A program made the translations under genes and the position numbers. Positions 1 to 64,000 of a stretch of DNA of 64,000 nt are shown here, piece by piece. The notes under the pieces were generated by a model. That model had not been told where the DNA came from. It worked only from the letters and a program-made list of their open reading frames with translations, and searched no databases. The DNA is from Lysinibacillus pakistanensis (GTDB taxonomy: Bacteria; Bacillota; Bacilli; Bacillales_A; Planococcaceae): positions 1,486,501-1,550,500 of the forward strand of contig NZ_CP126101.1 in NCBI RefSeq assembly GCF_030123245.1. The letters run 5' to 3'. Each line of letters starts with the position of its first letter. The stretch's first letter is position 1.

Positions 1-186
1 CAGAACCCCCACCTCTACAGATGGTGAGATGAATGTGGTTTTGGTTTTTTACAGTGGGTGTCCAAACACCTACTGAAATAGAGGAACTCCGGCTAAGATC
101 TTCACATCCTGTGAAAACGCCTGAGTGACCAACATCGTGTCGGCCTAAAGCCTCTGGCGGATGTCACGAATTTTCAAAGAAATGAA
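1..186. other. Structured non-coding element with several hairpins
   Basis: No convincing gene is visible here. Several stem-loops can be drawn by eye: an outer stem 12-20 with 73-84 (CCTCTACAG against CTG...TAGAGG), a hairpin 54-73 (GTGGGTGT, loop CCAA, ACACCTAC), a perfect 6-bp hairpin 101-115 (TTCACA/TGTGAA), and a stem closing at 125-129 with 163-167 (GTGAC/GTCAC). This density suggests a structured RNA or a palindromic mobile repeat. The family is not one I can name. It may continue to the left of the window. Confidence 0.4.
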
Positions 187-274
187 TTGTTTATCTGTAG
201 CGAAAGCAAAGCGGCAGATATTTTTTGCGCGAAAGCGTAGCGGCAGCTACAATTACGCCAAGGCGAAATTGATT
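187..274. repeat. Dispersed palindromic repeat, copy 1
   Basis: This copy begins TTGTTTATCTGT and ends AAATTGATT. A second copy lies at 25069-25126. Here the internal block GCGAAAGCnnAGCGGCAG occurs twice; the other copy has it once. The 3' stem reads CAATT-A-CGCC / GGCG-A-AATTG, where copy 2 has CAATTATG / CATAATTG. The stem is therefore kept while its bases change. It lies just upstream of the regulator gene, so it may sit in that gene's leader or promoter region. Confidence 0.6.
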
Positions 275-300
275 TTCTAGTTTGAGAGGAAGTGGTCTAT

Positions 301-1947
301 ATGTCGATAACAGAACTTCATAAAGATGAACATTTTTTTCTTGTCAAAAATGAGGAAGTAATTGTAAAAAGTGATATCCAAATAGAGCTGCTTGAAAAAA
401 TGATAAAAAAGTATAGTAAAGGGACAGAAACATATGAGGTAGAAGGCTATTTTATTCATGTATTAGAGACTTCACAGGGTAGCTTATTTAATATTAGACC
501 ATTAACGCAGTTTAGCCATTTTGATTTTATGAATCCTTTATCAAACAAAGTATTAAATTCCATATCAGATGGCATTACCATATGTGATAGCGATGGGAAA
601 ATATTATTTCAAAATGATATTGATATCGAAATTGTCGGTATTAATTTAATGGGAAGATATGCAAAAGACGCTATAGCTGAAGGATTAATGAGTGATTCTA
701 TATCCATGAAAGTCATCGAATCGAAAGAAAAAGTAACCATACTGCAAACGTTCATTAATGGAAAATGCTTTTTAGTGACGGGCAAGCCAATATTTGATGA
801 AAAGGGTGAGTTGCAATACGTAGTAGCCATTACACGTGATATGACCCAGTTAAAATTACTAGAGACAGAAGTGAAAAAATTAGAGGTTCAAAACGAAAAT
901 TTTAAAAATAAGCTACAAGCATTACATAATAAAGAGGCGACAACAAGTAGTTTAATCGCTGTATCTCCTGCAATGATGGATGTTGTAAATCGCGTGATGA
1001 GGATTGCGGAGGTAGATTCTACTGTATTAATTGGTGGTGAATCGGGCGTTGGTAAAGAAGAAATTACAAAGCTAATTCATGCAAATAGTAGACGTAGCCA
1101 TAAGCAAATATTAACGATTAACTGTAGTGCAATACCTGAAAATCTATTAGAAACCGAGCTTTTTGGCTATGAGGGAGGAGCATTTACAGGAGCGTCTAGA
1201 GGTGGGAAGGCTGGGTTATTTGAAATTGCGTCAGGTGGTACAGTATTTTTAGATGAAATTGGAGAGATGCCTTTGCTACTACAGGCAAAATTATTACGTG
1301 TGCTCCAAGAGTCAGAGGTTCAACGTATTGGTAGTGGGAGGCCTATTTCTATTGATGTCCGCATCATTGCAGCAACGAATCGCAATTTGGCAGAAATGGT
1401 GAGACAAGGTAGTTTCCGTGAGGATTTATATTATCGTTTAAATATTATCCCCATTGAAATTCCACCATTAAGACAACGTCGTCAGGATATTATTCCACTA
1501 GTCCATCATTTTTTAGCTGTCATTGGAGAGAAATACGGGATTCATCGAACAATTGAGTCATCGGCCATGAAAATATTAGTGTCCTATGATTGGCCAGGAA
1601 ATATACGTCAGCTTAAAAATATGGTGGAACGAATTTGCTTATTAGCTACACAACCAGAAATAACAGTATATACAGTACAACAAGAATTAGATTGTAATAC
1701 AACGAATATTCGTGATATCGAAAATGCGGAGCAACTACCTAAGTTACAGGAATCAGCTGTTACAACCATGTTTAGTGGCACATTAAAGGAGCAAGTAGCT
1801 GCTTTTGAAAAGCAAATTATTAAGCAGGCATTGTCTAAATATCCAAGTATTAGGCAGGCAGCCAAATCACTTGGCTGTGATCAGTCAACATTAGTACGTA
1901 AAATTCAAAAATTCCAATTAACAAGGCATATTTCTTATAAGGAGTAG
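301..1947 (+). CDS. Sigma-54-dependent transcriptional activator (PAS, AAA+, Fis-type HTH)
   Basis: This is a bacterial enhancer-binding protein of 548 residues. An N-terminal sensory part with a PAS-like domain (about 75-180, ending in the ITRDMTQ signature) is followed by a short coiled coil. The sigma-54 AAA+ domain (about 210-440) has Walker A GESGVGKE, the sigma-54 contact loop GAFTGA and Walker [10 protein letters not shown] Fis-type helix-turn-helix closes the C-terminus ([16 protein letters not shown]). The ATG at 301 is preferred because GAGAGGA ends ten bases upstream; a GTG at 292 would be too close to it. A terminator follows, and then a sigma-54 promoter for the aminotransferase operon. 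It is almost certainly the activator of that operon, much as AcoR, RocR or BkdR act on their neighbours. The PAS ligand is unknown. Confidence 0.93.
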
Positions 1948-2029
1948 TGATGTATTTTTACATCAAATTTTCTTTTTTGCATAGTAAATGGTGATAACGC
2001 AACGGTGTTTAGTAACGTAATGCAACAAA

Positions 2030-2048
2030 AATGATGAACCGCATCATT
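2030..2048. promoter_or_regulatory. Inverted repeat, candidate activator-binding site (UAS)
   Basis: A perfect 7-bp inverted repeat, AATGATG-AACCG-CATCATT, lies about 100 bases upstream of the sigma-54 promoter. Enhancer sites for sigma-54 activators are typically found at this distance. Nearby near-repeats (ACGCAAC, ATGCAAC at 1997-2026) could be further half sites. That the adjacent activator binds here is inferred. Confidence 0.4.
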
Positions 2049-2079
2049 AAAGTTAATCATTAAATAAGAGATGAAAAGA

Positions 2080-2117
2080 GGCATTTTCGAATAAGAGAAT
2101 GTCTTTTTTTATTTTTT
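2080..2117 (+). terminator. Rho-independent terminator of the activator gene
   Basis: A 9-bp stem (GGCATTTTC with GAGAATGTC, two G.T pairs, loop GAATAA) is followed by TTTTTTTATTTTTT. It separates the activator transcript from the operon downstream. Confidence 0.75.
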
Positions 2118-2144
2118 GTGCTGAAAGCAAATTTTTATAAACAG

Positions 2145-2161
2145 TTGGCATGAGAGTTGCT
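2145..2161 (+). promoter_or_regulatory. Sigma-54 (-24/-12) promoter
   Basis: TTGGCATGAGAGTTGCT matches the -24/-12 consensus with exact GG-N10-GC spacing (GG 2147-2148, GC 2159-2160). It sits 46 bases before the aminotransferase start, behind a terminator and next to a gene for a sigma-54 activator. This also rules out the in-frame ATG at 2150, which lies inside the promoter. Confidence 0.9.
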
Positions 2162-2206
2162 ATTAAAAAAGTGTATGAAATTTTAAACGAAAAGAGGTTG
2201 GTATTG

Positions 2207-3532
2207 ATGGCAATTCAATTAAAGGAAGAGCTAAAAACATTAGATCAAAAGCATTTTTTACATCCAACATCGTCAATTGAGCAACAGCAAACACAAGGAC
2301 CAGCAGTTATTTTTACAGAAGGAACTGGCATTTATTTAAAAGATATTGAAGGAAATGTCTATATTGATGGGATGTCTTCTTTATGGAATGTAAATATTGG
2401 GCATGGCCGTCAAGAAATTGCAGATGTCGCGAAAGAGCAAATGTCCACATTAGCATTTAGCTCCTGCTTTGCAACATTTAGCAATGAACCGGCTATTCGT
2501 TTAGCAGCGAAAATTGCTTCTTTAGCTCCGGGAGATTTAAACACAGTATTTTTCACTTCAGGCGGCTCAGAGGCGAATGATACAGCCATTAAACTAGCAC
2601 GTCATTACTGGTTATTAAAAGGACAGCCAAAGCGCCAAAAAATTATTTCACGTACACACTCCTACCACGGTGTAGCAATGGGCGCTACAAATGCAACAGG
2701 CTTACAAGCATTTCGTGATTTTACAAATTCACATGCTCCAGATTTCCACTATGTCTATAGCGAATCGGTACGTAATTTACGTGAAACGATTGAAGCGTTA
2801 GGTCCTGAGAATGTGGCTGCATTTATTTCTGAGCCTGTGCAAGGAGCAGGTGGAGTAAATATTCCACAAAAGGACTACTTTAGAGAAGTGCGAAAAATTT
2901 GTGATGAGTACGGTATTTTATTGATTGCGGATGAAGTCATTACAGGATTTGGACGTACAGGTAAATTTTTTGGGATGGAGCATTATGGTGTAGTACCAGA
3001 TATGATGAGCTTCGCAAAAGGCGTTTCGAGTGGCTATGCCCAACTTGGAGGCGTGGTGATATCAGAAAAACTTCATCAGGATTTTTGTGAGCTTTCCAAG
3101 GGTACATTAATGCATGGGTACACATACAGCGGTCATGCACTTGCTTGTCAAGTTGGCTTGAAAAATATTGAAATCGTTGAGCGTGAAAATCTCGTTGAAA
3201 ATGCAGCGGTCCTGGGTGATGCAATGTTAAAGGGATTCCAAGCGCTGCAGGAAAAGTATAGCTTTATTGGACGTGTGCGCACACTTGGATTGCTTGGGGC
3301 AATTGAATTAGTCAAAAGCCGTGAGACAGGTGAATTGTTTGAGTCTCCTCTTAGCCCAATTTTTGTACAGGAAACGATGAAGCGAGGGTTAATTCTTCGA
3401 ACGGTTACGTATGATCAAGATACAGTTGTTTTTGCTCCGCCTCTTATTCTATCAAAAGTAGAATTGGACGAAATGCTACGTATATTAGACGAAACGTTTG
3501 AATATATACGTAAAACTATCGTTGAAATATAA
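2207..3532 (+). CDS. Class-III (omega) aminotransferase, PLP-dependent
   Basis: This PLP enzyme of 441 residues transfers an amino group from an omega-amino acid or amine to a keto acid such as pyruvate. Fold-type I class-III hallmarks are present: the dimer/substrate region DGMSSLWNVNIGHG, the PLP phosphate motif TSGGSEANDTA, the cofactor Asp in LLIADEVITGFGRTG, and the Schiff-base lysine in SFAKGVSSGY. The start at 2207 is set by AGAGG nine bases upstream and by the promoter position. It leads a four-gene operon with an aldehyde dehydrogenase, suggesting that the amine is converted to a semialdehyde and then to the acid. The exact substrate (beta-alanine, GABA, taurine or another) cannot be read from the sequence. 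Confidence 0.92.
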   Translation: MAIQLKEELKTLDQKHFLHPTSSIEQQQTQGPAVIFTEGTGIYLKDIEGNVYIDGMSSLWNVNIGHGRQEIADVAKEQMSTLAFSSCFATFSNEPAIRLAAKIASLAPGDLNTVFFTSGGSEANDTAIKLARHYWLLKGQPKRQKIISRTHSYHGVAMGATNATGLQAFRDFTNSHAPDFHYVYSESVRNLRETIEALGPENVAAFISEPVQGAGGVNIPQKDYFREVRKICDEYGILLIADEVITGFGRTGKFFGMEHYGVVPDMMSFAKGVSSGYAQLGGVVISEKLHQDFCELSKGTLMHGYTYSGHALACQVGLKNIEIVERENLVENAAVLGDAMLKGFQALQEKYSFIGRVRTLGLLGAIELVKSRETGELFESPLSPIFVQETMKRGLILRTVTYDQDTVVFAPPLILSKVELDEMLRILDETFEYIRKTIVEI

Positions 3533-3561
3533 ATTCAATAACTTTATAAAGGAGGAGTAAT

Positions 3562-4959
3562 ATGACAACAGTTGTTAGAGAGGTACGAGAACAATTTAAT
3601 CCAGCGAGACCAACCCAATGTATTGGCACTGTAGAACTTTTAACACTAAATGAAACGAAAGCAGTTGTTACTGCTGCTCATAATGCATTTGAAGGCTGGA
3701 AAAATACATCGTCTATAGCACGTGGAGAGGTTTTACGACTAACAGCGGATCTGCTTGAAAAAAATATAGATCAAGTAGCTGAAATAGCTTCATGTGAAAT
3801 GGGCAAAACGAAAAGTGAAATGCTCGGAGAAGTGAAACGAGGGGCTTCCATTTTGCGTTATTTTGCCCAAGAAGGGATGCGTGCTGTAGGTGAGGTGTTA
3901 CCTTCTGCCAATGAATCAAAGATATTATACACAATGCGTGTGCCACTCGGTGTAGTTGCGGCGATCACTCCTTGGAATTTTCCTGTTGCCATTCCACTGT
4001 GGAAGATTGCTCCGGCATTAGTATATGGCAATACAGTTGTTTGGAAGCCATCTATTGAAGCAGCTTTAACCGGAAAATTAATAGGAGAATTATTTCAACG
4101 GGCAGGTTTACCAGAAAACGTGTTACATGTAGTCCAAGGTCGTGGCTCAAAGGTTGGGCAGGTTTTATTGGAGGCACCTGAAGTAAAGGCGATTACATTT
4201 ACTGGTTCAAATAATGTCGGGCAAAGTATTTTAGATACTGCTGGATCAACGAATAAAAAAATTCAACTGGAGCTTGGAGGCAAAAATGCAGCCATCATTT
4301 TAGCGGATGCGAATATCAAACAAGCTGCAAAACTAACGATAGAAGGTGCTATGAAGCAAACAGGACAGCGTTGTACAGCGACTAGTCGAGTGTATATTGA
4401 GGAAGCGATTTATGAAGAAGTGCTCCAGCAGTTAATAGAAGAGGCTAAAAAAATAGAGGTTGGCGTAACAATGGGTCCTGTATCCTCAAAGGGGCAATAT
4501 GAATCTATTTTAGCTGCTATTGAAAAAGCACAACTAGATGGAGCTGAGCTTATATTTGGTGGTGGTCCAACTCAAGGTATGAAAGAGGGGTATTACATCG
4601 ATCCAACCATTTTTACAAATGTAACACATGATATGGCGATTGCCCGTGAAGAAATATTTGGCCCCGTACTAGCTGTTATAAAGGTTAAGGATTATGAAGA
4701 GGCGATTCGCTTATCGAATGATTCCGATTTTGGATTAAGTGCTTCGATCTATACTACTAATATTCCAAAAGCTTTTGATTTTATTAATCGCAGTGAAGTG
4801 GGACTTGTACAGGTGAACGATGAAACAGGAGGAGCCGAGCCCCAAGCGCCATTTGGAGGAATGAAAAACTCAAGTACCGGTGCCCGTGAGCAGGGGCAGG
4901 CGGCGAAGGAATTTTTTACAACCTTCAAAACAATTACAATTGGTACAAAAGTTGAATAA
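3562..4959 (+). CDS. NAD(P)-dependent aldehyde dehydrogenase (semialdehyde type)
   Basis: This protein of 465 residues oxidises an aldehyde or semialdehyde to the acid. The ALDH signature residues are present: ITPWNFP (cofactor loop), FTGSNNVG, the general-base Glu in LELGGKNA, the nucleophilic Cys in GQRCTATSR, and the EEIFGPVL motif. A strong AAAGGAGG precedes the ATG, 30 bases after the aminotransferase. It starts at FNPARPTQ..GTV, so the first strand found in many relatives is missing or very short. It resembles ketoglutarate-semialdehyde dehydrogenases (GucD/YcbD type). Its likely job is to remove the semialdehyde made by the preceding aminotransferase. Confidence 0.92.
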   Translation: MTTVVREVREQFNPARPTQCIGTVELLTLNETKAVVTAAHNAFEGWKNTSSIARGEVLRLTADLLEKNIDQVAEIASCEMGKTKSEMLGEVKRGASILRYFAQEGMRAVGEVLPSANESKILYTMRVPLGVVAAITPWNFPVAIPLWKIAPALVYGNTVVWKPSIEAALTGKLIGELFQRAGLPENVLHVVQGRGSKVGQVLLEAPEVKAITFTGSNNVGQSILDTAGSTNKKIQLELGGKNAAIILADANIKQAAKLTIEGAMKQTGQRCTATSRVYIEEAIYEEVLQQLIEEAKKIEVGVTMGPVSSKGQYESILAAIEKAQLDGAELIFGGGPTQGMKEGYYIDPTIFTNVTHDMAIAREEIFGPVLAVIKVKDYEEAIRLSNDSDFGLSASIYTTNIPKAFDFINRSEVGLVQVNDETGGAEPQAPFGGMKNSSTGAREQGQAAKEFFTTFKTITIGTKVE

Positions 4960-5018
4960 AAACCTAACTCATCTTGAAATTTAATAGCATGGCAGCCAAA
5001 CAAAAACACATTCTATAT

Positions 5019-5096
5019 GCCTCAGTGTAATGATCTAGGATTTTTCTCATAGTGATTGCTATTTTTTGAGGAAATCTAGCGGCATTCACTTGAGGC
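5019..5096. repeat. Long imperfect inverted repeat inside the operon
   Basis: The gap between the dehydrogenase and hyuA is 217 bases and contains two arms of about 30 bases (5019-5049 and 5067-5096). Matching blocks are GCCTCA/TGAGGC, GTG/CAC, AATG/CATT, CTA-GATTT/AAATC-TAG and CTCA/TGAG, with only a few bulges. A transcript would fold into one long hairpin. It could be a small MITE-like insertion or an RNA-processing/attenuation element. It has no T-run, so it is not a standard terminator. Confidence 0.6.
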
Positions 5097-5176
5097 ATTA
5101 TCTTCATCAAAGAGGATTTATTATGAAGAATTTTTGTGTATTTCATCAAACCAAGTAAACGAAAGAAGGTATAACT

Positions 5177-7201
5177 ATGGCACAAAGTCGTTTAGCAATT
5201 GATGTTGGTGGAACGTTTACGGATGTATTTGTTTTTAATGAAGAGACGGGAGACGTTTTTGTAACAAAAACATCTTCAACACCTTCAAATCCAGAGCAAG
5301 GAATTTTACATGGTGTTGAAAAAGCAGGGTTAGATGGGAAGAATATTAAAATTTTTTCTCATGGTACAACCGTTGGAACGAATGCCTTAATTGAACGAAA
5401 GCTTCCGAAAACAGCCCTGATAACGACAAAGGGTTTTAGGGATGTTATCGAAATACGCCGTGGGACGAAGGAAGATATTTGGGATACGTACAAGGACACT
5501 GCTAGGCCCTATATTCAGCGGAGAGATCGGTTTGAAGTAGGAGAACGCATAGATTATGAAGGGAACATTATTCAAGCTATTGATGAAGAGGAGGTTCGGA
5601 TTTTAGCCAAGAAATTAAAGCGTAGAGGTACACAGTCTATTGCTGTTTGCTTCCTCAATGCCTACGTCAACGGAGAGAATGAGCTGAAAGTCAAAAAAAT
5701 TTTAAAAGAGGAACTACCGGATGTCTATGTTTGTATTTCAAGCGAGGTACTTCCTGAAATTTTCGAGCATGAGCGGATGAGCACTACGATTATCAACGCA
5801 GTTCTCGGACCAATTATGAGTAAATACATCAGTAAGTTAAGCAATGAAATGCAGAAAAAGGGCTATGAGGAAGAAATTTTGGTGTTACATTCTGGTGGTG
5901 GTGTCATGACTTCAAGTACGGTTCCACGTTATGCGGCTAGGCTAGCAAGCTCAGGGATAGCAGCTGGTGCCATTGCCAGTAAGCATATCGCAAAGCTGTG
6001 TGGATTTGACAATGCAATCGGCTTAGATATGGGTGGTACAAGTACAGATATTTCACTTATGTATAAGGGTGATATTCGCATTACAAAGGAATGGTCAATA
6101 GAATATGGTTATCCAATTGGTTTTCCAAGTATTGAAATACTAACAATAGGAGCAGGGGGTGGTAGCCTTGCATGGAAGGATGAGGGGGGCTCTTTACGTA
6201 ATGGACCTCAAAGTGCAGGTGCAGCTCCAGGTCCAGCCTGCTATGGACGAGGGGGAACAGAACCAACGAACTCAGATGCAAATTTAGTATTAGGGCGTCT
6301 TGGCGTGGATTTATTGGATGGTACGATGCAATTAAACAAAGAAGCGGCAAGAGAAGCTGTGAAAAAAATAGCAAGCGCTTTCAATCAAACGATAGAGGAA
6401 GCAGCAAGCGCAATTATAGAAGTTGCAAATGCCAATATGAGCGATGCTGTAAGATTAATATCTGTTCGTAGAGGCTATGATCCACGAGATTTTGCACTTG
6501 TTGCTTTTGGTGGTGCAGGGCCATTACATGGTGCCTATTTGGCAAAGGATTTAAACATTCCGAAAGTTATTATTCCTACTCATCCAGGTGTAGCTGCTGC
6601 AATGGGCTGCCTACTTGTAGATGTTCGACATGATATTTCTAAAACGTATGTGAAGAAACTTGAGGAGGTAACTGCAGAAGAGCTGACAAAGCAATTTGGT
6701 GCATTACGTAAAGAAGCAGCAACATTATTAGAAGAGGAAGGGATAGCAGAAAGTACCTCATCCTTGACGAATTATATAGATCTCCGTTATAAGGGGCAAT
6801 GGCGATCTCTTGCTGTACTTGTAGCAGATGAAATAACTTCTCTAGATGTTATACTAGAAGCCTTTCATCAAGAGCATGAACGAGAATTTGCATTTTCCGA
6901 TAAGGAGCAAGCTGTTGAAATTTTTGGTCTACGTGTTACGGCGATTGGAACAGTACCAAAGCCTGATTTTCCACAATATGTACCTGAGGGCTCCTTAGAA
7001 GATGCATTCAAGGAAACTCGCTCTGTTTTTTTTGAGGGTAAATATTTTGAAACAAACGTATACTATCGCGATAAAATACCAGTTTACACACAATTTGCTG
7101 GTCCAGCCATCATCGATCAACTCGACACAACGACTGTTATTCCACCTGGTTTTACAGCAGAGGTTGATGCATATAGAAATATCATTATTACGGTGAACTA
7201 A
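5177..7201 (+). CDS. hyuA: Hydantoinase/oxoprolinase family protein, subunit A
   Basis: This protein of 674 residues is the ATP-binding (ASKHA-fold) half of the HyuAB/5-oxoprolinase/acetone carboxylase family. The N-terminal nucleotide loop is IDVGGTFTDVFVF (about residues 8-20), and the second phosphate motif is LDMGGTSTDISL (about 278-290). The LVAFGGAGPLHG block marks the C-terminal part of the ATPase. With HyuB it would perform an ATP-driven ring opening of a lactam or imide such as N-methylhydantoin, hydantoin or 5-oxoproline. AGAAGG precedes the ATG. hyuB begins 24 bases after its stop. The family is not specific enough to fix the substrate. Confidence 0.92.
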   Translation: MAQSRLAIDVGGTFTDVFVFNEETGDVFVTKTSSTPSNPEQGILHGVEKAGLDGKNIKIFSHGTTVGTNALIERKLPKTALITTKGFRDVIEIRRGTKEDIWDTYKDTARPYIQRRDRFEVGERIDYEGNIIQAIDEEEVRILAKKLKRRGTQSIAVCFLNAYVNGENELKVKKILKEELPDVYVCISSEVLPEIFEHERMSTTIINAVLGPIMSKYISKLSNEMQKKGYEEEILVLHSGGGVMTSSTVPRYAARLASSGIAAGAIASKHIAKLCGFDNAIGLDMGGTSTDISLMYKGDIRITKEWSIEYGYPIGFPSIEILTIGAGGGSLAWKDEGGSLRNGPQSAGAAPGPACYGRGGTEPTNSDANLVLGRLGVDLLDGTMQLNKEAAREAVKKIASAFNQTIEEAASAIIEVANANMSDAVRLISVRRGYDPRDFALVAFGGAGPLHGAYLAKDLNIPKVIIPTHPGVAAAMGCLLVDVRHDISKTYVKKLEEVTAEELTKQFGALRKEAATLLEEEGIAESTSSLTNYIDLRYKGQWRSLAVLVADEITSLDVILEAFHQEHEREFAFSDKEQAVEIFGLRVTAIGTVPKPDFPQYVPEGSLEDAFKETRSVFFEGKYFETNVYYRDKIPVYTQFAGPAIIDQLDTTTVIPPGFTAEVDAYRNIIITVN

Positions 7202-7225
7202 TATTCGATAGGGAGGAATTGAGTG

Positions 7226-9202
7226 ATGAGTACAACGAATTTAGAGACACCTCATAGGGTTCAAAATTTAGACCCAGTAACATTTGAAGTGTTAAAAAAC
7301 GGTTTTGTAAACTTAGTTGATCAAATGGCTGAACAAATGCTGCGTACATGCTATTCGTTTGTTATCTATAATCGAGACTTCAGCTGTGCATTATGTGATG
7401 CACAGGGAAATACAGTAATGCAGGGAACCCAAGATATTTCAGTACATGTCGGGACATTACATTTAACCGCAAAAGCTGTCTTAGAGGATTTCGCTGATGA
7501 TATTCATCCTGGCGATGTATTTCTAGTGAATGATCCTTATCGTGGTGGCACACATTTTAGCGATGTTCGTGTCATTTTACCAGTATTTCATGATGAAAAA
7601 TTAATTGCCCTTATGCAAACGAATGGACACTGGGCAGATGTCGGTGGCTCTAATCCAGGTTCCTTTGATATTACTGCAAAGGAGCATTACGGAGAAGGAT
7701 TGCGGATTCCACCTGTACGCATATATAGTAAAGGTCAATATTTATCAGATGTTGTGAAAATCATTGTCATGAATATGCGGATACCAGAAGAGCGGATAGG
7801 AGATTTACGTTCTCAGGTGGAAGCAGCAAAAGTTGGGGAGAAGCAGCTCAAGGAAATGATTGAAAAGTACGGCATAGATACAGTACTAGTGGCCTTTGAA
7901 GAGGTGCAAAATTATGTTGAACGATTAATGAAAGCGAAAATAAAAGCTTTACCCAAAGGCCAATGGGAAACAGTGGACTATATCGACATGGATCCACAAG
8001 TAGGAGATGGCCTTATCCCAATCCATGTAAAAATGACCATTACTGAGAGTGAAATAGCGTATGATTTAAGTAACTCTCATCCTTATATAAGCTGCTTTTT
8101 AAATGCGGGATTTGGCTCAGCCCTTTCTGGTACTTATGCAGGCACTAAAACATTCTTCCCGGATATCCCCCTAAATTCAGGATTCTATAGAGTTGTGAAA
8201 ATTTATCTTCCTGAAAACTCTGTCGTTAACGCTCCTAGCCCAGTTGCCGTCTCTGGCTATTGTTCTGGAGCGTTTGAGAAAATTATGAATGCTTGCTTCG
8301 AATTATGGTCAAACATTATGCCTGAACGCGCTATCGCATGTTCATTTAATTTAGAGTATTTATTAATAGGTGGGTATGATCAGCGTCAGGATAGTAGTGA
8401 ATATTTTATGTGGTATGACTGGATGGCTGGCGGGCATGGGGGGCGTATTGATCGTGATGGTGCTAATACAACCTCACCAGTGTTTGGAGTAGGGCTAAGT
8501 GTACAGCCATGTGAGGGACAAGAGCGATTGTCACCAGTTATTACAACAAAGCACAAAATTATAATAGATTCTGCAGGCCCAGGTAAGTACCGTGGTGGTT
8601 GTGGTGTCGAGAAGGGAGGCATTTTAACAAATGTTAACCAAACCGTGATGTCCTATTGCTGTGATCGCTCACGCTCTATTACATGGGGAATTATGGGCGG
8701 CTTACCCTCTATCGCACAGGGAGCTATTTTAAACCCAGGTAAAAAGGATGAAACATTTTTAGGTACAATTTTCTCCAATATCGAACTGAAAAAAGGAGAC
8801 TCCTTTACTCGTCCTTCGGCTGGTGGAGGGGGCTTAGGGGACCCGTTAGCACGAGATATAAATGCTGTATTAGAGGATGTTATTGATGAATATGTTTCAA
8901 TTGAGCGTGCGAAGCTTGATTATGGTGTTGTGATCCATGAAATTGATCGTGATATCGATGCGTTTGAAGTAGATATAGCTGCCACATTAAAAGAACGCGA
9001 CTATATTCGCCAAAATCGTCATAGATGGCTAGAGACAAATCCTCTTCTAGTGGAGCAGATGTATAATAATGGAGAAATTAATCAAATGGATGTTATCCGA
9101 AGATATGGCGTTGTGATGGATTATCAAACAAATAAAGCATTACCAATTTCAACAGAGCAATACAGAGAGTCAATGAAGAAACGCTCTTTAGCCTTTTGGT
9201 AA
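7226..9202 (+). CDS. hyuB: Hydantoinase/oxoprolinase family protein, subunit B
   Basis: This protein of 658 residues is the catalytic partner of HyuA, homologous to the C-terminal half of 5-oxoprolinase. Typical stretches are DPVTFEVLKN at the N-terminus, the metal-site region NDPYRGGTHFSDV, and the glycine-rich PSAGGGGLGDPL near residue 540. The ATG at 7226 follows GGGAGG by nine bases; a GTG directly before it is less likely. It is the last gene of the sigma-54 operon. The whole-family length matches, with no sign of damage. Confidence 0.92.
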   Translation: MSTTNLETPHRVQNLDPVTFEVLKNGFVNLVDQMAEQMLRTCYSFVIYNRDFSCALCDAQGNTVMQGTQDISVHVGTLHLTAKAVLEDFADDIHPGDVFLVNDPYRGGTHFSDVRVILPVFHDEKLIALMQTNGHWADVGGSNPGSFDITAKEHYGEGLRIPPVRIYSKGQYLSDVVKIIVMNMRIPEERIGDLRSQVEAAKVGEKQLKEMIEKYGIDTVLVAFEEVQNYVERLMKAKIKALPKGQWETVDYIDMDPQVGDGLIPIHVKMTITESEIAYDLSNSHPYISCFLNAGFGSALSGTYAGTKTFFPDIPLNSGFYRVVKIYLPENSVVNAPSPVAVSGYCSGAFEKIMNACFELWSNIMPERAIACSFNLEYLLIGGYDQRQDSSEYFMWYDWMAGGHGGRIDRDGANTTSPVFGVGLSVQPCEGQERLSPVITTKHKIIIDSAGPGKYRGGCGVEKGGILTNVNQTVMSYCCDRSRSITWGIMGGLPSIAQGAILNPGKKDETFLGTIFSNIELKKGDSFTRPSAGGGGLGDPLARDINAVLEDVIDEYVSIERAKLDYGVVIHEIDRDIDAFEVDIAATLKERDYIRQNRHRWLETNPLLVEQMYNNGEINQMDVIRRYGVVMDYQTNKALPISTEQYRESMKKRSLAFW

Positions 9203-9209
9203 ACAACTA

Positions 9210-9235
9210 TAGAGAGTAGTTTAGGCTACTCTCTA
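9210..9235. terminator. Hairpin at the end of the hyu operon
   Basis: A perfect 10-bp stem, TAGAGAGTAG-TTTAGG-CTACTCTCTA, starts eight bases after the hyuB stop. There is no clear T-run, so it may act as an RNA 3'-end stabiliser or weak terminator between convergent transcripts. Confidence 0.5.
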
Positions 9236-9264
9236 GTGCATTTCGTATGAATATATAAATAAGT

Positions 9265-10386
9265 TTATTTATTAAAACGATTTATCTTAAAAAGGGATAA
9301 ATCCTGCTTGCTTTGTCCATTTAGTGTTAACTCTGTGAGTACTTCACCAACTGCACTGCTGAATTTAAAGCCATGCCCAGAAAAGCCCGCTGCTACGATA
9401 ATGTTTTGATGCTCAGGTAAAAAGTCGATAATAAAGTCTTCATCTGGTGTCATAGAATACTTGCATGTTTTTCCATAATTTAACGCCCCGTGCTGTGGCA
9501 TAAATTGCTGAATAAAGTTAAGTAAGTCAATGGAATCCTGTTCGTCAAACGGACGAAGCGGATCATTTGGATTGATTGCCTCGCCACCATCATGGCGACC
9601 AAGCTTTAGTCCAACACCATCAATACTTGGAAATCCATAGTATGTGGAATCTTCCAATTCAAAACAATAGGCTGGAAATACATTTTCACCATAGAGCTGT
9701 TCATCTGCTTCAAACCAAGCAAAGGTTTTTCTAGTAGGTGTAACAGGGATAGGAATGCCCATTGTTTGTAATAGCTCCGTGATCCAAGCACCAGCAGTGA
9801 CAATCAACTGCTTCGACTCGTAAATATTATTTTCGGTTTGTACCTTTACAATGCTTCCCGCTTGAATAGACTGTACTTTTTCATTCGTATGTAATGCTGC
9901 TCCTGCCTCCATTGCTAATTTTTTATAGGCATGAATGCAGGCCTCTACACGAAGAACACCAGCAGTTGGCTCAAAGCAAGCAACAAAGTTTTCGGGGACA
10001 AATAATCCTGGCCATTTTTTCATAGCTGTATCGGCAGAATATTGTTCTAGTGCTAAGTCATAAAGCTCGGCACTAGCTTTTACATTTTTAATAAAAGAAT
10101 GACTTGGCTCTCCTACATTCACAACCCCTGTTTGTAGAAATAGGGATTCATTTGATAAAGCTTCTAATTCCCTCCATAATTCACCTGCTCTTTTGACAAA
10201 AGGTACATAACTAGCCCCCTCACCATAGGCAAAGCGAATAATTCTTGTTTCTCCATGATGGCTGCCTTCTTCATGTGGAGGATTAAGGGCATCAATCATC
10301 AGAACATTTTTTCCTGCCTTTGCTAAATAATAGCCCGTTGCCATACCCATCGAGCCAGCCCCAATGATTATCACATCATATATCAT
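9265..10386 (-). CDS. FAD-dependent sarcosine/N-methyl amino acid oxidase (MSOX/MTOX family)
   Basis: This protein of 373 residues is the normal length of monomeric sarcosine oxidase and N-methyl-L-tryptophan oxidase. The N-terminal FAD motif is GAGSMG, followed by the family signature GSHHGETRIIRFAYGEG. The C-terminal KTCKYSMTPDEDF carries the cysteine that binds FAD covalently in this family. The enzyme demethylates an N-methyl amino acid, producing formaldehyde and hydrogen peroxide. The ATG at 10386 is chosen; a longer open frame to 10470 would begin inside a terminator stem. Beside HyuAB it would fit removal of sarcosine released from N-methylhydantoin-like compounds, but no carbamoylsarcosine amidase is present here. 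Confidence 0.85.
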   Translation of the reverse strand: MIYDVIIIGAGSMGMATGYYLAKAGKNVLMIDALNPPHEEGSHHGETRIIRFAYGEGASYVPFVKRAGELWRELEALSNESLFLQTGVVNVGEPSHSFIKNVKASAELYDLALEQYSADTAMKKWPGLFVPENFVACFEPTAGVLRVEACIHAYKKLAMEAGAALHTNEKVQSIQAGSIVKVQTENNIYESKQLIVTAGAWITELLQTMGIPIPVTPTRKTFAWFEADEQLYGENVFPAYCFELEDSTYYGFPSIDGVGLKLGRHDGGEAINPNDPLRPFDEQDSIDLLNFIQQFMPQHGALNYGKTCKYSMTPDEDFIIDFLPEHQNIIVAAGFSGHGFKFSSAVGEVLTELTLNGQSKQDLSLFKINRFNK

Positions 10387-10460
10387 ATAATCCCTACTTT
10401 TTTGCTCTAGTATAACAAAATAATAGATAGGAAGACAGAAATTTTTGAAAATTTTATAGA

Positions 10461-10494
10461 AAAAAAGCACAACTCTTCAAGAAGAATTGTGCTT
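10461..10494 (-). terminator. Terminator of the purine permease gene
   Basis: On the minus strand AAGCACAATTCTTC and GAAGAGTTGTGCTT pair through about 13 bp and are followed by seven T. It lies between the permease stop and the oxidase start. Confidence 0.8.
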
Positions 10495-10500
10495 CGTTTA

Positions 10501-11847
10501 TTATTTCACTGTAGGTAATAATTTATTTAATAAAATGGCTACGATAGCTGCTATTGCAATCGGTGAACCCAGTAGATATTGTACAGTTGTTGGTAAAGAA
10601 TAAAGGAAATCATCTGGTAGTAACGTTAATGCTAATGTTAAAATGACAGGAACAGCAATTACATACATTTCCTTTTCACCAATTCTTTCATTTTTCATTA
10701 CCTGTAAACCACTAATTGCGATAATACCACAGACGATTACAAAGATACCGCCAATTACTGCTGAAGGAATTGCAGAAATTAGAGCAGCTAATTTACCAGA
10801 GAAACCAAATAAGATAAACCAAGCACCAGCAGCAATAAATACTCGACGACTTGCTATACCTGTGATGGAAATAACACCTGCATTTGTTGAGTATCCAGTA
10901 ACAGGAGTTGAACCAAGCAATGAAGCCACGAAACATCCAATTCCTTCCCCAATAACTCCTCGATTAATTTGTTTATCTGTCAATGGTTTATCGATAACAT
11001 TACTCACGGCAAACCAAGTACCTGTTGTCTCTGCCATTAAGACGATATAAATAATCACCATTGTTATAATGGCTGAAAAATTAAACGTGAAGCCGAAATC
11101 TGCAAAAGGAATTTGTGGCATACTAAACCATTTAGCTTGTGATACGGCTGATAAATCTAAGACACCCATTACATTGGCTGCAATACAACCCACAATTAAA
11201 GCAATGATAACTGAGGCGATACGAAAGATTCGTCCTTTTTTATTGAAAATTGAGCCTAGCATTACACATATGATTAAGACTGTAGCTGAGATAAGCGCTA
11301 AATTGATATTTTGGTTAATCGACGCACCTGCACCATTAAAGATATTATCACTTAAACCAACAGGCATTAAAGAAAGACCAACAACAAAGATAATCGTTCC
11401 TCCAACAATTGGAGGGATAAAGGTTTTGACGATTTTATTGAAAATCCCAGTATAGCCTAAAATAATAACGAAAATGGCACCGATTAAGCTAGCTCCTAGG
11501 ATAGTGTTCCAGCCAAGCTGTCCGCTGCCACTTGCTGCATAAATCCCAACGATGGCCCCAAGAGGAACGTAGGATGGACCTTGTGCAATAGGTAGCTTCA
11601 TACAAAAATGAGTTTGGATAATTGTAGCAATCCCTGCTGCGATAAAGGTAGATTGAATTAATGCACTTGCTTGTCCTGACTGTAACCCAATTAACATCGC
11701 AATTAGAAAGGGAACTACATAGACATCCATAGCCATGACGTGCTGTAAACCTAGTAAGGCTGATTGACTGTATGACACTTTTTCATCAGGTAAAACAGTT
11801 AATTGTGTTTTTCTTTTTTCATTTAATTGATTATGTTGCGTTTCCAC
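10501..11847 (-). CDS. NCS2-family xanthine/uracil/guanine permease
   Basis: This polytopic membrane protein of 448 residues has about 12-14 hydrophobic helices. The nucleobase-cation symporter-2 signature is present: PIAQGPSYVPLG early on, and MAETTGTWFAVSN followed by GCFVASLLGSTPVTGYSTNAG in the substrate-binding half. It imports a purine or related ring compound with protons or sodium. The GTG at 11847 is preferred because AGAGGTGG lies eight bases upstream; the GTG at 11859 overlaps that site. It follows guanine deaminase in the same orientation with a gap of about 50 bases, so the pair probably takes up and deaminates guanine or an analogue. Confidence 0.88.
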   Translation of the reverse strand: METQHNQLNEKRKTQLTVLPDEKVSYSQSALLGLQHVMAMDVYVVPFLIAMLIGLQSGQASALIQSTFIAAGIATIIQTHFCMKLPIAQGPSYVPLGAIVGIYAASGSGQLGWNTILGASLIGAIFVIILGYTGIFNKIVKTFIPPIVGGTIIFVVGLSLMPVGLSDNIFNGAGASINQNINLALISATVLIICVMLGSIFNKKGRIFRIASVIIALIVGCIAANVMGVLDLSAVSQAKWFSMPQIPFADFGFTFNFSAIITMVIIYIVLMAETTGTWFAVSNVIDKPLTDKQINRGVIGEGIGCFVASLLGSTPVTGYSTNAGVISITGIASRRVFIAAGAWFILFGFSGKLAALISAIPSAVIGGIFVIVCGIIAISGLQVMKNERIGEKEMYVIAVPVILTLALTLLPDDFLYSLPTTVQYLLGSPIAIAAIVAILLNKLLPTVK

Positions 11848-11901
11848 TAAGATGTCCACCTCTAAATATAAATTTATACTGTTAAATGACAGAGTCGCGA
11901 G

Positions 11902-13269
11902 TTATGCTCTTGTGTGAACTTTATTTCCTTGTACCCACACTTCACGGATATTTTCGGGACGTACAAGATACATGATTTTTTGGAAGATATCCTGTAAATC
12001 TTCGTTGTTTTCAAAAATAGGTAGCTTGGCAGATGGTACTTTTGTATCGATGATTTGTACATCCCATGTATAGTTCTCCTGTAGTCGACCGACTGGTAAG
12101 CTTAAGCTTTCGCCACCACCAGCAGTAGCTAAATAAAATGCTTCATTTATCGTAATACGTGAATTTGCTACGCCTCGTTTTTCGGCAGGAAGTGAAGTAT
12201 CAACGCCGTCTTCTAGCATTCTAGATGACATAACAGCTTGTCTTGCATTATCAAACAAACTTGGAGAAAAACCGCCTGAAAGATCTGAACCTAACCCTAT
12301 ATCCACACCCATTGAATGGAAGCGAGCAATAGGAATAACACTATTTGCAAAATAAGCATTGGAGATAGGACAATGACCAATTGCAGTGCCAGTTTCAGCA
12401 AATAGCTGTGCGTCATCATTGCTTAAAAAATTACAATGTGCCATCACAGATTTATCGCCTAATAAACCAAAATCATGTAAGGCAAAGGCGTCATTTTTCT
12501 TAAATCGTTCCTTCACATAGCCATGCTCCCAATCACTTTCACTACAGTGTGATTGAATATGCGTATCATATTTAGCAGCTAATTCACCCAAGCCCTTTAA
12601 GGCATCGTCCGTACAGCTTGGAATAAAACGTGGTGTAACGACTGGATAAACACCCTGTTTTGTCGTTTTTGCTAGATCTTTCACAGCTAAAATAAACTCT
12701 TCTGTATCCTTTAATGCTGTTTTGGAATCAAAATCACGGTAGTAGTCTGGATTTTGCTCGGGATCATCCATAACAACTTTTCCAACTAAGCCTCGTTGCC
12801 CTTTTTCCGCACAAATTTTTGCTAATAGTAAGCTTGCTTCCTTATGGACAGTAGCAAAATAGAGAGAGGTAGTTGTACCATTTGCAAGTAACGTGCTAAC
12901 TAAATCTTCATAGACCTCTTGTGCAAATGCTAAATCAGAAAATTTGGATTCGATAGGAAAGGTGTATGTGTTTAGCCAATCATAAAGTGGAATATCTAAT
13001 GCAGTACCAGCCTGAGCCCATTGTGGGGCATGTACATGCAAATCGACAAAGCCAGGTAAGAAGTATTGACCTTCCTCTAAGGAATGGAAATTTTCTTTGC
13101 CTTGATATGTAGTAAGGAGATTTTGATAGTCGACATGATCGGGAGCGACAGTTTTTTCAATCATACCTTCTGCGTTTATAAAGAATAGATAATCTTTTAA
13201 AATGTGTACTTCACTAGAAGACTTACTTGAAAAAGCTGTCCCTTTGAAAATTTGCGTATAATTTGACAT
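11902..13269 (-). CDS. guaD: Guanine deaminase (amidohydrolase superfamily)
   Basis: This protein of 455 residues converts guanine to xanthine plus ammonia. The metal ligands of the amidohydrolase fold are visible: HVH in LPGFVDLHVHAPQ, the His in QSHCSES, the His in MAHCNFLS and the Asp in GLGSDLSGG. The HAPQ-type block and the SHCSES motif are characteristic of eukaryotic-type guanine deaminase rather than the small bacterial enzyme. AAGGTGG precedes the ATG at 13269 at good spacing. Transcription probably starts from the promoter at 13312-13340, and the permease follows. Confidence 0.88.
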   Translation of the reverse strand: MSNYTQIFKGTAFSSKSSSEVHILKDYLFFINAEGMIEKTVAPDHVDYQNLLTTYQGKENFHSLEEGQYFLPGFVDLHVHAPQWAQAGTALDIPLYDWLNTYTFPIESKFSDLAFAQEVYEDLVSTLLANGTTTSLYFATVHKEASLLLAKICAEKGQRGLVGKVVMDDPEQNPDYYRDFDSKTALKDTEEFILAVKDLAKTTKQGVYPVVTPRFIPSCTDDALKGLGELAAKYDTHIQSHCSESDWEHGYVKERFKKNDAFALHDFGLLGDKSVMAHCNFLSNDDAQLFAETGTAIGHCPISNAYFANSVIPIARFHSMGVDIGLGSDLSGGFSPSLFDNARQAVMSSRMLEDGVDTSLPAEKRGVANSRITINEAFYLATAGGGESLSLPVGRLQENYTWDVQIIDTKVPSAKLPIFENNEDLQDIFQKIMYLVRPENIREVWVQGNKVHTRA

Positions 13270-13311
13270 AAAAACCACCTTAATGTTCGTGTATTGATAA
13301 TTACTTGGACT

Positions 13312-13340
13312 ATTATAGGTCATTTAAACTGTTTAGTCTA
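13312..13340 (-). promoter_or_regulatory. Sigma-A promoter of guaD-permease
   Basis: Reading the minus strand, TAGACT (-35), 17 bases, TATAAT (-10) lie about 40 bases before the guaD start. Between promoter and start is ACGAACATTA, which resembles half of a PurR box. A partner half site at normal spacing was not found, so PurR control is only a possibility. Confidence 0.6.
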
Positions 13341-13552
13341 TAAAAAACGAATATTGAATATTATTACTATAATGACTACAGCTATTTTTTTACAGCTTTG
13401 ATAGGCATTAGGGTAAAATTAGAGAACTAGTCATAATTCAATGGTATACAATCAAATGATGTAAGATTTGCTTTTAAATAGGAAAACAAGGCTTATGTGA
13501 ATGTTTGTCGAATAATATTTATAGAAGAGACAGCTTAAGGAGGAGGATTTAT

Positions 13553-13804
13553 ATGTTGGTGAAAGGGCATAATTTTAAATTATCACTATTTTATTGGCTT
13601 TTGTTCATTCCGATTTTTTTAGGAATAAGTTATAAGGCATTATTTTTTGACTGGCAAATACAAAAGTATTATTTTAGTGAGCTTGAAGATTTTGCTCGTT
13701 ATATCTTTGTGTTAGCAATTAGTTTTATAGAAGCATTTATCTATGTATTAATTATTCGATTCATTGTTTTTTTGTTTCAGAAACAACTTCATCTTAATAA
13801 ATGA
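13553..13804 (+). CDS. Small membrane protein, unknown
   Basis: This protein of 83 residues has two predicted membrane helices (about 12-32 and 50-75). The ATG at 13553 is fixed by AAGGAGGAGG seven bases upstream; an earlier in-frame TTG at 13505 has no ribosome site. No domain was recognised. It stands alone between the divergent guaD operon and the convergent LysR gene, and its 3' end lies in the shared hairpin at 13804-13837. Confidence 0.7.
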   Translation: MLVKGHNFKLSLFYWLLFIPIFLGISYKALFFDWQIQKYYFSELEDFARYIFVLAISFIEAFIYVLIIRFIVFLFQKQLHLNK

Positions 13805-13837
13805 ATCGTATTTGAGAATAAAATCTCAAATACGATT
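13804..13837. terminator. Shared hairpin between convergent genes
   Basis: A perfect 14-bp stem (AATCGTATTTGAGA / TCTCAAATACGATT, loop ATAAAA) overlaps the stop codons of both the small membrane protein gene and the LysR gene. T-runs are weak on both sides. It probably ends transcription in both directions. Confidence 0.7.
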
Positions 13838-14722
13838 AATAGAGTCATTAATAATATCTATAAACGAATGAAAGGCCGCAGAGATATTTTGTTCGTTTTT
13901 TCGTGTACAAAGATAGATGGGTCTTTGAATATCAATATCTTTTATAAAGACTCTGGCTACTTGTTGCCTTTGAATAAAGCTTGAAGCAGCTATGGACGGT
14001 GCTAGCATTGTACCGTAACCAGCTGCAATGGCATGGATCGATTCATTAATGCCATCGAGTTGTAGACCTACTCTTGGTGGCGGAATTTTATGAACCTTAC
14101 ACAGTGCATTTAAAAATTCCTTTGTTGAGCTACCGTCTTCTCTAGAAACAAAGGGCTGCTGCATTAATTCTACTAATGTCACAGTTTGATCTGCCATTGG
14201 GTGTCCATAAGGCACGATAAACCAATAATCCAAATTAATCAAAAATTGATAATTAATATCTGGATGATGACCATCCTCTTTTACGATAAAGGCTAAATCC
14301 GCTTTATAATGAAGCAATTCTTCAATAACCTGCTGGGAGTTCGCGGTTTTTATATGGATATAAGAATTCGGAAAAGCTTGCTTATAGTTAGCTAACCATT
14401 TCGGTAATAAAAAATGGGATGGCACATGGGTAGAAGCAATTTGTAATTCCTCATTCCCCGTATTTTTTAATTGCTCTAACTTATTTTCAATATCCAATTC
14501 TAAATCAAATAACCGCTGTGCCTGTTTAAATAAAAATTCCCCATTTTGTGTTAACGTGATTCCCCTTCCCTTAGATTCCAACAAGGTTAATTCTAAATCT
14601 TTTTCTAAATTCCGAATTTGTATAGTAACAGCAGGCTGGCTAATCATTAGTGCTTGTGCTGCCTTCGATACACTTTTAAGCTCGGCTACTTTTGTGAAGA
14701 GTCTAAGAGCATGTAAATTCAT
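13826..14722 (-). CDS. LysR-family transcriptional regulator
   Basis: This is a standard LysR protein of 298 residues. An N-terminal winged helix-turn-helix (about 3-60, with SVSKAAQALMISQPAVTIQI) is followed by a periplasmic-binding-like effector domain (about 90-295). It is divergent from an MFS transporter gene 115 bases away and probably controls it. The same arrangement, LysR beside a YbfB-type MFS gene, recurs at 41371-43533. The effector is unknown. Confidence 0.9.
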   Translation of the reverse strand: MNLHALRLFTKVAELKSVSKAAQALMISQPAVTIQIRNLEKDLELTLLESKGRGITLTQNGEFLFKQAQRLFDLELDIENKLEQLKNTGNEELQIASTHVPSHFLLPKWLANYKQAFPNSYIHIKTANSQQVIEELLHYKADLAFIVKEDGHHPDINYQFLINLDYWFIVPYGHPMADQTVTLVELMQQPFVSREDGSSTKEFLNALCKVHKIPPPRVGLQLDGINESIHAIAAGYGTMLAPSIAASSFIQRQQVARVFIKDIDIQRPIYLCTRKNEQNISAAFHSFIDIINDSINRI

Positions 14723-14837
14723 GAAATTTCTCCTTATATAAAAATTATTTATCCTTTTATATAAATTATATATTAGATTTATTAATTTTCACTCTGTATC
14801 CTTTTAATTACTATAAAGTTTTAGGGGAGGGGACGAG

Positions 14838-16040
14838 ATGAACCGACAGCACATCGGAATTTTATTTGGAGGGGTACTATTGCTCGTAGTGGCAATGGGC
14901 ATTAGCCGATTTGCCTTTACACCAATTTTGCCATTTATGCGGCATGATGTCGGATTTTCTTTTGAAGTAGCAGGATTTCTGGCATCAAGTAATTATATTG
15001 GCTATTTCATTGGTGCATTATGGGCAGGATTTATCCATCGTAATAGGAAGAATTTTTTATTGTTAAGTGTTGTCTTAAATGTCCTTTCTGTTGTTCTAAT
15101 GGGCATTATTGGATTATATAGTGTTTGGCTTGTGCTTCGATTGATTGCAGGCATTACAGGCGGACTTATTTTTGTTTTAACATCGAGCATTATTATGGAT
15201 TACCTAGCAAAGCGCTCACTTTCTCGTTGGTCAGGCTATTTATTCAGTGGGATAGGCTTAGGGATTGCTATCTCAGGCTTATTCGTACCAGTTCTTGAGG
15301 GACATTTTGCATGGCAAGGTACATGGATAGGCTTAGGGATTTTATCAGCGCTGTTTTTAGGCATTACGTACATTCTTTGGAGAGGATTAGATGTACAAGA
15401 TAGCAAGAAGGCTGCTAAATCCTCCGATACAAAAATGACAAAGGGCTTTATGCCGTGGTTAATCGTGTCATATGGCCTAGAGGGCTTAGGCTATATCATC
15501 ACAGGGACATTTTTAGTCGATATTATTCATAATATTCCTTCACTCCAAGCGTATTCCTCCTATAGCTGGGTTATCGTTGGGGTAGCAGCCATACCCTCAG
15601 CACCAGTTTGGACTGTGTTGTTAGAAAAATTTTCTGCAATAAAAATCCTATTTGTGGCATACATATTACAAGTGTTAGGCATCCTGCTACCAGTATTTTC
15701 ACAAACTGTATGGAGCGTTTTATTGTCTTCATTTTTATTTGGCTTAACATTTGTAGGGATTGTGACGTTGACAACTTCCTATGCACGTCAGCTTTTCCCA
15801 ACTCAAAGCGGGCCAGTCGTGTCATTGTTAACAACGTTTTATGCATTTGGGCAAATTATTGGACCGATCATCGCGGGTCAGCTTGTAGAAGTTTATAGCA
15901 GCTATAAAGCAGCTCTTGTATTTGCTGGTGGTATAGTATTTCTTGCCTTACTTGTCATGCTGTGTGGACGGTGGTTAACGATGAAGCAGCAGGCCACATT
16001 AGAAAATGTATTGGCCATTAAAACACAATCGAATTCCTAA
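14838..16040 (+). CDS. YbfB/YjiJ-family MFS transporter
   Basis: This membrane protein of 400 residues has about 12 helices. The start GGVLLLVVAMGISRFAFTPI and the GFLASSNYIGYFIGAL block are typical of the YbfB/YjiJ branch of the major facilitator superfamily, whose substrates are unknown. GGGGAGGGG precedes the ATG. It is clearly paralogous to the protein at 42352-43533 (shared ...AMGI.RF..T..LP.M... and GFLA.SNY.GY..GAL). A strong terminator follows. It is likely under the divergent LysR regulator. Confidence 0.87.
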   Translation: MNRQHIGILFGGVLLLVVAMGISRFAFTPILPFMRHDVGFSFEVAGFLASSNYIGYFIGALWAGFIHRNRKNFLLLSVVLNVLSVVLMGIIGLYSVWLVLRLIAGITGGLIFVLTSSIIMDYLAKRSLSRWSGYLFSGIGLGIAISGLFVPVLEGHFAWQGTWIGLGILSALFLGITYILWRGLDVQDSKKAAKSSDTKMTKGFMPWLIVSYGLEGLGYIITGTFLVDIIHNIPSLQAYSSYSWVIVGVAAIPSAPVWTVLLEKFSAIKILFVAYILQVLGILLPVFSQTVWSVLLSSFLFGLTFVGIVTLTTSYARQLFPTQSGPVVSLLTTFYAFGQIIGPIIAGQLVEVYSSYKAALVFAGGIVFLALLVMLCGRWLTMKQQATLENVLAIKTQSNS

Positions 16041-16043
16041 AAA

Positions 16044-16080
16044 AAGCCTGAAATTCCAAGTGGATTTCAGGCTTAAATTT
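16044..16080. terminator. Terminator after the MFS gene
   Basis: AAGCCTGAAAT pairs with ATTTCAGGCTT, with a further CC/GG step toward the loop AAGT. It is followed by AAATTTT and preceded by A-runs, so it could work on both strands. The 260 bases after it, up to the MarR operators, hold no gene that I can see. Confidence 0.75.
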
Positions 16081-16341
16081 TGACATTAGCATAAGAAGCG
16101 CCACGTTACGATTTTATATAGAAATGAGGAAAACGCATGGAAAGAACTATAATGACAGAGCAAGCAGTGGTTTTATAAAAATATTGACCCTTTAAAATTA
16201 AGTTCGATTATTTTTAAAAAAAGTTTGTTCATTCATAATAAGCTTAATTAAAATTCTATGTGTTGGTACGCAGGATTTTTCTTGTTCAACAATCGGGTAG
16301 GTTAATGTATAGCAAAGAATAAGAAAATTATTTAATTGAAA

Positions 16342-16406
16342 TAAGACAGTATATTGACTAATTTTAAAAATATGCTACGCTTATTTTAGACAATATATTG
16401 TCTAAA
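16342..16406 (+). promoter_or_regulatory. Promoter with two MarR-type palindromic operators
   Basis: A perfect 22-bp palindrome occupies 16385-16406 (half TTTAGACAATA, then TATTGTCTAAA), immediately before the ribosome site of the marR gene. An imperfect copy (TAAGACAGTA / TATTGACTAA) occupies 16342-16361 and overlaps a -35 box TTGACT. The centres are 44 bp apart, close to four helical turns. A weak -10 TACGCT lies between them. This is the expected layout for an autorepressed MarR operon. Confidence 0.75.
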
Positions 16407-16418
16407 TGGAGGGCGATT

Positions 16419-16985
16419 ATGGATATTTACAGAGAACTATTTTTAATGCAGCAAGCTTATGGTACCTTATTTTCTTTAGCAAATAAGATTCAAGTAAAAG
16501 GTGACAGATTCCTTGAACTTTTAACTTCTAGACAGTATATGGCAATGGTGGCAATTGCACATTTACCAGAAGATGAAACGACTTTGAATAATATAGCTAG
16601 AAAATTAGGTACCACAAAACAGAGCGTAAAACAGTTAATCACCATTATGGCAAACAAGGGATATGTTAACGTTGTTCCTAGTAGGAAAGATAAACGTGCG
16701 ATTAACGTAAAAATAACAAAAACAGGAAAAGAAGTTTTGCTTGCCGTTGCAGAAAAAGGAATCTTTTTTTTGGAAGATCTTTTTAAAAAGTTATCAACTG
16801 ATGAATTAGAAACAATGTGGGCCCTTTTAAAGAAACTTTATAGTTTTGACGGTGAAGAACACGATGGATTCGAAGAAGTGGGTAATTTACAAATGGATGA
16901 AGATAACATGGAATTACAAATGAGAATCTTGAAGGAGTTTGAGAAACGAAGAATGCAAGCAATTAATAAGGGTAATAAAATGTGA
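16419..16985 (+). CDS. MarR-family transcriptional regulator
   Basis: This protein of 188 residues has a winged-helix core (about 35-115), including TLNNIARKLGTTKQSVKQLI and the wing RKDKRAINVKIT. The ATG at 16419 follows GGAGGG at proper distance; an upstream TTG at 16398 would fall inside the operator palindrome. The C-terminus carries an acidic tail longer than usual. It is followed by a serine hydrolase gene in the same direction. It probably represses its own operon through the two palindromes upstream; the inducing ligand is unknown. Confidence 0.9.
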   Translation: MDIYRELFLMQQAYGTLFSLANKIQVKGDRFLELLTSRQYMAMVAIAHLPEDETTLNNIARKLGTTKQSVKQLITIMANKGYVNVVPSRKDKRAINVKITKTGKEVLLAVAEKGIFFLEDLFKKLSTDELETMWALLKKLYSFDGEEHDGFEEVGNLQMDEDNMELQMRILKEFEKRRMQAINKGNKM

Positions 16986-17050
16986 AAAATAATCGTAGAG
17001 GCTGATTTATTTTTGAAGAATATATCAATTTTTGATAAGGGAGGTTAATT

Positions 17051-18082
17051 ATGTTTGAAATCAGTAATGAAACATTACGATTAATTAAAAGGGCCTACAG
17101 AGGAAAAGAGCATTTAAAATTAACTGTTGGCTATTTAAGAGACAATCATTCTGTAATTAAAATTTTTAATGAAAACGGAGAACTTCATTCACCAGAAAAA
17201 TATCAATATGAAATTGGATCTATAACAAAGACTTTTACTGCATCTTTGCTATCAAAATATGTATTTGAAAAAAAGATGTCAATAAATGATTCAATACAAA
17301 AGTATATTGAAGGGGTTAAGGGAGAAGATTATTATCCTACACTGCTCCGCCTTGCTACTCACTCTTCTGGATATTCAGCAAGTCTGCCATTAAATAAACG
17401 GGAATATTCTGGCCTATTTTTAGATTTGATTATTGGTGGGGGTAATTTGAATAAGAATAATCCGTTACATATGGATTTTAACAATATGAAAATGCTAATT
17501 GAAAAAAATAAATTGAAAGAAATGGATTATTCATGGAAATATTCAAATTTCGGTATATCACTTATTGGGTATGGATTGGGGATTGTATCAGGCAGTGGAT
17601 ATTGGGACACTATGAATGATTTTCTTCATAATGAGCTTGGACTAAGCGATACTTATTTAGGCACATCAAATAATAATTTACATGGTTATGACAGAAAAAA
17701 TAATGATTGCGGCAATTGGAAATGGAACAAAGAAAATCTTATATCACCGGCGGGTGCAATAAGTTCAACTGCTGATGATTTACTTAAATATGCAAAAATA
17801 AATATTTACGAAGATAAACCGTATTTGTCTCTTTGTCATAAAAAACATGGAAATGGAACAAAGAAGTATGATATGGGTCTTGGATGGTGGCTTTTAAAGA
17901 ACAACAATAATGTTATTTTGCATGGCGGTGGAACAGGTTGCTTTAGCTCATTTTTAGGGATTGATAAAGAGAAGAAAGTTGCCTCCGTAGTGTTGGCCAA
18001 TTATAGATTAGGTAGAAATGATGATGAAAAAATAGGAATCTCTTTATTAGAAAGTCTACAGAAATCAGTTATTTCTAAATAG
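17051..18082 (+). CDS. Serine hydrolase, beta-lactamase/penicillin-binding fold (class C-like)
   Basis: This protein of 343 residues has the three active-site motifs of the class C beta-lactamase/DD-peptidase superfamily: SITK (SxxK, in YEIGSITKTFTA), YSN (YxN, in WKYSNFG) and HGG (KTG-equivalent, in VILHGGGTG). There is no signal peptide or membrane anchor, so it is probably cytoplasmic and more likely an esterase or peptidase than a true beta-lactamase. AAGGGAGG precedes the ATG. It follows the MarR gene by 65 bases and is likely its regulated target. Confidence 0.85.
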   Translation: MFEISNETLRLIKRAYRGKEHLKLTVGYLRDNHSVIKIFNENGELHSPEKYQYEIGSITKTFTASLLSKYVFEKKMSINDSIQKYIEGVKGEDYYPTLLRLATHSSGYSASLPLNKREYSGLFLDLIIGGGNLNKNNPLHMDFNNMKMLIEKNKLKEMDYSWKYSNFGISLIGYGLGIVSGSGYWDTMNDFLHNELGLSDTYLGTSNNNLHGYDRKNNDCGNWKWNKENLISPAGAISSTADDLLKYAKINIYEDKPYLSLCHKKHGNGTKKYDMGLGWWLLKNNNNVILHGGGTGCFSSFLGIDKEKKVASVVLANYRLGRNDDEKIGISLLESLQKSVISK

Positions 18083-18228
18083 CAAATGATTAAGCTTTTT
18101 TACAAAACAAGCTATATTTACTTTCAAAGTTACTAGTATTAAATTGACTAAACATTATTTTAAAGCAACACAAGTCATTAGATATTGGAATCGATGTGCA
18201 GCAAGATTTCAGAAAATAAGGTAAGTAT

Positions 18229-18750
18229 ATGAGAATATTTCATGTCAGTGACGAAAGTGAGATTCTTGTCTTTCATCCTCGATTACCTGAACGAACAGAT
18301 TTAGATGCAACTACAGGGCTCGTATGGGCTATAAACGAAAAATGTCTCCCTAATTTTTTAACCCCTAGAAATTGTCCAAGAGTTTGCTATCGTATAGGTA
18401 CAGAAACAACAGAACAGGATATACAGACTTATTTCACCTCAGGAACTGCTTCACATGTAATTGTGATTGAAAGCAAGTGGTTTGAAACAATGAAAAATAC
18501 GACACTCTATCTATATGAATTTGATATCCATGGATTTACGCTACAGGATCAGGTAGCAGGCTATTATACGAGTGAAACAACTCAGCTACCTATTGCTAAA
18601 TTTGAAGTCGAAAATTTATTTGAGGAATTATTTAAGCGTCATGTAGAATTACGGGTAGTCGATAACCTGTGGGATATTTATGATGATATTCAAAAAACAA
18701 CATTAAATTGGTCGATGTGCAGAATGCGATTTACGCAGCCAAGAAAATAA
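18229..18750 (+). CDS. Conserved protein, probably DUF6886 family
   Basis: This protein of 173 residues has the conserved run LVWAINEKCLPNFLTPRNCP near residues 32-52 and no membrane segment. I believe this is the DUF6886 family of Bacillaceae, with no known function. It stands as a single gene: the ribosome site is weak (GGTAAG), and a terminator lies directly downstream. Confidence 0.6.
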   Translation: MRIFHVSDESEILVFHPRLPERTDLDATTGLVWAINEKCLPNFLTPRNCPRVCYRIGTETTEQDIQTYFTSGTASHVIVIESKWFETMKNTTLYLYEFDIHGFTLQDQVAGYYTSETTQLPIAKFEVENLFEELFKRHVELRVVDNLWDIYDDIQKTTLNWSMCRMRFTQPRK

Positions 18751-18759
18751 TTAGCCAAG

Positions 18760-18796
18760 TCTCGTAAACGCTACTATCACGTTTACGAGATCTTTT
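18760..18796 (+). terminator. Terminator
   Basis: An 11-bp perfect stem, TCTCGTAAACG/CGTTTACGAGA, with loop CTACTATCA is followed by TCTTTT. It lies between convergent genes. Confidence 0.75.
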
Positions 18797-18801
18797 CGTA
18801 T

Positions 18802-19287
18802 TTAGACAGTAAATGCTTGAACTAATGGAGTACTTGTCATATCAATTAATTTACTATCTTTATAGGTAAAAATATATTCGTAGTTGATTGATTCATCAAG
18901 CATCTTCGGTAAATAATATTTTAAATCTGCTATTCCTACATTTTGAGGGTGCAAAATCCAAGATAGGTCTTTCCAATCAAGAATACCTTCTGCCACCTTA
19001 ATGGGTGTCACATACGGGTAGGATTCTGGTAGTTCTGCCATAAATGCATACATGCAACCAAAGTTAATGTTTCCATCAGTCCATGTTATTTTTCCTTTGT
19101 ATGTAATGTCTTGCAAGGCAATGCCGGTTTCTTCCTTGATTTCACGTAATGCACTGACCAATGGCGTTTCACCTTGCTCAATTTTTCCACCGACACCATT
19201 CCAAGCGCCCATCCATTGTGGCTTATCTCTATTCAGTAATAATATTTTGTCTCCCTGCTTCAGAAAACAAATTGTATATTCAACCAA
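18802..19287 (-). CDS. NUDIX hydrolase (MutT-like)
   Basis: This protein of 161 residues has a complete NUDIX box, GKIEQGETPLVSALREIKEE plus TG. It is preceded by NRDKPQWMGAWNGVGG, which is typical of 8-oxo-dGTP diphosphatase-like proteins. It likely hydrolyses a nucleoside diphosphate derivative; the substrate is not determined. The start is TTG at 19287, supported by AAAGGAGG seven bases upstream. It is monocistronic. Confidence 0.88.
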   Translation of the reverse strand: MVEYTICFLKQGDKILLLNRDKPQWMGAWNGVGGKIEQGETPLVSALREIKEETGIALQDITYKGKITWTDGNINFGCMYAFMAELPESYPYVTPIKVAEGILDWKDLSWILHPQNVGIADLKYYLPKMLDESINYEYIFTYKDSKLIDMTSTPLVQAFTV

Positions 19288-19477
19288 GTTCTTTCCTCCT
19301 TTAAATCAAAAAAATGCGCCATAGTGGTCTTAAGTCTACTATAGCAGTTGTATCAATTGGAAGTTATAATAAATGTGTCTTACTATCCGTATAGGGGATA
19401 AAAATATTGTAACAAAGAATCTTTTAACGTGACATTTAAAAGATGCCGTATAGATACTGAGGAAAAGAGGAAACGTT

Positions 19478-19930
19478 GTGATATTAATAAGTGCTTGCTT
19501 AGCAGGATTAAAGGTACGTTATAATGAGACAGATTGTTTAGATGAAAGAATACAACAGCTTGTATTAGAAAATAAGGCTATAACTGTGTGCCCTGAATTG
19601 ATGGGTGGCTTTACTACTCCTCGTGAGCCTGCTGAAATAGTTGGCGGAGATGGGGAAGACGTTCTTGATGGAACAGCGATTGTAGTGGAAAAATCGGGCC
19701 GCGATGTAACGGAGCTGTATCTAAAGGGTGCCTATGCAACTTTACATAAAGCGCTTGAACTTGGTGCGACGAAGGTTATCTTAAAAGAGTATAGTCCATC
19801 CTGTGGCAGTGCAATGATTTATAATGGTCATTTCAATGCTACAAAGAGAATCGGTGTAGGTGTTACAACCGCATTACTAAGAAGAAATAATATAGTGGTT
19901 TTTTCAGAAGAAGAATTTTTTACAGAATAA
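19478..19930 (+). CDS. DUF523 family protein
   Basis: This protein of 150 residues starts at a GTG behind GAGGAAA. Family features include ISACLAG near the N-terminus, CPELMGG, and the cysteine motif KEYSPSCGS. These cysteines suggest metal or cluster binding, but the function is unknown. It is a single gene ended by a strong terminator. Confidence 0.8.
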   Translation: MILISACLAGLKVRYNETDCLDERIQQLVLENKAITVCPELMGGFTTPREPAEIVGGDGEDVLDGTAIVVEKSGRDVTELYLKGAYATLHKALELGATKVILKEYSPSCGSAMIYNGHFNATKRIGVGVTTALLRRNNIVVFSEEEFFTE

Positions 19931-19936
19931 TAAAGT

Positions 19937-19972
19937 GAATTCCTTGCGTATAAAGGAATTCTTTTTTTTTTT
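19937..19972 (+). terminator. Strong rho-independent terminator
   Basis: The stem GAATTCCTT/AAGGAATTC with a 7-base loop is followed by eleven T. Confidence 0.9.
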
Positions 19973-20045
19973 GAGAGAAAATGCTTGATATGTTCGTTGT
20001 ATAGGATGAAGAGGCCTATACAAGAAGTTGAGAGGAATTGGTGCC

Positions 20046-20612
20046 ATGAAATCGAATGAGAAAAATTTCATCAAGCGATTGAAACGACAGAAAGAGGATG
20101 CTATTGAATATGTCGTGGATCAGTACTTATCGCTTGTGAAAGGTGTTATTTATAAGGTGCTTGCACCATTGCAACAGGATTATATAGTTGATGAATGTAT
20201 CAATGATGTATTTTTAAGTATTTGGGATAATATCGAGCAATTTAAAGGAGGTACTGATGATTTTCGCAAGTGGCTTTGTGTCATCGCTAAGTTTAAAGCA
20301 TTCGATTATTACCGAAGAGCAGTAAAGAAGAGAGAAATATCCTCTGAGCATCCAGACTTACTAATCGACCCTTCAGTAGAGGAAGTGGTCATTCAGCTAG
20401 AAAATCAAGAAGAATTAGTAAAATTAATCAACACACTCGATGCTATAGATCGAAAAATATTTATAATGAGATTTTTTATTGGTATGAATACAAAGGATAT
20501 TGCAATGCAAGTTGGTTTGACAGGTGCAGCTGTTGATAATCGCATATATCGAGGCAAGAAGAAATTACAACAGCAAGCAATTGAATTAAAGCTTGGGGGT
20601 AATCCGACATGA
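20046..20612 (+). CDS. ECF-type RNA polymerase sigma factor
   Basis: This protein of 188 residues has region 2 (YLSLVKGVIYKVL...DYIVDECINDVFLSIW...FRKWLCVIAKFKAFDYYR) and region 4 (TLDAIDRKIFIMRFFIG...AVDNRIYRGKKKLQ). There is no sigma-3 region. The ATG at 20046 is chosen over a TTG at 20028 because AGAGGAA lies upstream at good spacing. The next gene overlaps its stop by four bases and encodes a membrane protein, the usual sigma/anti-sigma pair. Confidence 0.9.
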   Translation: MKSNEKNFIKRLKRQKEDAIEYVVDQYLSLVKGVIYKVLAPLQQDYIVDECINDVFLSIWDNIEQFKGGTDDFRKWLCVIAKFKAFDYYRRAVKKREISSEHPDLLIDPSVEEVVIQLENQEELVKLINTLDAIDRKIFIMRFFIGMNTKDIAMQVGLTGAAVDNRIYRGKKKLQQQAIELKLGGNPT

Positions 20613-21715
20613 AGGGAATTTATAAATTTTTCAATGACGTGCAGTTAGATAAGAAGGAATTTATCGAACTTGATGTTAGTGATTTTGAAAAAGCGCAGGT
20701 AAAAAAGCGATTAAAGCAAAGCCTAAAGAAAAAGAAAAAAAGAGTGAAACGATGGCGGCAAATAGCAGTGGCAGTGCTTTTTATGGGATTGTCAGGAGCG
20801 ATAATAGGATATACCTTTCCAGCACATGCAGGAAGTATTCCCATTGTGAAAAACATCTTCCAATTTATAGATGGAGATAGATCTTTTCTTTATGAAAATT
20901 ATAAAGAATTTTCAACAGCTATAGAATTATCTGAGATGAGCAAGGGTGTGGAGATTACCATTAATGATGCCCTTTACGATGGTGAAACAATTTTTATAAC
21001 CTATTCGCTCAAGAGTAAAAAGAAATTAGGTGACCAACTAAGAATTCATGATACTTCTTCATCTTTAAAGGATGCAGATGGCATGGCATGGGGCTCGGAA
21101 ATAAAAAGAGTAGACGATTACAACTATGTCGGTTTGTTAACAGTTGGGAATTTCGGAACAAATGTTGGGGATACAGCATACTTAGTATGGAATATTGATA
21201 AAATATTGATGGAAAAATCAAATACAATTATTAATGGTCACTGGCGTTTTGCCTTTTCTGTAGAGGCAACCTCAAAGTATACGCAAATAGTAAATAAATC
21301 TTCGTCTCTTGATGGTATCAACGTGACAATTAGACAAATCACCCATACACCGATGTCAACCATTGTATATGTAAGGCAACAATTAGATCAGCATATTTTA
21401 GATTATTGGGATAATATCGACCTAGACTTTACAATGACAGATGATATGGGGAATAACTATGATGGCTTGAATCATGGGGGTCGTGGTTATCCAAATGATA
21501 TTCGTACAGGTAAGACGTTTGGAAAAGTTGACGAAAGGGCAACAACACTGAAGATTATGCCACATGTCCGGCTCATGAAGTCATCTGTAAATGATGATGA
21601 ACCAATAGAGGAAAAGAATGCTTTTGGCGAAACTGTTGTGAGGAATAGAGCTGTAGAGGTAGAAGATTTTAAAGAAATAAATCTTGAACCAATCGTTATT
21701 GAATTGAAAGAATAG
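20609..21715 (+). CDS. DUF4179-type membrane protein, likely anti-sigma factor
   Basis: This protein of 368 residues has a basic cytoplasmic N-terminus (KKRLKQSLKKKKKRVKRW), one membrane helix (about 52-72) and a large extracellular beta-rich domain resembling DUF4179/DUF5643. Its start overlaps the sigma factor stop (ATGA), implying translational coupling. It probably binds and restrains the ECF sigma factor and senses an envelope signal. This role is inferred from family and context. Confidence 0.8.
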   Translation: MKGIYKFFNDVQLDKKEFIELDVSDFEKAQVKKRLKQSLKKKKKRVKRWRQIAVAVLFMGLSGAIIGYTFPAHAGSIPIVKNIFQFIDGDRSFLYENYKEFSTAIELSEMSKGVEITINDALYDGETIFITYSLKSKKKLGDQLRIHDTSSSLKDADGMAWGSEIKRVDDYNYVGLLTVGNFGTNVGDTAYLVWNIDKILMEKSNTIINGHWRFAFSVEATSKYTQIVNKSSSLDGINVTIRQITHTPMSTIVYVRQQLDQHILDYWDNIDLDFTMTDDMGNNYDGLNHGGRGYPNDIRTGKTFGKVDERATTLKIMPHVRLMKSSVNDDEPIEEKNAFGETVVRNRAVEVEDFKEINLEPIVIELKE

Positions 21716-21733
21716 GTAAGATATGAAAGGATG

Positions 21734-21773
21734 AAACTGCCCTCGCTCTTTTATAGAGTAAGGGCAGTTTTTT
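21734..21773. terminator. Bidirectional terminator
   Basis: AAACTGCCCT with AGGGCAGTTT, plus an inner CTC/GAG, forms a stem followed by six T on the plus strand and the mirror A-run on the other. It separates the sigma operon from the convergent ABC permease gene. Confidence 0.85.
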
Positions 21774-24159
21774 AGTCAACGAGTAGAATTTGAGGTGATG
21801 TTTTGGCAATGATTTTTGTGGATACCCAGCAACCAAGACAGGCTGCCACAACACTTAAGAAGGATAATCCGATGGTTATTGGCCAATTTATCACAAGAGG
21901 TAATTCTAGTAAGCCATATTCTAAAACAATACTTTGTAAAGCTACGGGAATTACTTTTACACCGATAAAAATTCCAAACATAGCCCCTAGTGATGAAAGT
22001 AATAGAATTCCAGATGTAATCGACCATCGAATAGTATTTGAGGTCATACCAATAGATTTAAAAATTCCATAAGTTCCGCTTTCTTTTCTTACGTTTATTC
22101 TAGAAACACTAAAAATAATGATGAATGTTACAGCAATAAATAAAATTCCGATAACAGATAATGGGATGATTAAAACAGCAATCACTACTTTAAACACATC
22201 TTCTAATAATGTTTGTTGTGTGTCGACTTTGACAGAGCTTTTAAAGTTATTGTTTAAATCATCAACGATTTGAGCTGATAATGTCTCATCTACTAAATTG
22301 ATCATACTAATTTCTGAAGCAGAATAGGCAGCATTATAAACTTTGATCACATCAGCGGTAATTCTCGCTGAATTAGACATATTGGCGATTGATTGATAAA
22401 TACCAGCTACAATCAAATGATGCTGCTTGCCTTCGATATAGACTTCTACAATATCTCCTACATTTTTGTGTAAAGCCTTCGCGACATTAAGGCCAATGGC
22501 GATTTCATTTTTATTTACAGGATTACGGCCAGAAATTGTCTCGTATCCAGCAACATCAAAACTACCTTCAATAGTATTGACATTAATATTAAGCGGTTGA
22601 TTTGGTTCATTAGGGAAAACCCCTGTAAATTGATCGAGCCAAGCGTGATTTTTAATGCGTTCATCTGAGCGTAAAAATTGTTCAAACTGTTGTTTTGAAA
22701 ATGTTGCCTCATTAAAAACCGTTACTACAACATGTGATGAATCGTAGCCCAATGCTGGTGTGTTTTGTTTGATGCTGGAAATAAAGCTATTATGAATGAC
22801 TGCACTAAACACTAAAATTGCAGAAGTAATGGCTGTAAGAACAATAATAAGAATGGAACTTTTCATATTTTTAGTGATGTTTTTAATGCTAATTTGAAGT
22901 AGAATCGGCAAATGAACTAAATTAGAAAGACGATTAGAGTTGTTTAAACGCCGATTCAATTTACTGTTTGCAAATTCTGACATACCGTACTTAATTGCTT
23001 GTACGGGTTCAACGTGACGTGCTTTGTTAGAGTATATGAACGCAGTAAGGATAACAATGACAAGGATTATGACAGCAAGTAGCATAGTGATTCTAAAATC
23101 TTGAATAATCGTTAAATGCTTTCCGGCCTTTAAATAAGATAAAGAGCTTTCTATGATCACTCTGGAAAGGACTGTACTGGCAATAAGACCTGGAATAATT
23201 GAAACCATGGATAATAAACCAAATTGTAAAACATAGGTCACACTAATTTTTCGAGAAGTAAGCCCGAGAGATTTAATGACACCAATCGTTTTATAGTTCG
23301 TTAAAATGGCATCTGAAATACTAAAACCAATAATATACAGCGAAATGAATAACATTGCTACACCAAAAGCGATCATGATAAAGCCGATAATTTTATTAAT
23401 AATAAAATTAAACGAATAGAGATCCACGTATTCCATTTTTGATTCAAGGTAGGGGCCGTTTAAAAATTTTTCGAATTCTATCCAATAGTTTGCACTTTGC
23501 TGATAATCATCAAAGCGAAGAGCCATCATATATTCTTCAGACCCTATCATTGTATCAAATTGTTTATGATAGTCAGAGTCGTTCATCCAAATACGAGCAT
23601 TCGTTGTAAAGGGTCCGCCGTATGGCAAATCTACAACAATACCCGAAACATTTAATGTAAAAGCTTTTTCGCCAGTGTTAAATTCAATAGTATCTCCAAG
23701 TGAAATACTCATGGTAGTAGCCATCGATGTGGGAATCCAAATTGTTCCTTCAGTAGGGTAGTCCTGATTTTCACCCTCTGAAAATAGTAATCGATCAACA
23801 ACAAAGGGCGTTTTAGGTGTATTCATCATGAATAAGTAGAGATTTGTCGTTTCTACACCATTCGCTGTGAAGCCAGATAAATTTCTATAAGGAATGAGAT
23901 TCGAGGCAGAAACCCCTTGTTGCTCTTGCCACCAATTGTTGACAGTGTTTGGATTATGAATATCCTTGCCCATCGTTAAAATTTGGTGCGCCCCATTTGA
24001 ATCATGATGTGTTTTTTCAAAAATATTGCTTGTATTCATCAAAATCGTTACAGAGGTAGCTAATAAAAGGGTGGATAGCATAATTATAATTGCTAATAGT
24101 ACATTTTGGATTTTCCTTTTCTTAATATGTGCAAAGCAAAGAGTAAGTATTGCGTGCAT
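21772..24159 (-). CDS. ABC transporter permease with two FtsX/MacB domains
   Basis: This protein of 795 residues has an N-terminal helix (about 17-37), a large extracellular MacB-like domain, then FtsX core helices (about 255-390). A second extracellular domain (about 450-640) and a second FtsX triplet (about 655-790) follow. Such proteins work as mechanotransmission-type ABC systems, exporting or sensing lipids, peptides or antimicrobials without classical transport. The gene lies three bases after the ATPase gene stop. GGAAAGGAG precedes the ATG. Confidence 0.88.
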   Translation of the reverse strand: MHAILTLCFAHIKKRKIQNVLLAIIIMLSTLLLATSVTILMNTSNIFEKTHHDSNGAHQILTMGKDIHNPNTVNNWWQEQQGVSASNLIPYRNLSGFTANGVETTNLYLFMMNTPKTPFVVDRLLFSEGENQDYPTEGTIWIPTSMATTMSISLGDTIEFNTGEKAFTLNVSGIVVDLPYGGPFTTNARIWMNDSDYHKQFDTMIGSEEYMMALRFDDYQQSANYWIEFEKFLNGPYLESKMEYVDLYSFNFIINKIIGFIMIAFGVAMLFISLYIIGFSISDAILTNYKTIGVIKSLGLTSRKISVTYVLQFGLLSMVSIIPGLIASTVLSRVIIESSLSYLKAGKHLTIIQDFRITMLLAVIILVIVILTAFIYSNKARHVEPVQAIKYGMSEFANSKLNRRLNNSNRLSNLVHLPILLQISIKNITKNMKSSILIIVLTAITSAILVFSAVIHNSFISSIKQNTPALGYDSSHVVVTVFNEATFSKQQFEQFLRSDERIKNHAWLDQFTGVFPNEPNQPLNINVNTIEGSFDVAGYETISGRNPVNKNEIAIGLNVAKALHKNVGDIVEVYIEGKQHHLIVAGIYQSIANMSNSARITADVIKVYNAAYSASEISMINLVDETLSAQIVDDLNNNFKSSVKVDTQQTLLEDVFKVVIAVLIIPLSVIGILFIAVTFIIIFSVSRINVRKESGTYGIFKSIGMTSNTIRWSITSGILLLSSLGAMFGIFIGVKVIPVALQSIVLEYGLLELPLVINWPITIGLSFLSVVAACLGCWVSTKIIAKTSPQILLVD

Positions 24160-24162
24160 GTT

Positions 24163-24921
24163 TTACTCCTTTCCCGTGACATAAGAAAAGATAATATGTT
24201 CACGCTCTTGTATGCTAGCATCATCGTATTGATCGAAGTCTAAAATACCTCCAATTTTTCCATCCTGAATGATAATAAGACGATTTGCACGACAGGCCGC
24301 TTTTATATCATGCGTAATCATTACGACAGACTGACCTTTTTTGTTTAAATCCGTTAAAATATCTAAGATAGCTACACCATGATCGTAATTTAAACTACCA
24401 GTTGGTTCATCTGCAAATAGAATCTCTGGGTCATTGACTAATGCTCTAGCAATAGCAGCTCTTTGTTGCTGTCCACCAGAGGTTTGCGAAGGTAAACGAT
24501 TCCATTGCTCCTCAAGTCCCATTTTATTTAATAGCATCTCCGCTTTTTTTATCACATCTTTTTTAGGGTATTTTGCAATATATCCTGGGAGGGTGATATT
24601 TTCTAGCAATGTCATATCCGGGACGAGATTACTACTTTGATAGACATATCCTATCTTTTTAGAGCGAAATGTAGCTATCTGCTGTTCGGTAAATGTATCC
24701 AGCCTTTCTCCATGAAAATAAACTTCACCAGTCGTAATAGAATCAAGACCACTTAAAAGATAAAGCAGTGTTGATTTACCCGAACCAGAGTTGCCCATAA
24801 TGACTGTAAAATCTCCTTTATATATTTCGATATTAATATTTTTTATTGCATGAAATTGCTCACTCCCTGTGGAATATGTCTTACATAGATTTTGAGCACG
24901 AATAAGTACCTCTTTTTCCAC
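24163..24921 (-). CDS. ABC transporter ATP-binding protein (MacB/LolD type)
   Basis: This protein of 252 residues has Walker A GNSGSGKST, Q-loop YVYQSSNLVP, signature TSGGQQQRAAIA and Walker B LFADEPTGSL with the H-loop in MITHD. The motif order and the GSLNYDHG stretch match ATPases that pair with FtsX-like permeases. The start is GTG behind GGAGGAGG. It forms an operon with the downstream permease. No TCS gene is directly attached, although one lies a kilobase upstream on the same strand. Confidence 0.92.
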   Translation of the reverse strand: MEKEVLIRAQNLCKTYSTGSEQFHAIKNINIEIYKGDFTVIMGNSGSGKSTLLYLLSGLDSITTGEVYFHGERLDTFTEQQIATFRSKKIGYVYQSSNLVPDMTLLENITLPGYIAKYPKKDVIKKAEMLLNKMGLEEQWNRLPSQTSGGQQQRAAIARALVNDPEILFADEPTGSLNYDHGVAILDILTDLNKKGQSVVMITHDIKAACRANRLIIIQDGKIGGILDFDQYDDASIQEREHIIFSYVTGKE

Positions 24922-25035
24922 GAGAATACCTCCTCCATTTGATTTTATTTCTTTTAGTGTAAGGGGGATTTATTATAAGGTCCTTATTAAAATATTAATA
25001 AATTATTACAAGAACTAGAAGATTTGAAAATCGTT

Positions 25036-25126
25036 CTTTGTGAAAGCACAAAGCCGATTCCGGACGCATTGTTTATCTGTGCGAAAGCGAAGCGACAGCA
25101 ACAATTATGTAGAGGCATAATTGATT
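25036..25126. repeat. Palindromic element with dispersed repeat, copy 2
   Basis: A perfect hairpin, CTTTGTG-AAAG-CACAAAG (25036-25053), is followed by copy 2 of the repeat also seen at 187-274 (25069-25126, TTGTTTATCTGTGCGAAAGC ... TTGATT). The 3' stem is CAATTATG-TAGAGG-CATAATTG. It lies between the ABC pair and the DinB gene. Confidence 0.65.
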
Positions 25127-25131
25127 ATAAA

Positions 25132-25171
25132 GACAAAAATAAGCTTTGGATAGAAGATGATGTCCAAAGCT
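25132..25171 (-). terminator. Terminator of the DinB gene
   Basis: On the minus strand AGCTTTGGA and TCCAAAGCT form a 9-bp stem followed by TATTTTTG. Confidence 0.7.
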
Positions 25172-25182
25172 CTTTCATAAAA

Positions 25183-25668
25183 TTATAATGTTTTCACTTG
25201 CTCAATTTTTAATCCGAAAATTTGAGGCGGTTCAATGTTGTTCATTTGTAAATATGCTGAGATTTGTCCACGATGATGGATTTCATGTTCGGGAATCGAC
25301 ATAAGTATTCTCCAAGCACTTACCTCATGACCATGAAGGGTTAAAACCTTTTTTGACAACACATCGTTACCAATTTTCAATAGCCCCTCAGTTAATTTAG
25401 TTTGACTTGACTCTAAATAATTAGAAATTTCCTCTAGGGAAGCCCCATTACTAGTATCATGACCTGTGTACGTCCACGAGCCATGTTCAAATATTCCAAG
25501 AAACATTAATCGAGCTGATGCAATATGCCGCAATAAATCACCTATAGAAAATTTATCTTCAGAGGGCTTCCACTCTAAAAGTTCATCAGGTATTGCCTTC
25601 ATATATTACATCGTTCGTTTATGACTACCATCTAAATATTTTACATATTCCTTTATGTCATGAATCAT
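25183..25668 (-). pseudogene. DinB-family protein gene interrupted by an in-frame stop
   Basis: The best start is the ATG at 25668, behind TTGGAGAG. It reads MIHDIKEYVKYLDGSHKRTM and then meets TAA (25606-25608). The same frame continues YMKAIPDELLEWKPSEDKF and on to the end. The DinB metal-site histidines remain: His in LLRHIASAR, and HEIHHRGQ near the C-terminus. A restart at the ATG 25602 gives 139 residues but has no ribosome site, and it lacks the first helix normal for this four-helix-bundle family. It is therefore probably a recent nonsense mutation, or a sequencing error. DinB-like proteins are thiol transferases or metal-dependent enzymes of varied role. Confidence 0.7.
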
Positions 25669-25742
25669 GTCTTCACTCTCCAATTTTTTTCTGACTTTCA
25701 TTATTTATATTTTTAATTTTTCGAAATTACCCTCTTGGAAAT

Positions 25743-27176
25743 TTAAATAATAGGCAGGGTTAATGTAAATGTTGTTCCTCTATTTTGTTTACTTTTAAAT
25801 GAAATAGAACCATTATGCGCTTCCATAATATGCTTACAAATAGACAACCCGAGTCCAGCTCCTTCATTTTTCACAGCAGTTTCACCAGTTGCTTGAATAC
25901 CTCTGAAGTAGCGTTCAAAAATAAAAGGCATATCCTCAGGTAGCATTCCATTACCATTATCTATGACATTTATGTATAGTAATTGATTTTCAATATCGAT
26001 AGAAACGGCTATGGAATCGCCTTTAGAAGTATGCTTTAGTGCGTTCGTAATAAGGTTTGAAAGCACCTGCTCTAGTCGATGCTCATCTGCTCGAATAAGG
26101 ACATTAGGAATATACTCTGGCTCGATAAAATGAATGCCGGTCGTTTGGACGTAATGATGAATGGGATGCAAAATATTCGTAAAAACATCTTTGCTATATT
26201 GCTCTGTTAAGTTAACTGGGATATGTCCAAGCTCCTTCAACGTGTGAATAAATAAATCATCAATGAGTCTAGACATTTTTTCAGTATTTGTTTGCATGAT
26301 TTGAATATATGACATAAGTGAATCCATGTCAGGACAAATTCCCTCTGAAATAGCATCTAAATAAGCTTTTATGGTTGTTAGAGGTGTTCTTACTTCATGC
26401 GAAATACTAGATATAAGCTTTTTTTGGTTTTGCTCCTGTTCATCTCGTTGGAGTGTAAGATTTTTTATTTCTAAGCGCATTTGATCAAATACCGCATACA
26501 AATCTCCAATTTCATCTACTCTCGGATACACCGTTTTCTGTTCATAATTACCTTTGACAATTTCCTCTGTACTTTTCTTCAAATTATGTAAAGGCAGTAA
26601 GATTTCCTTATTAGCCTTCCGTATCATGTACAAGGCAAGCCCAATAATAAACAAGCATAGGAAACCACTTATAACGATTATCATAAAATGATTAGAGCGC
26701 TTTACAGGTAAGAGAACATTTTGATCAATGGTGAAAATAGCGTTACCAATTTGTTCTTGCTTGTCATTAATTATGGGAAAAGCAATTTTAACTTTTCCAG
26801 CCAGTTGTTGTGACGTAAATAAATCATAATGTAAATCGTCTTTTAAGCTGATAAACTGTGAAGGGTCTTCTTCTATGGAATTATAAATAATCCTCCCATC
26901 TAATTGAACGACTGTGATATCTATATCTTGGCTATTGCTCATTTCTTGAAGGGAATTGCGTAAATCTAAATTTTGTTCGAGACTTGTAAAATGGTCTTCT
27001 ATGTACAATAAAACATTATTTACCTGTAGGCGAATTTGATTGATAACGTATTCATTTGAAGGTTCCTTATTTTGTTTAACAGTAGTAAGCAGTAATAGAA
27101 GGAAACAAGTAAATAATAGAAAAACACAAATTAGTATAGACCATAGCCATTTCTTCATCCAAATTTTTAAATACAT
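25743..27176 (-). CDS. Sensor histidine kinase
   Basis: This protein of 477 residues has a helix at about 10-32, an extracytoplasmic sensor of about 125 residues, and a second helix at about 160-182. These are followed by HAMP, the phosphoacceptor motif SISHEVRTPL, and the ATPase boxes (NLITNALKH, DNGNGM, GAGLGLSI). AGGAG precedes the ATG. The response regulator gene ends ten bases upstream, and the two follow an ABC-2 transporter pair, so the system probably responds to a transported or membrane-active compound. Confidence 0.92.
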   Translation of the reverse strand: MYLKIWMKKWLWSILICVFLLFTCFLLLLLTTVKQNKEPSNEYVINQIRLQVNNVLLYIEDHFTSLEQNLDLRNSLQEMSNSQDIDITVVQLDGRIIYNSIEEDPSQFISLKDDLHYDLFTSQQLAGKVKIAFPIINDKQEQIGNAIFTIDQNVLLPVKRSNHFMIIVISGFLCLFIIGLALYMIRKANKEILLPLHNLKKSTEEIVKGNYEQKTVYPRVDEIGDLYAVFDQMRLEIKNLTLQRDEQEQNQKKLISSISHEVRTPLTTIKAYLDAISEGICPDMDSLMSYIQIMQTNTEKMSRLIDDLFIHTLKELGHIPVNLTEQYSKDVFTNILHPIHHYVQTTGIHFIEPEYIPNVLIRADEHRLEQVLSNLITNALKHTSKGDSIAVSIDIENQLLYINVIDNGNGMLPEDMPFIFERYFRGIQATGETAVKNEGAGLGLSICKHIMEAHNGSISFKSKQNRGTTFTLTLPII

Positions 27177-27185
27177 TAGGTTCTC

Positions 27186-27902
27186 CTACGAATAATTTTG
27201 AGTACTAAATTTATAACCAACACCCCAAACAGTTTGAAGGTAGACTGGACAAGATGGATTGACTTCAATTTTTTCACGTAGACGTCTAATATAAACGGTT
27301 ATTGTATTTTCATCACCGTATGTGTCATAGCCCCAAACTACATCAAGCAGCTGCGCTTTGGAGAATACCTGATTTCTATTTTTCATTAGAAAATAAAGCA
27401 TTTCAAATTCTTTTGCCGATAGAGGAATATGCTTTTGATTAAGGGAAAAGGTATACTCGTTTTTATTGATAATCATATGATCGATTTGAATCAGATCCAC
27501 CTTTTCAGTATTATCTAGCAGCCATCGATCTTGTTTCCGTAAATGCGCTTTTATTCTTGCTACAAGCTCACTTAACGAGAAGGGCTTCGTCATATAATCA
27601 TCTGCACCGAATCCCAGACCTAAAACCTTATCAGTATCACTGCTACGAGCGCTTAAAATTAATAGAGCAACATTGCTATCCTCACGAATTTGACGACATA
27701 ATTCGATGCCATCATAATCAGGAAGAGATAGGTCAAGAATAATAAAATCAGGAGGGCTATTTTTTATAGTTTGAATAGCCTCTTGCCCAGTTTGAACAAT
27801 ATAGGGCTCAAAGTGATTGACACTTAAATAGTCTCTAATGATAGTAGCAATATCATCTTCATCTTCTATAATTAGGACTTTTGCTTTTTTTAACATAGAC
27901 AT
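27186..27902 (-). CDS. OmpR/PhoB-family response regulator
   Basis: This protein of 238 residues has a receiver domain with acidic pocket EDED, phospho-Asp in FIILDLSLPDYDG, and the Lys in MTKPFSL. It is followed by a winged-helix domain ending in YLQTVWGVGYKF. Its ATG immediately follows the TAA of the permease gene, and the ribosome site AGGAG lies within that gene's end. It is the cognate partner of the kinase at 25743. Confidence 0.94.
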   Translation of the reverse strand: MSMLKKAKVLIIEDEDDIATIIRDYLSVNHFEPYIVQTGQEAIQTIKNSPPDFIILDLSLPDYDGIELCRQIREDSNVALLILSARSSDTDKVLGLGFGADDYMTKPFSLSELVARIKAHLRKQDRWLLDNTEKVDLIQIDHMIINKNEYTFSLNQKHIPLSAKEFEMLYFLMKNRNQVFSKAQLLDVVWGYDTYGDENTITVYIRRLREKIEVNPSCPVYLQTVWGVGYKFSTQNYS

Positions 27903-28616
27903 TTATCTCCTCAGTAGTTTTCGATTAGCTAGGAGGAAGAATAACATAATGACTAGGCACGCATAAATAAAGATCCAAGCAAACTGCCAATAAAAAATGC
28001 TTGGTATGGCTTTTATGGAATCTTCTGAATCCATCATTTCTAACGAAAGACGGACAGGTGGAAGCAGCCAAGAAAGACCTTTCACTTGCGAAATTGTGTC
28101 GTGTAACGTAGCACCTACAATAGAGATGAGTAAGATGCCTAGCACACCCCACCAAGTATTGTGCTTATTTTTTATAAGCTCTCTTGTAAAGATAGCTGAA
28201 AGTGCAATGGCTAGTATAGCTAAACTAAAGTGAGAGAGGAAGCCAAGTAAAAGATGTATTAATCTTGGTGTTTCTCCAAAGGCACCAATTAAAATAGGGT
28301 AAAGTACTGATATCAAGCTTAAGCCTAACGCAAGCAGTCCACAAATACTAAAAATGGCTAAATTGTATTGTGTTCGACCTTTAGCATGTAGCGTTGTGAT
28401 TACTTTTTGCTCCTCATCCTCCGCATGAAACAGTGTGACCGTAAACCATCCCATTAGAAAAAAGAGCATAATAGCTGTGAATGAATAGCTATCTAATATA
28501 GGATTCGGAACAAAGGTATAATTGACGACAAGACATAACACAAAAATTGAAAAAGGTGGGACATATTGAAAAGTCCTTAAATAATTGATAAATTGATAGC
28601 GTAATAAACTGAGCAT
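27903..28616 (-). CDS. ABC-2 type membrane permease
   Basis: This hydrophobic protein of 237 residues has six predicted helices. There is no sequence motif beyond the general ABC-2 pattern. It lies between its ATPase gene (28638) and a two-component system in one operon. The substrate is unknown. Confidence 0.75.
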   Translation of the reverse strand: MLSLLRYQFINYLRTFQYVPPFSIFVLCLVVNYTFVPNPILDSYSFTAIMLFFLMGWFTVTLFHAEDEEQKVITTLHAKGRTQYNLAIFSICGLLALGLSLISVLYPILIGAFGETPRLIHLLLGFLSHFSLAILAIALSAIFTRELIKNKHNTWWGVLGILLISIVGATLHDTISQVKGLSWLLPPVRLSLEMMDSEDSIKAIPSIFYWQFAWIFIYACLVIMLFFLLANRKLLRR

Positions 28617-28637
28617 TCTAGTATCTATTCCTCCTCG

Positions 28638-29516
28638 TTAAAATTGGCGATAGAAATGTTCCTCCTGATAGTTGATTGGCATTAATTGTTTAATGGAGGC
28701 ATGTTTGCGTAGAAGGTCCTCTAAAATTTGGTTGGTATCCTCTAATTTGATGACAGTAACAATCTCAAAATGGTTAGAATTTACCTGATTTTGCTGTTGA
28801 ATATCAAGGAAAGGTAGAAGGTTTTCCAATAGTGCTGGATCGGCAATCTCAAAAATTAATCTATTGCGCTGTGTATGATTGGAAGAGAATGAATCTGTCT
28901 GGATAATTTTATTATTCTGAATAACAAAAACGGTGTCAACAAGATGCTGAAGCAATTTCGTTTCATGGCAGGTGAGAACGATGCTCAAACCGTTGTCTTT
29001 TAAAATAGAAAGGGTTTCTTCTAGATCACTCTGTGCCTTTGAATCAAGACCAGATAATGGCTCATCCAAAATTAGTAAATCTGTATGTTCAAGCATTGCC
29101 TGCATAATCATTACCTTTTGCTTCATACCTTTTGAAAAATGAATGATTCGACTATTCCTTGATTCCTGTAAATGAAACATTTCTAGTAAATCATCAATTT
29201 TTTGCTGTAATTGTTTTGGGGCCATTCCTCGAATACGGCCCATATGAAAAAGATATTCTTCTGGCGTAAATAAAATATGTGAAGGTGTCACCTCTGGCAC
29301 ATACCCAATCTTTAAAGATTGCCGGTGTTTAATAACTGCACCACTGTCTGCATCTATTAATCCAGCAATGATCTTTAAAAGAGTGCTCTTCCCAGAACCG
29401 TTCTTACCTACAAGAGCTATAATTTGGTGGGCATAAATTGATAAGCAAGCATTCTCTAAAATCTTTTTGCCTTTGTATTGTTTAGAGATGTCCTGTATTT
29501 CCATCATCATCTTCAT
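28638..29516 (-). CDS. ABC transporter ATP-binding protein
   Basis: This protein of 292 residues has Walker A GKNGSGKST, the signature region HFSKGMKQKVMI and Walker B LLILDEPLSGLD with a His switch in TCHET. The C-terminal 70 residues form an added domain typical of ABC-2 exporters. AAGGGG precedes the first ATG of a short Met run. It is the first gene of a four-gene operon: ATPase, permease, regulator, kinase. Confidence 0.92.
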   Translation of the reverse strand: MKMMMEIQDISKQYKGKKILENACLSIYAHQIIALVGKNGSGKSTLLKIIAGLIDADSGAVIKHRQSLKIGYVPEVTPSHILFTPEEYLFHMGRIRGMAPKQLQQKIDDLLEMFHLQESRNSRIIHFSKGMKQKVMIMQAMLEHTDLLILDEPLSGLDSKAQSDLEETLSILKDNGLSIVLTCHETKLLQHLVDTVFVIQNNKIIQTDSFSSNHTQRNRLIFEIADPALLENLLPFLDIQQQNQVNSNHFEIVTVIKLEDTNQILEDLLRKHASIKQLMPINYQEEHFYRQF

Positions 29517-29646
29517 TTTTATACCCCTTTATTTTTATTGATATTTAGGTAAAACACCTATGTATGATGGCACTAATTGTAAAACTAGTATAGATGAATA
29601 TCTGCTCTTTTACTATGAAAATGATGGGGTATTTTTGGTTATTCTG

Positions 29647-29683
29647 TAAAAAAGAGCTCTACCGGGGATATGGTAGAACTCTT
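29647..29683 (-). terminator. Terminator of the ABC-2 pair
   Basis: On the minus strand AAGAG-TTCTACC pairs with GGTAGAGCTCTT and is followed by six T. Confidence 0.8.
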
Positions 29684-29692
29684 CTAAATGCA

Positions 29693-30709
29693 TTATAAGG
29701 ATCGATATTTTTTTAGGCTAATAATATTTAGAATAATGAATACAAGGGCGAAGCAAGCAAGTACCACTAAATCCACAACAATGTCACGAAAAGCATAGCC
29801 TTTATACATGACACCATTTAATGCATCAGCCGCGTAGTAAAGTGGCATAATACGCCCGATGTTTTGCAGCCATTCTACCATATTATCCAGTGGGAAAATG
29901 CCTGAAAAAAATATTTGAGGAACAATAACAAGCGGAATAAACTGCATCATTTGAAATTCAGACGTTGCAAAGCTTGATAGCAACGCCCCTAACGATAATG
30001 AAACAAGTGCTACAACAATATTGATTAGCAAAACAAGCCAAATGGAGCCAACATGAACAATATCTAATATATAAATGCCAAACACAACGATAATAATGGT
30101 TTGAAGGAAGGCAAAAAAACCATAGCCAATCATATAGCCTGCGACAATTTCTGAACGTTTAATCGGTGTTGCTAGCAAACGTTCCAGTGTCCCAGAAGTG
30201 CGTTCCTTTAATAACGCTATCCCTGTAATTAAAAAGACGAAAAAGAAAACAAAGAAGCCAGTAAGCATTGGACTAAAAATATCAAAGATAGCAGTATTTT
30301 CATCCCCATATACATACTCAGTCTTTAGATTAATCCTAGAAGCTTGTTCAGGCTGTAAGGCTTGTGAAAGCTTCATAATAACAGCTTTAGTACTAGAAGG
30401 GTCATCATTTAATAATGTGAGATTTATATTATTTTGCTTAATTGCTAACCATCCATCATATTGTTCTTTCTTTAAGAGAGCTGAGGAATAATCATTGTTT
30501 TCCACTACTTTAACATCCACAGCTTTAAGCTTTTCGATAAATGGTGCTGGGCCATTCGTTACAACAAGCGTCATCTTAGGCTCATTACTATTAAAAATAA
30601 AATACATTAAGGAAAGAATGATTAATGGTGCAATAAATAATAAAGCAAGTGTCCGTTTATCGCGTCTCATCTGCTGCATAATTCTTGTTACAATCGCACT
30701 AATCCTCAT
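29693..30709 (-). CDS. ABC-2 type exporter permease (YhhJ/YhaP-like)
   Basis: This protein of 338 residues has one N-terminal helix (about 22-40), an extracytoplasmic domain (about 45-165), and then five to six helices. The LLKERTSGTLERLLATPIKR motif marks the ABC-2 permease family. Its start overlaps the ATPase stop by four bases. Together they form a drug- or polymer-type exporter with a TetR gene divergent upstream. Confidence 0.88.
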   Translation of the reverse strand: MRISAIVTRIMQQMRRDKRTLALLFIAPLIILSLMYFIFNSNEPKMTLVVTNGPAPFIEKLKAVDVKVVENNDYSSALLKKEQYDGWLAIKQNNINLTLLNDDPSSTKAVIMKLSQALQPEQASRINLKTEYVYGDENTAIFDIFSPMLTGFFVFFFVFLITGIALLKERTSGTLERLLATPIKRSEIVAGYMIGYGFFAFLQTIIIVVFGIYILDIVHVGSIWLVLLINIVVALVSLSLGALLSSFATSEFQMMQFIPLVIVPQIFFSGIFPLDNMVEWLQNIGRIMPLYYAADALNGVMYKGYAFRDIVVDLVVLACFALVFIILNIISLKKYRSL

Positions 30710-31434
30710 CGCACGTCACCTCCAGCCTTTATAAATACCTCATCAAAATCCTGTGCTTGATAACGGTCTTTCAATTCATGCGGAGTACCATAAGCAATAA
30801 TCTGTCCATTTCTTAGCATCGCTAATAGATCACATTGTTCCGCCTCGTCCATGGCATGTGTTGTGACAAGAATTGTTTTCTGTTCCTCGTCTTTTAATCG
30901 AATAAGCTCCTGCCATATTTCCTTTTTTAAGACAGGGTCAATGCCGACTGTTGGTTCATCAAGAATTAAAAGCTGTGGATTTTGAAGTAGGGCAATGGCA
31001 AGAGATAATCTTCTTTTCATGCCCCCAGAGTAATTCATGACCTTATTATTTAAATCATCTGTCAAACGAACGAGATCCGCCGCATAGGCTACTCGTTCAG
31101 CACGTTCTTTTTTGGATAATCGAAAAAGCTTTGCAAAAAAATGAAGATTTTCTTTCCCTGTTAAATCCAAATAAAGTGCATCAGATTGAGCCATATAGCC
31201 GATATCCATCAGCAACTGCTTATTCGGAACATTAAAGTTCAATACTTGAATACTACCGTTATCAGGTTTTATCATGCCCATAATCAATTTGATTAACGTT
31301 GTTTTCCCACAGCCTGAGGGACCAAGTAATCCGATAAGCTGGCCCTTTGGAATTTCTAAGGAAAGGGGTGCAATCACTTGTTTTTGATGAAATCTTTTTT
31401 CAATGGAATTTAATAATATCGCATTATTTCCCAT
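30706..31434 (-). CDS. ABC transporter ATP-binding protein
   Basis: This protein of 242 residues has Walker A GPSGCGKTT, signature YSGGMKRRLSLA, Walker B LLILDEPTVGID and an H-loop in TTHAMDE. The ATG at 31434 is chosen for AAAGGAG eight bases upstream; a GTG at 31458 has no site. It is coupled to the permease at 29693 by a four-base overlap. Confidence 0.93.
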   Translation of the reverse strand: MGNNAILLNSIEKRFHQKQVIAPLSLEIPKGQLIGLLGPSGCGKTTLIKLIMGMIKPDNGSIQVLNFNVPNKQLLMDIGYMAQSDALYLDLTGKENLHFFAKLFRLSKKERAERVAYAADLVRLTDDLNNKVMNYSGGMKRRLSLAIALLQNPQLLILDEPTVGIDPVLKKEIWQELIRLKDEEQKTILVTTHAMDEAEQCDLLAMLRNGQIIAYGTPHELKDRYQAQDFDEVFIKAGGDVR

Positions 31435-31641
31435 TTCTCCATCTCCTTTACTGAACACAGTGTTGATACCTGAAATTTTAAAATAGTGTATAGGGAATTA
31501 CAATCAACAGATAAAGAAAATGTGTTTAGTGATTTTATGGGAAATGTACAAAAGATAAAAAGAGACTATATTGATACTAGGGGAATTTTTCGCTAGCATA
31601 TATAGGATTGAAGAAAAGAATCAAGCAGCAGGAGGTTAACG

Positions 31642-32256
31642 ATGTCTATACATGAAAAGATGAATTTTGAAACAAAGCAGGCAATCAAAAAGACTTTAAT
31701 CCAACAAATCGAGGAAGTAGGCTTTGAACGAGTAACCGTAAAAAATCTAGCTTTAGCTGCAAACATCAATAGAGGCACTTTTTATTTACATTATACGGAT
31801 AAGTTTGAAGTAATGGAGGATTTACAGCAGGAGCTATTAAATGAATTAGAGGGCTATGTTAAAAATGTTCAGCCTGTAGAAGCTTTCCACACCGTAAAAA
31901 AAGGACAGCTTTATCAACCATTTGTTGAGATATTTCAATGCATTAAAAGGCATGCAAGGGTTTTTCGCGTTTTTTTAGGGGAACAGGGGAGTCCAATTTT
32001 TATTAATAAAATGAAGAAGGTTTTTAGTAATCAACTTTTAAATAGCCTATCTCTTATTCAAGAGGAAACGTTAGATCCAGAATTTCGACAATATTTACAG
32101 GCTTTTTTAAGTTCTGCGATATTAGGAGTAATTCAGGAGTGGCTCGATAGTGGCAATGAGGATGTTGGCGTAGAGGAAATGGCCATCATCCATTTTCGCT
32201 TAATACGCTTTTTCGGGAACTTAGCTACATTACAAGTTAACATAAAAGATTTATAA
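31642..32256 (+). CDS. TetR/AcrR-family regulator
   Basis: This protein of 204 residues has an N-terminal helix-turn-helix (about 12-58, NLALAANINRGTFYLHY) and a ligand-binding C-terminal half. AGGAGG precedes the ATG. It is divergent from the ABC-2 exporter operon and probably represses it and itself in the 207-base gap. Confidence 0.9.
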   Translation: MSIHEKMNFETKQAIKKTLIQQIEEVGFERVTVKNLALAANINRGTFYLHYTDKFEVMEDLQQELLNELEGYVKNVQPVEAFHTVKKGQLYQPFVEIFQCIKRHARVFRVFLGEQGSPIFINKMKKVFSNQLLNSLSLIQEETLDPEFRQYLQAFLSSAILGVIQEWLDSGNEDVGVEEMAIIHFRLIRFFGNLATLQVNIKDL

Positions 32257-32282
32257 TACAGAATTTCCTATTTTTTATTGAA

Positions 32283-32332
32283 TTGACAAATGTGTAAATG
32301 AACAATAGAATAATATTGACTGACTAGTCAAT
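32283..32332 (+). promoter_or_regulatory. Sigma-A promoter with TetR operator
   Basis: TTGACA (32283-32288), 17 bases, TAGAAT (32306-32311) is a near-consensus promoter. Directly after it lies ATTGACT-GACT-AGTCAAT (32315-32332), a perfect 7-bp dyad typical of TetR operators. It therefore sits at the transcription start of the tetR gene that follows. Confidence 0.85.
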
Positions 32333-32350
32333 CAAAAGGAGTGGATAGGA

Positions 32351-32974
32351 ATGCCAAGGAAATCAGAGCTGAATCAAGAATTAAGAGATGCGCGAAAAGA
32401 ACAAATATTAAAAGCTGCCTTGATTGTTTTTGCAAGGAGGGGTATGGTCGCAACAAAAATAAGTGATATTGCTAAAGAGGCTGGATTAAGTCATGGTCTT
32501 GTCTATCATTATTTTAATTCGAAAGAAGAGATTTTTTCATTGCTTGTAAAAAAAGCAGCGAATAGTTCCTTAGAGATTATTCAACAGGCAAATGAATTTA
32601 AGGGTACACCACTGGAGAAATTAAGATGGATGACTGAGCAGATATTAAATAGCTTTGTAGATTCAGAGCATACATTGCTTTTTTTAGTCATGATACAGGC
32701 AAGTACCTCGGATGCTATTCCAGCTGAAGTCAAAGAGCTGCTAACAGATCAATCGTTATCACCAGTTATGTGTACATTGCCTATTATTACAGCAGGGCAA
32801 GAAAAGGGAGAAATTATTTCGGCAAATCCAGTAACTTTAGCTGTTACCTATTACGCCTTTATACAAGGCTTAGCTATTAATAAAATTCAATGGCCTGAAT
32901 GCCCCATCCCTGACGCCAATTTATTGTTGAAAATTTTTATAAATGAAAAAGGAAGTAGTTATCATAATGAGTAG
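32351..32974 (+). CDS. TetR/AcrR-family regulator
   Basis: This protein of 207 residues has a helix-turn-helix of the form ISDIAKEAGLSHGLVYHYF (about 38-58). It probably represses itself through the dyad at 32315-32332. The CPBP protease gene overlaps its end, so the two are cotranscribed. Confidence 0.9.
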   Translation: MPRKSELNQELRDARKEQILKAALIVFARRGMVATKISDIAKEAGLSHGLVYHYFNSKEEIFSLLVKKAANSSLEIIQQANEFKGTPLEKLRWMTEQILNSFVDSEHTLLFLVMIQASTSDAIPAEVKELLTDQSLSPVMCTLPIITAGQEKGEIISANPVTLAVTYYAFIQGLAINKIQWPECPIPDANLLLKIFINEKGSSYHNE

Positions 32975-33611
32975 CCAAAAGAATATATCACTCTTACTAT
33001 CACCATTCATAATTATTGGCATAGGATTTTTAACCGCAATTTTTTTTAGTCGGTTCATAGATGGCTGGGCTTGGATTCCCTTGGCAGTAGTTTATTGGAG
33101 TTCTATGGGTATCTGTATTGTCCTATTTAAAGGAGATAGACCAATTAAAAGCTGGCTGAGGAAGTCGAATACATCAAAATTATGGATTACTATTTCTTTA
33201 ATAGTGGGGATGTTTCCGTTAAGTATTCTACTAATGAACTACCAATTATTTGATTCCGCTTTATTACTAATACTATGGTTAATATTTGCTTTTATTAATC
33301 CTTGGTTTGAGGAACTTTATTGGCGCGGAGTATTACTAGATGGGCTAAAAAAAGATTGGTCAAAATGGTTTAGTGTAGTATATTCCACGTTATTTTTTGT
33401 GTTAAGCCATCCATTCATGTGGGGTGTATTTTCAATTGCAAGTAAATCCTATCATCTATATATTTATCTAAGCCTAGCTGGTATTGTTTGGGCTATTACA
33501 TATTTTAAAACAAAGAGCTTAAGGTGGGTTATTTTTTCACATTTTATAGTAGATATTGGTAATTTAACCGTGCTAACATTTCTCAATATTTATTTACCGC
33601 CAACCATGTAA
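32967..33611 (+). CDS. CPBP-family intramembrane metalloprotease (Abi/CAAX protease-like)
   Basis: This protein of 214 residues has about six helices. The catalytic motif EELYWRGVLL (EExxxR) lies near residue 111, with the later His residues in LSHPFMW and FSHFIVD. The ATG at 32967, overlapping the tetR stop by eight bases, is preferred to one at 32943 because GGAAG lies upstream. Family members process prenylated or small membrane proteins or act in bacteriocin self-immunity; the role here is not known. Confidence 0.82.
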   Translation: MSSQKNISLLLSPFIIIGIGFLTAIFFSRFIDGWAWIPLAVVYWSSMGICIVLFKGDRPIKSWLRKSNTSKLWITISLIVGMFPLSILLMNYQLFDSALLLILWLIFAFINPWFEELYWRGVLLDGLKKDWSKWFSVVYSTLFFVLSHPFMWGVFSIASKSYHLYIYLSLAGIVWAITYFKTKSLRWVIFSHFIVDIGNLTVLTFLNIYLPPTM

Positions 33612-33623
33612 CATATATGAAGG

Positions 33624-33654
33624 AAGGCTTGGTTTAAACCTCAAACCAAGCTTT
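33624..33654. terminator. Hairpin between convergent genes
   Basis: AAGGCTTGGTTT pairs with AAACCAAGCTTT (one G.T). It has short T/A runs and can serve both directions. Confidence 0.65.
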
Positions 33655-33671
33655 ATAGATTGGCATGTATT

Positions 33672-34469
33672 TTATAAGTACAAATCACGTTTCACAAAAA
33701 TGCGAACAGCTAGTGTATAGCATAGTAGCCCAATTAAAAATAATGTTCCAAGCATCCAGATAGACGAGCTATCCTGAGCCATTAATTTTTCTGGAGCAAA
33801 TAATGAATAGATTGTAAAGTACTGAAGTTTTTCTAACGAGCCTCCCATATTGCTTAGCGCCTCTATTAAATAAAAAATAATTGGTAAGCCCGTACTATAA
33901 GCATAGGAGGTTTTTAAATCCTTACTGCTACAGGAAACAAGAAAACAGTAGCCACTGATGGCAAAGTGTAAGAAAAATAGACCTAGATTTAATGTAAGAA
34001 AAGCAGGGATGTCTAATTCGCTAGGAAATAGGAACTCTGAAAAGATTATGGCAACTAAAGTTGTCACAGCGAGCAGTATAAAGATGCTAGCAATTAAGAA
34101 AGATGCTTGTGTAAATACAATTTTTAAGCGTCTATTCGGCGTTGCAATGAGATAGGCCATTGAACCATTATCTATATAGCCCATTATAAGTTTATTCGCT
34201 AACATGATAATGAACACTAATGGGAGAATTAATAATAAAAATCCATAGAGATAGGTGGATAAAAATTCAATTAATGTATCACCAATAGAACCCATCCCAA
34301 ATGCGGCCATCATTTCTGGCATAGTAGCCGTAAGCTGTTTTAGGGTGTTGCTCATTTCTGGATTATACATATAAACAATACTGATAATATAGAGCATTAA
34401 TACTGCGAGTATAATACAAAATAATTTAACAGTGGCTAGCATCTCATGTTTTAGCAAAGGAAAGTTCAT
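33672..34469 (-). CDS. ABC-2 type permease
   Basis: This protein of 265 residues has six predicted helices. The ANKLIMGYIDNGSMAYLIATP block after helix 2 is typical of the ABC-2 permease subgroup that pairs with CcmA-like ATPases. Its start overlaps the ATPase stop by four bases. It is the third gene of a TetR-ATPase-permease operon. Confidence 0.85.
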   Translation of the reverse strand: MNFPLLKHEMLATVKLFCIILAVLMLYIISIVYMYNPEMSNTLKQLTATMPEMMAAFGMGSIGDTLIEFLSTYLYGFLLLILPLVFIIMLANKLIMGYIDNGSMAYLIATPNRRLKIVFTQASFLIASIFILLAVTTLVAIIFSEFLFPSELDIPAFLTLNLGLFFLHFAISGYCFLVSCSSKDLKTSYAYSTGLPIIFYLIEALSNMGGSLEKLQYFTIYSLFAPEKLMAQDSSSIWMLGTLFLIGLLCYTLAVRIFVKRDLYL

Positions 34470-35359
34470 GATTCCTGTCCCCCTACATCGTAGTAATGCA
34501 TAAAAATATCTTCGAGTGATTGTGAAATAACATCGAGATCCATCATTTGATAGTGTGCTAATGTTGAAAGTAATGTTTGGACATTCCCCTGAACCTTGAT
34601 AATCACCTGTGTTGGACTGATTTGCTCAGTCTTAAATGGTTCCTCTAGGAAGCGGGAAAGCTCCTGCTCACTTTGAAATTCAATTAAGAATTTTTTTGAT
34701 TTGCGTTTTTTTAGATCAGCAATGGCTTCTATGGCGACAATCTTACCAGCATTAATAATGGCTACTCGGTCACAGGTCTTCTCAATTTCCTCAATCATAT
34801 GAGAGGACATGAAGATAGTCGTTCCTTTTTCCTTTTCTCCTATTATCAATTCAATAAATTTTGTTTGCATAAGAGGATCTAATCCACTTGTCGGCTCATC
34901 TAAAATGACTATTTCAGGGCTATGCATAAAAGCACAGACTAAACCAACTTTTTGCTTCATGCCCTTCGACATTTTCTTTATTAGACCTGTAGCATTTAAT
35001 TCAAAGTATTGCATCAGCTCATGGGCTCTTGTTAGATCATGTAATCCTCGCATTTTGGCAATAAATTGAATAAATTGCTGTCCTGTCATTTTATCAATAA
35101 ATGCTATTTCACCTGGTAAATACCCTACAAATTTTTGTATTTCAGCTGTAGCTTTTCGGCAATCTAACCCTTTTATTGTACAAATGCCTTTAGTTGGCTG
35201 TAAAAAGCCCATTAAATGTCTAATTGTTGTAGATTTACCAGCACCATTTGGACCTAAAAATCCAAATACCTCACCCTGTGCAATCTGTAAGTTCACATTT
35301 TGAATGCTATAAAAATCCCCAAACTTTTTAGTTAACTGATTAATCTCAATTAATGTCAT
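34466..35359 (-). CDS. ABC transporter ATP-binding protein (CcmA-like)
   Basis: This protein of 297 residues has Walker A GPNGAGKST, the signature region KMSKGMKQKVGLV, Walker B IVILDEPTSGLD and the H-loop SSHMIEE. The C-terminal extension is typical of ABC-2 exporters. The ATG at 35359 has AAGGGG eight bases upstream; an in-frame GTG at 35368 overlaps that site. Confidence 0.92.
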   Translation of the reverse strand: MTLIEINQLTKKFGDFYSIQNVNLQIAQGEVFGFLGPNGAGKSTTIRHLMGFLQPTKGICTIKGLDCRKATAEIQKFVGYLPGEIAFIDKMTGQQFIQFIAKMRGLHDLTRAHELMQYFELNATGLIKKMSKGMKQKVGLVCAFMHSPEIVILDEPTSGLDPLMQTKFIELIIGEKEKGTTIFMSSHMIEEIEKTCDRVAIINAGKIVAIEAIADLKKRKSKKFLIEFQSEQELSRFLEEPFKTEQISPTQVIIKVQGNVQTLLSTLAHYQMMDLDVISQSLEDIFMHYYDVGGQES

Positions 35360-35364
35360 CCTAT

Positions 35365-36012
35365 TCACCCCTTTGTGTTTCGGTATAATAATTGTTTTAA
35401 AAATTCAAAATAATGAGTTGCCTCTTCCATGCATTGCTCTAGTAGTTGATGAAAGGCTTCACTGTTATCCAAGTTGCTTTTTAATTGCTTTTCATATCGA
35501 TCACTGATTCCATTCGTAACCCATTTAATTGTATCTAATGCCTTAGTCCTATCTATATTTTCATGGAATAAATTATAATCAATTCCAGCGAACACACGAG
35601 TATAGGAAGAATCTTGCAGCTTACTATTATATTGATCAAGTTCATTTCTTACTTCTAAGCTTGTTTCAGCATATGTCTTTTTTAAGAAATCAAAAAGTGT
35701 ATGGTATTGCTGAATTAATGCCAATTTCATCATCATGATTTGTTTATAGCGTTTAAATATATCTGGTTCTTCCAAATCTAAGCTGTTATTAATGGCATCA
35801 GTGAAAATTGTTGTTACATAGTCATATAAGTAAAGATATAAATTTTTTTTACTACCAAAATAGTGAAATAAAATTCCTTTTGATATTTTTGCATCCTTCA
35901 CTATTTTATTAGTTGAAGCGGTTTCGTAGTTATGAATTGAGAATTCTCGTAGTGCAGCATTTATAATTTTATAACGTTTTTCATCATCTAAATTTTGAAA
36001 TGCTTGAAACAA
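35365..36012 (-). CDS. TetR/AcrR-family regulator
   Basis: This protein of 215 residues begins FQAFQNLDDEKRYKIINAAL, a common start for this branch. The helix-turn-helix spans about 28-50 (SKGILFHYFGSKK). A TTG at 36012, seven bases after AAGGAG, is preferred to a longer frame starting at 36072. It is the first gene of an operon with an ABC exporter, which it presumably represses. Confidence 0.88.
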   Translation of the reverse strand: MFQAFQNLDDEKRYKIINAALREFSIHNYETASTNKIVKDAKISKGILFHYFGSKKNLYLYLYDYVTTIFTDAINNSLDLEEPDIFKRYKQIMMMKLALIQQYHTLFDFLKKTYAETSLEVRNELDQYNSKLQDSSYTRVFAGIDYNLFHENIDRTKALDTIKWVTNGISDRYEKQLKSNLDNSEAFHQLLEQCMEEATHYFEFLKQLLYRNTKG

Positions 36013-36155
36013 TTTTTTTCTCCTTATTGTATATTTTAAGCCGATTATATACACATTGACCGGGTTGGTCAATAAAATTGATGGATAATTTTTCCAGAGA
36101 TATAGATAGGGAAGAACAAAAGAGGATTGTTAAAAAATGAAGAACAAACTTGTGG

Positions 36156-36235
36156 AACTCCACAGGGTGGGGGACGAAGGCAGAAATTATTATTTCCATG
36201 TGGACAAAACCTTCGTGGGATTACCCTGAGGAGTT
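36156..36235. repeat. Nested inverted-repeat element
   Basis: Outer arms AACTCC-A-CAGGGT (36156-36168) and ACCCTG-A-GGAGTT (36223-36235) pair through 12 bp with one A/A mismatch. Inside, ACGAAGG (36174-36180) pairs with CCTTCGT (36210-36216). Further in are GAAAT/ATTTC and TCCA/TGGA. The 80-base unit would fold almost completely. It lies between the tetR start and the end of the MerR-like gene and has no T-run, so it looks like a structured RNA or MITE-like repeat. Confidence 0.6.
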
Positions 36236-36259
36236 AAAACTTTTTTGCAAACGTCTAAT

Positions 36260-37159
36260 CTACTTTCCATAATAATTATTCAATGTTGCTTCTAAGCGTT
36301 CTTCTAAATTCTTTGAAATATAGCTCAATGTGAATTGCTCTTTTTCTAGCTCAATTTGAGAGGAACGAAACATTTTTGCGAAAAAACCTACTTTTCTTTC
36401 CTGAGAGAATTGCTGTAGGGCTTCTGTGCGCAATTTGGAAACAATTTCATTCTCAATATGACGCTCCCGTATTTTTTGGACGATGGTCTTCACGTTTCCT
36501 TCCTGCAGCTCTTGAATTTGTTTTTGTAAATTTTCGTTTTCTTGTTTCAGTTCAGCTGTTTCTTTTTGTATGTCTTCAAAAGAACTTGACTCAGCGGATA
36601 GTAATTGAACTTTTTGTGTAAGAAATTCTTGATTAATGGCTACCTGTAAGGCTCCCTGCTCTTCATTTGGCTGCATGGTAAAGAGTCCTGTTTGGATTAT
36701 CTGCTGTAGAACATTACCGAGAACATCAACTTTATTGGCTAAATCATCATTCGTCATCGTTGTTGCGGTTATTTGATGATTGGGAAGTTGACCATTATCA
36801 TCCATCCCTAATAAAAGCTTTAGACCTTTGACACGGTGCTTGTCCTTTAATAATAAAATCATCCGAAGTCTTAAAATGGCAGAAAGATTTAAACGAATAT
36901 TGGTGTTTGGGCTAATTGTAGCATCATTAAAAATGTACTGTTCAAATGGCTTAATATAGTACCGAAGCATCGCATCAGTGATGTCAAACCAACCAGCTAC
37001 TTCTGAAATAGAATAATAACTTGATTCTTTAATATGTGCTAAATAAGCATCATTATAAAGAGTTTCTTCTAAATGCGTATCTTGTTGTAAGACAACAAAT
37101 AATGGGTCATGTTGTACAATTCCGAGTACCATTTCTTTTGTATCATATAGTTTCAGCAT
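36260..37159 (-). CDS. MerR-like DNA-binding protein with coiled coil
   Basis: This protein of 299 residues has a MerR-type helix-turn-helix near 48-78 (YYSISEVAGWFDITDAMLRY). A second helical region follows (LSAILRLRMILLLKDK), then a long coiled coil at about 200-240 (QKETAELKQENENLQKQI) and a basic C-terminus. The ATG at 37159 has GGGGTG upstream; a TTG at 37189 behind AGAGG is an equally possible start. The architecture recalls plasmid/chromosome-anchoring or replication-associated MerR-like proteins rather than metal sensors. The function is unknown. Confidence 0.6.
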   Translation of the reverse strand: MLKLYDTKEMVLGIVQHDPLFVVLQQDTHLEETLYNDAYLAHIKESSYYSISEVAGWFDITDAMLRYYIKPFEQYIFNDATISPNTNIRLNLSAILRLRMILLLKDKHRVKGLKLLLGMDDNGQLPNHQITATTMTNDDLANKVDVLGNVLQQIIQTGLFTMQPNEEQGALQVAINQEFLTQKVQLLSAESSSFEDIQKETAELKQENENLQKQIQELQEGNVKTIVQKIRERHIENEIVSKLRTEALQQFSQERKVGFFAKMFRSSQIELEKEQFTLSYISKNLEERLEATLNNYYGK

Positions 37160-37294
37160 CCTTTCACACCCCACTTTAATTTTCGTCAAAAATGACCTCT
37201 ATAGGTTTCTATTCTGCTGGAAGCATTTGTATGCCTATTTTATGTAGGAAAAAATCAATAGCATCAATTATGTGAAAGCTTCCCCTTTTAACTC

Positions 37295-37349
37295 TTAAGA
37301 AAAATTTAAGAAATCTCCTCTTAAATCTTTAAGAAATGCTCGTTATAGT
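37295..37349 (+). promoter_or_regulatory. Promoter with direct repeats, likely response-regulator box
   Basis: TTAAGAAA occurs at 37295, 37306 and 37329, that is 11 and then 23 bp apart, on one face of the helix. A -10 TATAGT (37344-37349) follows, with only a poor -35 (TTAAAT) that overlaps the repeats. This is the layout of a PhoB-class activated promoter. The operon it starts encodes an OmpR-type regulator, which is the likely binder. Confidence 0.6.
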
Positions 37350-37387
37350 TAAGACATTCACATTTCATCAGATTGGGGAGAACATGA

Positions 37388-37960
37388 ATGCAATTTATAA
37401 GGTTTTTTACTGAATTTATAAAACATCCAAAAAATATCGGTGCTGTTTCACCTAGTTCTAAAAAATTAGCTAAAAAAATAGTTGAAGCTATTTGCTTTAA
37501 AAAGGCACAATGTATTGTTGAGCTTGGTCCTGGCACAGGCTCCTTTACGAAAGAATTAATGAAAAGAAAAGCGCATACTACTAAGCTAATACTCATTGAA
37601 AATAATACCGTTTTTTATAATAAGCTACGTCAACAATATGAGCATGAGCCAAATGTTATCATAATCTACGGCTCTGCTGAGAATTTAGGGTTGTATATGA
37701 AGAATTTAAATATCGAAACAATCGACTATATTGTATCGGGTTTGCCTTTTACATCCTTAAATCCAGTCGTTGCTTCACGAATATTACAAAATGTGAAAGA
37801 GTGTTTAGAGGAAGGGGAATTTATTACATTCCAATATTCACTAGTTAAGAAATCATTTATCCATCAATTTTTTGATACTATTACGCATGAAAAAGTGTGG
37901 ATTAATCTTCCACCAGCCTATGTACTAAACTGTAGACAGGGAACGAAGAGGGTTAGTTAG
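37388..37960 (+). CDS. SAM-dependent methyltransferase (phospholipid N-methyltransferase-like)
   Basis: This protein of 190 residues has the SAM motif CIVELGPGTGSFTKEL (about 44-59), an acidic ribose-binding Glu in LILIENN, and GLPFTSLNP in the motif IV position. The N-terminal TEFIKHPKNIGAVSPSSKKL is typical of PmtA-like/KsgA-like proteins that methylate phosphatidylethanolamine. GGGGAG precedes the ATG at seven bases. The DedA gene starts right after its stop. A lipid-modifying role would suit the context; rRNA dimethylase is the alternative, but the protein is too short for it. Confidence 0.75.
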   Translation: MQFIRFFTEFIKHPKNIGAVSPSSKKLAKKIVEAICFKKAQCIVELGPGTGSFTKELMKRKAHTTKLILIENNTVFYNKLRQQYEHEPNVIIIYGSAENLGLYMKNLNIETIDYIVSGLPFTSLNPVVASRILQNVKECLEEGEFITFQYSLVKKSFIHQFFDTITHEKVWINLPPAYVLNCRQGTKRVS

Positions 37961-38548
37961 ATGGGATTGAATGAGTTATTATCCTTTATAGAGCAATACG
38001 GTTATTGGGCATTGTTTTTCAGTCTCTGGCTAGGCATAGTGGGGATGCCGCTTCCAGATGAGATGATTGTAATGAGTGGTGGATTTTTAGGTTCCATGGA
38101 AAAAATGTCGGTCTTGAAAGCCTTTATCCTAACGTATCTAGGTGTAGTATCTGGATTGTCTTTAGGGTATTTCCTAGGGAAAGGATTTGGCCATAAAATA
38201 GTAGATAAATTGCTGAAAAAGAAAAAGGCTAAGTATTTAGTAAAGTCCAAGGAGCTAATAGATAAATACGGACATTTTGCTTTAGTTATCAGCTATTTTA
38301 TACCAATAGTTAGACATATTATTCCTTACTTAGTTGGCATGAATAAGATGCCCTTTCTAAAATATGCGATGTATTCCTACACAACAGGTTTTATTTGGAC
38401 ATTGCTGTATTTTACACTTGGGTTATTCTTTGGCAAGCATATTGAGTATATATCTGATCTAGCAACACGTTATGGTATTTATTTTGGGATATTTGTTGCT
38501 ATAGTAGGTTGTTTGTATTATTGGTATATACGAAAATTTAAAAGATAG
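37961..38548 (+). CDS. DedA-family membrane protein
   Basis: This protein of 195 residues carries the DedA/SNARE-associated domain: the re-entrant region LPDEMIVMSGGFLG, GYFLGKGFG, and the conserved FIPIVRHIIPYLVGMNKM. There are about five hydrophobic segments. DedA proteins flip or recycle lipid carriers and phospholipids. The start codon directly abuts the methyltransferase stop, so the two are coupled. Confidence 0.9.
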   Translation: MGLNELLSFIEQYGYWALFFSLWLGIVGMPLPDEMIVMSGGFLGSMEKMSVLKAFILTYLGVVSGLSLGYFLGKGFGHKIVDKLLKKKKAKYLVKSKELIDKYGHFALVISYFIPIVRHIIPYLVGMNKMPFLKYAMYSYTTGFIWTLLYFTLGLFFGKHIEYISDLATRYGIYFGIFVAIVGCLYYWYIRKFKR

Positions 38549-38589
38549 TTAGAATTAGGAATCATAATGATTGAAATTGGTGGGATTGG

Positions 38590-39291
38590 ATGACGAAAGA
38601 AACAATACTGATTGTAGATGATGAGAAGGAAATTAGAAATCTTATCGCTATTTATTTAAAAAATGAAGGCTACCATGTACTAGAGGCTGGTGATGGAGAA
38701 CAAGGCTTAACTTTGTTAAGAAAGCATAAGGTACATCTCATAGTTTTAGATATTATGATGCCGAAGATAGATGGAATTGAGATGTGTATGAAAGTTAGAG
38801 AAATAGAAGAAATGCCCATTATCATGCTATCAGCGAAGTCACAGGATATGGATAAAATCGTTGGGTTAACGTTAGGGGCAGATGATTATGTAACAAAGCC
38901 CTTCAACCCCTTAGAGCTTATGGCACGCATTAAATCCCAGCTTCGCAGATACATAAAAATGAATCGACACGATACAATGAACGAAAATGAGATAGAGATT
39001 GGAGATATGCGCATAAATACTGCTACTCATGAGGTGATTGTCAATAATGAAAAAGTAAAGCTTACCCCAAGGGAGTTTTCCATTCTTGAATTACTTGCGA
39101 GAAATCAAGGTATGGTGATGAGCGCTGAGCAAATTTATGAAAAGGTTTGGAAGGAAGAGGCAATCCAATCTGAAAATACAGTAATGGTACATATCCGAAA
39201 AATACGAGAAAGGGTTGAGACCAATCCTAGAAATCCTCAATATATTAAAACTGTATGGGGAGTAGGTTATAAAATTGAAAAGGATCAGTAA
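38590..39291 (+). CDS. OmpR/PhoB-family response regulator (VanR-like)
   Basis: This protein of 233 residues has a receiver with acidic pocket DDEKE, phospho-Asp in LIVLDIMMPKIDG, and Lys in VTKPFNP. The winged-helix output domain ends YIKTVWGVGYKI. It is followed by its kinase with a 17-base overlap. It likely controls its own operon through the TTAAGAAA repeats at 37295-37336. Confidence 0.94.
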   Translation: MTKETILIVDDEKEIRNLIAIYLKNEGYHVLEAGDGEQGLTLLRKHKVHLIVLDIMMPKIDGIEMCMKVREIEEMPIIMLSAKSQDMDKIVGLTLGADDYVTKPFNPLELMARIKSQLRRYIKMNRHDTMNENEIEIGDMRINTATHEVIVNNEKVKLTPREFSILELLARNQGMVMSAEQIYEKVWKEEAIQSENTVMVHIRKIRERVETNPRNPQYIKTVWGVGYKIEKDQ

Positions 39292-40789
39292 GCTTGCTTT
39301 CTACTTATTCACAAAAATCAAAATGCTCATTATAAAAGCCATCACAAAGGTGCGTCAAAGCCTTAGAATTCAGTTATTAACCACCTTTATTTTCTGTGCC
39401 TTTCTAGGGCTAATTGTTGCAAGAGCTTCACTTCCTCTCTTTGGAAATATGAATGAGAGAACTACTATTGACTATAACCCAGGCATGCAGCAAATTCATT
39501 ATCAGGTACAGCATGTAGTAGACAGAGCCATCAACGACAATAGTATTGAAGCCTTAAGACAATTGATTGAGGATGAAAATGTCATGCTTGAAATGAAGCA
39601 GAGTGCATTAAAAGTATTAGTGACAGATGAGAGCGGAAAGGTGCTGTATAAGACAAAGCAAGCTGAGGAGGAACAAATTAATTTACATAATAAGATAGGG
39701 CGTGTAATGGAATTTGCTATTATTCAGCCACTCAATGCACAGACGATTGAGCAATCACGACAAGAATATATTACCTTTTACCCAATAACGATTGAGGATA
39801 AAAATTTATATTTATTTGTTAGTGGTATTCCACAAGGGGTATTGTATACAAGTACAACGGAGGGGGGGCCGATTCCTTACTTTATTGCGATTGCTGTTTT
39901 TACTTTATCTTTCTTTTATTTAACAAAACGAAAAATGAAACAAATTGAGGCACTGGCAAAGGGGGTTATGGAAATCGCTAAAGGAAACCTTGGCTATCGA
40001 GTAAAGAAAAAAGGTATCGATGAAATCGCATTATTAACAGAGAACGTCAATCATATGGCTGAAGCAATCATGACCAATATCGAAATGGAACGAAGGATTG
40101 AACAACAAAAAAATGAATTAATTACAAATGTATCACACGACTTACGGACACCGCTAACCTCGATAATGGGCTACTTACGATTGTTAAGAGAGGGGAGATA
40201 TGAAACAAAGGAGCAATATGATGAATATCTAAAAATCGCATTTTCAAAATCCGAGCAGTTGAAAAATTTGATTGATGATTTATTTGAATATACGAAGCTA
40301 ACGAATGAAAATATCGTTATGGGGAAACAAGAGGTTTGCATCAATGAGCTACTCGATCAATTAATAGAGGAGCTGATTCCACAAGCAGAGGAAAACAATC
40401 GGTCATTCGCCAAACATTTTTCGGAGGAACGGATCTTTGCTTCTATTGATACGGAAAAAATGGTCAGAGTTTTTGATAATTTACTTATGAATGCCATTAA
40501 ATATTGCTCAGGTAGCGGTCAAATTTTGGTTTCCCTTGCGCAAAAAGAAGGGCATGTAATAATTGCTATCGCGAATGAGAGTGATGAATTTACATCAGAA
40601 GAGCTGGTAAATTTATTTGAGCGATTTTATAAAAAAGACCAATCAAGAACAAATGTCGCAGAAGGCTCAGGACTTGGCCTTGCCATTGCTAAAAGTATTG
40701 TCGAACTACATGATGGCAACATTCATGCAAAGTATTCAGATAAGATGTTACATTTTATCATCACATTGCCTGCTAAAGCTGCTGAATAG
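39275..40789 (+). CDS. Sensor histidine kinase (VanS-like)
   Basis: This protein of 504 residues has a helix at about 32-52, an extracytoplasmic domain to about 200, and a second helix at about 203-222. HAMP (about 225-280) is followed by the phospho-His in NVSHDLRTPLTS and the ATPase boxes NLLMNAIKY, FYKKDQSR and GSGLGLAI. It starts at TTG 39275 inside the regulator gene, a frequent arrangement. The operon links a lipid methyltransferase and DedA to this envelope sensor, suggesting a response to cationic peptides or glycopeptide-like stress. That link is inferred. Confidence 0.92.
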   Translation: MKRISKLAFYLFTKIKMLIIKAITKVRQSLRIQLLTTFIFCAFLGLIVARASLPLFGNMNERTTIDYNPGMQQIHYQVQHVVDRAINDNSIEALRQLIEDENVMLEMKQSALKVLVTDESGKVLYKTKQAEEEQINLHNKIGRVMEFAIIQPLNAQTIEQSRQEYITFYPITIEDKNLYLFVSGIPQGVLYTSTTEGGPIPYFIAIAVFTLSFFYLTKRKMKQIEALAKGVMEIAKGNLGYRVKKKGIDEIALLTENVNHMAEAIMTNIEMERRIEQQKNELITNVSHDLRTPLTSIMGYLRLLREGRYETKEQYDEYLKIAFSKSEQLKNLIDDLFEYTKLTNENIVMGKQEVCINELLDQLIEELIPQAEENNRSFAKHFSEERIFASIDTEKMVRVFDNLLMNAIKYCSGSGQILVSLAQKEGHVIIAIANESDEFTSEELVNLFERFYKKDQSRTNVAEGSGLGLAIAKSIVELHDGNIHAKYSDKMLHFIITLPAKAAE

Positions 40790-41078
40790 TAATCGTGTGT
40801 TGGTGAGGTACATTATAAGTTAGCAATTCATTTATTTTTGTTAAGATATGTGCATCTTTGATCAAAATTTGAAGCTCTGTCTGTTTATATTGTCGCTGAA
40901 ACTCAAAAATGTAGTCAATGATAATTTGTAAGTTAAGGCTGTTTTTAATTTCGATTTCCACAAAAAACGGTAGTGTCATTTGAGGATGTATAGAGCAACC
41001 GCCTCGACGAATCCAAATGGCTTTATCGACATAGTAACGAATCGGTAGCTGGCGATTACTTGCGATTAATATATCCAT
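40773..41078 (-). CDS. Hypothetical protein, 101 residues
   Basis: It has an excellent ribosome site (AAAGGAG, six-base spacer, ATG). The protein is soluble with alternating beta-like segments and has no domain I recognise. The 3' end overlaps the convergent kinase gene by 17 bases. The ribosome site and the absence of a competing gene on the other strand make it likely to be real. Confidence 0.65.
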   Translation of the reverse strand: MDILIASNRQLPIRYYVDKAIWIRRGGCSIHPQMTLPFFVEIEIKNSLNLQIIIDYIFEFQRQYKQTELQILIKDAHILTKINELLTYNVPHQHTITIQQL

Positions 41079-41258
41079 GTACTACTCCTTTATATGGCGT
41101 ATTAATAAAAGCGTAATGGAAATGAGGTAAATCGTCAAAAGATAACGATTTGGATAGGAAAAAAGAAACCATATTCATGCGAGAGCTTAAATTTTGTCGA
41201 ATACAATAGGAAATCTTAGTTTTGAGGGTGGTCTTGCCTAATTGAGGAGAAAATATGC

Positions 41259-41330
41259 ATGGTTGACCAGTATTCATGCTGGATAGAAGGCTACTTGTAC
41301 TTAATAGAAAATGGTTTAAAAGCAATCTGA
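41259..41330 (+). CDS. Possible 23-residue peptide gene
   Basis: ATG at 41259 lies nine bases after GAGGAG and encodes MVDQYSCWIEGYLYLIENG plus four more residues. The stop TGA overlaps the first stem bases of a terminator. No other plus-strand gene explains that terminator. The peptide is rich in aromatic residues and contains one cysteine. It could be a small protein or simply part of a non-coding RNA. Confidence 0.35.
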   Translation: MVDQYSCWIEGYLYLIENGLKAI

Positions 41331-41359
41331 GCTGTTCCCATGTCGAACAGCTCCTTTTT
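41329..41359 (+). terminator. Rho-independent terminator
   Basis: GAGCTGTTC pairs with GAACAGCTC (9 bp, 7-base loop), followed by CTTTTT. It could also serve the LysR gene on the other strand. Confidence 0.75.
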
Positions 41360-41370
41360 GAAATGAGATT

Positions 41371-42249
41371 TTACATCGATGGGTAGTCATATGCATCGAT
41401 TGCTTCAAGGAAATCTTTTAGAACAGGTGATTGTACTTCATCATTGCGATAGATAAACCAAGTGGGCACTTGAGCTTGCTTTGTTGTTAGTATGTGCAGG
41501 GATAAAGATTGTGTTTTCATATATTTTTGAGCAATTGCCCTTGGTAATAAGGTTACACCTAGTCCCGCAGCAACACAGCCAATGATTCCATCAAGTGTGC
41601 CAAACTCCATACGATTTTGTGGACGCACTCCATCCTCATGCAACCAGTGCTCTAAAATGGCTCGATAGGAGCAACCATTGCGAAAAGTAATCAAGGTACT
41701 TTTTTCTAAATCTCGTAAGCTTTCAATCTGCCTATACTTGCTGGATGAAACGACTACTAGCTCCTCGCATACAAATTCCTTTGCAAGAATATTTTCCTTA
41801 TAAATTGGCCCTGTTACAAAGGCTCCATCTAATTCATAGTTTTCTAATCGTTCTATATTTTGCTGCGTTGGATTTGTTAGTATTGTAATATCTACCTGTT
41901 CATGGGCTTTATGAAAAGAGGTTAAAAGTCCGGGTAAGTGAAGTGCTGCAGTTGTTTCCATAGAACCTATACGTAGTAGACCCCTTTGCTCATGTGGGTT
42001 TTGTAGGATTTCAAAGGATTTCTCATAGAGATGTAGCATTTTTAATACCATCTCATAAAATTGTTCTCCCTTGGGTGTTAAGCGGATACCTCGATGTCCA
42101 CGATAAAAAAATATTGTCTGATACATGGTCTCAAGATTTTGTATTTTCATAGAGATATTGGATTGTGTGTAATTAAGTGCTTCAGCAGCTTTCGAAAAGC
42201 TACCAGTTTGCACGACTGTCCGAAAAATAGAGAGATCATTCATATTCAT
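41371..42249 (-). CDS. LysR-family transcriptional regulator
   Basis: This protein of 292 residues has a helix-turn-helix at about 2-60 (SFSKAAEALNYTQSNISMKI) followed by the effector domain. The ATG at 42249 follows GGTGG at five bases; an upstream GTG overlaps that site. It is divergent from an MFS gene, as in the first pair at 13826-16040. The AT-rich palindrome AATAAATTTATT (42288-42299) in the shared promoter region is a candidate binding site. Confidence 0.9.
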   Translation of the reverse strand: MNMNDLSIFRTVVQTGSFSKAAEALNYTQSNISMKIQNLETMYQTIFFYRGHRGIRLTPKGEQFYEMVLKMLHLYEKSFEILQNPHEQRGLLRIGSMETTAALHLPGLLTSFHKAHEQVDITILTNPTQQNIERLENYELDGAFVTGPIYKENILAKEFVCEELVVVSSSKYRQIESLRDLEKSTLITFRNGCSYRAILEHWLHEDGVRPQNRMEFGTLDGIIGCVAAGLGVTLLPRAIAQKYMKTQSLSLHILTTKQAQVPTWFIYRNDEVQSPVLKDFLEAIDAYDYPSM

Positions 42250-42351
42250 ATATTCCACCAGCCATCAATTTATTTGATATCTATTATAATAAATTTATTC
42301 TATTTGTGATACCTTAATTTTCGTTATAGTGAGGATGAGGGGAGGGGAATT

Positions 42352-43533
42352 ATGAATAAGCAAACATTTGAATATTTAATTGGAGGCATATTCGCATTAG
42401 TGATTGCTATGGGGATTGGACGATTCTCTTATACAGTGATATTGCCATATATGCAAGAAACCTTTGCCTTTAGTCGAGCAACAGCAGGTTTCTTAGCCAC
42501 TAGTAATTATCTAGGTTACTTAGTAGGGGCATTGGTAGCTGGTCGTTTACAACTAGCAGATAAGCGTATTCCTTTTTTACAAATAGCACTTGTCATGAGT
42601 ATTTTGACAACAGCTTTCATGGGCTTTACAGATACCATTATGGTCTGGTATGTACTCCGGTTTCTTTCAGGCGTAATGAGCGCGTTTATCTTTGTAGTTG
42701 CTGCTAGCCTAGTGCTTGATCAATTAGCAAGAAAGGGCAAAGCACATTTATCTGGTCTTTTTTATAGTGGTGTAGGGATAGGTATTGCCTTAAGTGCGAT
42801 TATTGTATCTCCCATTCATGCTATTTTTAATTGGAATGGAACATGGATTGCCTTAGCACTATTTTGTATCATATTGTTTATTTTCATTATAATTTTTATA
42901 AAACCTGTTACACCCAGTGCTCAACAAAAGGGGAGTACAGCCAAAGCTTCACCGAAGGCACCTCCTGCAATATGGATGAAATGGCTGATTATTGCCTATA
43001 GCTTAGAGGGGCTAGGCTATATTGTTACAGGGACATTCATCGTATCCATTGCAGAAGAGTCTACAAGTTTTCATGGTGACGCTGCATTTGTATGGTTTGT
43101 TGTTGGAGTTGCAGCAATTCCATCGTGCATTGTTTGGTCAAAACTGGCACAGCGCTATGGTTATGTTAGAACATTATTGATTTCCATGCTATTTCAAGGG
43201 CTTGGCATTGTATTACCAGCCTTTGCAACAAATACAATAACACTTTATATAAGTGCCTTTATTTTTGGGGCAACCTTTATGGGCATTACCACAGTTGCAA
43301 CAACATTAGCGAGACAAATATCACCAGTAAATAGCCATCAAATATTAGGATATTTAACTGCTGGGTATGCCCTGGGACAAATGATTGGTCCTTCACTAGC
43401 AGGAGCATTAGCCAATTATACAAACAGCTACCAATATGCATTGTTTGGCGCAACAGCCGTTATCGTAGTTGGGGCCTTATGCCTTATTAGCGGATTAAAA
43501 TATGAAAAAATTAGTTCTCTGGAAACACTTTGA
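42352..43533 (+). CDS. YbfB/YjiJ-family MFS transporter
   Basis: This protein of 393 residues has about 12 helices. It shares length and many blocks with the transporter at 14838 (AMGIGRFSYT, GFLATSNYLGYLVGAL, EGLGYIVTGTF). GAGGGGAGGGG precedes the ATG. The substrate is unknown. It is likely controlled by the divergent LysR regulator. Confidence 0.87.
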   Translation: MNKQTFEYLIGGIFALVIAMGIGRFSYTVILPYMQETFAFSRATAGFLATSNYLGYLVGALVAGRLQLADKRIPFLQIALVMSILTTAFMGFTDTIMVWYVLRFLSGVMSAFIFVVAASLVLDQLARKGKAHLSGLFYSGVGIGIALSAIIVSPIHAIFNWNGTWIALALFCIILFIFIIIFIKPVTPSAQQKGSTAKASPKAPPAIWMKWLIIAYSLEGLGYIVTGTFIVSIAEESTSFHGDAAFVWFVVGVAAIPSCIVWSKLAQRYGYVRTLLISMLFQGLGIVLPAFATNTITLYISAFIFGATFMGITTVATTLARQISPVNSHQILGYLTAGYALGQMIGPSLAGALANYTNSYQYALFGATAVIVVGALCLISGLKYEKISSLETL

Positions 43534-43614
43534 AATCTTGCTATTTCATTTACCTTTTTATAAAATACTCATCTTTTATAGTATGATAAAAAAATAAATG
43601 ATTGGAGAATATGG

Positions 43615-44301
43615 ATGCATCAACAAATAAGAGAACAACTTATAAATTTAGCTGACCAGGATTATCAAAAGTTTTCGTCCTCACTTATCCCAAATTGCCA
43701 AAATATTTTAGGTGTTCGGTTACCAGAGCTTCGAAAAATAGCTAAAAACATAGCCAAGGAAGATTGGCAGAACTATTTAACAGCCGCGAGTGATGAATTT
43801 TTTGAAGAAGTGATGCTACAAGGAATGGTCATTGGTTATGTAAAGACAAATAGTGAGGAGCGTCTTTCCTATGTGGCTTCATTTGTTCCGAAAATTGATA
43901 ATTGGTCAGTATGTGATAGTTTTTGTACAGGCTTAAAATTTACAAAGGAAAATCAAGAGCAAGTATGGGTATTTTTACAGCCTTATTTTTCTTCCAATAA
44001 AGAATATGAGGTACGTTTTGGAGTAGTCATGCTATTAAATTATTTTATCGATCATCAATATATACAATGCGTTTTAAACATAATCAATGCTATAAAGCAT
44101 GAAGGGTATTATGTTAAAATGGCTGTTGCATGGGCTATTTCAATTTGTTATGTTAAAAATCCTCTTGTAACAATGAACTATTTAAGAAACAATTCACTGG
44201 ATGATTTTACTTATCACAAAGCATTACAAAAAATTACAGAATCTAACCGAGTGGAAAAAGAGGGTAAAAATTTAATCCGACAAATGAAGCGGAAAATATA
44301 G
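43615..44301 (+). CDS. DNA alkylation repair protein (AlkD-like HEAT repeat glycosylase)
   Basis: This protein of 228 residues consists of HEAT-like helical repeats. The AlkD family pattern includes GVRLPELRKIAK near residue 33, NWSVCDSFC near 100 with its conserved Trp and Asp, and YVKMAVAWAIS near 165. Such enzymes remove N3- and N7-alkylated purines without base flipping. It stands upstream of the convergent SPL/Ada genes, so alkylation repair functions cluster here. Confidence 0.85.
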   Translation: MHQQIREQLINLADQDYQKFSSSLIPNCQNILGVRLPELRKIAKNIAKEDWQNYLTAASDEFFEEVMLQGMVIGYVKTNSEERLSYVASFVPKIDNWSVCDSFCTGLKFTKENQEQVWVFLQPYFSSNKEYEVRFGVVMLLNYFIDHQYIQCVLNIINAIKHEGYYVKMAVAWAISICYVKNPLVTMNYLRNNSLDDFTYHKALQKITESNRVEKEGKNLIRQMKRKI

Positions 44302-44320
44302 TCTATTTAAATTAAGTAAA

Positions 44321-44355
44321 GCCATTGTAGGGATAGCCTCTACAATGGCATTTTT
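44321..44355. terminator. Terminator between convergent repair genes
   Basis: A perfect 10-bp stem GCCATTGTAG/CTACAATGGC with a 9-base loop is followed by ATTTTTG. Confidence 0.8.
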
Positions 44356-44356
44356 G

Positions 44357-45175
44357 TTATGGCTCAAATCCAGATTGACTAATATAAATCTGATTTTTAG
44401 GAAAAACCTCTAAAAAGCGCGTATATACTTTTTGATAGGCTTGCGGTGTGTACCATTCTTCCAAGCCTAGCTCATTATACTTTTCCTTTATACCTATTTT
44501 TTCAGTTCTTTTCCCTGCATTACCATCACCCATAAAATAATCATCTATACAAATTCTATTGACAATATGCTGTAATTTATATGGAAAGCATTCGCTACTC
44601 GGTAATACAGGGGCAATTGCTACTTGAGTGGGTATTCCGGCAGCTACTAGCTTTTCTACTGCTTGTAATCGTGCTTGGATTGGTGGTGCCTGTGGAGTAA
44701 ACTGTTTCCGAATAGTCTCTATATCAGTTTCAATTGTCATACTAACCCTGACGTGATTGTTTAACCGCTGTAATAAATCAATATCTCTACAAATAAGAGG
44801 GCTCCGCGTTTGGACAAGTAAAAAATCAGGAGGGTCTTCAACCATGACTTCTAATAATGATCTAGTTATTTTTTCTCTATACTCGATGGGTTGATAGGGA
44901 TCTGTACTAGATGACATAAAAATTGTGACTTTTCCTTTTGTTTTTGCTTTATGAAGCTCTTTAGCAAGTAATGATGCAGCATTTTTCTTGATATCTACCC
45001 AATCACCCCATTCTTCATGGCGAAAAAGCGAGACGGGCATCTGGCGTACATAGCAATAAGAGCAGCCAAAGGAACAGCCTGTATATGGATTTAAGGAATG
45101 TGTATAGCCTGAAAGAAACCCTGTACCTTTATTAAGGAGGGTCTTTGAGTCTTTATAGCTTACATTTTGTTTCAT
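44357..45175 (-). CDS. Radical SAM protein, SPL (spore photoproduct lyase)-like family
   Basis: This protein of 272 residues has the cluster motif CSFGCSYC (CxxxCxxC) at about 32-39, preceded by LNPYTGC, and SSSTDPYQPIE near residue 88. This is the SPL-like group often named Rv2578c-type, related to but distinct from true SplB, which has different spacing. A 4Fe-4S cluster cleaves S-adenosylmethionine to start radical chemistry; the substrate is unknown. It follows adaB by about 32 bases and probably belongs to the ada operon. Confidence 0.82.
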   Translation of the reverse strand: MKQNVSYKDSKTLLNKGTGFLSGYTHSLNPYTGCSFGCSYCYVRQMPVSLFRHEEWGDWVDIKKNAASLLAKELHKAKTKGKVTIFMSSSTDPYQPIEYREKITRSLLEVMVEDPPDFLLVQTRSPLICRDIDLLQRLNNHVRVSMTIETDIETIRKQFTPQAPPIQARLQAVEKLVAAGIPTQVAIAPVLPSSECFPYKLQHIVNRICIDDYFMGDGNAGKRTEKIGIKEKYNELGLEEWYTPQAYQKVYTRFLEVFPKNQIYISQSGFEP

Positions 45176-45207
45176 TCGATTAACTCTCCTTTACGTAAAA
45201 TCACCAT

Positions 45208-45720
45208 TTACAATTGGGCATTCAATTTCTCCAGCTCCAACAGCTTTTTCTTCATTTCAAGCCCTCCACGATAGCCTGTTAATGTGCCATTTTTTCCTAC
45301 TATGCGATGGCAAGGAACAGCTAGTAAAATTGGATTTGCACCAATAGCTGCACCAACGGCACGAACTGCTGCTGGCTTATTAATATAGTGGGCAATATCT
45401 GAATAGGTCTTTGTTTGTCCATAGGGAATTTCATTTAATGCTCTCCATACTAAAAGCTGAAACGGTGTACCCTTGTAATCAATAGGAAAAGTAAATGCTG
45501 TCCGTTTACCTTCAAGATATTCAATGATTTCATCACAATAAGAAGCGAGTAGGGCTGAATTTTCAACTAGCGTAGCTTTAGGATATTTTTTCTTACCCCA
45601 ATCACTTACTGCTGTAAAAGGTTGGTTTTGTGATCCAACGTATAAAAGATGCTTGGGCGTTGCTGCGATATAGAAATGCCAATCCTTATGTTGAAGTAGA
45701 GACCAATAAATGCTGTTCAT
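45208..45720 (-). CDS. adaB: Methylated-DNA--protein-cysteine methyltransferase
   Basis: This protein of 170 residues has the active site motif PCHRIVG and the C-terminal GYRGGLEMKK typical of Ogt/AdaB. It transfers a methyl group from O6-methylguanine to its own cysteine. The gene begins three bases after adaA, as in the B. subtilis ada operon. Confidence 0.92.
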   Translation of the reverse strand: MNSIYWSLLQHKDWHFYIAATPKHLLYVGSQNQPFTAVSDWGKKKYPKATLVENSALLASYCDEIIEYLEGKRTAFTFPIDYKGTPFQLLVWRALNEIPYGQTKTYSDIAHYINKPAAVRAVGAAIGANPILLAVPCHRIVGKNGTLTGYRGGLEMKKKLLELEKLNAQL

Positions 45721-45723
45721 TTT

Positions 45724-46350
45724 TCATTTCTCCTTTTTCTCGCACAATTGATAGAGTTTTCGATATTGTACTGGTGTGAAACCAAATTTATTTTTAAATA
45801 GGGTAATAAAGTAAGTTGAATTAGGGATACCTACACATATCGAAATATCTGCAATAGATTTATTTGTTTGAATCAAGTAGTTTTTAGCAGCGTCTAATCG
45901 GACATGTAGGATATATGCAGCAGGAGTAACCCCTTTAATCTTTTTAAATGTTCGATGTAAATGAAAGGGGCTTCCATGAGCAATCAATCCTAATAACTCA
46001 AGATTTAACTTTTCGGCGAAATTTTTGTCAATGTATTCAGTTACCTGAGCAACCCATTCACAATCAGGCAAGTTTTCATTTGTAGGCTTACAGCGTTTAC
46101 AAGGACGAAAGTTTTCATTGAGGGCTTGCTCTGCTGTTCGAAAAATTCGTACATTTTCTTTTTTAGGTACACGAGATTTACATGAAGGCTTACAAAAAAT
46201 TTTTGTCGTTTCGACAGCATAGAAAAATTTTTGATTGTATGTTGCGTCATTATGAATAATTGCTTGCCATCTTTCGTCTGTCATCATTTCTACATGATGT
46301 TTATTGCTAGTTCTATCCTGTGGTACTTCCTTGCTTTTTTTATCCTTCAT
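45724..46350 (-). CDS. adaA: Methylphosphotriester-DNA methyltransferase and AraC-type activator
   Basis: This protein of 208 residues has an N-terminal Ada zinc domain with four cysteines, FCKPSCKSR and RPCKRCKP. The first cysteine of the pattern takes the methyl group from DNA phosphotriesters. An AraC-type double helix-turn-helix follows (about 105-205). Methylation turns it into an activator of the ada genes. It has a longer N-terminus than B. subtilis AdaA if the ATG at 46350 is used; AAAGGG supports it. Confidence 0.92.
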   Translation of the reverse strand: MKDKKSKEVPQDRTSNKHHVEMMTDERWQAIIHNDATYNQKFFYAVETTKIFCKPSCKSRVPKKENVRIFRTAEQALNENFRPCKRCKPTNENLPDCEWVAQVTEYIDKNFAEKLNLELLGLIAHGSPFHLHRTFKKIKGVTPAAYILHVRLDAAKNYLIQTNKSIADISICVGIPNSTYFITLFKNKFGFTPVQYRKLYQLCEKKEK

Positions 46351-46487
46351 TGTGTTTTCACCCTTTTCTAATAAAAACAGTTCATATGCTTTCCTCCATG
46401 TTTTTGTACAACAAAGTATAACTGCATGTGAACGAAAACATAAGTCCTTTCTAACGTAATAGCAAGATATTGAAGTTTTTTAAGTCA

Positions 46488-46524
46488 ATAAAAAACCCTC
46501 TTTCGCTATAATGCAAAAGGGGGT
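46488..46524 (-). terminator. Terminator of the yitT-family gene
   Basis: On the minus strand ACCCCCTTT and AAAGAGGGT pair (one G.T), with an inner GC/GC step, followed by TTTTT. Confidence 0.75.
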
Positions 46525-46530
46525 CTTGAT

Positions 46531-47391
46531 TTAGTGGATATCCCGCTTTTTAAAGTTCCCGCCTCGGACCTCTGACACATCAGAAATAACTACGAAGGCA
46601 CCTTCATCAATATCTTTGATAATCGACACAAGTTTATTTTCTTCCATGCGGTTAATAACACAGTTTAAAATATCCGTGGGTTCATTGGAAAATCCGCCGC
46701 GACCTTTAGTATATGTAACACCACGTCCTAAACGAGCTTGAATCGCATCCCCAATCTCTTCAGATTTGGCACTGACTACTCGAACATCTTTGGATTTTTC
46801 TAAACCAACTTGAATGATATCAATAACATTTTTGGCAATATAGTATGTTAAAGCGGAGTATAATGCGCTCTCTAAGCCAAAAATAAAGCTTGCCCCTAAG
46901 AAAATAAAGGCATTAATAAATAATATAATATCCCCGACTGAAAACGGAATCTTACGTGATAGTAACACGGCTAAAACCTCAGAGCCATCCAAAGCGCCAC
47001 CGTTACGTAAGACAATCCCAATCCCAACACCTAGTAGCATACCACCAGATAAAACAATTAATAACGGATCATTTGGACCTAAAATGGTTTTAACATCATG
47101 CATAAGCACTGTTGAAATAGATAGAGCTGCAATCCCAGCGCTACTCATCAATGCAAAAGTTTTCCCTACTTGTTTGTAGCCTATCCAAATAAAAGGAATG
47201 TTTAATACAAAGAGCAGTACGCCTAATGGAATACCAAAGAGGTGTGCGCCCATAATACTAATACCAGTCACGCCACCATCAATGACATCGTTCGGAATTA
47301 ATACCGCTTCAAGTCCATATGCTGCGATGATGGCGCCTATTATAATCATGATAAATTTTCGTGTGTTTTCAACTGACTTTCTTCTTTTCAT
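46531..47391 (-). CDS. YitT-family membrane protein
   Basis: This protein of 286 residues has five to six helices in the first 190 residues (YitT/DUF161 core, with IPNDVIDGGVTGISIM). A cytoplasmic DUF2179 domain follows (GRGVTYTKGRGGFSN). Function is unknown; it is thought to be a transporter. GGAGAAG precedes the ATG, and a terminator follows. Confidence 0.9.
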   Translation of the reverse strand: MKRRKSVENTRKFIMIIIGAIIAAYGLEAVLIPNDVIDGGVTGISIMGAHLFGIPLGVLLFVLNIPFIWIGYKQVGKTFALMSSAGIAALSISTVLMHDVKTILGPNDPLLIVLSGGMLLGVGIGIVLRNGGALDGSEVLAVLLSRKIPFSVGDIILFINAFIFLGASFIFGLESALYSALTYYIAKNVIDIIQVGLEKSKDVRVVSAKSEEIGDAIQARLGRGVTYTKGRGGFSNEPTDILNCVINRMEENKLVSIIKDIDEGAFVVISDVSEVRGGNFKKRDIH

Positions 47392-47419
47392 AAATCTTCT
47401 CCATTTCTTTGCGTAAAAA

Positions 47420-47971
47420 TCATACTTCAGGTTTTGGAATAATATTTATAGCAATTGTTTTTGTCTCAGTCTTAGTTTCTTTACTTGAGTCGGTCATATT
47501 ATAGTATTTATTTATTAAATTGTTTAATTCATTTTCAAAGTTCTTGAATTGATCAGTCGTTAATGTTAAATCAATAAATGAAAACGTTGCTAAATCTTCA
47601 AGTCTTTCTTCTTCATCAAGTGAATGTAAATAGTTTTGATATTGAGATAGCAAAGCTAATTGATAGTAGGAAACGTAATTTAATTTTTGTTTGATTGTTA
47701 GTTGTGTCCAATCCTCCTTACTAAGTTTTGCTGCTCCTTCATTTACTGCATAGAATTTTTCTGTAACAGAACGTACTTTTCGCTCTTTCACAATTTTTAT
47801 GATATTTTCATCCACTAAAATTTGGATGTGGCGATACAAAGTAGCTTGAGGTACATCCTTTATGATTGAAATCATCTCCAAAGTGCTTAAGCCTTCTTCT
47901 TTATCGTGCATGAGAGCTTGTAAAATTTTCATTCTCACAGGGTGCATTAAAACTTCTGCTTTATTCCGCAT
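47420..47971 (-). CDS. ArsR/PadR-like winged-helix regulator
   Basis: This protein of 183 residues has an N-terminal winged helix (about 6-75, VLMHPVRMKILQALM ... VPQATLYRHIQILVDENII) and an alpha-helical C-terminus. AGGAGG precedes the ATG. It is divergent from the long ABC operon beginning at 48148 and has a dyad in its own promoter (48026-48039), so it probably regulates both directions. Confidence 0.82.
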   Translation of the reverse strand: MRNKAEVLMHPVRMKILQALMHDKEEGLSTLEMISIIKDVPQATLYRHIQILVDENIIKIVKERKVRSVTEKFYAVNEGAAKLSKEDWTQLTIKQKLNYVSYYQLALLSQYQNYLHSLDEEERLEDLATFSFIDLTLTTDQFKNFENELNNLINKYYNMTDSSKETKTETKTIAINIIPKPEV

Positions 47972-48025
47972 AAAACAATCCTCCTATCAGATGGAATCAA
48001 GGGAAGCAATCAAATGTTATCAATA

Positions 48026-48039
48026 TGAGAACATTCTCA
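48026..48039. promoter_or_regulatory. Dyad in the regulator promoter
   Basis: TGAGAA-CA-TTCTCA has 6-bp arms and lies about 55 bases upstream of the winged-helix regulator gene. It is a candidate operator. Confidence 0.4.
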
Positions 48040-48107
48040 AAAAATATACTATAGTTTTTTTAAAAAGATGTACAGTAAAAAGGTAATGAAATTTTTTACA
48101 TCTTATG

Positions 48108-48129
48108 TTATCATTATCGATAATGATAA
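48108..48129. promoter_or_regulatory. Perfect 22-bp palindrome upstream of the ABC operon
   Basis: TTATCATTATC followed directly by its reverse complement lies seven bases before the GGAGG of the first operon gene, so a bound protein would block transcription or translation start. It uses GATAAT units like a Fur box, but their order is inside-out compared with the Fur consensus. The divergent regulator is the other candidate binder. Just upstream, AAGATG...TAAAAA and TTTTTTA-CATCTT (48065-48105) form another imperfect inverted repeat. Confidence 0.55.
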
Positions 48130-48147
48130 TGAATGGAGGTTTTAAGA

Positions 48148-48399
48148 ATGAAATTACACTATGGTTTTGATGAGTTAAGCCAACTGGATTGGGCAAGCAT
48201 ACTTCCAATCATTTTGCCATTGATATTCGTAGGATTAGTTCTAATTATTGTTGCTTTATTCGATTTATATCGGCACCGAGATACGCGGGAAAACATACTG
48301 ATGTGGACAATTATTATTTTGTTCTTTAACTCAATTGGTTCTGTTCTATACTTCATTATTGGTAGGAAGGATGTCAATAAACATGCGCTTAGAGATTAA
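48148..48399 (+). CDS. PLDc_N-domain small membrane protein (YxlE-like)
   Basis: This protein of 83 residues has two helices (about 18-40 and 52-72) and the PLDc_N pattern ending SIGSVLYFIIGRKD. In B. subtilis the similar YxlE sits before the YxlF/YxlG ABC genes in the sigY operon and restrains SigY. The ATG at 48148 has GGAGG upstream. No sigma gene is present here. The ABC ATPase gene overlaps its end. Confidence 0.8.
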   Translation: MKLHYGFDELSQLDWASILPIILPLIFVGLVLIIVALFDLYRHRDTRENILMWTIIILFFNSIGSVLYFIIGRKDVNKHALRD

Positions 48400-49285
48400 A
48401 AATATTACGAAAAAGTTTAAACAAAAAACAGCCGTGAAAGATTTTTCAATGGTCATTGAAGCGAATGAGTGTGTTGGGTTAATTGGGCCAAATGGTGCGG
48501 GGAAATCTACGTTAATCCAAATCATTGCTGATATTTTATATGCAGAGGAAGGAGAAATTCTGCTGGATGGTCAAAAAATTGCATGGATGAAAAATAAAAT
48601 CGGATATTTACCTCAGTATCCTAATTTTTTCTCATGGATGACAGCATTTGAAACATTGTCCTTTATGGGAACACTTTCGGGCCTATCAAAAAATGAATTA
48701 CAGCAAGAGATACCATTACTTTTAGAAAAAGTGGGCTTAGGAAAAGAAGCACATACGCATGTGGGGACTTTTTCAGGTGGAATGAAGCAGCGTCTGGGCA
48801 TTGCACAGGCTTTATTGCATAAGCCTGCCTTCATGATTATGGATGAACCAGTATCAGCGCTAGATCCAATAGGTAGAAGAGAAGTGTTAAATCTATTAAA
48901 AGAAATAAAAAAAGAAACAACGATTCTGCTATCTACGCATATTTTGAGCGATGCGGAGGAAATTTGTGAGCGCTTTGTTGTCATTAAAAATGGTCACAAA
49001 ATAGAGGATGCGACAAAATTAGAGCTGCTTGAGTACCATCAAGAATCGGCTATCTTTGTGACGTTACGTGAACAAGATTGTAAGTGGTTAACAATGATTG
49101 AACATTTACCGTATGTGAAGAAAATCGAAAGCTATGGAAATGGCTTCAAAATCCATGTTGAAGATTTGGAAAAAGATGCTAATCGACTAATACAGCACGG
49201 ACTGGATTCAAAAGTGATGTTTACTAAATTTGAAGTGGGTATTCAAGACAATCTAGAAGAAATATTTTTAGAATTGGTGGTGTAA
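48383..49285 (+). CDS. ABC transporter ATP-binding protein (YxlF-like)
   Basis: This protein of 300 residues has Walker A GPNGAGKST, signature FSGGMKQRLGIA, Walker B FMIMDEPVSALD and H-loop STHILSD. The ATG at 48383 (MRLEIKN) is chosen, with AGGAAGG twelve bases upstream; ATG 48371 is the alternative. It overlaps the YxlE-like gene and precedes a permease, matching the yxlE-F-G order. Confidence 0.9.
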   Translation: MRLEIKNITKKFKQKTAVKDFSMVIEANECVGLIGPNGAGKSTLIQIIADILYAEEGEILLDGQKIAWMKNKIGYLPQYPNFFSWMTAFETLSFMGTLSGLSKNELQQEIPLLLEKVGLGKEAHTHVGTFSGGMKQRLGIAQALLHKPAFMIMDEPVSALDPIGRREVLNLLKEIKKETTILLSTHILSDAEEICERFVVIKNGHKIEDATKLELLEYHQESAIFVTLREQDCKWLTMIEHLPYVKKIESYGNGFKIHVEDLEKDANRLIQHGLDSKVMFTKFEVGIQDNLEEIFLELVV

Positions 49286-49289
49286 GAGA

Positions 49290-50069
49290 ATGAGTGCTTT
49301 TATTGCATTAAGCAAAAAAGAAGTACAGCAAATGGCAAGGGAGTTTAAAATATTGTGGCTCCCAATCGTATTTATTTTACTAGGGCTAACTCAGCCAATT
49401 ATGATGTATTATTTACCTGTTATTTTACAATCAGCGGGTGGTATTGAAGGTATAATAATTGATCCTACGATGGCAAAGCCGGAGGGACAGGAGGTACTTG
49501 CCTCAACATTAAATTCACAGTTTGATCAACTAGGCATTATTATTCTGGTCGTTGCCACTATGAGTATTATCCAAGGAGAGAAAGCAAATGGCATGATGGC
49601 ATTTATCCTAACAAGACCAGTATCGATATTTTCATATTTAAATAGTAAAATCATCATCCATTATATTTTAGCTGTTATATGTATAGCTCTTGGCTATGCA
49701 GTATCCTACGGCTATGCAACGTATTTATTTACTACTGTTCCTATGACACAAGCTTTGTGGGCTTTTGCATTTTATTGTGTTTGGCTGTTATTCATCATAA
49801 CGTTTGTTGCGATGATAAGTACATTTTTTAATAGTCCTGCATTTATTGCATTAATAAGTATCGTTGTCCTATTAGTTTGCCGCTTTATCGCGGGATTACA
49901 TCCTTTCATAGATGCTGTAAACCCTGCAAGTAATAGTTTGTCTGCGGCAAATATACTGATGACTGGTAATTTGGAAGCAAGGTACGGCATTCATATTATC
50001 GTAACATTATTATTGGTGCTATTAATGTTTACTACCATGCACAGTTTCATAGCGAAGAAGAAATTTTAA
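49290..50069 (+). CDS. ABC-2 type permease (YxlG-like)
   Basis: This protein of 259 residues has six helices. The cytoplasmic loop EKANGMMAFILTRPVSIFSY is the ABC-2 permease coupling region. It starts five bases after the ATPase stop. It completes a YxlEFG-like set. Confidence 0.85.
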   Translation: MSAFIALSKKEVQQMAREFKILWLPIVFILLGLTQPIMMYYLPVILQSAGGIEGIIIDPTMAKPEGQEVLASTLNSQFDQLGIIILVVATMSIIQGEKANGMMAFILTRPVSIFSYLNSKIIIHYILAVICIALGYAVSYGYATYLFTTVPMTQALWAFAFYCVWLLFIITFVAMISTFFNSPAFIALISIVVLLVCRFIAGLHPFIDAVNPASNSLSAANILMTGNLEARYGIHIIVTLLLVLLMFTTMHSFIAKKKF

Positions 50070-50087
50070 ATAGGACGTGGTGAAGAC

Positions 50088-50789
50088 ATGTTATTAATAG
50101 AAGATTTACAGAAATCGTTTGGACAGCATGAAGTATTAAAGGGCGTAGCATTAAAGATAGAAAAGGGAGAGATATTGGGGTTTGTAGGTGGAAATGGAGC
50201 AGGTAAAACTACAACATTAAATTGTATTACTGGCTTAGTAGAGCAGGATTGTGGAAAAGTGATGATTAATAATGTGCCAAAATCGCAGTTACTTGCCTAT
50301 AAAAAGCAATTTTATTTTATCCCTGATACTATTCATGTTTTTCCAAATATAGCCGCCTATGATTGGATACATTTTGTTTTGAGCCTATATGAAAAGACGG
50401 ATGATGCAAAACTACAAAGCTTCATCCATATCTTTGGTATGGAAAAAAGTATAAATAAGCCAATGGGAACGTTTTCTTATGGAATGCTCCATAAGATGGC
50501 ATTGATTACTGCCTTTACGATTAGTCCACCTATTCTTATTATGGATGAGCCGCTAAATGGATTGGATCCACTTGCTGTCGTTGCTTTTAAAAATTGTCTA
50601 AAGGAATATGTTGAGAATGGTGGAACCGTTCTATTTTCCACTCATTTGCTGGATGTTGCCGAGAAAATTTGCCGATCCATTTGTTTTTTAAAAGACGGCA
50701 AGATTGTTTTACATGAATCTTTAGAAAATTTGCTTGTCGATGGAAGCCTAGAGACTATTTTTATGGAGAAACAAGCTAATGAAGGATAA
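50088..50789 (+). CDS. ABC transporter ATP-binding protein
   Basis: This protein of 233 residues has Walker A GGNGAGKTT, the signature region TFSYGMLHKMALI, which departs from the usual SGGQ, Walker B ILIMDEPLNGLD and H-loop STHLLD. The signature with YGM is common in ABC-2 exporter ATPases. Its end overlaps the following large permease gene. It belongs to the same operon as the preceding transporter. Confidence 0.9.
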   Translation: MLLIEDLQKSFGQHEVLKGVALKIEKGEILGFVGGNGAGKTTTLNCITGLVEQDCGKVMINNVPKSQLLAYKKQFYFIPDTIHVFPNIAAYDWIHFVLSLYEKTDDAKLQSFIHIFGMEKSINKPMGTFSYGMLHKMALITAFTISPPILIMDEPLNGLDPLAVVAFKNCLKEYVENGGTVLFSTHLLDVAEKICRSICFLKDGKIVLHESLENLLVDGSLETIFMEKQANEG

Positions 50790-52350
50790 TTTGCCATTAT
50801 TTAAATTTTTCTTAACATCCGTTTATACAAAACCAAAGCAATCAATCGTGCAAGTGCTTTTAATACTAGCCTTTATTTATATAGCCTTACAGTATTGTGT
50901 ATTTACCTTTATAATCTATTTCGTGGCTACCTCTGAGGTGTTTTTATTTTACAGCTTTATACTATCGAATAGTATCACGTATATATTGATTTCCTATTTT
51001 GCGATTTCAGTAGTGTTTAGTCAAAGTGATTTTTCTATCTTTGCTCATTTGCCGATTTCAGCGAAGCGGATTGTAATGGCGAAAATAGTAAGTAGTGTAG
51101 CTTTACCAATATCGGTCGTAGGAATACTCTCCATACCAACATTTTTTATTCTCTTAATCGAGTTTAATATAGGGTTTGCTATAAAATCTATTGTATTTTT
51201 ACTGATGGTAAACATCTTTATCACTTTATCCCTACTATGTGTTTTATCTATTTTGAATCATTTTCGTACAATTTTTATGAATATAGCCATGTATTTAATG
51301 TTTAGAATGACGCTAATTTTAGGGATTGGCATTTGCCCAATAGTTTATTTTTGGATAAATAATGTCGAGACTATTAAGCTTGTTTTAGCGAAAATAGATA
51401 CATCAACCATCGCATCCTTAAGTGCCTCCATATCAGATATTCTCGACATAGGTTATCGTTTCGCAATGCAGCAGCAATGGCTTGAGGGAATATTGCCACT
51501 GACGGCTGCTCAAAGTGTTCTTTATTTCTCGATAGTATTCTTACTGTGCTTTTTATTGTTTAACATAACTATAACAATCATAGCGTCTAAGTATTATGAA
51601 TATGGCTCGGCTGTAAACAGGATTGAAAAAACAGCTAAAGTTTGGGGAAAAAATACCAGTTGGAGCAATTACTTACAACGAGAATACTGGATTATTCAAT
51701 CAGAACCTTATTTTAAATTGCAAGCGATGCTAGGTGTCATTATGGCACCAATCGGCACAGTAATTTACCTAATGGTGATCCAAATGAATATGCTAAAGGC
51801 TGAATGGATTGTTGACAATAAAGCTTACCTTTTTGTCTATATGATTTTATTTATGAGCTGTATGAACAATATTAGTGGAACACCTTATTCTAGAGAGGGG
51901 AAATATTATGCTTCAAGCAAAACATTGCCCTTGGAGCCACACAAAATATTTATGGCAAAAGTAGTGATTTCTTCAAGCATCAGTGCACTATCAGTCATCA
52001 TAAGCTATATCTTTTATATGCTATTTGAAAAAAATGACATGATAATGATGCTGTATTTATTGATAACATTATTATTAGTATTTTCTTATAATTTATTATC
52101 TCCGCTTTACGATAAAAGGCATCCATTACTTGACTGGACAAATCCATCAGAGGCGATTAAGTCCAACCCTACAGTATTAATAAGCTTACTTTATGGATTA
52201 CCTTTATTAATAATTATTGCACTTCTCCATTTCGGCTTGCTTACGTTCCATGTTTCTCCAAGGATTACAGCAGTCATTATATTAATCATTGTAACTATAA
52301 GTACAATCACCATATTTTATAAAAATAGGAAGGGATACGTAAACAATTGA
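50779..52350 (+). CDS. Large ABC transporter permease
   Basis: This protein of 523 residues has ten to twelve hydrophobic helices in two blocks, about 15-290 and 315-520. No motif beyond ABC-2-like hydrophobicity is evident. Its start overlaps the ATPase gene and its stop overlaps the GntR gene, so it is tightly coupled to both. Confidence 0.75.
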   Translation: MKDNLPLFKFFLTSVYTKPKQSIVQVLLILAFIYIALQYCVFTFIIYFVATSEVFLFYSFILSNSITYILISYFAISVVFSQSDFSIFAHLPISAKRIVMAKIVSSVALPISVVGILSIPTFFILLIEFNIGFAIKSIVFLLMVNIFITLSLLCVLSILNHFRTIFMNIAMYLMFRMTLILGIGICPIVYFWINNVETIKLVLAKIDTSTIASLSASISDILDIGYRFAMQQQWLEGILPLTAAQSVLYFSIVFLLCFLLFNITITIIASKYYEYGSAVNRIEKTAKVWGKNTSWSNYLQREYWIIQSEPYFKLQAMLGVIMAPIGTVIYLMVIQMNMLKAEWIVDNKAYLFVYMILFMSCMNNISGTPYSREGKYYASSKTLPLEPHKIFMAKVVISSSISALSVIISYIFYMLFEKNDMIMMLYLLITLLLVFSYNLLSPLYDKRHPLLDWTNPSEAIKSNPTVLISLLYGLPLLIIIALLHFGLLTFHVSPRITAVIILIIVTISTITIFYKNRKGYVNN

Positions 52351-52733
52351 ATGTAAAAATAGATATAACTAGTAATACCCCATTTTATCAGCAGCTAACG
52401 CAGCAGCTCCTTTTAGCAATAGCGACAGGAAATTTGCAATATGGTGACCAGTTGCCCTCAATTCGTGATCTAGCTGGGCAAACAAACCTCAATCTTCACA
52501 CCGTTCATAAAAGCTATAAGGAGCTGCAAAAAAAGGGGGTTATCACAATAAAACCTCGTTCAAAAGCATTTCTTATTAATGAAAATGCTACTAAAACCCA
52601 GAATGCCAACCTTTTGCAAATTGCTATGAAATTGGAACAAATTATCATCGAGGCTTATGTTTTAGGGATTGGCGAACAGCAGCTCAAGCAGTTGTTTCAG
52701 GAGGGTTTAAGAAAATATTATACCGAGCGTTAG
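52347..52733 (+). CDS. GntR-family regulator, YtrA subfamily
   Basis: This protein of 128 residues contains little beyond the GntR winged helix (about 8-75, FYQQLTQQLLLAIATGNLQYG and IRDLAGQTNLNLHTVHKSY) and a short helical tail. That is the YtrA pattern, which typically governs ABC transporter operons. It starts at TTG overlapping the permease stop and is the last gene of the operon, ended by a terminator. Confidence 0.88.
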   Translation: MNVKIDITSNTPFYQQLTQQLLLAIATGNLQYGDQLPSIRDLAGQTNLNLHTVHKSYKELQKKGVITIKPRSKAFLINENATKTQNANLLQIAMKLEQIIIEAYVLGIGEQQLKQLFQEGLRKYYTER

Positions 52734-52748
52734 AAATCAGAGAAAGAA

Positions 52749-52779
52749 ATGGTTTCTGTAAGAACCATCTCTTTTTTTT
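52749..52779 (+). terminator. Terminator of the ABC-GntR operon
   Basis: ATGGTTTCT pairs with AGAACCAT (one bulge), followed by CTC and eight T. The IS30 element begins a few bases later. Confidence 0.8.
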
Positions 52780-52782
52780 ATT

Positions 52783-53838
52783 TGATGATTTGTCAAATTA
52801 AGTGCAACAATTGCTCATTAAAAGCCTCGTTTGCAGTTTTCCAACCAAGACATTTTCTTGGTCGGTTGTTGATATAGTTTAATGATTCTGTTAGTTCTTC
52901 TGGTGATACTTTTTCGAAATTTGTTTGCTTAGGGAAGAACTCGCGAAGTAATCCATTTCCATTTTCGTTACTTCCGCGTTGCCAAGAAGAATAGGCATCC
53001 GCAAAATAAACATCAATTTTCAAGTCTTTTTCTAATACTTTATAACAGCTAAATTCTTTACCTCGGTCTGTTGTGGCTGTTTTTATAGCGCCTTTTGGTA
53101 ATTTAGAATGAAGTAGACGTACTGCTCCTTCCATTGATTGAGCTGAGCGATCCGGTATCAAAAAGCCAACATACCACCGTGTCATTCGTTCAATAAATGT
53201 TGCTACACAACCTTTTGCTTTCCCACGTCCAGATACAACTGTATCTAACTCCCAATGTCCAAAGGTTTCACGTTTACGTACTTCTTTTGGGCGTTTAGAA
53301 ATTGGTGTACCAATGTTAAATCTTCCTCTTGTTTCCCGGGGCTTTTGGCGCTTTCCTTTTTGACGGAGAACGGTTATAGGCACTTCTAAAAAACCCTCGT
53401 AAATCCAGCGATAGATGGTTTTAAAACTTAGCTGTCCTTGATACAAGCGGCCGACAATTTGTTCAGGCGACCAAGTATCCCACAACTTTTCTTGAACAGC
53501 TTCTTTTACTTCGGGTGTACATTTTGACTTGGCACCACAGTTGGATTTATTTTGGTGGTAACGTACCTGCGCTTCGTCAGCCGTACTACCGGCGTGGCGT
53601 TTTATTTCTCTGGAAATCGTAGAAGGTTGACGATTTAAGAGTTTCGCTATTTTACGAATCGGATAATCAAGTTCTAGGTATGTTTCTATTTTTACACGTT
53701 CTGATATGGTAAGATGGGTATAGCTCATAACGATTCCTCCGTTTGAATGTTTGTGTGGTAACTACATTCTACACGAGGTCGTTATGGGCTTCCTTTATAT
53801 TGACTTCTGGGTGTTGCACTTAATATTACAATCCGTCA
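52783..53838. mobile_element. IS30-family insertion sequence, complete
   Basis: Terminal inverted repeats of 27 bases lie at 52783-52809 and 53812-53838, with 22 identical positions; the inner part TTAAGTGCAACA is exact. The length of about 1056 bp and the single transposase gene fit IS30. Both flanks carry TT, a possible 2-bp target duplication. The element looks intact and potentially active. Confidence 0.8.
52793..53728 (-). CDS. IS30-family transposase
   Basis: This protein of 311 residues has an N-terminal helix-turn-helix (YPIRKIAKLLNRQPSTISRE) and a DDE catalytic core: HWELDTVVSG (first Asp), TATTDRGKEFS (second Asp), and Glu in RGSNENGNGLLREFFPK. The frame is uninterrupted. The last codons and stop lie within the left inverted repeat. 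Confidence 0.95.
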   Translation of the reverse strand: MSYTHLTISERVKIETYLELDYPIRKIAKLLNRQPSTISREIKRHAGSTADEAQVRYHQNKSNCGAKSKCTPEVKEAVQEKLWDTWSPEQIVGRLYQGQLSFKTIYRWIYEGFLEVPITVLRQKGKRQKPRETRGRFNIGTPISKRPKEVRKRETFGHWELDTVVSGRGKAKGCVATFIERMTRWYVGFLIPDRSAQSMEGAVRLLHSKLPKGAIKTATTDRGKEFSCYKVLEKDLKIDVYFADAYSSWQRGSNENGNGLLREFFPKQTNFEKVSPEELTESLNYINNRPRKCLGWKTANEAFNEQLLHLI

Positions 53839-54106
53839 TTTATAATTAATGCTAAGGCATAATTAAATAGATTTCGTCATAGACAAATCATATTTCTTAA
53901 TCGTTTTAATACCCTTAGAAACAGGCCTCATCTGCAACCTATATTGTTTTAATTTGTTCAAGTACTGTAATATTATTTCAGGTAAATTTTTTGAGGATTT
54001 AGATAATTGTACTACCGTTTATTAGCAAATATGAATTTATTTTAATAAGGTGGTATTATTATTTATAACTAGAATTCCTTAATATAACAAAAGGATGTGA
54101 TATTTA
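53839..54106. other. Non-coding gap before the restriction operon
   Basis: These 268 bases are AT-rich. A short minus-strand frame (ATG near 53941, about 22 codons, MRPVSKGIKTIKKYDL...) may be the stump of a gene lost when the neighbouring elements arrived, but I cannot identify it. The promoter of the restriction operon must lie here. AAAGGATGTGAT precedes the first gene. Confidence 0.4.
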
Positions 54107-55459
54107 ATGATGTACAAAAATGAGAAACAACTTTTAGATAAAGCCCGTGAAGCAATAGGAAAAACATTTAATGAAATTGACCTTCATGACCGTTTAAGTA
54201 AAGGGCAGAAAGGAGGATTTGGTCATATTATAGAAGAAAGTCATTTTGGTTATGAAATTAATAGTAATGCTGAACCGGATTTTAAAGATTTAGGAATTGA
54301 GTTGAAAGTAACGCCATTTAAGAAAAATAAAAATGGTACATTATCAGCAAAAGAGCGCCTAGTATTAAACATTATTAATTATATGGAAGAGGTACATACA
54401 GAATTTGAAACATCGAGTTTTTGGAAGAAAAATCGTAAATTACTTTTAATGTTTTATGAGTGGAAATCAGAAATAGAGCGCAAAAATTTCAAAATCATTG
54501 AAACTACTTTATATGATTATCCAGAAGAAGATTTAATTATTATTAAAAAGGACTGGGAATATATTGTTAGTAAAATTCATGCAGGGGAGGCTCATTTATT
54601 ATCTGAAGGTGATACTCAATATTTAGGTGCATGTACAAAAGGCGCGAATAAAAGCTCGGTTCGTCAGCAGCCATGTTCTGAAATTATGGCACCACAACGA
54701 GCATATTCCTTAAAACAATCATATATGACATCCATTGTTCGAGAAGTAATTACTGATGAAAAACTAACTTACTTTGCATCTGCAAATGAGCTTCGCGAAA
54801 AAACGATTAATGAGCTGTTACATGAACGCTTTGCACCATATTTAGGAATGACGCAAAGACAAATGGCAGAGCAACTTGATGTCCCATTTAATCCTGGTAA
54901 TAAGGCATTTATTGCAAAATTGATTAGTTCTCTGTTAGGCGTAAAGGGAACAAGGTTAGACAATATTGCCGAATTTGCAAAGGCAAACATTCAATTTAAA
55001 ACTATTCGATTAAAAGAAAACGGTATTCCAAAAGAGCACATGTCATTTGTGAATATCGATTTCAAAGAGATAGTTAAAGAGGATTGGGAAGAGAGCTATA
55101 TCCGAAATTATTTTTTAGAAACACAGTTATTATTTGTTGTATTTCAATTTAAGGAAGAAGAGCTTATTTTTAAAGGGATTAAGCTTTGGCATATGCCAAT
55201 GGACACAATTGAAACGAAATTATATGAGTATTGGAATGCTATCCGTAGTGTTGTTAATGAAGGTGTGCAATTTCAGAAAACAAAACGTGGTTTGAAAAAT
55301 AACTTACCTGACTCAAAATTTAACGGAGTTCTCCATGTTCGTCCAAAAGGAAGAAATGCAGCAGATAGAACAGAGTTACCTGATGGGCAATGGATTACGA
55401 AACAATGTTATTGGTTAAATGATATTTATATAAGTCAGATTTTAAAAGAAATGGGGTAA
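54107..55459 (+). CDS. Type II restriction endonuclease, Sau3AI/MutH family
   Basis: This protein of 450 residues, near the 489 of Sau3AI, has an N-terminal MutH-like nuclease domain with KGGFGHIIE followed by the catalytic D-(X)6-ExK: AEPDF (Asp58) and GIELK (Glu65, Lys67). The C-terminal half repeats the fold without a clear catalytic triad, as in Sau3AI. Family members cut at GATC and are blocked by cytosine methylation of that site. GATC specificity is inferred from the family. It is the first gene of a three-gene operon with a C5 methyltransferase. Confidence 0.88.
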   Translation: MMYKNEKQLLDKAREAIGKTFNEIDLHDRLSKGQKGGFGHIIEESHFGYEINSNAEPDFKDLGIELKVTPFKKNKNGTLSAKERLVLNIINYMEEVHTEFETSSFWKKNRKLLLMFYEWKSEIERKNFKIIETTLYDYPEEDLIIIKKDWEYIVSKIHAGEAHLLSEGDTQYLGACTKGANKSSVRQQPCSEIMAPQRAYSLKQSYMTSIVREVITDEKLTYFASANELREKTINELLHERFAPYLGMTQRQMAEQLDVPFNPGNKAFIAKLISSLLGVKGTRLDNIAEFAKANIQFKTIRLKENGIPKEHMSFVNIDFKEIVKEDWEESYIRNYFLETQLLFVVFQFKEEELIFKGIKLWHMPMDTIETKLYEYWNAIRSVVNEGVQFQKTKRGLKNNLPDSKFNGVLHVRPKGRNAADRTELPDGQWITKQCYWLNDIYISQILKEMG

Positions 55460-55463
55460 GTGT

Positions 55464-56603
55464 TTGGCTGGTTATATTTTTACATTAGATAGTTTTGATT
55501 CTTTAAATGAAATAATAAAAAACGGTGTATATAGTACCAATATAAATGTCCCTAAAAAAAATAATTGGCTGACACCGCATGAAGGTACATTTACAGATTA
55601 TTTATCAATGAAGGAAGGAGATAATGTATACTTTTTTATTGATAGAAAAATATATGGGATTGGAAAGTTAAAAAATGTTGTAGAGGATTGCAAACTTTTA
55701 AATTTCCCAAATGCTGATATCCCAATCGTAAACGATTATACCGAATTAAAAGAAGAAATGATTTTAAATAAAACATTATTTAACTTAAAAAACCGTTTTA
55801 TTTGCACTTTTGAAAATAATCCATATTTTTTTACAACTGGTGTAGATATGGATGATGTGTTAGCTTCTAATCCAAGTGCCTTTAAAATGCTGAGAGTTTT
55901 ATGGAAGCTTTCATTTATCAAAATTGATGATATTGAAAATAAAGCATTATTTGATTTTATTTTAAAAACAAACGAGTATGAATTAGCAAATCCTTATAAT
56001 ATCTTTTATACTGAGGATTTACTTCACAAGCGCATAAAATCATTATATAACAATAGTTTTAGAGTTACTTCAAAAAATATATTAGATTTAGCAGCAGATG
56101 AAGACTATATACGCCATGAAATGGCTATTGAAGCTGCAATTGTTGACAATATTAGTAATAATTCTAGTTCTAGTATATTCGGGGAATGGGATTATGTTTC
56201 ACATCAAGTAGTTGCTTCTCCATTTAAACCTGTAGATTACATGGATAAGATGGATGTTTTTGGGTATAGATACATAGCTGGTTTTTCAACAATTTCTAAA
56301 TACTTAACTATTGAAATTAAAAAAGATAGAGCGACTGAAGATGTTGTGCATCAAATTATGAAATACGTAGATTGGATTAACCAAGAATACAGTAATGATT
56401 ATGGCATGATTGAGGCATTTGTTGTAGCTAAACATTTTCCAAAAGAAGTTATTAATTTGAAAAATAAAATAGGTCGAAGAGTTTATACAAAAGGAAGGAG
56501 ACCTGCTATGACACTTGAATGGAGTAACTTAAGATTTATAAAATACCGTTATTGCCAAAGTTCTAAAAATATTATATTCGAAGAAGAAATGATTCAAACT
56601 TAA
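55464..56603 (+). CDS. Unknown restriction-associated protein: PUA/EVE-like plus PD-(D/E)XK domains
   Basis: This protein of 379 residues lies between endonuclease and methyltransferase genes. The N-terminal 75 residues (YIFTLDSF ... EGDNVYFFIDRKIYGIGKL) resemble PUA/EVE-like folds, which can read modified bases or RNA. A helical middle follows. The C-terminal part (about 210-365) looks like a NucS/DUF91-type nuclease: HEMAIEAAI (Glu219, Glu223), MDVFG (Asp264), LTIEIKKDRA (Glu284, Lys286), then VVHQIMKYVDWI. This spells D-X19-ExK. The start is TTG at 55464, five bases after the endonuclease stop, with GGGG six bases before it. It is not a control protein. It may be an accessory or modification-dependent nuclease. 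Both domain calls are by eye. Confidence 0.6.
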   Translation: MAGYIFTLDSFDSLNEIIKNGVYSTNINVPKKNNWLTPHEGTFTDYLSMKEGDNVYFFIDRKIYGIGKLKNVVEDCKLLNFPNADIPIVNDYTELKEEMILNKTLFNLKNRFICTFENNPYFFTTGVDMDDVLASNPSAFKMLRVLWKLSFIKIDDIENKALFDFILKTNEYELANPYNIFYTEDLLHKRIKSLYNNSFRVTSKNILDLAADEDYIRHEMAIEAAIVDNISNNSSSSIFGEWDYVSHQVVASPFKPVDYMDKMDVFGYRYIAGFSTISKYLTIEIKKDRATEDVVHQIMKYVDWINQEYSNDYGMIEAFVVAKHFPKEVINLKNKIGRRVYTKGRRPAMTLEWSNLRFIKYRYCQSSKNIIFEEEMIQT

Positions 56604-56672
56604 AAGTTGATCCCTTTGCAGAAATCATTTATAATAAGTTATAATTAATTTTTGCAGAAAGGATGTTTGCTA

Positions 56673-57920
56673 ATGAAAGACACTCTAAATGTAGTAGAAT
56701 TGTTTGCGGGTGTGGGTGGATTTCGATTAGGTTTAGAAAACGCAGATGCGAACCTTTTTAATACCATTTGGGCAAACCAATGGGAACCATCACGTAAGTC
56801 ACAGGATGCATTCGATTGCTATAAAAGAAACTTTGGTGGAGAGCCCAGTAATCAAGATATTGCATTGGTACCTGATAAAGTATTTCAGGAATTAGATATA
56901 GATTTATTAGTAGGTGGTTTTCCTTGTCAAGACTATTCAGTAGCTCGTTCGTTATCAGGTGAGAAGGGACTCGAAGGGAAAAAAGGTGTATTGTTTTGGG
57001 AAATTAAGCGTGTTATTGAAAATTCCCACCCAAAATATGTACTTCTTGAAAACGTCGATAGGTTATTAAAATCGCCATCTAAACAGCGAGGACGCGATTT
57101 TGCAGTTATGCTAGCGACGTTCCGTGACTTGGGGTATATTGTGGAATGGCGAGTTGTAAATGCTGCAGAATATGGAGCTGCTCAAAAACGCCGTCGTATT
57201 TTTATATTTGCTTATAAAAATACTTTAAACTTTGCAACAAAACAGCGTAAATTCAGCCCATATGAAATTGTATTTAATGAAGGGTTCTTTGCAAATACAT
57301 TTCCAGTTAAGCAAGAGCCTTATAAAAATCGAATTGCAACTTGTGAATTACCTGATGATATCATAGCAATTTCTGATGAGTTTGCATTCGGGTTTCATAC
57401 AGCTGGAATTATGTTAGAGGGAGAAATTTTCACTGCACATACAGAAGTGGACTTTCCGAAATTTAGACCACTTAAACATATTTTAATTGACGAATCCATG
57501 GTGCCTGAATCGTTTTATTTAACAGATTTACAAGCTGAAAAATTTAATTATTTACGTGGTCCAAAGAAAATAGAACGTACATCAGCAGAGGGGCATAAAT
57601 ACATTTTTTCTGAAGGTGGTATGTCTCAAACGGATGAATTAGATGGGCCAGGTCGTACTATGTTGACAAGCGAGGGTTCTATTAACAGAAGTACACATAT
57701 CGTAGAAGTAAATGGTAAAAAACGATTCCTAACACCTATAGAATGTGAACGATTAAATGGTTTTCCTGATAATTGGACAGCTGGTATGCCAAACCGTATG
57801 CGTTATTTTTGTATGGGCAATGCCCTTGTTGTGAATCTAATTACAAAAATGGGGAAAACTATTTTAGATATAGAAGTAAATGAACACAATAAATCAGAGC
57901 AAATAGAAATGTTTATATGA
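56673..57920 (+). CDS. DNA (cytosine-5) methyltransferase
   Basis: This protein of 415 residues has C5-MTase motifs in order: I ELFAGVGGFRLGL, IV GGFPCQDYS with the catalytic Cys85, VI LLENVDRLL, VIII QKRRRIFIFAY, IX TPIECERLNGFPD and X GNALVVNLI. The variable target-recognition region lies between VIII and IX (about 200-345). The ATG at 56673 follows AAAGGATG; an upstream TTG is not needed. It should protect the site cut by the Sau3AI-like enzyme, by inference producing GATm5C. Confidence 0.93.
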   Translation: MKDTLNVVELFAGVGGFRLGLENADANLFNTIWANQWEPSRKSQDAFDCYKRNFGGEPSNQDIALVPDKVFQELDIDLLVGGFPCQDYSVARSLSGEKGLEGKKGVLFWEIKRVIENSHPKYVLLENVDRLLKSPSKQRGRDFAVMLATFRDLGYIVEWRVVNAAEYGAAQKRRRIFIFAYKNTLNFATKQRKFSPYEIVFNEGFFANTFPVKQEPYKNRIATCELPDDIIAISDEFAFGFHTAGIMLEGEIFTAHTEVDFPKFRPLKHILIDESMVPESFYLTDLQAEKFNYLRGPKKIERTSAEGHKYIFSEGGMSQTDELDGPGRTMLTSEGSINRSTHIVEVNGKKRFLTPIECERLNGFPDNWTAGMPNRMRYFCMGNALVVNLITKMGKTILDIEVNEHNKSEQIEMFI

Positions 57921-57944
57921 TAGATATAATTAAAGTTTAACTTT

Positions 57945-57983
57945 AGCAGGTGAACAAATTTTTTTCTCTTCACCTGCTTTTTT
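57945..57983 (+). terminator. Terminator of the restriction-modification operon
   Basis: AGCAGGTGAA pairs with TTCACCTGCT (10 bp), followed by six T. Confidence 0.85.
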
Positions 57984-58040
57984 ACTTTTGGAATCGAATT
58001 CATTAGTTAAGAGATTTCTAATGAGATTAAAATCAAATGG

Positions 58041-58196
58041 TTAAATCAAAAACACCGCCACAATCGTCGTAATAACAAGACCAATCACTACAGGCAATAA
58101 ATTACGCCTTGCGAGTTCAAATGGACTTACATTACATATAGCAGCCGCAGGAATTAACGCCCAAGGAATTAATGTACCTCCACCAATAAAAGACAT
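58041..58196 (-). pseudogene. Severed C-terminus of a membrane transporter
   Basis: The minus-strand frame ending at 58041 encodes about 51 residues: MSFIGGGTLIPWALIPAAA, CNVSPFELARRN, and a final helix LLPVVIGLVITTIVAVFLI. This looks like the last two segments of an ion or organic-acid transporter. No ribosome site precedes it. Its upstream end abuts the stop codon of the serine recombinase gene, so the host gene was evidently split by integration there. The N-terminal part is not in this window. Confidence 0.6.
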
Positions 58197-58197
58197 A

Positions 58198-59625
58198 TTA
58201 TTTAGCTGCAACAATTATGATTTCTCTTGCTTGCTTACTGCTTATAAAATCATCCTTTGTATCAATTACAATTTGCTCAAATACGGTCGTCATTAATTGC
58301 TTACGTTCATAATCATCAGCATTTAACCAAAGAGTATCGATGTTGCGAATAATGGATCTGATTTCCTTATGATGCCGAGTGTCCTGCTGCTGAATATTCT
58401 TTAACTCACGTTTAATTTCTTTTTCTTTGCCCCGTAGCTTTTCGGTTTCGCGAATTAATTCATCAATATCAATAATATCATTTTCGAACATGGTTTTTTT
58501 CTTGAGTAAAAGCTTTTGTATAGAGGCTAGTTCCTGCTGCAATGAAGAGAACTGTGCTTTAGGAAAATTGGACTCGCCTTCATTACTTTTAAAATGACTA
58601 CCCACTAAGTCATCCCACTGAGCAAATACCGTTTGTACTAAATTGCTTTCTAAAATCATATGACTAGTACAGGTTTTTCCTGCTTTCTTTCCTGAACACC
58701 GGTAGTTCTTTTTCTTTCCTACTTTATGCCCTGACATTGAGTGCCCACATCTGGCACATTTTAAAATCGAAGAGAAATAGTAATTACTTGTCTCACGTTT
58801 TCCGCCAAAGGTTCTGCGTTTATCCAACAAATCCTGTAGCTCCCAGAATTCATCACGATCTATAATGCGTTCGTGATTTCCCTCAAATAGCTCCCGTTTG
58901 CGAGGGGGCTTTTTGATGTCTTTAGGATTAGAGCTGAACATTAAATAACCAGCGTATGTAGGATTATTAGCAATATCTCGCACACTGTCTACATGCCATC
59001 CTCCGCCTCTTCTTGTAGGTATTCCTTTACTAGTTAGTTGACGAGCTAGTGTGTAAAAGCCTATGGATCTAGCTAGCTTAAATATTTCCTTTACAATTTG
59101 AGCCTCTTCTTCATCTTTCACTAATTCACCATCAATGACCTTATAGCCGAAGGGAGGGGTGCCACCTTTCCAGCGTCCCAATTTCACTTTCTTTTCTAAT
59201 CCAAAGCGCACTCGTTCTGCCGTATTTTCTCGCTCCCATTGCGCAATAGCTGCCACTAGTGTGATAAACAAACGTCCTATAGCATTAGTAGTATCATAGA
59301 CTTCTGTAGCAGACTTAAATTTACATTCATATTGATCCAATTTTGCTAAGATAGTATGCAGGTCAGGCACAGAACGAGTTAATCGATCCAGTTTATACAC
59401 TAGTAAGACATCTATGCCCCCTTGCTTAATTCGATTGAGCATATTTTGGAAATGAGGTCTGTTTAAATCCTTAGCAGAATAACCATCATCGATATAGGGC
59501 TTCTCAACAATTTCCCATCCTTGTGAAACACAATAAGCTTCTAATTTCTCAATCTGGGCAGCTATTGAAAACCCATGCTTGGCCTGTTCATCTGTACTCA
59601 CCCGAACATAGATGACGCATTTCAT
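58198..59625 (-). CDS. Large serine recombinase (site-specific integrase)
   Basis: This protein of 475 residues has an N-terminal resolvase domain with catalytic Ser10 in YVRVSTDEQAKHGFS and VYKLDRLTRS. A recombinase domain follows (about 160-270), then a zinc ribbon (CARCGHSMSG ... CSGKKAGKTC) and a coiled-coil segment (about 370-430). AGGAG lies nine bases before the ATG at 59625. The 3' end abuts a truncated host gene, as expected for an integrase at the attachment site of its own element. Confidence 0.93.
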   Translation of the reverse strand: MKCVIYVRVSTDEQAKHGFSIAAQIEKLEAYCVSQGWEIVEKPYIDDGYSAKDLNRPHFQNMLNRIKQGGIDVLLVYKLDRLTRSVPDLHTILAKLDQYECKFKSATEVYDTTNAIGRLFITLVAAIAQWERENTAERVRFGLEKKVKLGRWKGGTPPFGYKVIDGELVKDEEEAQIVKEIFKLARSIGFYTLARQLTSKGIPTRRGGGWHVDSVRDIANNPTYAGYLMFSSNPKDIKKPPRKRELFEGNHERIIDRDEFWELQDLLDKRRTFGGKRETSNYYFSSILKCARCGHSMSGHKVGKKKNYRCSGKKAGKTCTSHMILESNLVQTVFAQWDDLVGSHFKSNEGESNFPKAQFSSLQQELASIQKLLLKKKTMFENDIIDIDELIRETEKLRGKEKEIKRELKNIQQQDTRHHKEIRSIIRNIDTLWLNADDYERKQLMTTVFEQIVIDTKDDFISSKQAREIIIVAAK

Positions 59626-59731
59626 CAATATTCACTCCTAATAATAAGAAAAGAGCGATACAAAGGAGCTTACTCTTTTTAATTTATATATAGCACTAAA
59701 ATTGCATATCATTCCTATAATTTTTGCTTTA

Positions 59732-60066
59732 CTATTTCTTCCATTCGGAAGCCGATAATGTTCCTACCTTTTGCTCAGCCTCTAATTTTTGACGATAGCT
59801 GTCCAATTCAGCATCGATTTTATATTCGACTGTGGCCGTTATTTCGGAGCGGTTTTTAAATAATTATTCCTCATGGCTAAGCAATGTTTCTCGCACATCT
59901 CGATCAAGATCCATATAGCCCTTCATGATAGCAATCTCTAATACTCTGAGGTTGCTTTTTTTGCGTATTCATCCAGTGAAAAAGTTTCGGGTTGAACAAA
60001 CATTTCACCCTCACCTGTACAAAGCCAGTACTCGCTAATTCGATGCGTTATCTGAAGGCGAGGCAT
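59732..60066 (-). pseudogene. Phage-like small protein gene, frameshifted
   Basis: Starting at the ATG 60066 the frame reads MPRLQITHRISEYWLCTGEG ... ETFSLDEYAKKATSEY and stops. The following sequence is coding in another frame (LRVLEIAIMKGYMDLDRDV), crosses one further stop after LLSHEE, and continues to SASEWKK before the stop at 59732. Together these would make a protein of about 110 residues. It carries at least one frameshift (near an A-run in AAAAAAAGC) and one nonsense codon. I do not know its function; it lies in the recombinase element. Confidence 0.55.
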
Positions 60067-60235
60067 GTTCAATTTGTTATGAAAAACCAGGTACTCTTTG
60101 GTGTGATGAAAGGACATATATATGGGAAGATTGCGCCCAAATAATGAACGATGTCGGAAATAAACAAGATTAATATTTCACGTATGAAAGTGACAAGCCC
60201 AATCGACATATTCTGATAAAAAAGGAGTGTGAGTG

Positions 60236-60385
60236 ATGAGAGCAGTAAAAATGACAGAAGAAAAGGTTCGAAAACTGTTACCGATTGTAGAAAGTATTCT
60301 GTCAAGGGAATACGGAAGAAAGGTGACTTTAAAGGATCTAACGGTAGGGGGCATTACAGTTTATAAAAAAGATTGCGCCAAATAG
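60236..60385 (+). CDS. Small phage-like protein, 49 residues
   Basis: ATG at 60236 has AAAAAAGGAG about nine bases upstream. The product, MRAVKMTEEKVRKLLPIVES ... GGITVYKKDCAK, is soluble and charged with no known domain. A preceding short frame ending at 60172 (CSICYEKPGTLWCDERTY, with a CxxC) seems to be a fragment of another such gene. Confidence 0.5.
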   Translation: MRAVKMTEEKVRKLLPIVESILSREYGRKVTLKDLTVGGITVYKKDCAK

Positions 60386-60479
60386 CGCAGTCATGTCCCA
60401 TTTTGTACAAGCATTCGTATCCATGTAAAGGAATGAACTTTGAACATCCTAGTAAAGCTTTGGTTCAACATGACGCCAA

Positions 60480-60741
60480 ATGAACTCTAATAATATTTCC
60501 AATAAAGCAGTAATTCTTGCTGAAGACAAGCTTTATCAAAAGCGAAAAGATATTGTTAAAACGATTGAAGAAATCTATTCACAGTTAGACCATGATTTAA
60601 AAACTATTATGGACATGCGGTATTGGGATAACGAAAGAAATTGTTATTAATAGTAAAATATTATATATAAATTGTAATAAGGTGCTACGTAAATGCAATG
60701 CATTAATTGATGAAACAGCCAAGCGTTTAGCATGGGCTTAA
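60480..60741 (+). pseudogene. Phage late-regulator-like gene (ArpU/RinA type?), broken
   Basis: From ATG 60480 the frame gives 56 residues including KRKDIVKTIEEIYSQLDHDL and KTIMDMRYWDN, then stops. Another frame carries on with KVLRKCNALIDETAKRLAWA to the stop at 60741. The pattern MRYW followed by a C-terminal helix with conserved Arg/Asp is like ArpU/RinA or DUF1492-type phage transcription regulators, which have a sigma-region-4 fold. The junction has lost sequence or shifted frame, and the N-terminus is short. Confidence 0.45.
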
Positions 60742-60815
60742 TGTATAAAGAATATATTAATGTAATGTAAAGGATAGAAAAGGGGCTGGGGGTTATTGGA
60801 TTATTAGATATTATT

Positions 60816-60956
60816 ATGAACGCTTTCGGGATTACCATGATAACATTGTTGATTTTTCTTTGGTCAATTGATGAAGACAAATGGAATTTAAGGGGTATAT
60901 CTTCTTATGCAGTTCCTACAGCATTCGTTTATTTTGTTTTTTTTATGTTTGTGTAA
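60816..60956 (+). CDS. Possible small membrane protein
   Basis: The frame from ATG 60816 encodes 46 residues with two hydrophobic segments (ITMITLLIFLW and AVPTAFVYFVFFMFV). The reading frame is open for several codons upstream to a GGGGCTGGGGG stretch, so a non-ATG start may be used. No homology was recognised. The 246 bases after it, up to the next gene, hold a promoter but no gene that I can see. Confidence 0.4.
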   Translation: MNAFGITMITLLIFLWSIDEDKWNLRGISSYAVPTAFVYFVFFMFV

Positions 60957-61149
60957 AAGATAGATATTTCTCTTTTCATTATAGTGACCTTCCTAACACT
61001 AGCAAAGTTCATTAAAAAACATAGCAAATAGATATTATCCATTTTTACCAAAAGCGTACGGAACGTCTTACAATAATGAGCACTTTCGCTTGTACTTGTA
61101 TATCTCAAATAAGAAATTAAAACTACTAAATTGGCAGTCTCTTTTTATA

Positions 61150-61178
61150 ATGACAATACGCTCCATTTACCTTATGAT
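61150..61178 (+). promoter_or_regulatory. Promoter of the 82-residue small gene
   Basis: ATGACA, 17 bases, TATGAT. The same box pair with matching spacer words recurs at 61420-61448. Confidence 0.65.
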
Positions 61179-61202
61179 GTTGGTAGATAGGGGTAAATTA
61201 AA

Positions 61203-61451
61203 ATGGCAGAAGTAAAAACTAAAATTCTTGAATTCAATGATTTATATGATAAACAAGACAAAGTAAATACATACTTAGATTATTTACGAGAAGGAACATT
61301 CATCGAGTTTCTACAGCTATATATGGTAACAACACGAAAGCATAAACAGCACTTATTGTTTATAAAACTAATTAAGGTCACAACTAACAAGGTGTGGCTT
61401 TGTCAGTATATTACTAGCAGTGACATATCGTTCCATACGAATTATGATTGA
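61203..61451 (+). CDS. Hypothetical protein, 82 residues
   Basis: A promoter (61150-61178) and GGGG ten bases before the ATG support it. The product is charged with no recognised domain. Its last 30 codons cover a hairpin (GTCACA ... TGTGGCTTTG, 61378-61404) like the terminators of the two following genes, and also the promoter of the next gene. The original gene may have ended earlier, with the present tail acquired by a stop-loss or frameshift. Confidence 0.55.
   Translation: MAEVKTKILEFNDLYDKQDKVNTYLDYLREGTFIEFLQLYMVTTRKHKQHLLFIKLIKVTTNKVWLCQYITSSDISFHTNYD
61420..61448 (+). promoter_or_regulatory. Promoter of the 73-residue small gene
   Basis: GTGACA, 17 bases, TATGAT, lying within the end of the preceding gene. 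It is very similar to the promoter at 61150-61178. Confidence 0.65.
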
Positions 61452-61471
61452 TATTGAAGGTGGTGAAATAA

Positions 61472-61693
61472 ATGAATGTGAAAAACAAAGTAATATATTC
61501 AAATCTGGTTACAATAATATCTATGTTAGTATCAACTATCTTTTTTATAAAGATTGTCCTAAGTAAAGGAATAGAACAAGTACATTATTTAACATCAATA
61601 TTATATGTAGTAGCTATCGTAGTGTCGATTATAAGCTTTGTAGTACATTGGAAGACTAAACAGGTCATTAAGAGAAATGAAGGTCATGCCTAA
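61472..61693 (+). CDS. Small membrane protein, 73 residues
   Basis: Two helices (about 8-28 and 38-60) are followed by a basic tail WKTKQVIKRNEGHA. AAGGTGGTG precedes the ATG. It is unknown, the second of three consecutive tiny genes with related control sequences. A terminator overlaps its stop. Confidence 0.6.
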   Translation: MNVKNKVIYSNLVTIISMLVSTIFFIKIVLSKGIEQVHYLTSILYVVAIVVSIISFVVHWKTKQVIKRNEGHA

Positions 61694-61710
61694 CTAGGTG
61701 TGGCTTTTTA
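61683..61710 (+). terminator. Terminator overlapping the 73-residue gene end
   Basis: GTCATGCC pairs with GGTGTGGC (wobble pairs, loop TAACTA), followed by TTTTTAT. The TAA stop lies in the loop. Confidence 0.6.
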
Positions 61711-61784
61711 TAATGCTTCCTATTTTTATTGATTACTTCAATCCCATTTGTCCCATGATATAGGTAGATGGGGGGTGTTGATTA

Positions 61785-62012
61785 ATGGATTATGAATATA
61801 AAGTAAAGTTTTACTTTGACGAAAATCGCGAAGAAGAATATAAAATCAAGACTAATATTGGACAAGAAACATTCGCGGAAGAAATTTCTAATGGCTTCAA
61901 TGAGAATTCATGGTATTCATTTATTGAAACAGAAAATTATAAAACGATATTAATAAATACTAAAGATGTTTATAAGGTATCGGTAGTACAAAATATTGTA
62001 GAATTTGATTAA
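61785..62012 (+). CDS. Hypothetical protein, 75 residues
   Basis: This small acidic soluble protein has YKVKFYFDENREEEYKI and ENYKTILINTKDVYKVSVVQ, a possible beta-rich fold. GGGGGG lies a few bases upstream of the ATG. The leader (CCCATTTGTCCCATGATATAGG, split here as CCATTT and GGTAGAT) shares words with the leader of the gene at 61203. No homology was recognised. Confidence 0.6.
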   Translation: MDYEYKVKFYFDENREEEYKIKTNIGQETFAEEISNGFNENSWYSFIETENYKTILINTKDVYKVSVVQNIVEFD

Positions 62013-62025
62013 TCCAATATATTAA

Positions 62026-62054
62026 GTCACACTCTAAATGAGTTGTGGCTTTTA
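62026..62054 (+). terminator. Terminator of the 75-residue gene
   Basis: GTCACA-CTC pairs with GAG-(T)-TGTGGC, followed by TTTTATT. It is the same GTCACA...TGTGGC design as in the preceding small genes. Confidence 0.65.
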
Positions 62055-62103
62055 TTATGCCTTGAGAGGTTCAGTGCAAAATTGAAAAAGAAAAAATATT
62101 AAA

Positions 62104-62331
62104 AGGGTCACTTGGGATAGAGTGACCCTCAGGTAACGAAATTCGGAGGTGTAAGACTAAATTAGCTTACACTACTATTAATATGACGTGATAGCAAAGT
62201 TTGTATAGTTCATAGCCTGAACAATAGATAAAAAAAAGCCGCAGCGTGGTCACATGCTACAGCAAACTAATGAATAATCTAAGGACTTAAGAAAGGAAAT
62301 ATGAAATGGGTCACGCGGAGGATAGTGACCC
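62104..62331. repeat. Pair of GGGTCAC hairpin repeats around a terminator
   Basis: Copy A (62104-62129, AGGGTCACT/AGTGACCCT) and copy B (62308-62331, GGGTCAC/GTGACCC) share the loop word GGATAG or GGGATAG. Both are followed by AGGTGTAA some 15-20 bases later. Between them a minus-strand terminator lies at 62231-62263 (GCTGTAGC with GCTGCGGC, then seven T). On the minus strand the hairpins read like terminators or 3' elements for the YjcZ gene, perhaps marking a duplicated unit. Confidence 0.55.
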
Positions 62332-62401
62332 TTACTAAGATTTGAAGGTGTAAAGTATAAGTTTCAAATAGTTATGAGCTTAGAGGCGGTGGTATTGCAT
62401 A

Positions 62402-62509
62402 TTAATAACTGATGAAACTAACGCCGACAATAATTAGAAGAATGAATAGAACGACAATTAGAGCAAATGATGAACCATAACCACTACCACTACCACAATA
62501 TTGAGACAT
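62402..62509 (-). CDS. YjcZ-family tiny sporulation-associated protein
   Basis: This protein of 35 residues has a Gly/Ser/Tyr-rich start (MSQYCGSGSGYGSSF) followed by one hydrophobic helix ending ILLIIVGVSFISY, the YjcZ pattern. AAAGGAGGG lies seven bases before the ATG. Proteins of this family are made during sporulation in Bacillus, often as several tandem paralogues; the function is unclear. Confidence 0.85.
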   Translation of the reverse strand: MSQYCGSGSGYGSSFALIVVLFILLIIVGVSFISY

Positions 62510-62539
62510 AATTTTTCCCTCCTTTCTATGACTATAATA

Positions 62540-63060
62540 TGCATAGTTGTAGAAAGGAATTGCGATATTTATCTTAGGATGGTCTTAGAAAAAAGATTAA
62601 AAGTAAAGATACACTATCAAGAGCGTAACGGTAGAGTGTTTGGCTTCCAGTGAATTTATTAAAGGCAGTTGGAGATAAGGGATTGATTAGGCATTATATT
62701 AAGCCCTCTTGTTGACATGCGGATACGATCTTTATCGATGTCTTGGTCTTAGCTGATTAAGCGATAAAAGACCACACCTCGATGGGTGGCAATAAATAGG
62801 CATTATTATTATTCTCACCGTTTTTTGTGGAACCAGGTTCGCCAGCCATGAAATTTGAAATAGAGAATTTTATTGTACAACGGCATTATTCCGGAAACGC
62901 ATTTGGATTTGCAGAAAGGTACAATGACCACTGATCCGTTTAAATTGGGTTACATATTACGATTCAATAGCGAAGAAATAATAAAAAGTATTCAAAATCA
63001 GTATGGTACATTTGTTAAGAAGTTGTATAGGTTGAAGTGTTAATTTATAAATGTTGATTC
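62540..63060. other. Degenerate gene-poor stretch
   Basis: I see no intact gene. Open pieces in different plus-strand frames suggest decayed coding sequence, for example LFSPFFVEPGSPAMKFEIEN near 62820-62870. A last frame from ATG 62924 to 63043 (MTTDPFKLGYILRFNSEEII plus 19 more residues) follows AAAGGT. None could be assigned. The sequence joins the terminator at 63065. Confidence 0.4.
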
Positions 63061-63064
63061 TCTT

Positions 63065-63106
63065 AAAAAATCCCAGTTACTCAACTTTTTGAGCCTGGGA
63101 TTTTTT
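63065..63106. terminator. Bidirectional terminator
   Basis: AAAAAATCCCAG pairs with CTGGGATTTTTT, with an inner CTCAA/TTGAG. T-runs lie on both strands. Confidence 0.9.
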
Positions 63107-63183
63107 ATATTTAAATTATTAATGTATTTAATAATTCAATGTATAATGGTAAATATTAGGAGTTATGGAAGCGTGGTTAAACT

Positions 63184-63333
63184 TTGAATTGTCCCAACTG
63201 TGCTGCAGTATTTAACCTAAAACAAAATAATTGTGAATACTGTGGTAGTTACATCATTACGTTAGAAGCAAAACAGATTATATATGATTTAAAAGATTTC
63301 AAACCAACCTATAAAAAAATCTTTTTTCCATGA
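63184..63333 (+). CDS. Small zinc-ribbon protein
   Basis: A TTG start gives 49 residues: MNCPNCAAVFNLKQNNCEYC with two CxxC pairs forming one zinc ribbon, then a short helical tail. The ribosome site is weak. A better AGGAG lies further upstream but leads into another frame (ATG 63164, stopping soon), so the gene may be frameshifted at its start. Confidence 0.5.
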   Translation: MNCPNCAAVFNLKQNNCEYCGSYIITLEAKQIIYDLKDFKPTYKKIFFP

Positions 63334-63453
63334 GAAATGAGTGTAAATGAATTACCAATACGTTCAGGTATGGCAGAATAAGGGAGCTATTTTTAATTAT
63401 TCGTAATCTAAAATAATCAAATTTTATTTTACAGTAACAATAAAACAAAATTA

Positions 63454-63483
63454 TTGACCGTTAGGTACAAAAAGGAGTATTCT
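63454..63483 (+). promoter_or_regulatory. Promoter and probable operator of the terminal tetR gene
   Basis: TTGACC, 18 bases, TATTCT lies 36 bases before the start codon. The -35 is part of an imperfect dyad, TTG-ACC-GTTA-GGT-A-CAA (63454-63470), a likely self-repression site. Confidence 0.5.
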
Positions 63484-63518
63484 ATTAATGTTATCTATAA
63501 AATAAGAGGAGGATACGA

Positions 63519-64000
63519 TTGAATAAACGCGGCAGACCCCGAGAGTTTGATTATTCCTCAATTGTAGATGTTGCAATGAAAACATTTTGGTTAAGAGGAT
63601 ATGAGGGGTGTTCTACACAAGATTTATGCAGTGATACAGGACTTGGAAAAGGAAGTTTATACAATACTTTCGGTAGTAAACATGAACTGTATAAACAAGT
63701 ATTAGAACGCTACCATGAAATTGGGATTAGGGAACAAAAGAAATTGTTAGAGACTCCAATTCCAGTTAAAGAACGATTAAGTAATTTTTTTGAATGGGCA
63801 TTGAAAGAAGACTTTGAGAATATTGATCAAAAAGGATGTTTATTGATTAATGCCAGTGTAGAACGTGCTAAAAACGATTTAATGGTACAAGAAATTTTCT
63901 CGAAGCATGTTGAACTTCTTAAACAAGCTATTGAAACAGTGATGGAGGAAGGATTGCAAACAGGTGAAATTTCAAAGAAGCAATCAGCTGAGGAATTAGC
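63519..64000 (+). CDS. TetR/AcrR-family regulator, truncated by the window end
   Basis: It starts at TTG behind GAGGAGG. The visible 160 residues show RGRPREFDYSSIVDVAMKTF and a helix-turn-helix TQDLCSDTGLGKGSLYNTF. The GCLLINASVERA block in the ligand domain is typical of the YxaF/AcuR-like branch that governs nearby oxidoreductases or exporters. The stop and target genes lie to the right of the window. Confidence 0.9.
   Translation, partial: MNKRGRPREFDYSSIVDVAMKTFWLRGYEGCSTQDLCSDTGLGKGSLYNTFGSKHELYKQVLERYHEIGIREQKKLLETPIPVKERLSNFFEWALKEDFENIDQKGCLLINASVERAKNDLMVQEIFSKHVELLKQAIETVMEEGLQTGEISKKQSAEEL

Follow-up and report, generated by a model that had tools for sequence, protein, structure and literature searches.

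Within the window, as we call the whole stretch of 64,000 nucleotides of Lysinibacillus pakistanensis DNA that was analysed here, a gene for an endonuclease of the Sau3AI family and a gene for a C5 cytosine methyltransferase enclose a third open reading frame, the middle gene, which had been pointed out in the initial annotation and is indeed present (table 1). Both neighbours score over their family cut-offs and, being of matching type, they constitute by their profile matches a restriction-modification (R-M) system of the Sau3AI type.

Table 1. Genes and predicted features of the R-M locus (positions in the window).
Feature	Position	Strand	Remarks
Sau3AI-family restriction endonuclease gene	54107..55459	+	450 aa; NF040973 568.5 bits (cut-off 300); PF02976 (MutH) E = 3.5e-39
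Middle gene	55464..56603	+	379 aa, TTG start; predicted YTH/EVE-like reader plus NucS-like nuclease
Predicted YTH/EVE (PUA-like) domain of the middle protein	55464..55997	+	residues 1-178
Predicted NucS/EndoMS-like PD-(D/E)XK nuclease domain of the middle protein	56076..56573	+	residues 205-370
Codon D264, predicted catalytic	56253..56255	+	same residue in 27/27 aligned relatives
Codons E284-I285-K286, predicted catalytic E-X-K	56313..56321	+	E284 and K286 in 27/27; aligned to E-X-K of NucS 2vld
Promoter-like TTGATC-N17-TATAAT, GATC within the -35 hexamer	56607..56635	+	upstream of the methyltransferase gene
C5 cytosine methyltransferase gene	56673..57920	+	PF00145 E = 3.5e-72; PDLC03329 E = 1.7e-182; TIGR00675 247.9 bits (cut-off 100.65)

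The TTG of the middle gene lies where it was first placed, on the fifth base after the endonuclease stop codon (four bases lying in between), and all 27 aligned relatives have an M-A-G start at the same place; the ATG start of the methyltransferase gene was adopted from relatives. The claim that the three genes share one operon holds only in part: the middle gene follows closely behind the endonuclease, but a promoter-like sequence separates it from the methyltransferase gene, which may well therefore have a promoter of its own. In comparison with the copy found in genome G004, the middle gene has a dN of 0.027 and a dS of 0.277, values that resemble those of the endonuclease gene (0.020 and 0.276) and of the methyltransferase gene (0.016 and 0.139). 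The middle gene is under purifying selection and, since it also has relatives in 33 loci, cannot be considered a chance reading frame.

The locus is preceded by a transposase gene (52793-53728) with HTH_38 and rve domains, which we take to be IS30-like; the stretch of about 1 kb that contains it (52791-53837) has no counterpart in G004, whose locus is collinear in other respects. At the other end, homology with G004 stops at position 58181, just before a large serine recombinase gene on the minus strand (58198-59628), and the recombinase region (58182-59628) seems to interrupt a membrane-protein gene that is present in G004.

The middle protein had initially been read as a PUA/EVE-like start joined to a PD-(D/E)XK nuclease end, and structure prediction upholds this two-domain reading, the predicted structure combining an N-terminal YTH/EVE (PUA-like) fold with a C-terminal NucS-like PD-(D/E)XK nuclease in which the putative catalytic residues are present. 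In structure comparison, residues 1-178 of the model matched YTH/EVE chains, and for residues 205-370 NucS/EndoMS was the closest among the matches listed, with just the C-terminal part of NucS aligned. Single-sequence fold prediction of the same protein reached a pLDDT of just 34.8. The two-half fold is well supported, as is the coupling to GATC that is described below, and the reader half presumably has the fold that the model gives it. At the level of profiles, the middle protein reaches no curated cut-off in Pfam or NCBIfam, its best matches being NucS_C (PF01939, 17.4 bits against a cut-off of 24) and NF003270 (17.2 bits against 216); weak PF01939 matches recur in 18 of 20 relatives, with a best E of 2.9e-5, and PADLOC gave weak matches to PDC-S02 and PDC-S11 that are confined to the nuclease core. 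With HMMER filters on and E allowed up to 10, the 18 N-terminal domains searched gave no match to the Pfam YTH/EVE profiles, comparison of the N-terminal sequence with the PDB returned nothing useful, and Vsr was absent from the Pfam/NCBIfam hits of the middle protein up to E 1.

Across the alignment of 27 relatives, 62 columns are unchanging. They include G21, Y23, T25 and R61 in the reader half, and E219, E223, D264, E284, K286, Q297 and Y301 in the nuclease half, the motif D264-X19-E284-X-K286 having been correctly located from the beginning. Profile alignment to NucS 2vld pairs E284, K286, Q297 and Y301 with E, K, Q and Y; D264 is unpaired there and falls in a stretch of differing length. 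On the reader side, most of the rows for YTHDC1, YTHDF2, YTHDC2 and AtCPSF30 align residue 1 of the model to their residues 355, 410, 1288 and 237, respectively. The structure aligner gives ranges only and, consequently, the placement of single residues on the YTH cage is deduced from these ranges: if the first 25 residues are gapless, Y23 would occupy the position of what we take to be the first cage Trp of those YTH proteins, and S24-T25 that of S378-T379 of YTHDC1, residues which are named in the titles of the matched structure entries. The pocket of the EVE enzyme VcaM4I is described as built from P24, W82 and Y130 (PMC7897488).

A GATC-type partner accompanies the middle gene in 30 of its 33 loci. 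The partner is a Sau3AI enzyme in 21 loci, a C5 methyltransferase only in three (L030, L088 and L089, with contig ends cutting L030 and L089) and a Dam-type methyltransferase directly upstream in six (L016, L018, L022, L031, L046 and L047); the three remaining loci show none within the examined stretch (L019, L025 and L028). The genome of L028 has Sau3AI and a C5 methyltransferase on another contig, that of L019 has a Dam over the cut-off elsewhere, and in L027 the endonuclease and the methyltransferase lie 5 to 6 kb from the middle gene. The 33 loci are partly non-independent, for L046 and L047 belong to one genus, the pairs L017/L020 and L021/L025 each resemble near copies, and L024/L026 are close; partial genome matches restricted to the nuclease core (L036-L039, E from 9e-5 to 3e-4) were left out of all counts. 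Gene order varies, being endonuclease-middle-methyltransferase in the window, methyltransferase-endonuclease-middle in L011, L013 and L015, and methyltransferase-middle-endonuclease in L024, L026 and L102, and the middle gene is on the opposite strand in L014 and L056. The matched parts of endonuclease and middle gene are 8-31 bp apart in 12 of the 21 Sau3AI loci. By tblastn at E 1e-5 the middle protein found no match in 72,556 plasmid or 50,697 phage records, which disfavours the possibility that the gene is commonly carried by plasmids or phages, although 21 plasmid records do match the Sau3AI endonuclease and two IMG/VR contigs (L088 and L089) have relatives of the middle gene.

Is the middle gene bound to Sau3AI, or to the methylation of GATC? 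Among 151 relatives, the gene occurs in eight and Sau3AI over the cut-off in 20 (26 with any match); all eight gene-bearing relatives are among these 20 (p = 2.3e-8, uncorrected for kinship), and no middle gene was found in the other 12, nearby stretch included. Among 398 genomes from the phylum, a full-length middle gene is present in four and Sau3AI in five, both together only in the window's own genome, and in the other three gene-bearing genomes (G154, G200 and G515) the gene is Dam-linked. With 12 of 20 relatives devoid of the gene and one shared genome among 398, the middle protein as an obligate Sau3AI component was rejected. Because the gene occurs without Sau3AI in Dam-linked genomes and Sau3AI often without the gene, it is GATC methylation, and not Sau3AI itself, to which the gene is tied, and the middle gene is a conserved yet optional part of GATC systems. 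In G048 (L057) the frame of the middle gene is broken and in L015 the gene is shortened, the adjoining endonuclease and methyltransferase still matching over near full length in both cases, as expected of a dispensable component.

The Dam-linked loci deserve separate consideration. All four complete Dam proteins that were scanned exceed the TIGR00571 cut-off; in L031, where the contig ends, just a fragment of Dam is present. DpnM is the nearest PDB entry for both Dam proteins that were compared; judging from such sequence matches, these proteins would methylate GATC. The endonuclease search of Dam-linked genomes covered two families, Sau3AI and DpnII. Sau3AI over the cut-off and DpnII enzymes were absent from all seven searched genomes with both the gene and Dam, and none of ten searched genomes has a DpnII-family endonuclease; G540 shows a single weak NF040973 match of 60 bits. 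This evidence needs two qualifications: at least four Dam-linked genomes (L016, L018, L022 and L031) are metagenome-assembled as titled, so that an endonuclease may be unassembled there, and G515, G538 and G540 each possess more than one Dam over the cut-off, so that Dam may have other duties. Inspection by eye suggests that Dam and the middle gene of L022 stand amid a series of genes for amino-acid biosynthesis. L046 and L047 carry a second DNA methyltransferase behind the middle gene; in L047 (7249-8046) it lies directly behind the pair and is of the N4/N6 type according to weak family matches, an arrangement that recalls DpnII loci with two methyltransferases.

In phylogenetic trees, the Dam-linked middle proteins together with L019 form one clade, with support of 85/91 that falls short of the program's mark, nested in a ten-row group (100/98) that contains the Bacteroidota Sau3AI-linked proteins and L027. 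Given this nesting, the partner seems to have been switched once, from m5C to m6A. Under the stricter rule nine positions separate the partner groups, seven of them within residues 1-178. At residue 24, 20 of 21 proteins on one side have S and five of six on the other have A, with L047 as the exception, a pattern that is suggestive only, because the Dam switch amounts to one evolutionary event. The initial annotation had considered a modification-dependent cutter or a nuclease acting on the products of the Sau3AI enzyme, both of which are no more than possible; against the latter speaks the Dam-linked clade, with its lack of a recognised Sau3AI (over the cut-off) or DpnII enzyme. The same clade suggests that two genes may make up a complete system, with the middle protein as its nuclease.

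The explanation we favour, and to which we give about an even chance, makes the middle protein a restriction nuclease coupled to GATC, with a YTH-like domain that checks the methylation state. The N-terminal YTH/EVE-like domain would probe a base within or close to GATC, probably after this base has flipped out, the probing would tell host-methylated from foreign DNA, and the C-terminal NucS-type PD-(D/E)XK domain would cut the DNA. In Sau3AI operons the middle protein would be an optional second nuclease; in the derived clade, where it pairs with a Dam-type (m6A) methyltransferase, it would probably be the sole restriction nuclease of the pair. A methyltransferase and one nuclease gene, forming a compact pair among unrelated genes, have the anatomy of an R-M system; hence we read the protein as a restriction nuclease, and Dam and the middle gene, which stand side by side in six of the 33 loci, are a candidate type II R-M pair. 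It is inferred that the protein acts on DNA, that a base is flipped out, that GATC directs the cut, which way methylation works on it, and that phages are the target. Several considerations weigh against such a restriction nuclease. A second GATC nuclease looks redundant in Sau3AI operons, 12 of 20 Sau3AI relatives managing without it and just one of 398 genomes of the phylum combining both, and YTH/EVE folds, best known as readers of modified bases, would better suit a modification-dependent enzyme. At GATC, m5C reportedly blocks Sau3AI itself and m6A does not (PMC5608340), and consequently neither model simply explains why a second nuclease is kept, which is the weakest point of the argument.

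The most serious competitor, possible but clearly less probable, is a modification-dependent nuclease of type IV kind, in which the YTH/EVE-like domain would bind a modified base absent from the host, either the other methyl mark at GATC or a phage hypermodification blocking Sau3AI, and the NucS-like domain would cut, complementing the neighbouring system as DpnI complements DpnII. The mark would have to be absent from the host because a nuclease dependent simply on m5C or on m6A would attack one of the two kinds of host. The predicted reader fold is that of known modified-base readers, the restriction enzyme VcaM4I included, Y23 seems placed at a YTH cage residue, and the difference at residue 24 would fit a changed mark; moreover, an endonuclease that depends on methylation can share a cell with the methyltransferase that opposes it, provided that one of the two is silenced by the other (PMC8989522). 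Yet one would not expect a general type IV enzyme to be tied to methyltransferases of GATC in 30 of the 33 loci, and Dam pairs of this kind would leave unmodified phage DNA uncut, no Sau3AI- or DpnII-family enzyme having been found there. The reading of m6A would add little in m5C hosts, since Sau3AI reportedly cuts m6A-GATC anyway (PMC5608340).

Two further explanations appear improbable, a repair function marginally more so than an auxiliary one. The middle protein could be a NucS-type mismatch endonuclease for the T:G pairs that arise from deaminated GAT-m5C, standing in for Vsr, or serve some other repair at methylated GATC. C5 methyltransferases often come with T:G repair genes at their side, and among the matches listed none is closer to the nuclease half than the mismatch endonuclease NucS/EndoMS, although the likeness there is limited to the catalytic half. 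Vsr genes do lie in the stretch of six of the 33 gene-bearing loci, at no more than 154 bp in L014, L030 and L088, 214 bp in L056, and 2.9 and 4.7 kb in L013 and L021; but they also occur in four of 16 examined Sau3AI loci devoid of the middle gene (L050, L051, L110 and L112), and a gene that Vsr both accompanies and does without is no replacement of Vsr. The six loci with an m6A (Dam) partner, where deamination of m5C is not at issue, likewise disfavour Vsr-like T:G repair as the main function. Alternatively, the protein might be an auxiliary R-M factor that processes Sau3AI-cut ends, restrains the endonuclease or kills cells losing the methyltransferase. This would suit the short distance to the preceding endonuclease gene, seen both in the window and among several relatives, as well as the dispensability of the gene in 12 of 20 Sau3AI relatives and its breakage in G048, but not its presence in Dam-linked genomes without a recognised Sau3AI or DpnII enzyme, nor the unchanging predicted catalytic residues.

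Comparison with known systems helps to place the GATC-coupled nuclease. The endonuclease and methyltransferase of the window belong to the same families as those of Sau3AI-type (GATC, m5C) systems, which are commonly presented as a pair of endonuclease and methyltransferase (e.g. PMC10059834), and the window differs by an extra, optional gene for a predicted nuclease, found in eight of the 20 Sau3AI-bearing relatives. With DpnII-type systems, the Dam-linked loci share a DpnM-like methyltransferase and, in L046 and L047, also a second one of N4/N6 type; they differ in being without a DpnII-family endonuclease (ten of ten genomes), the middle protein occupying the nuclease slot. VcaM4I, an EVE-HNH modification-dependent endonuclease, has HNH in place of the predicted NucS-type PD-(D/E)XK domain and acts on 5mC/5hmC DNA (PMC7897488), whereas the middle protein adjoins host GATC methyltransferases. 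NucS/EndoMS itself appears to have a different N-terminal domain, and the middle protein is linked to R-M genes and stays below the Pfam/NCBIfam cut-offs. The YTH-McrB of Thermococcus gammatolerans combines a YTH-like reader of methylated DNA with a restriction enzyme (PMC12707154); its reader is fused to a McrB GTPase, unlike the middle protein, to which it is likened by description only, and TgMcrB is not among the 50 structure matches listed for the model. In the open-licence literature searched, as far as available, no description of a YTH-like plus NucS-like architecture was found, NucS with YTH giving only unrelated papers, and the available main text of the EVE/DCD survey PMC7641849 does not mention NucS, DUF91, Sau3AI or GATC. 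With its predicted reading and cutting halves and its place beside GATC methyltransferases, at times as the sole apparent cutter, the middle protein is probably an undescribed kind of restriction nuclease.

A more ambitious scenario, which we regard as tentative and rather doubtful, would see here a new class of restriction enzymes, in which a YTH-like base-flipping reader of GATC methylation drives a NucS-type nuclease: it would have begun as the third gene of m5C Sau3AI systems, switched once to m6A Dam with retuning of the pocket (residue 24), shed Sau3AI and spread in Bacillota, Bacteroidota and Acidobacteriota as a two-gene cassette. A reader-nuclease fusion facing one methylation site in two chemistries would offer a natural test of self/non-self discrimination and a test case for how restriction enzymes change methyl partners; a mismatch-repair nuclease domain would find a place in antiviral defence, and some orphan-looking Dam genes would gain a candidate nuclease partner.

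A last feature concerns the promoter-like sequence in front of the methyltransferase gene. Its exact form, TTGATC-N17-TATAAT, recurs upstream of Sau3AI-type methyltransferase genes in 17 of 24 regions of a first set and three of 12 of a second, several methyltransferase starts being approximate in these counts, and in none of four Dam genes; it is found in loci with and without the middle gene. The claim of a promoter rests on this conservation because single promoter-like matches are common by chance (19 found in the region, 24.1 expected). The presence of GATC in the -35 box suggests from sequence that the methyltransferase gene may be autoregulated by sensing methylation, regulation through promoter methylation being known for AhdI and LlaDII (PMC12707154). 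In the window as a whole GATC is depleted, with 103 sites observed and 208 expected from base composition alone.
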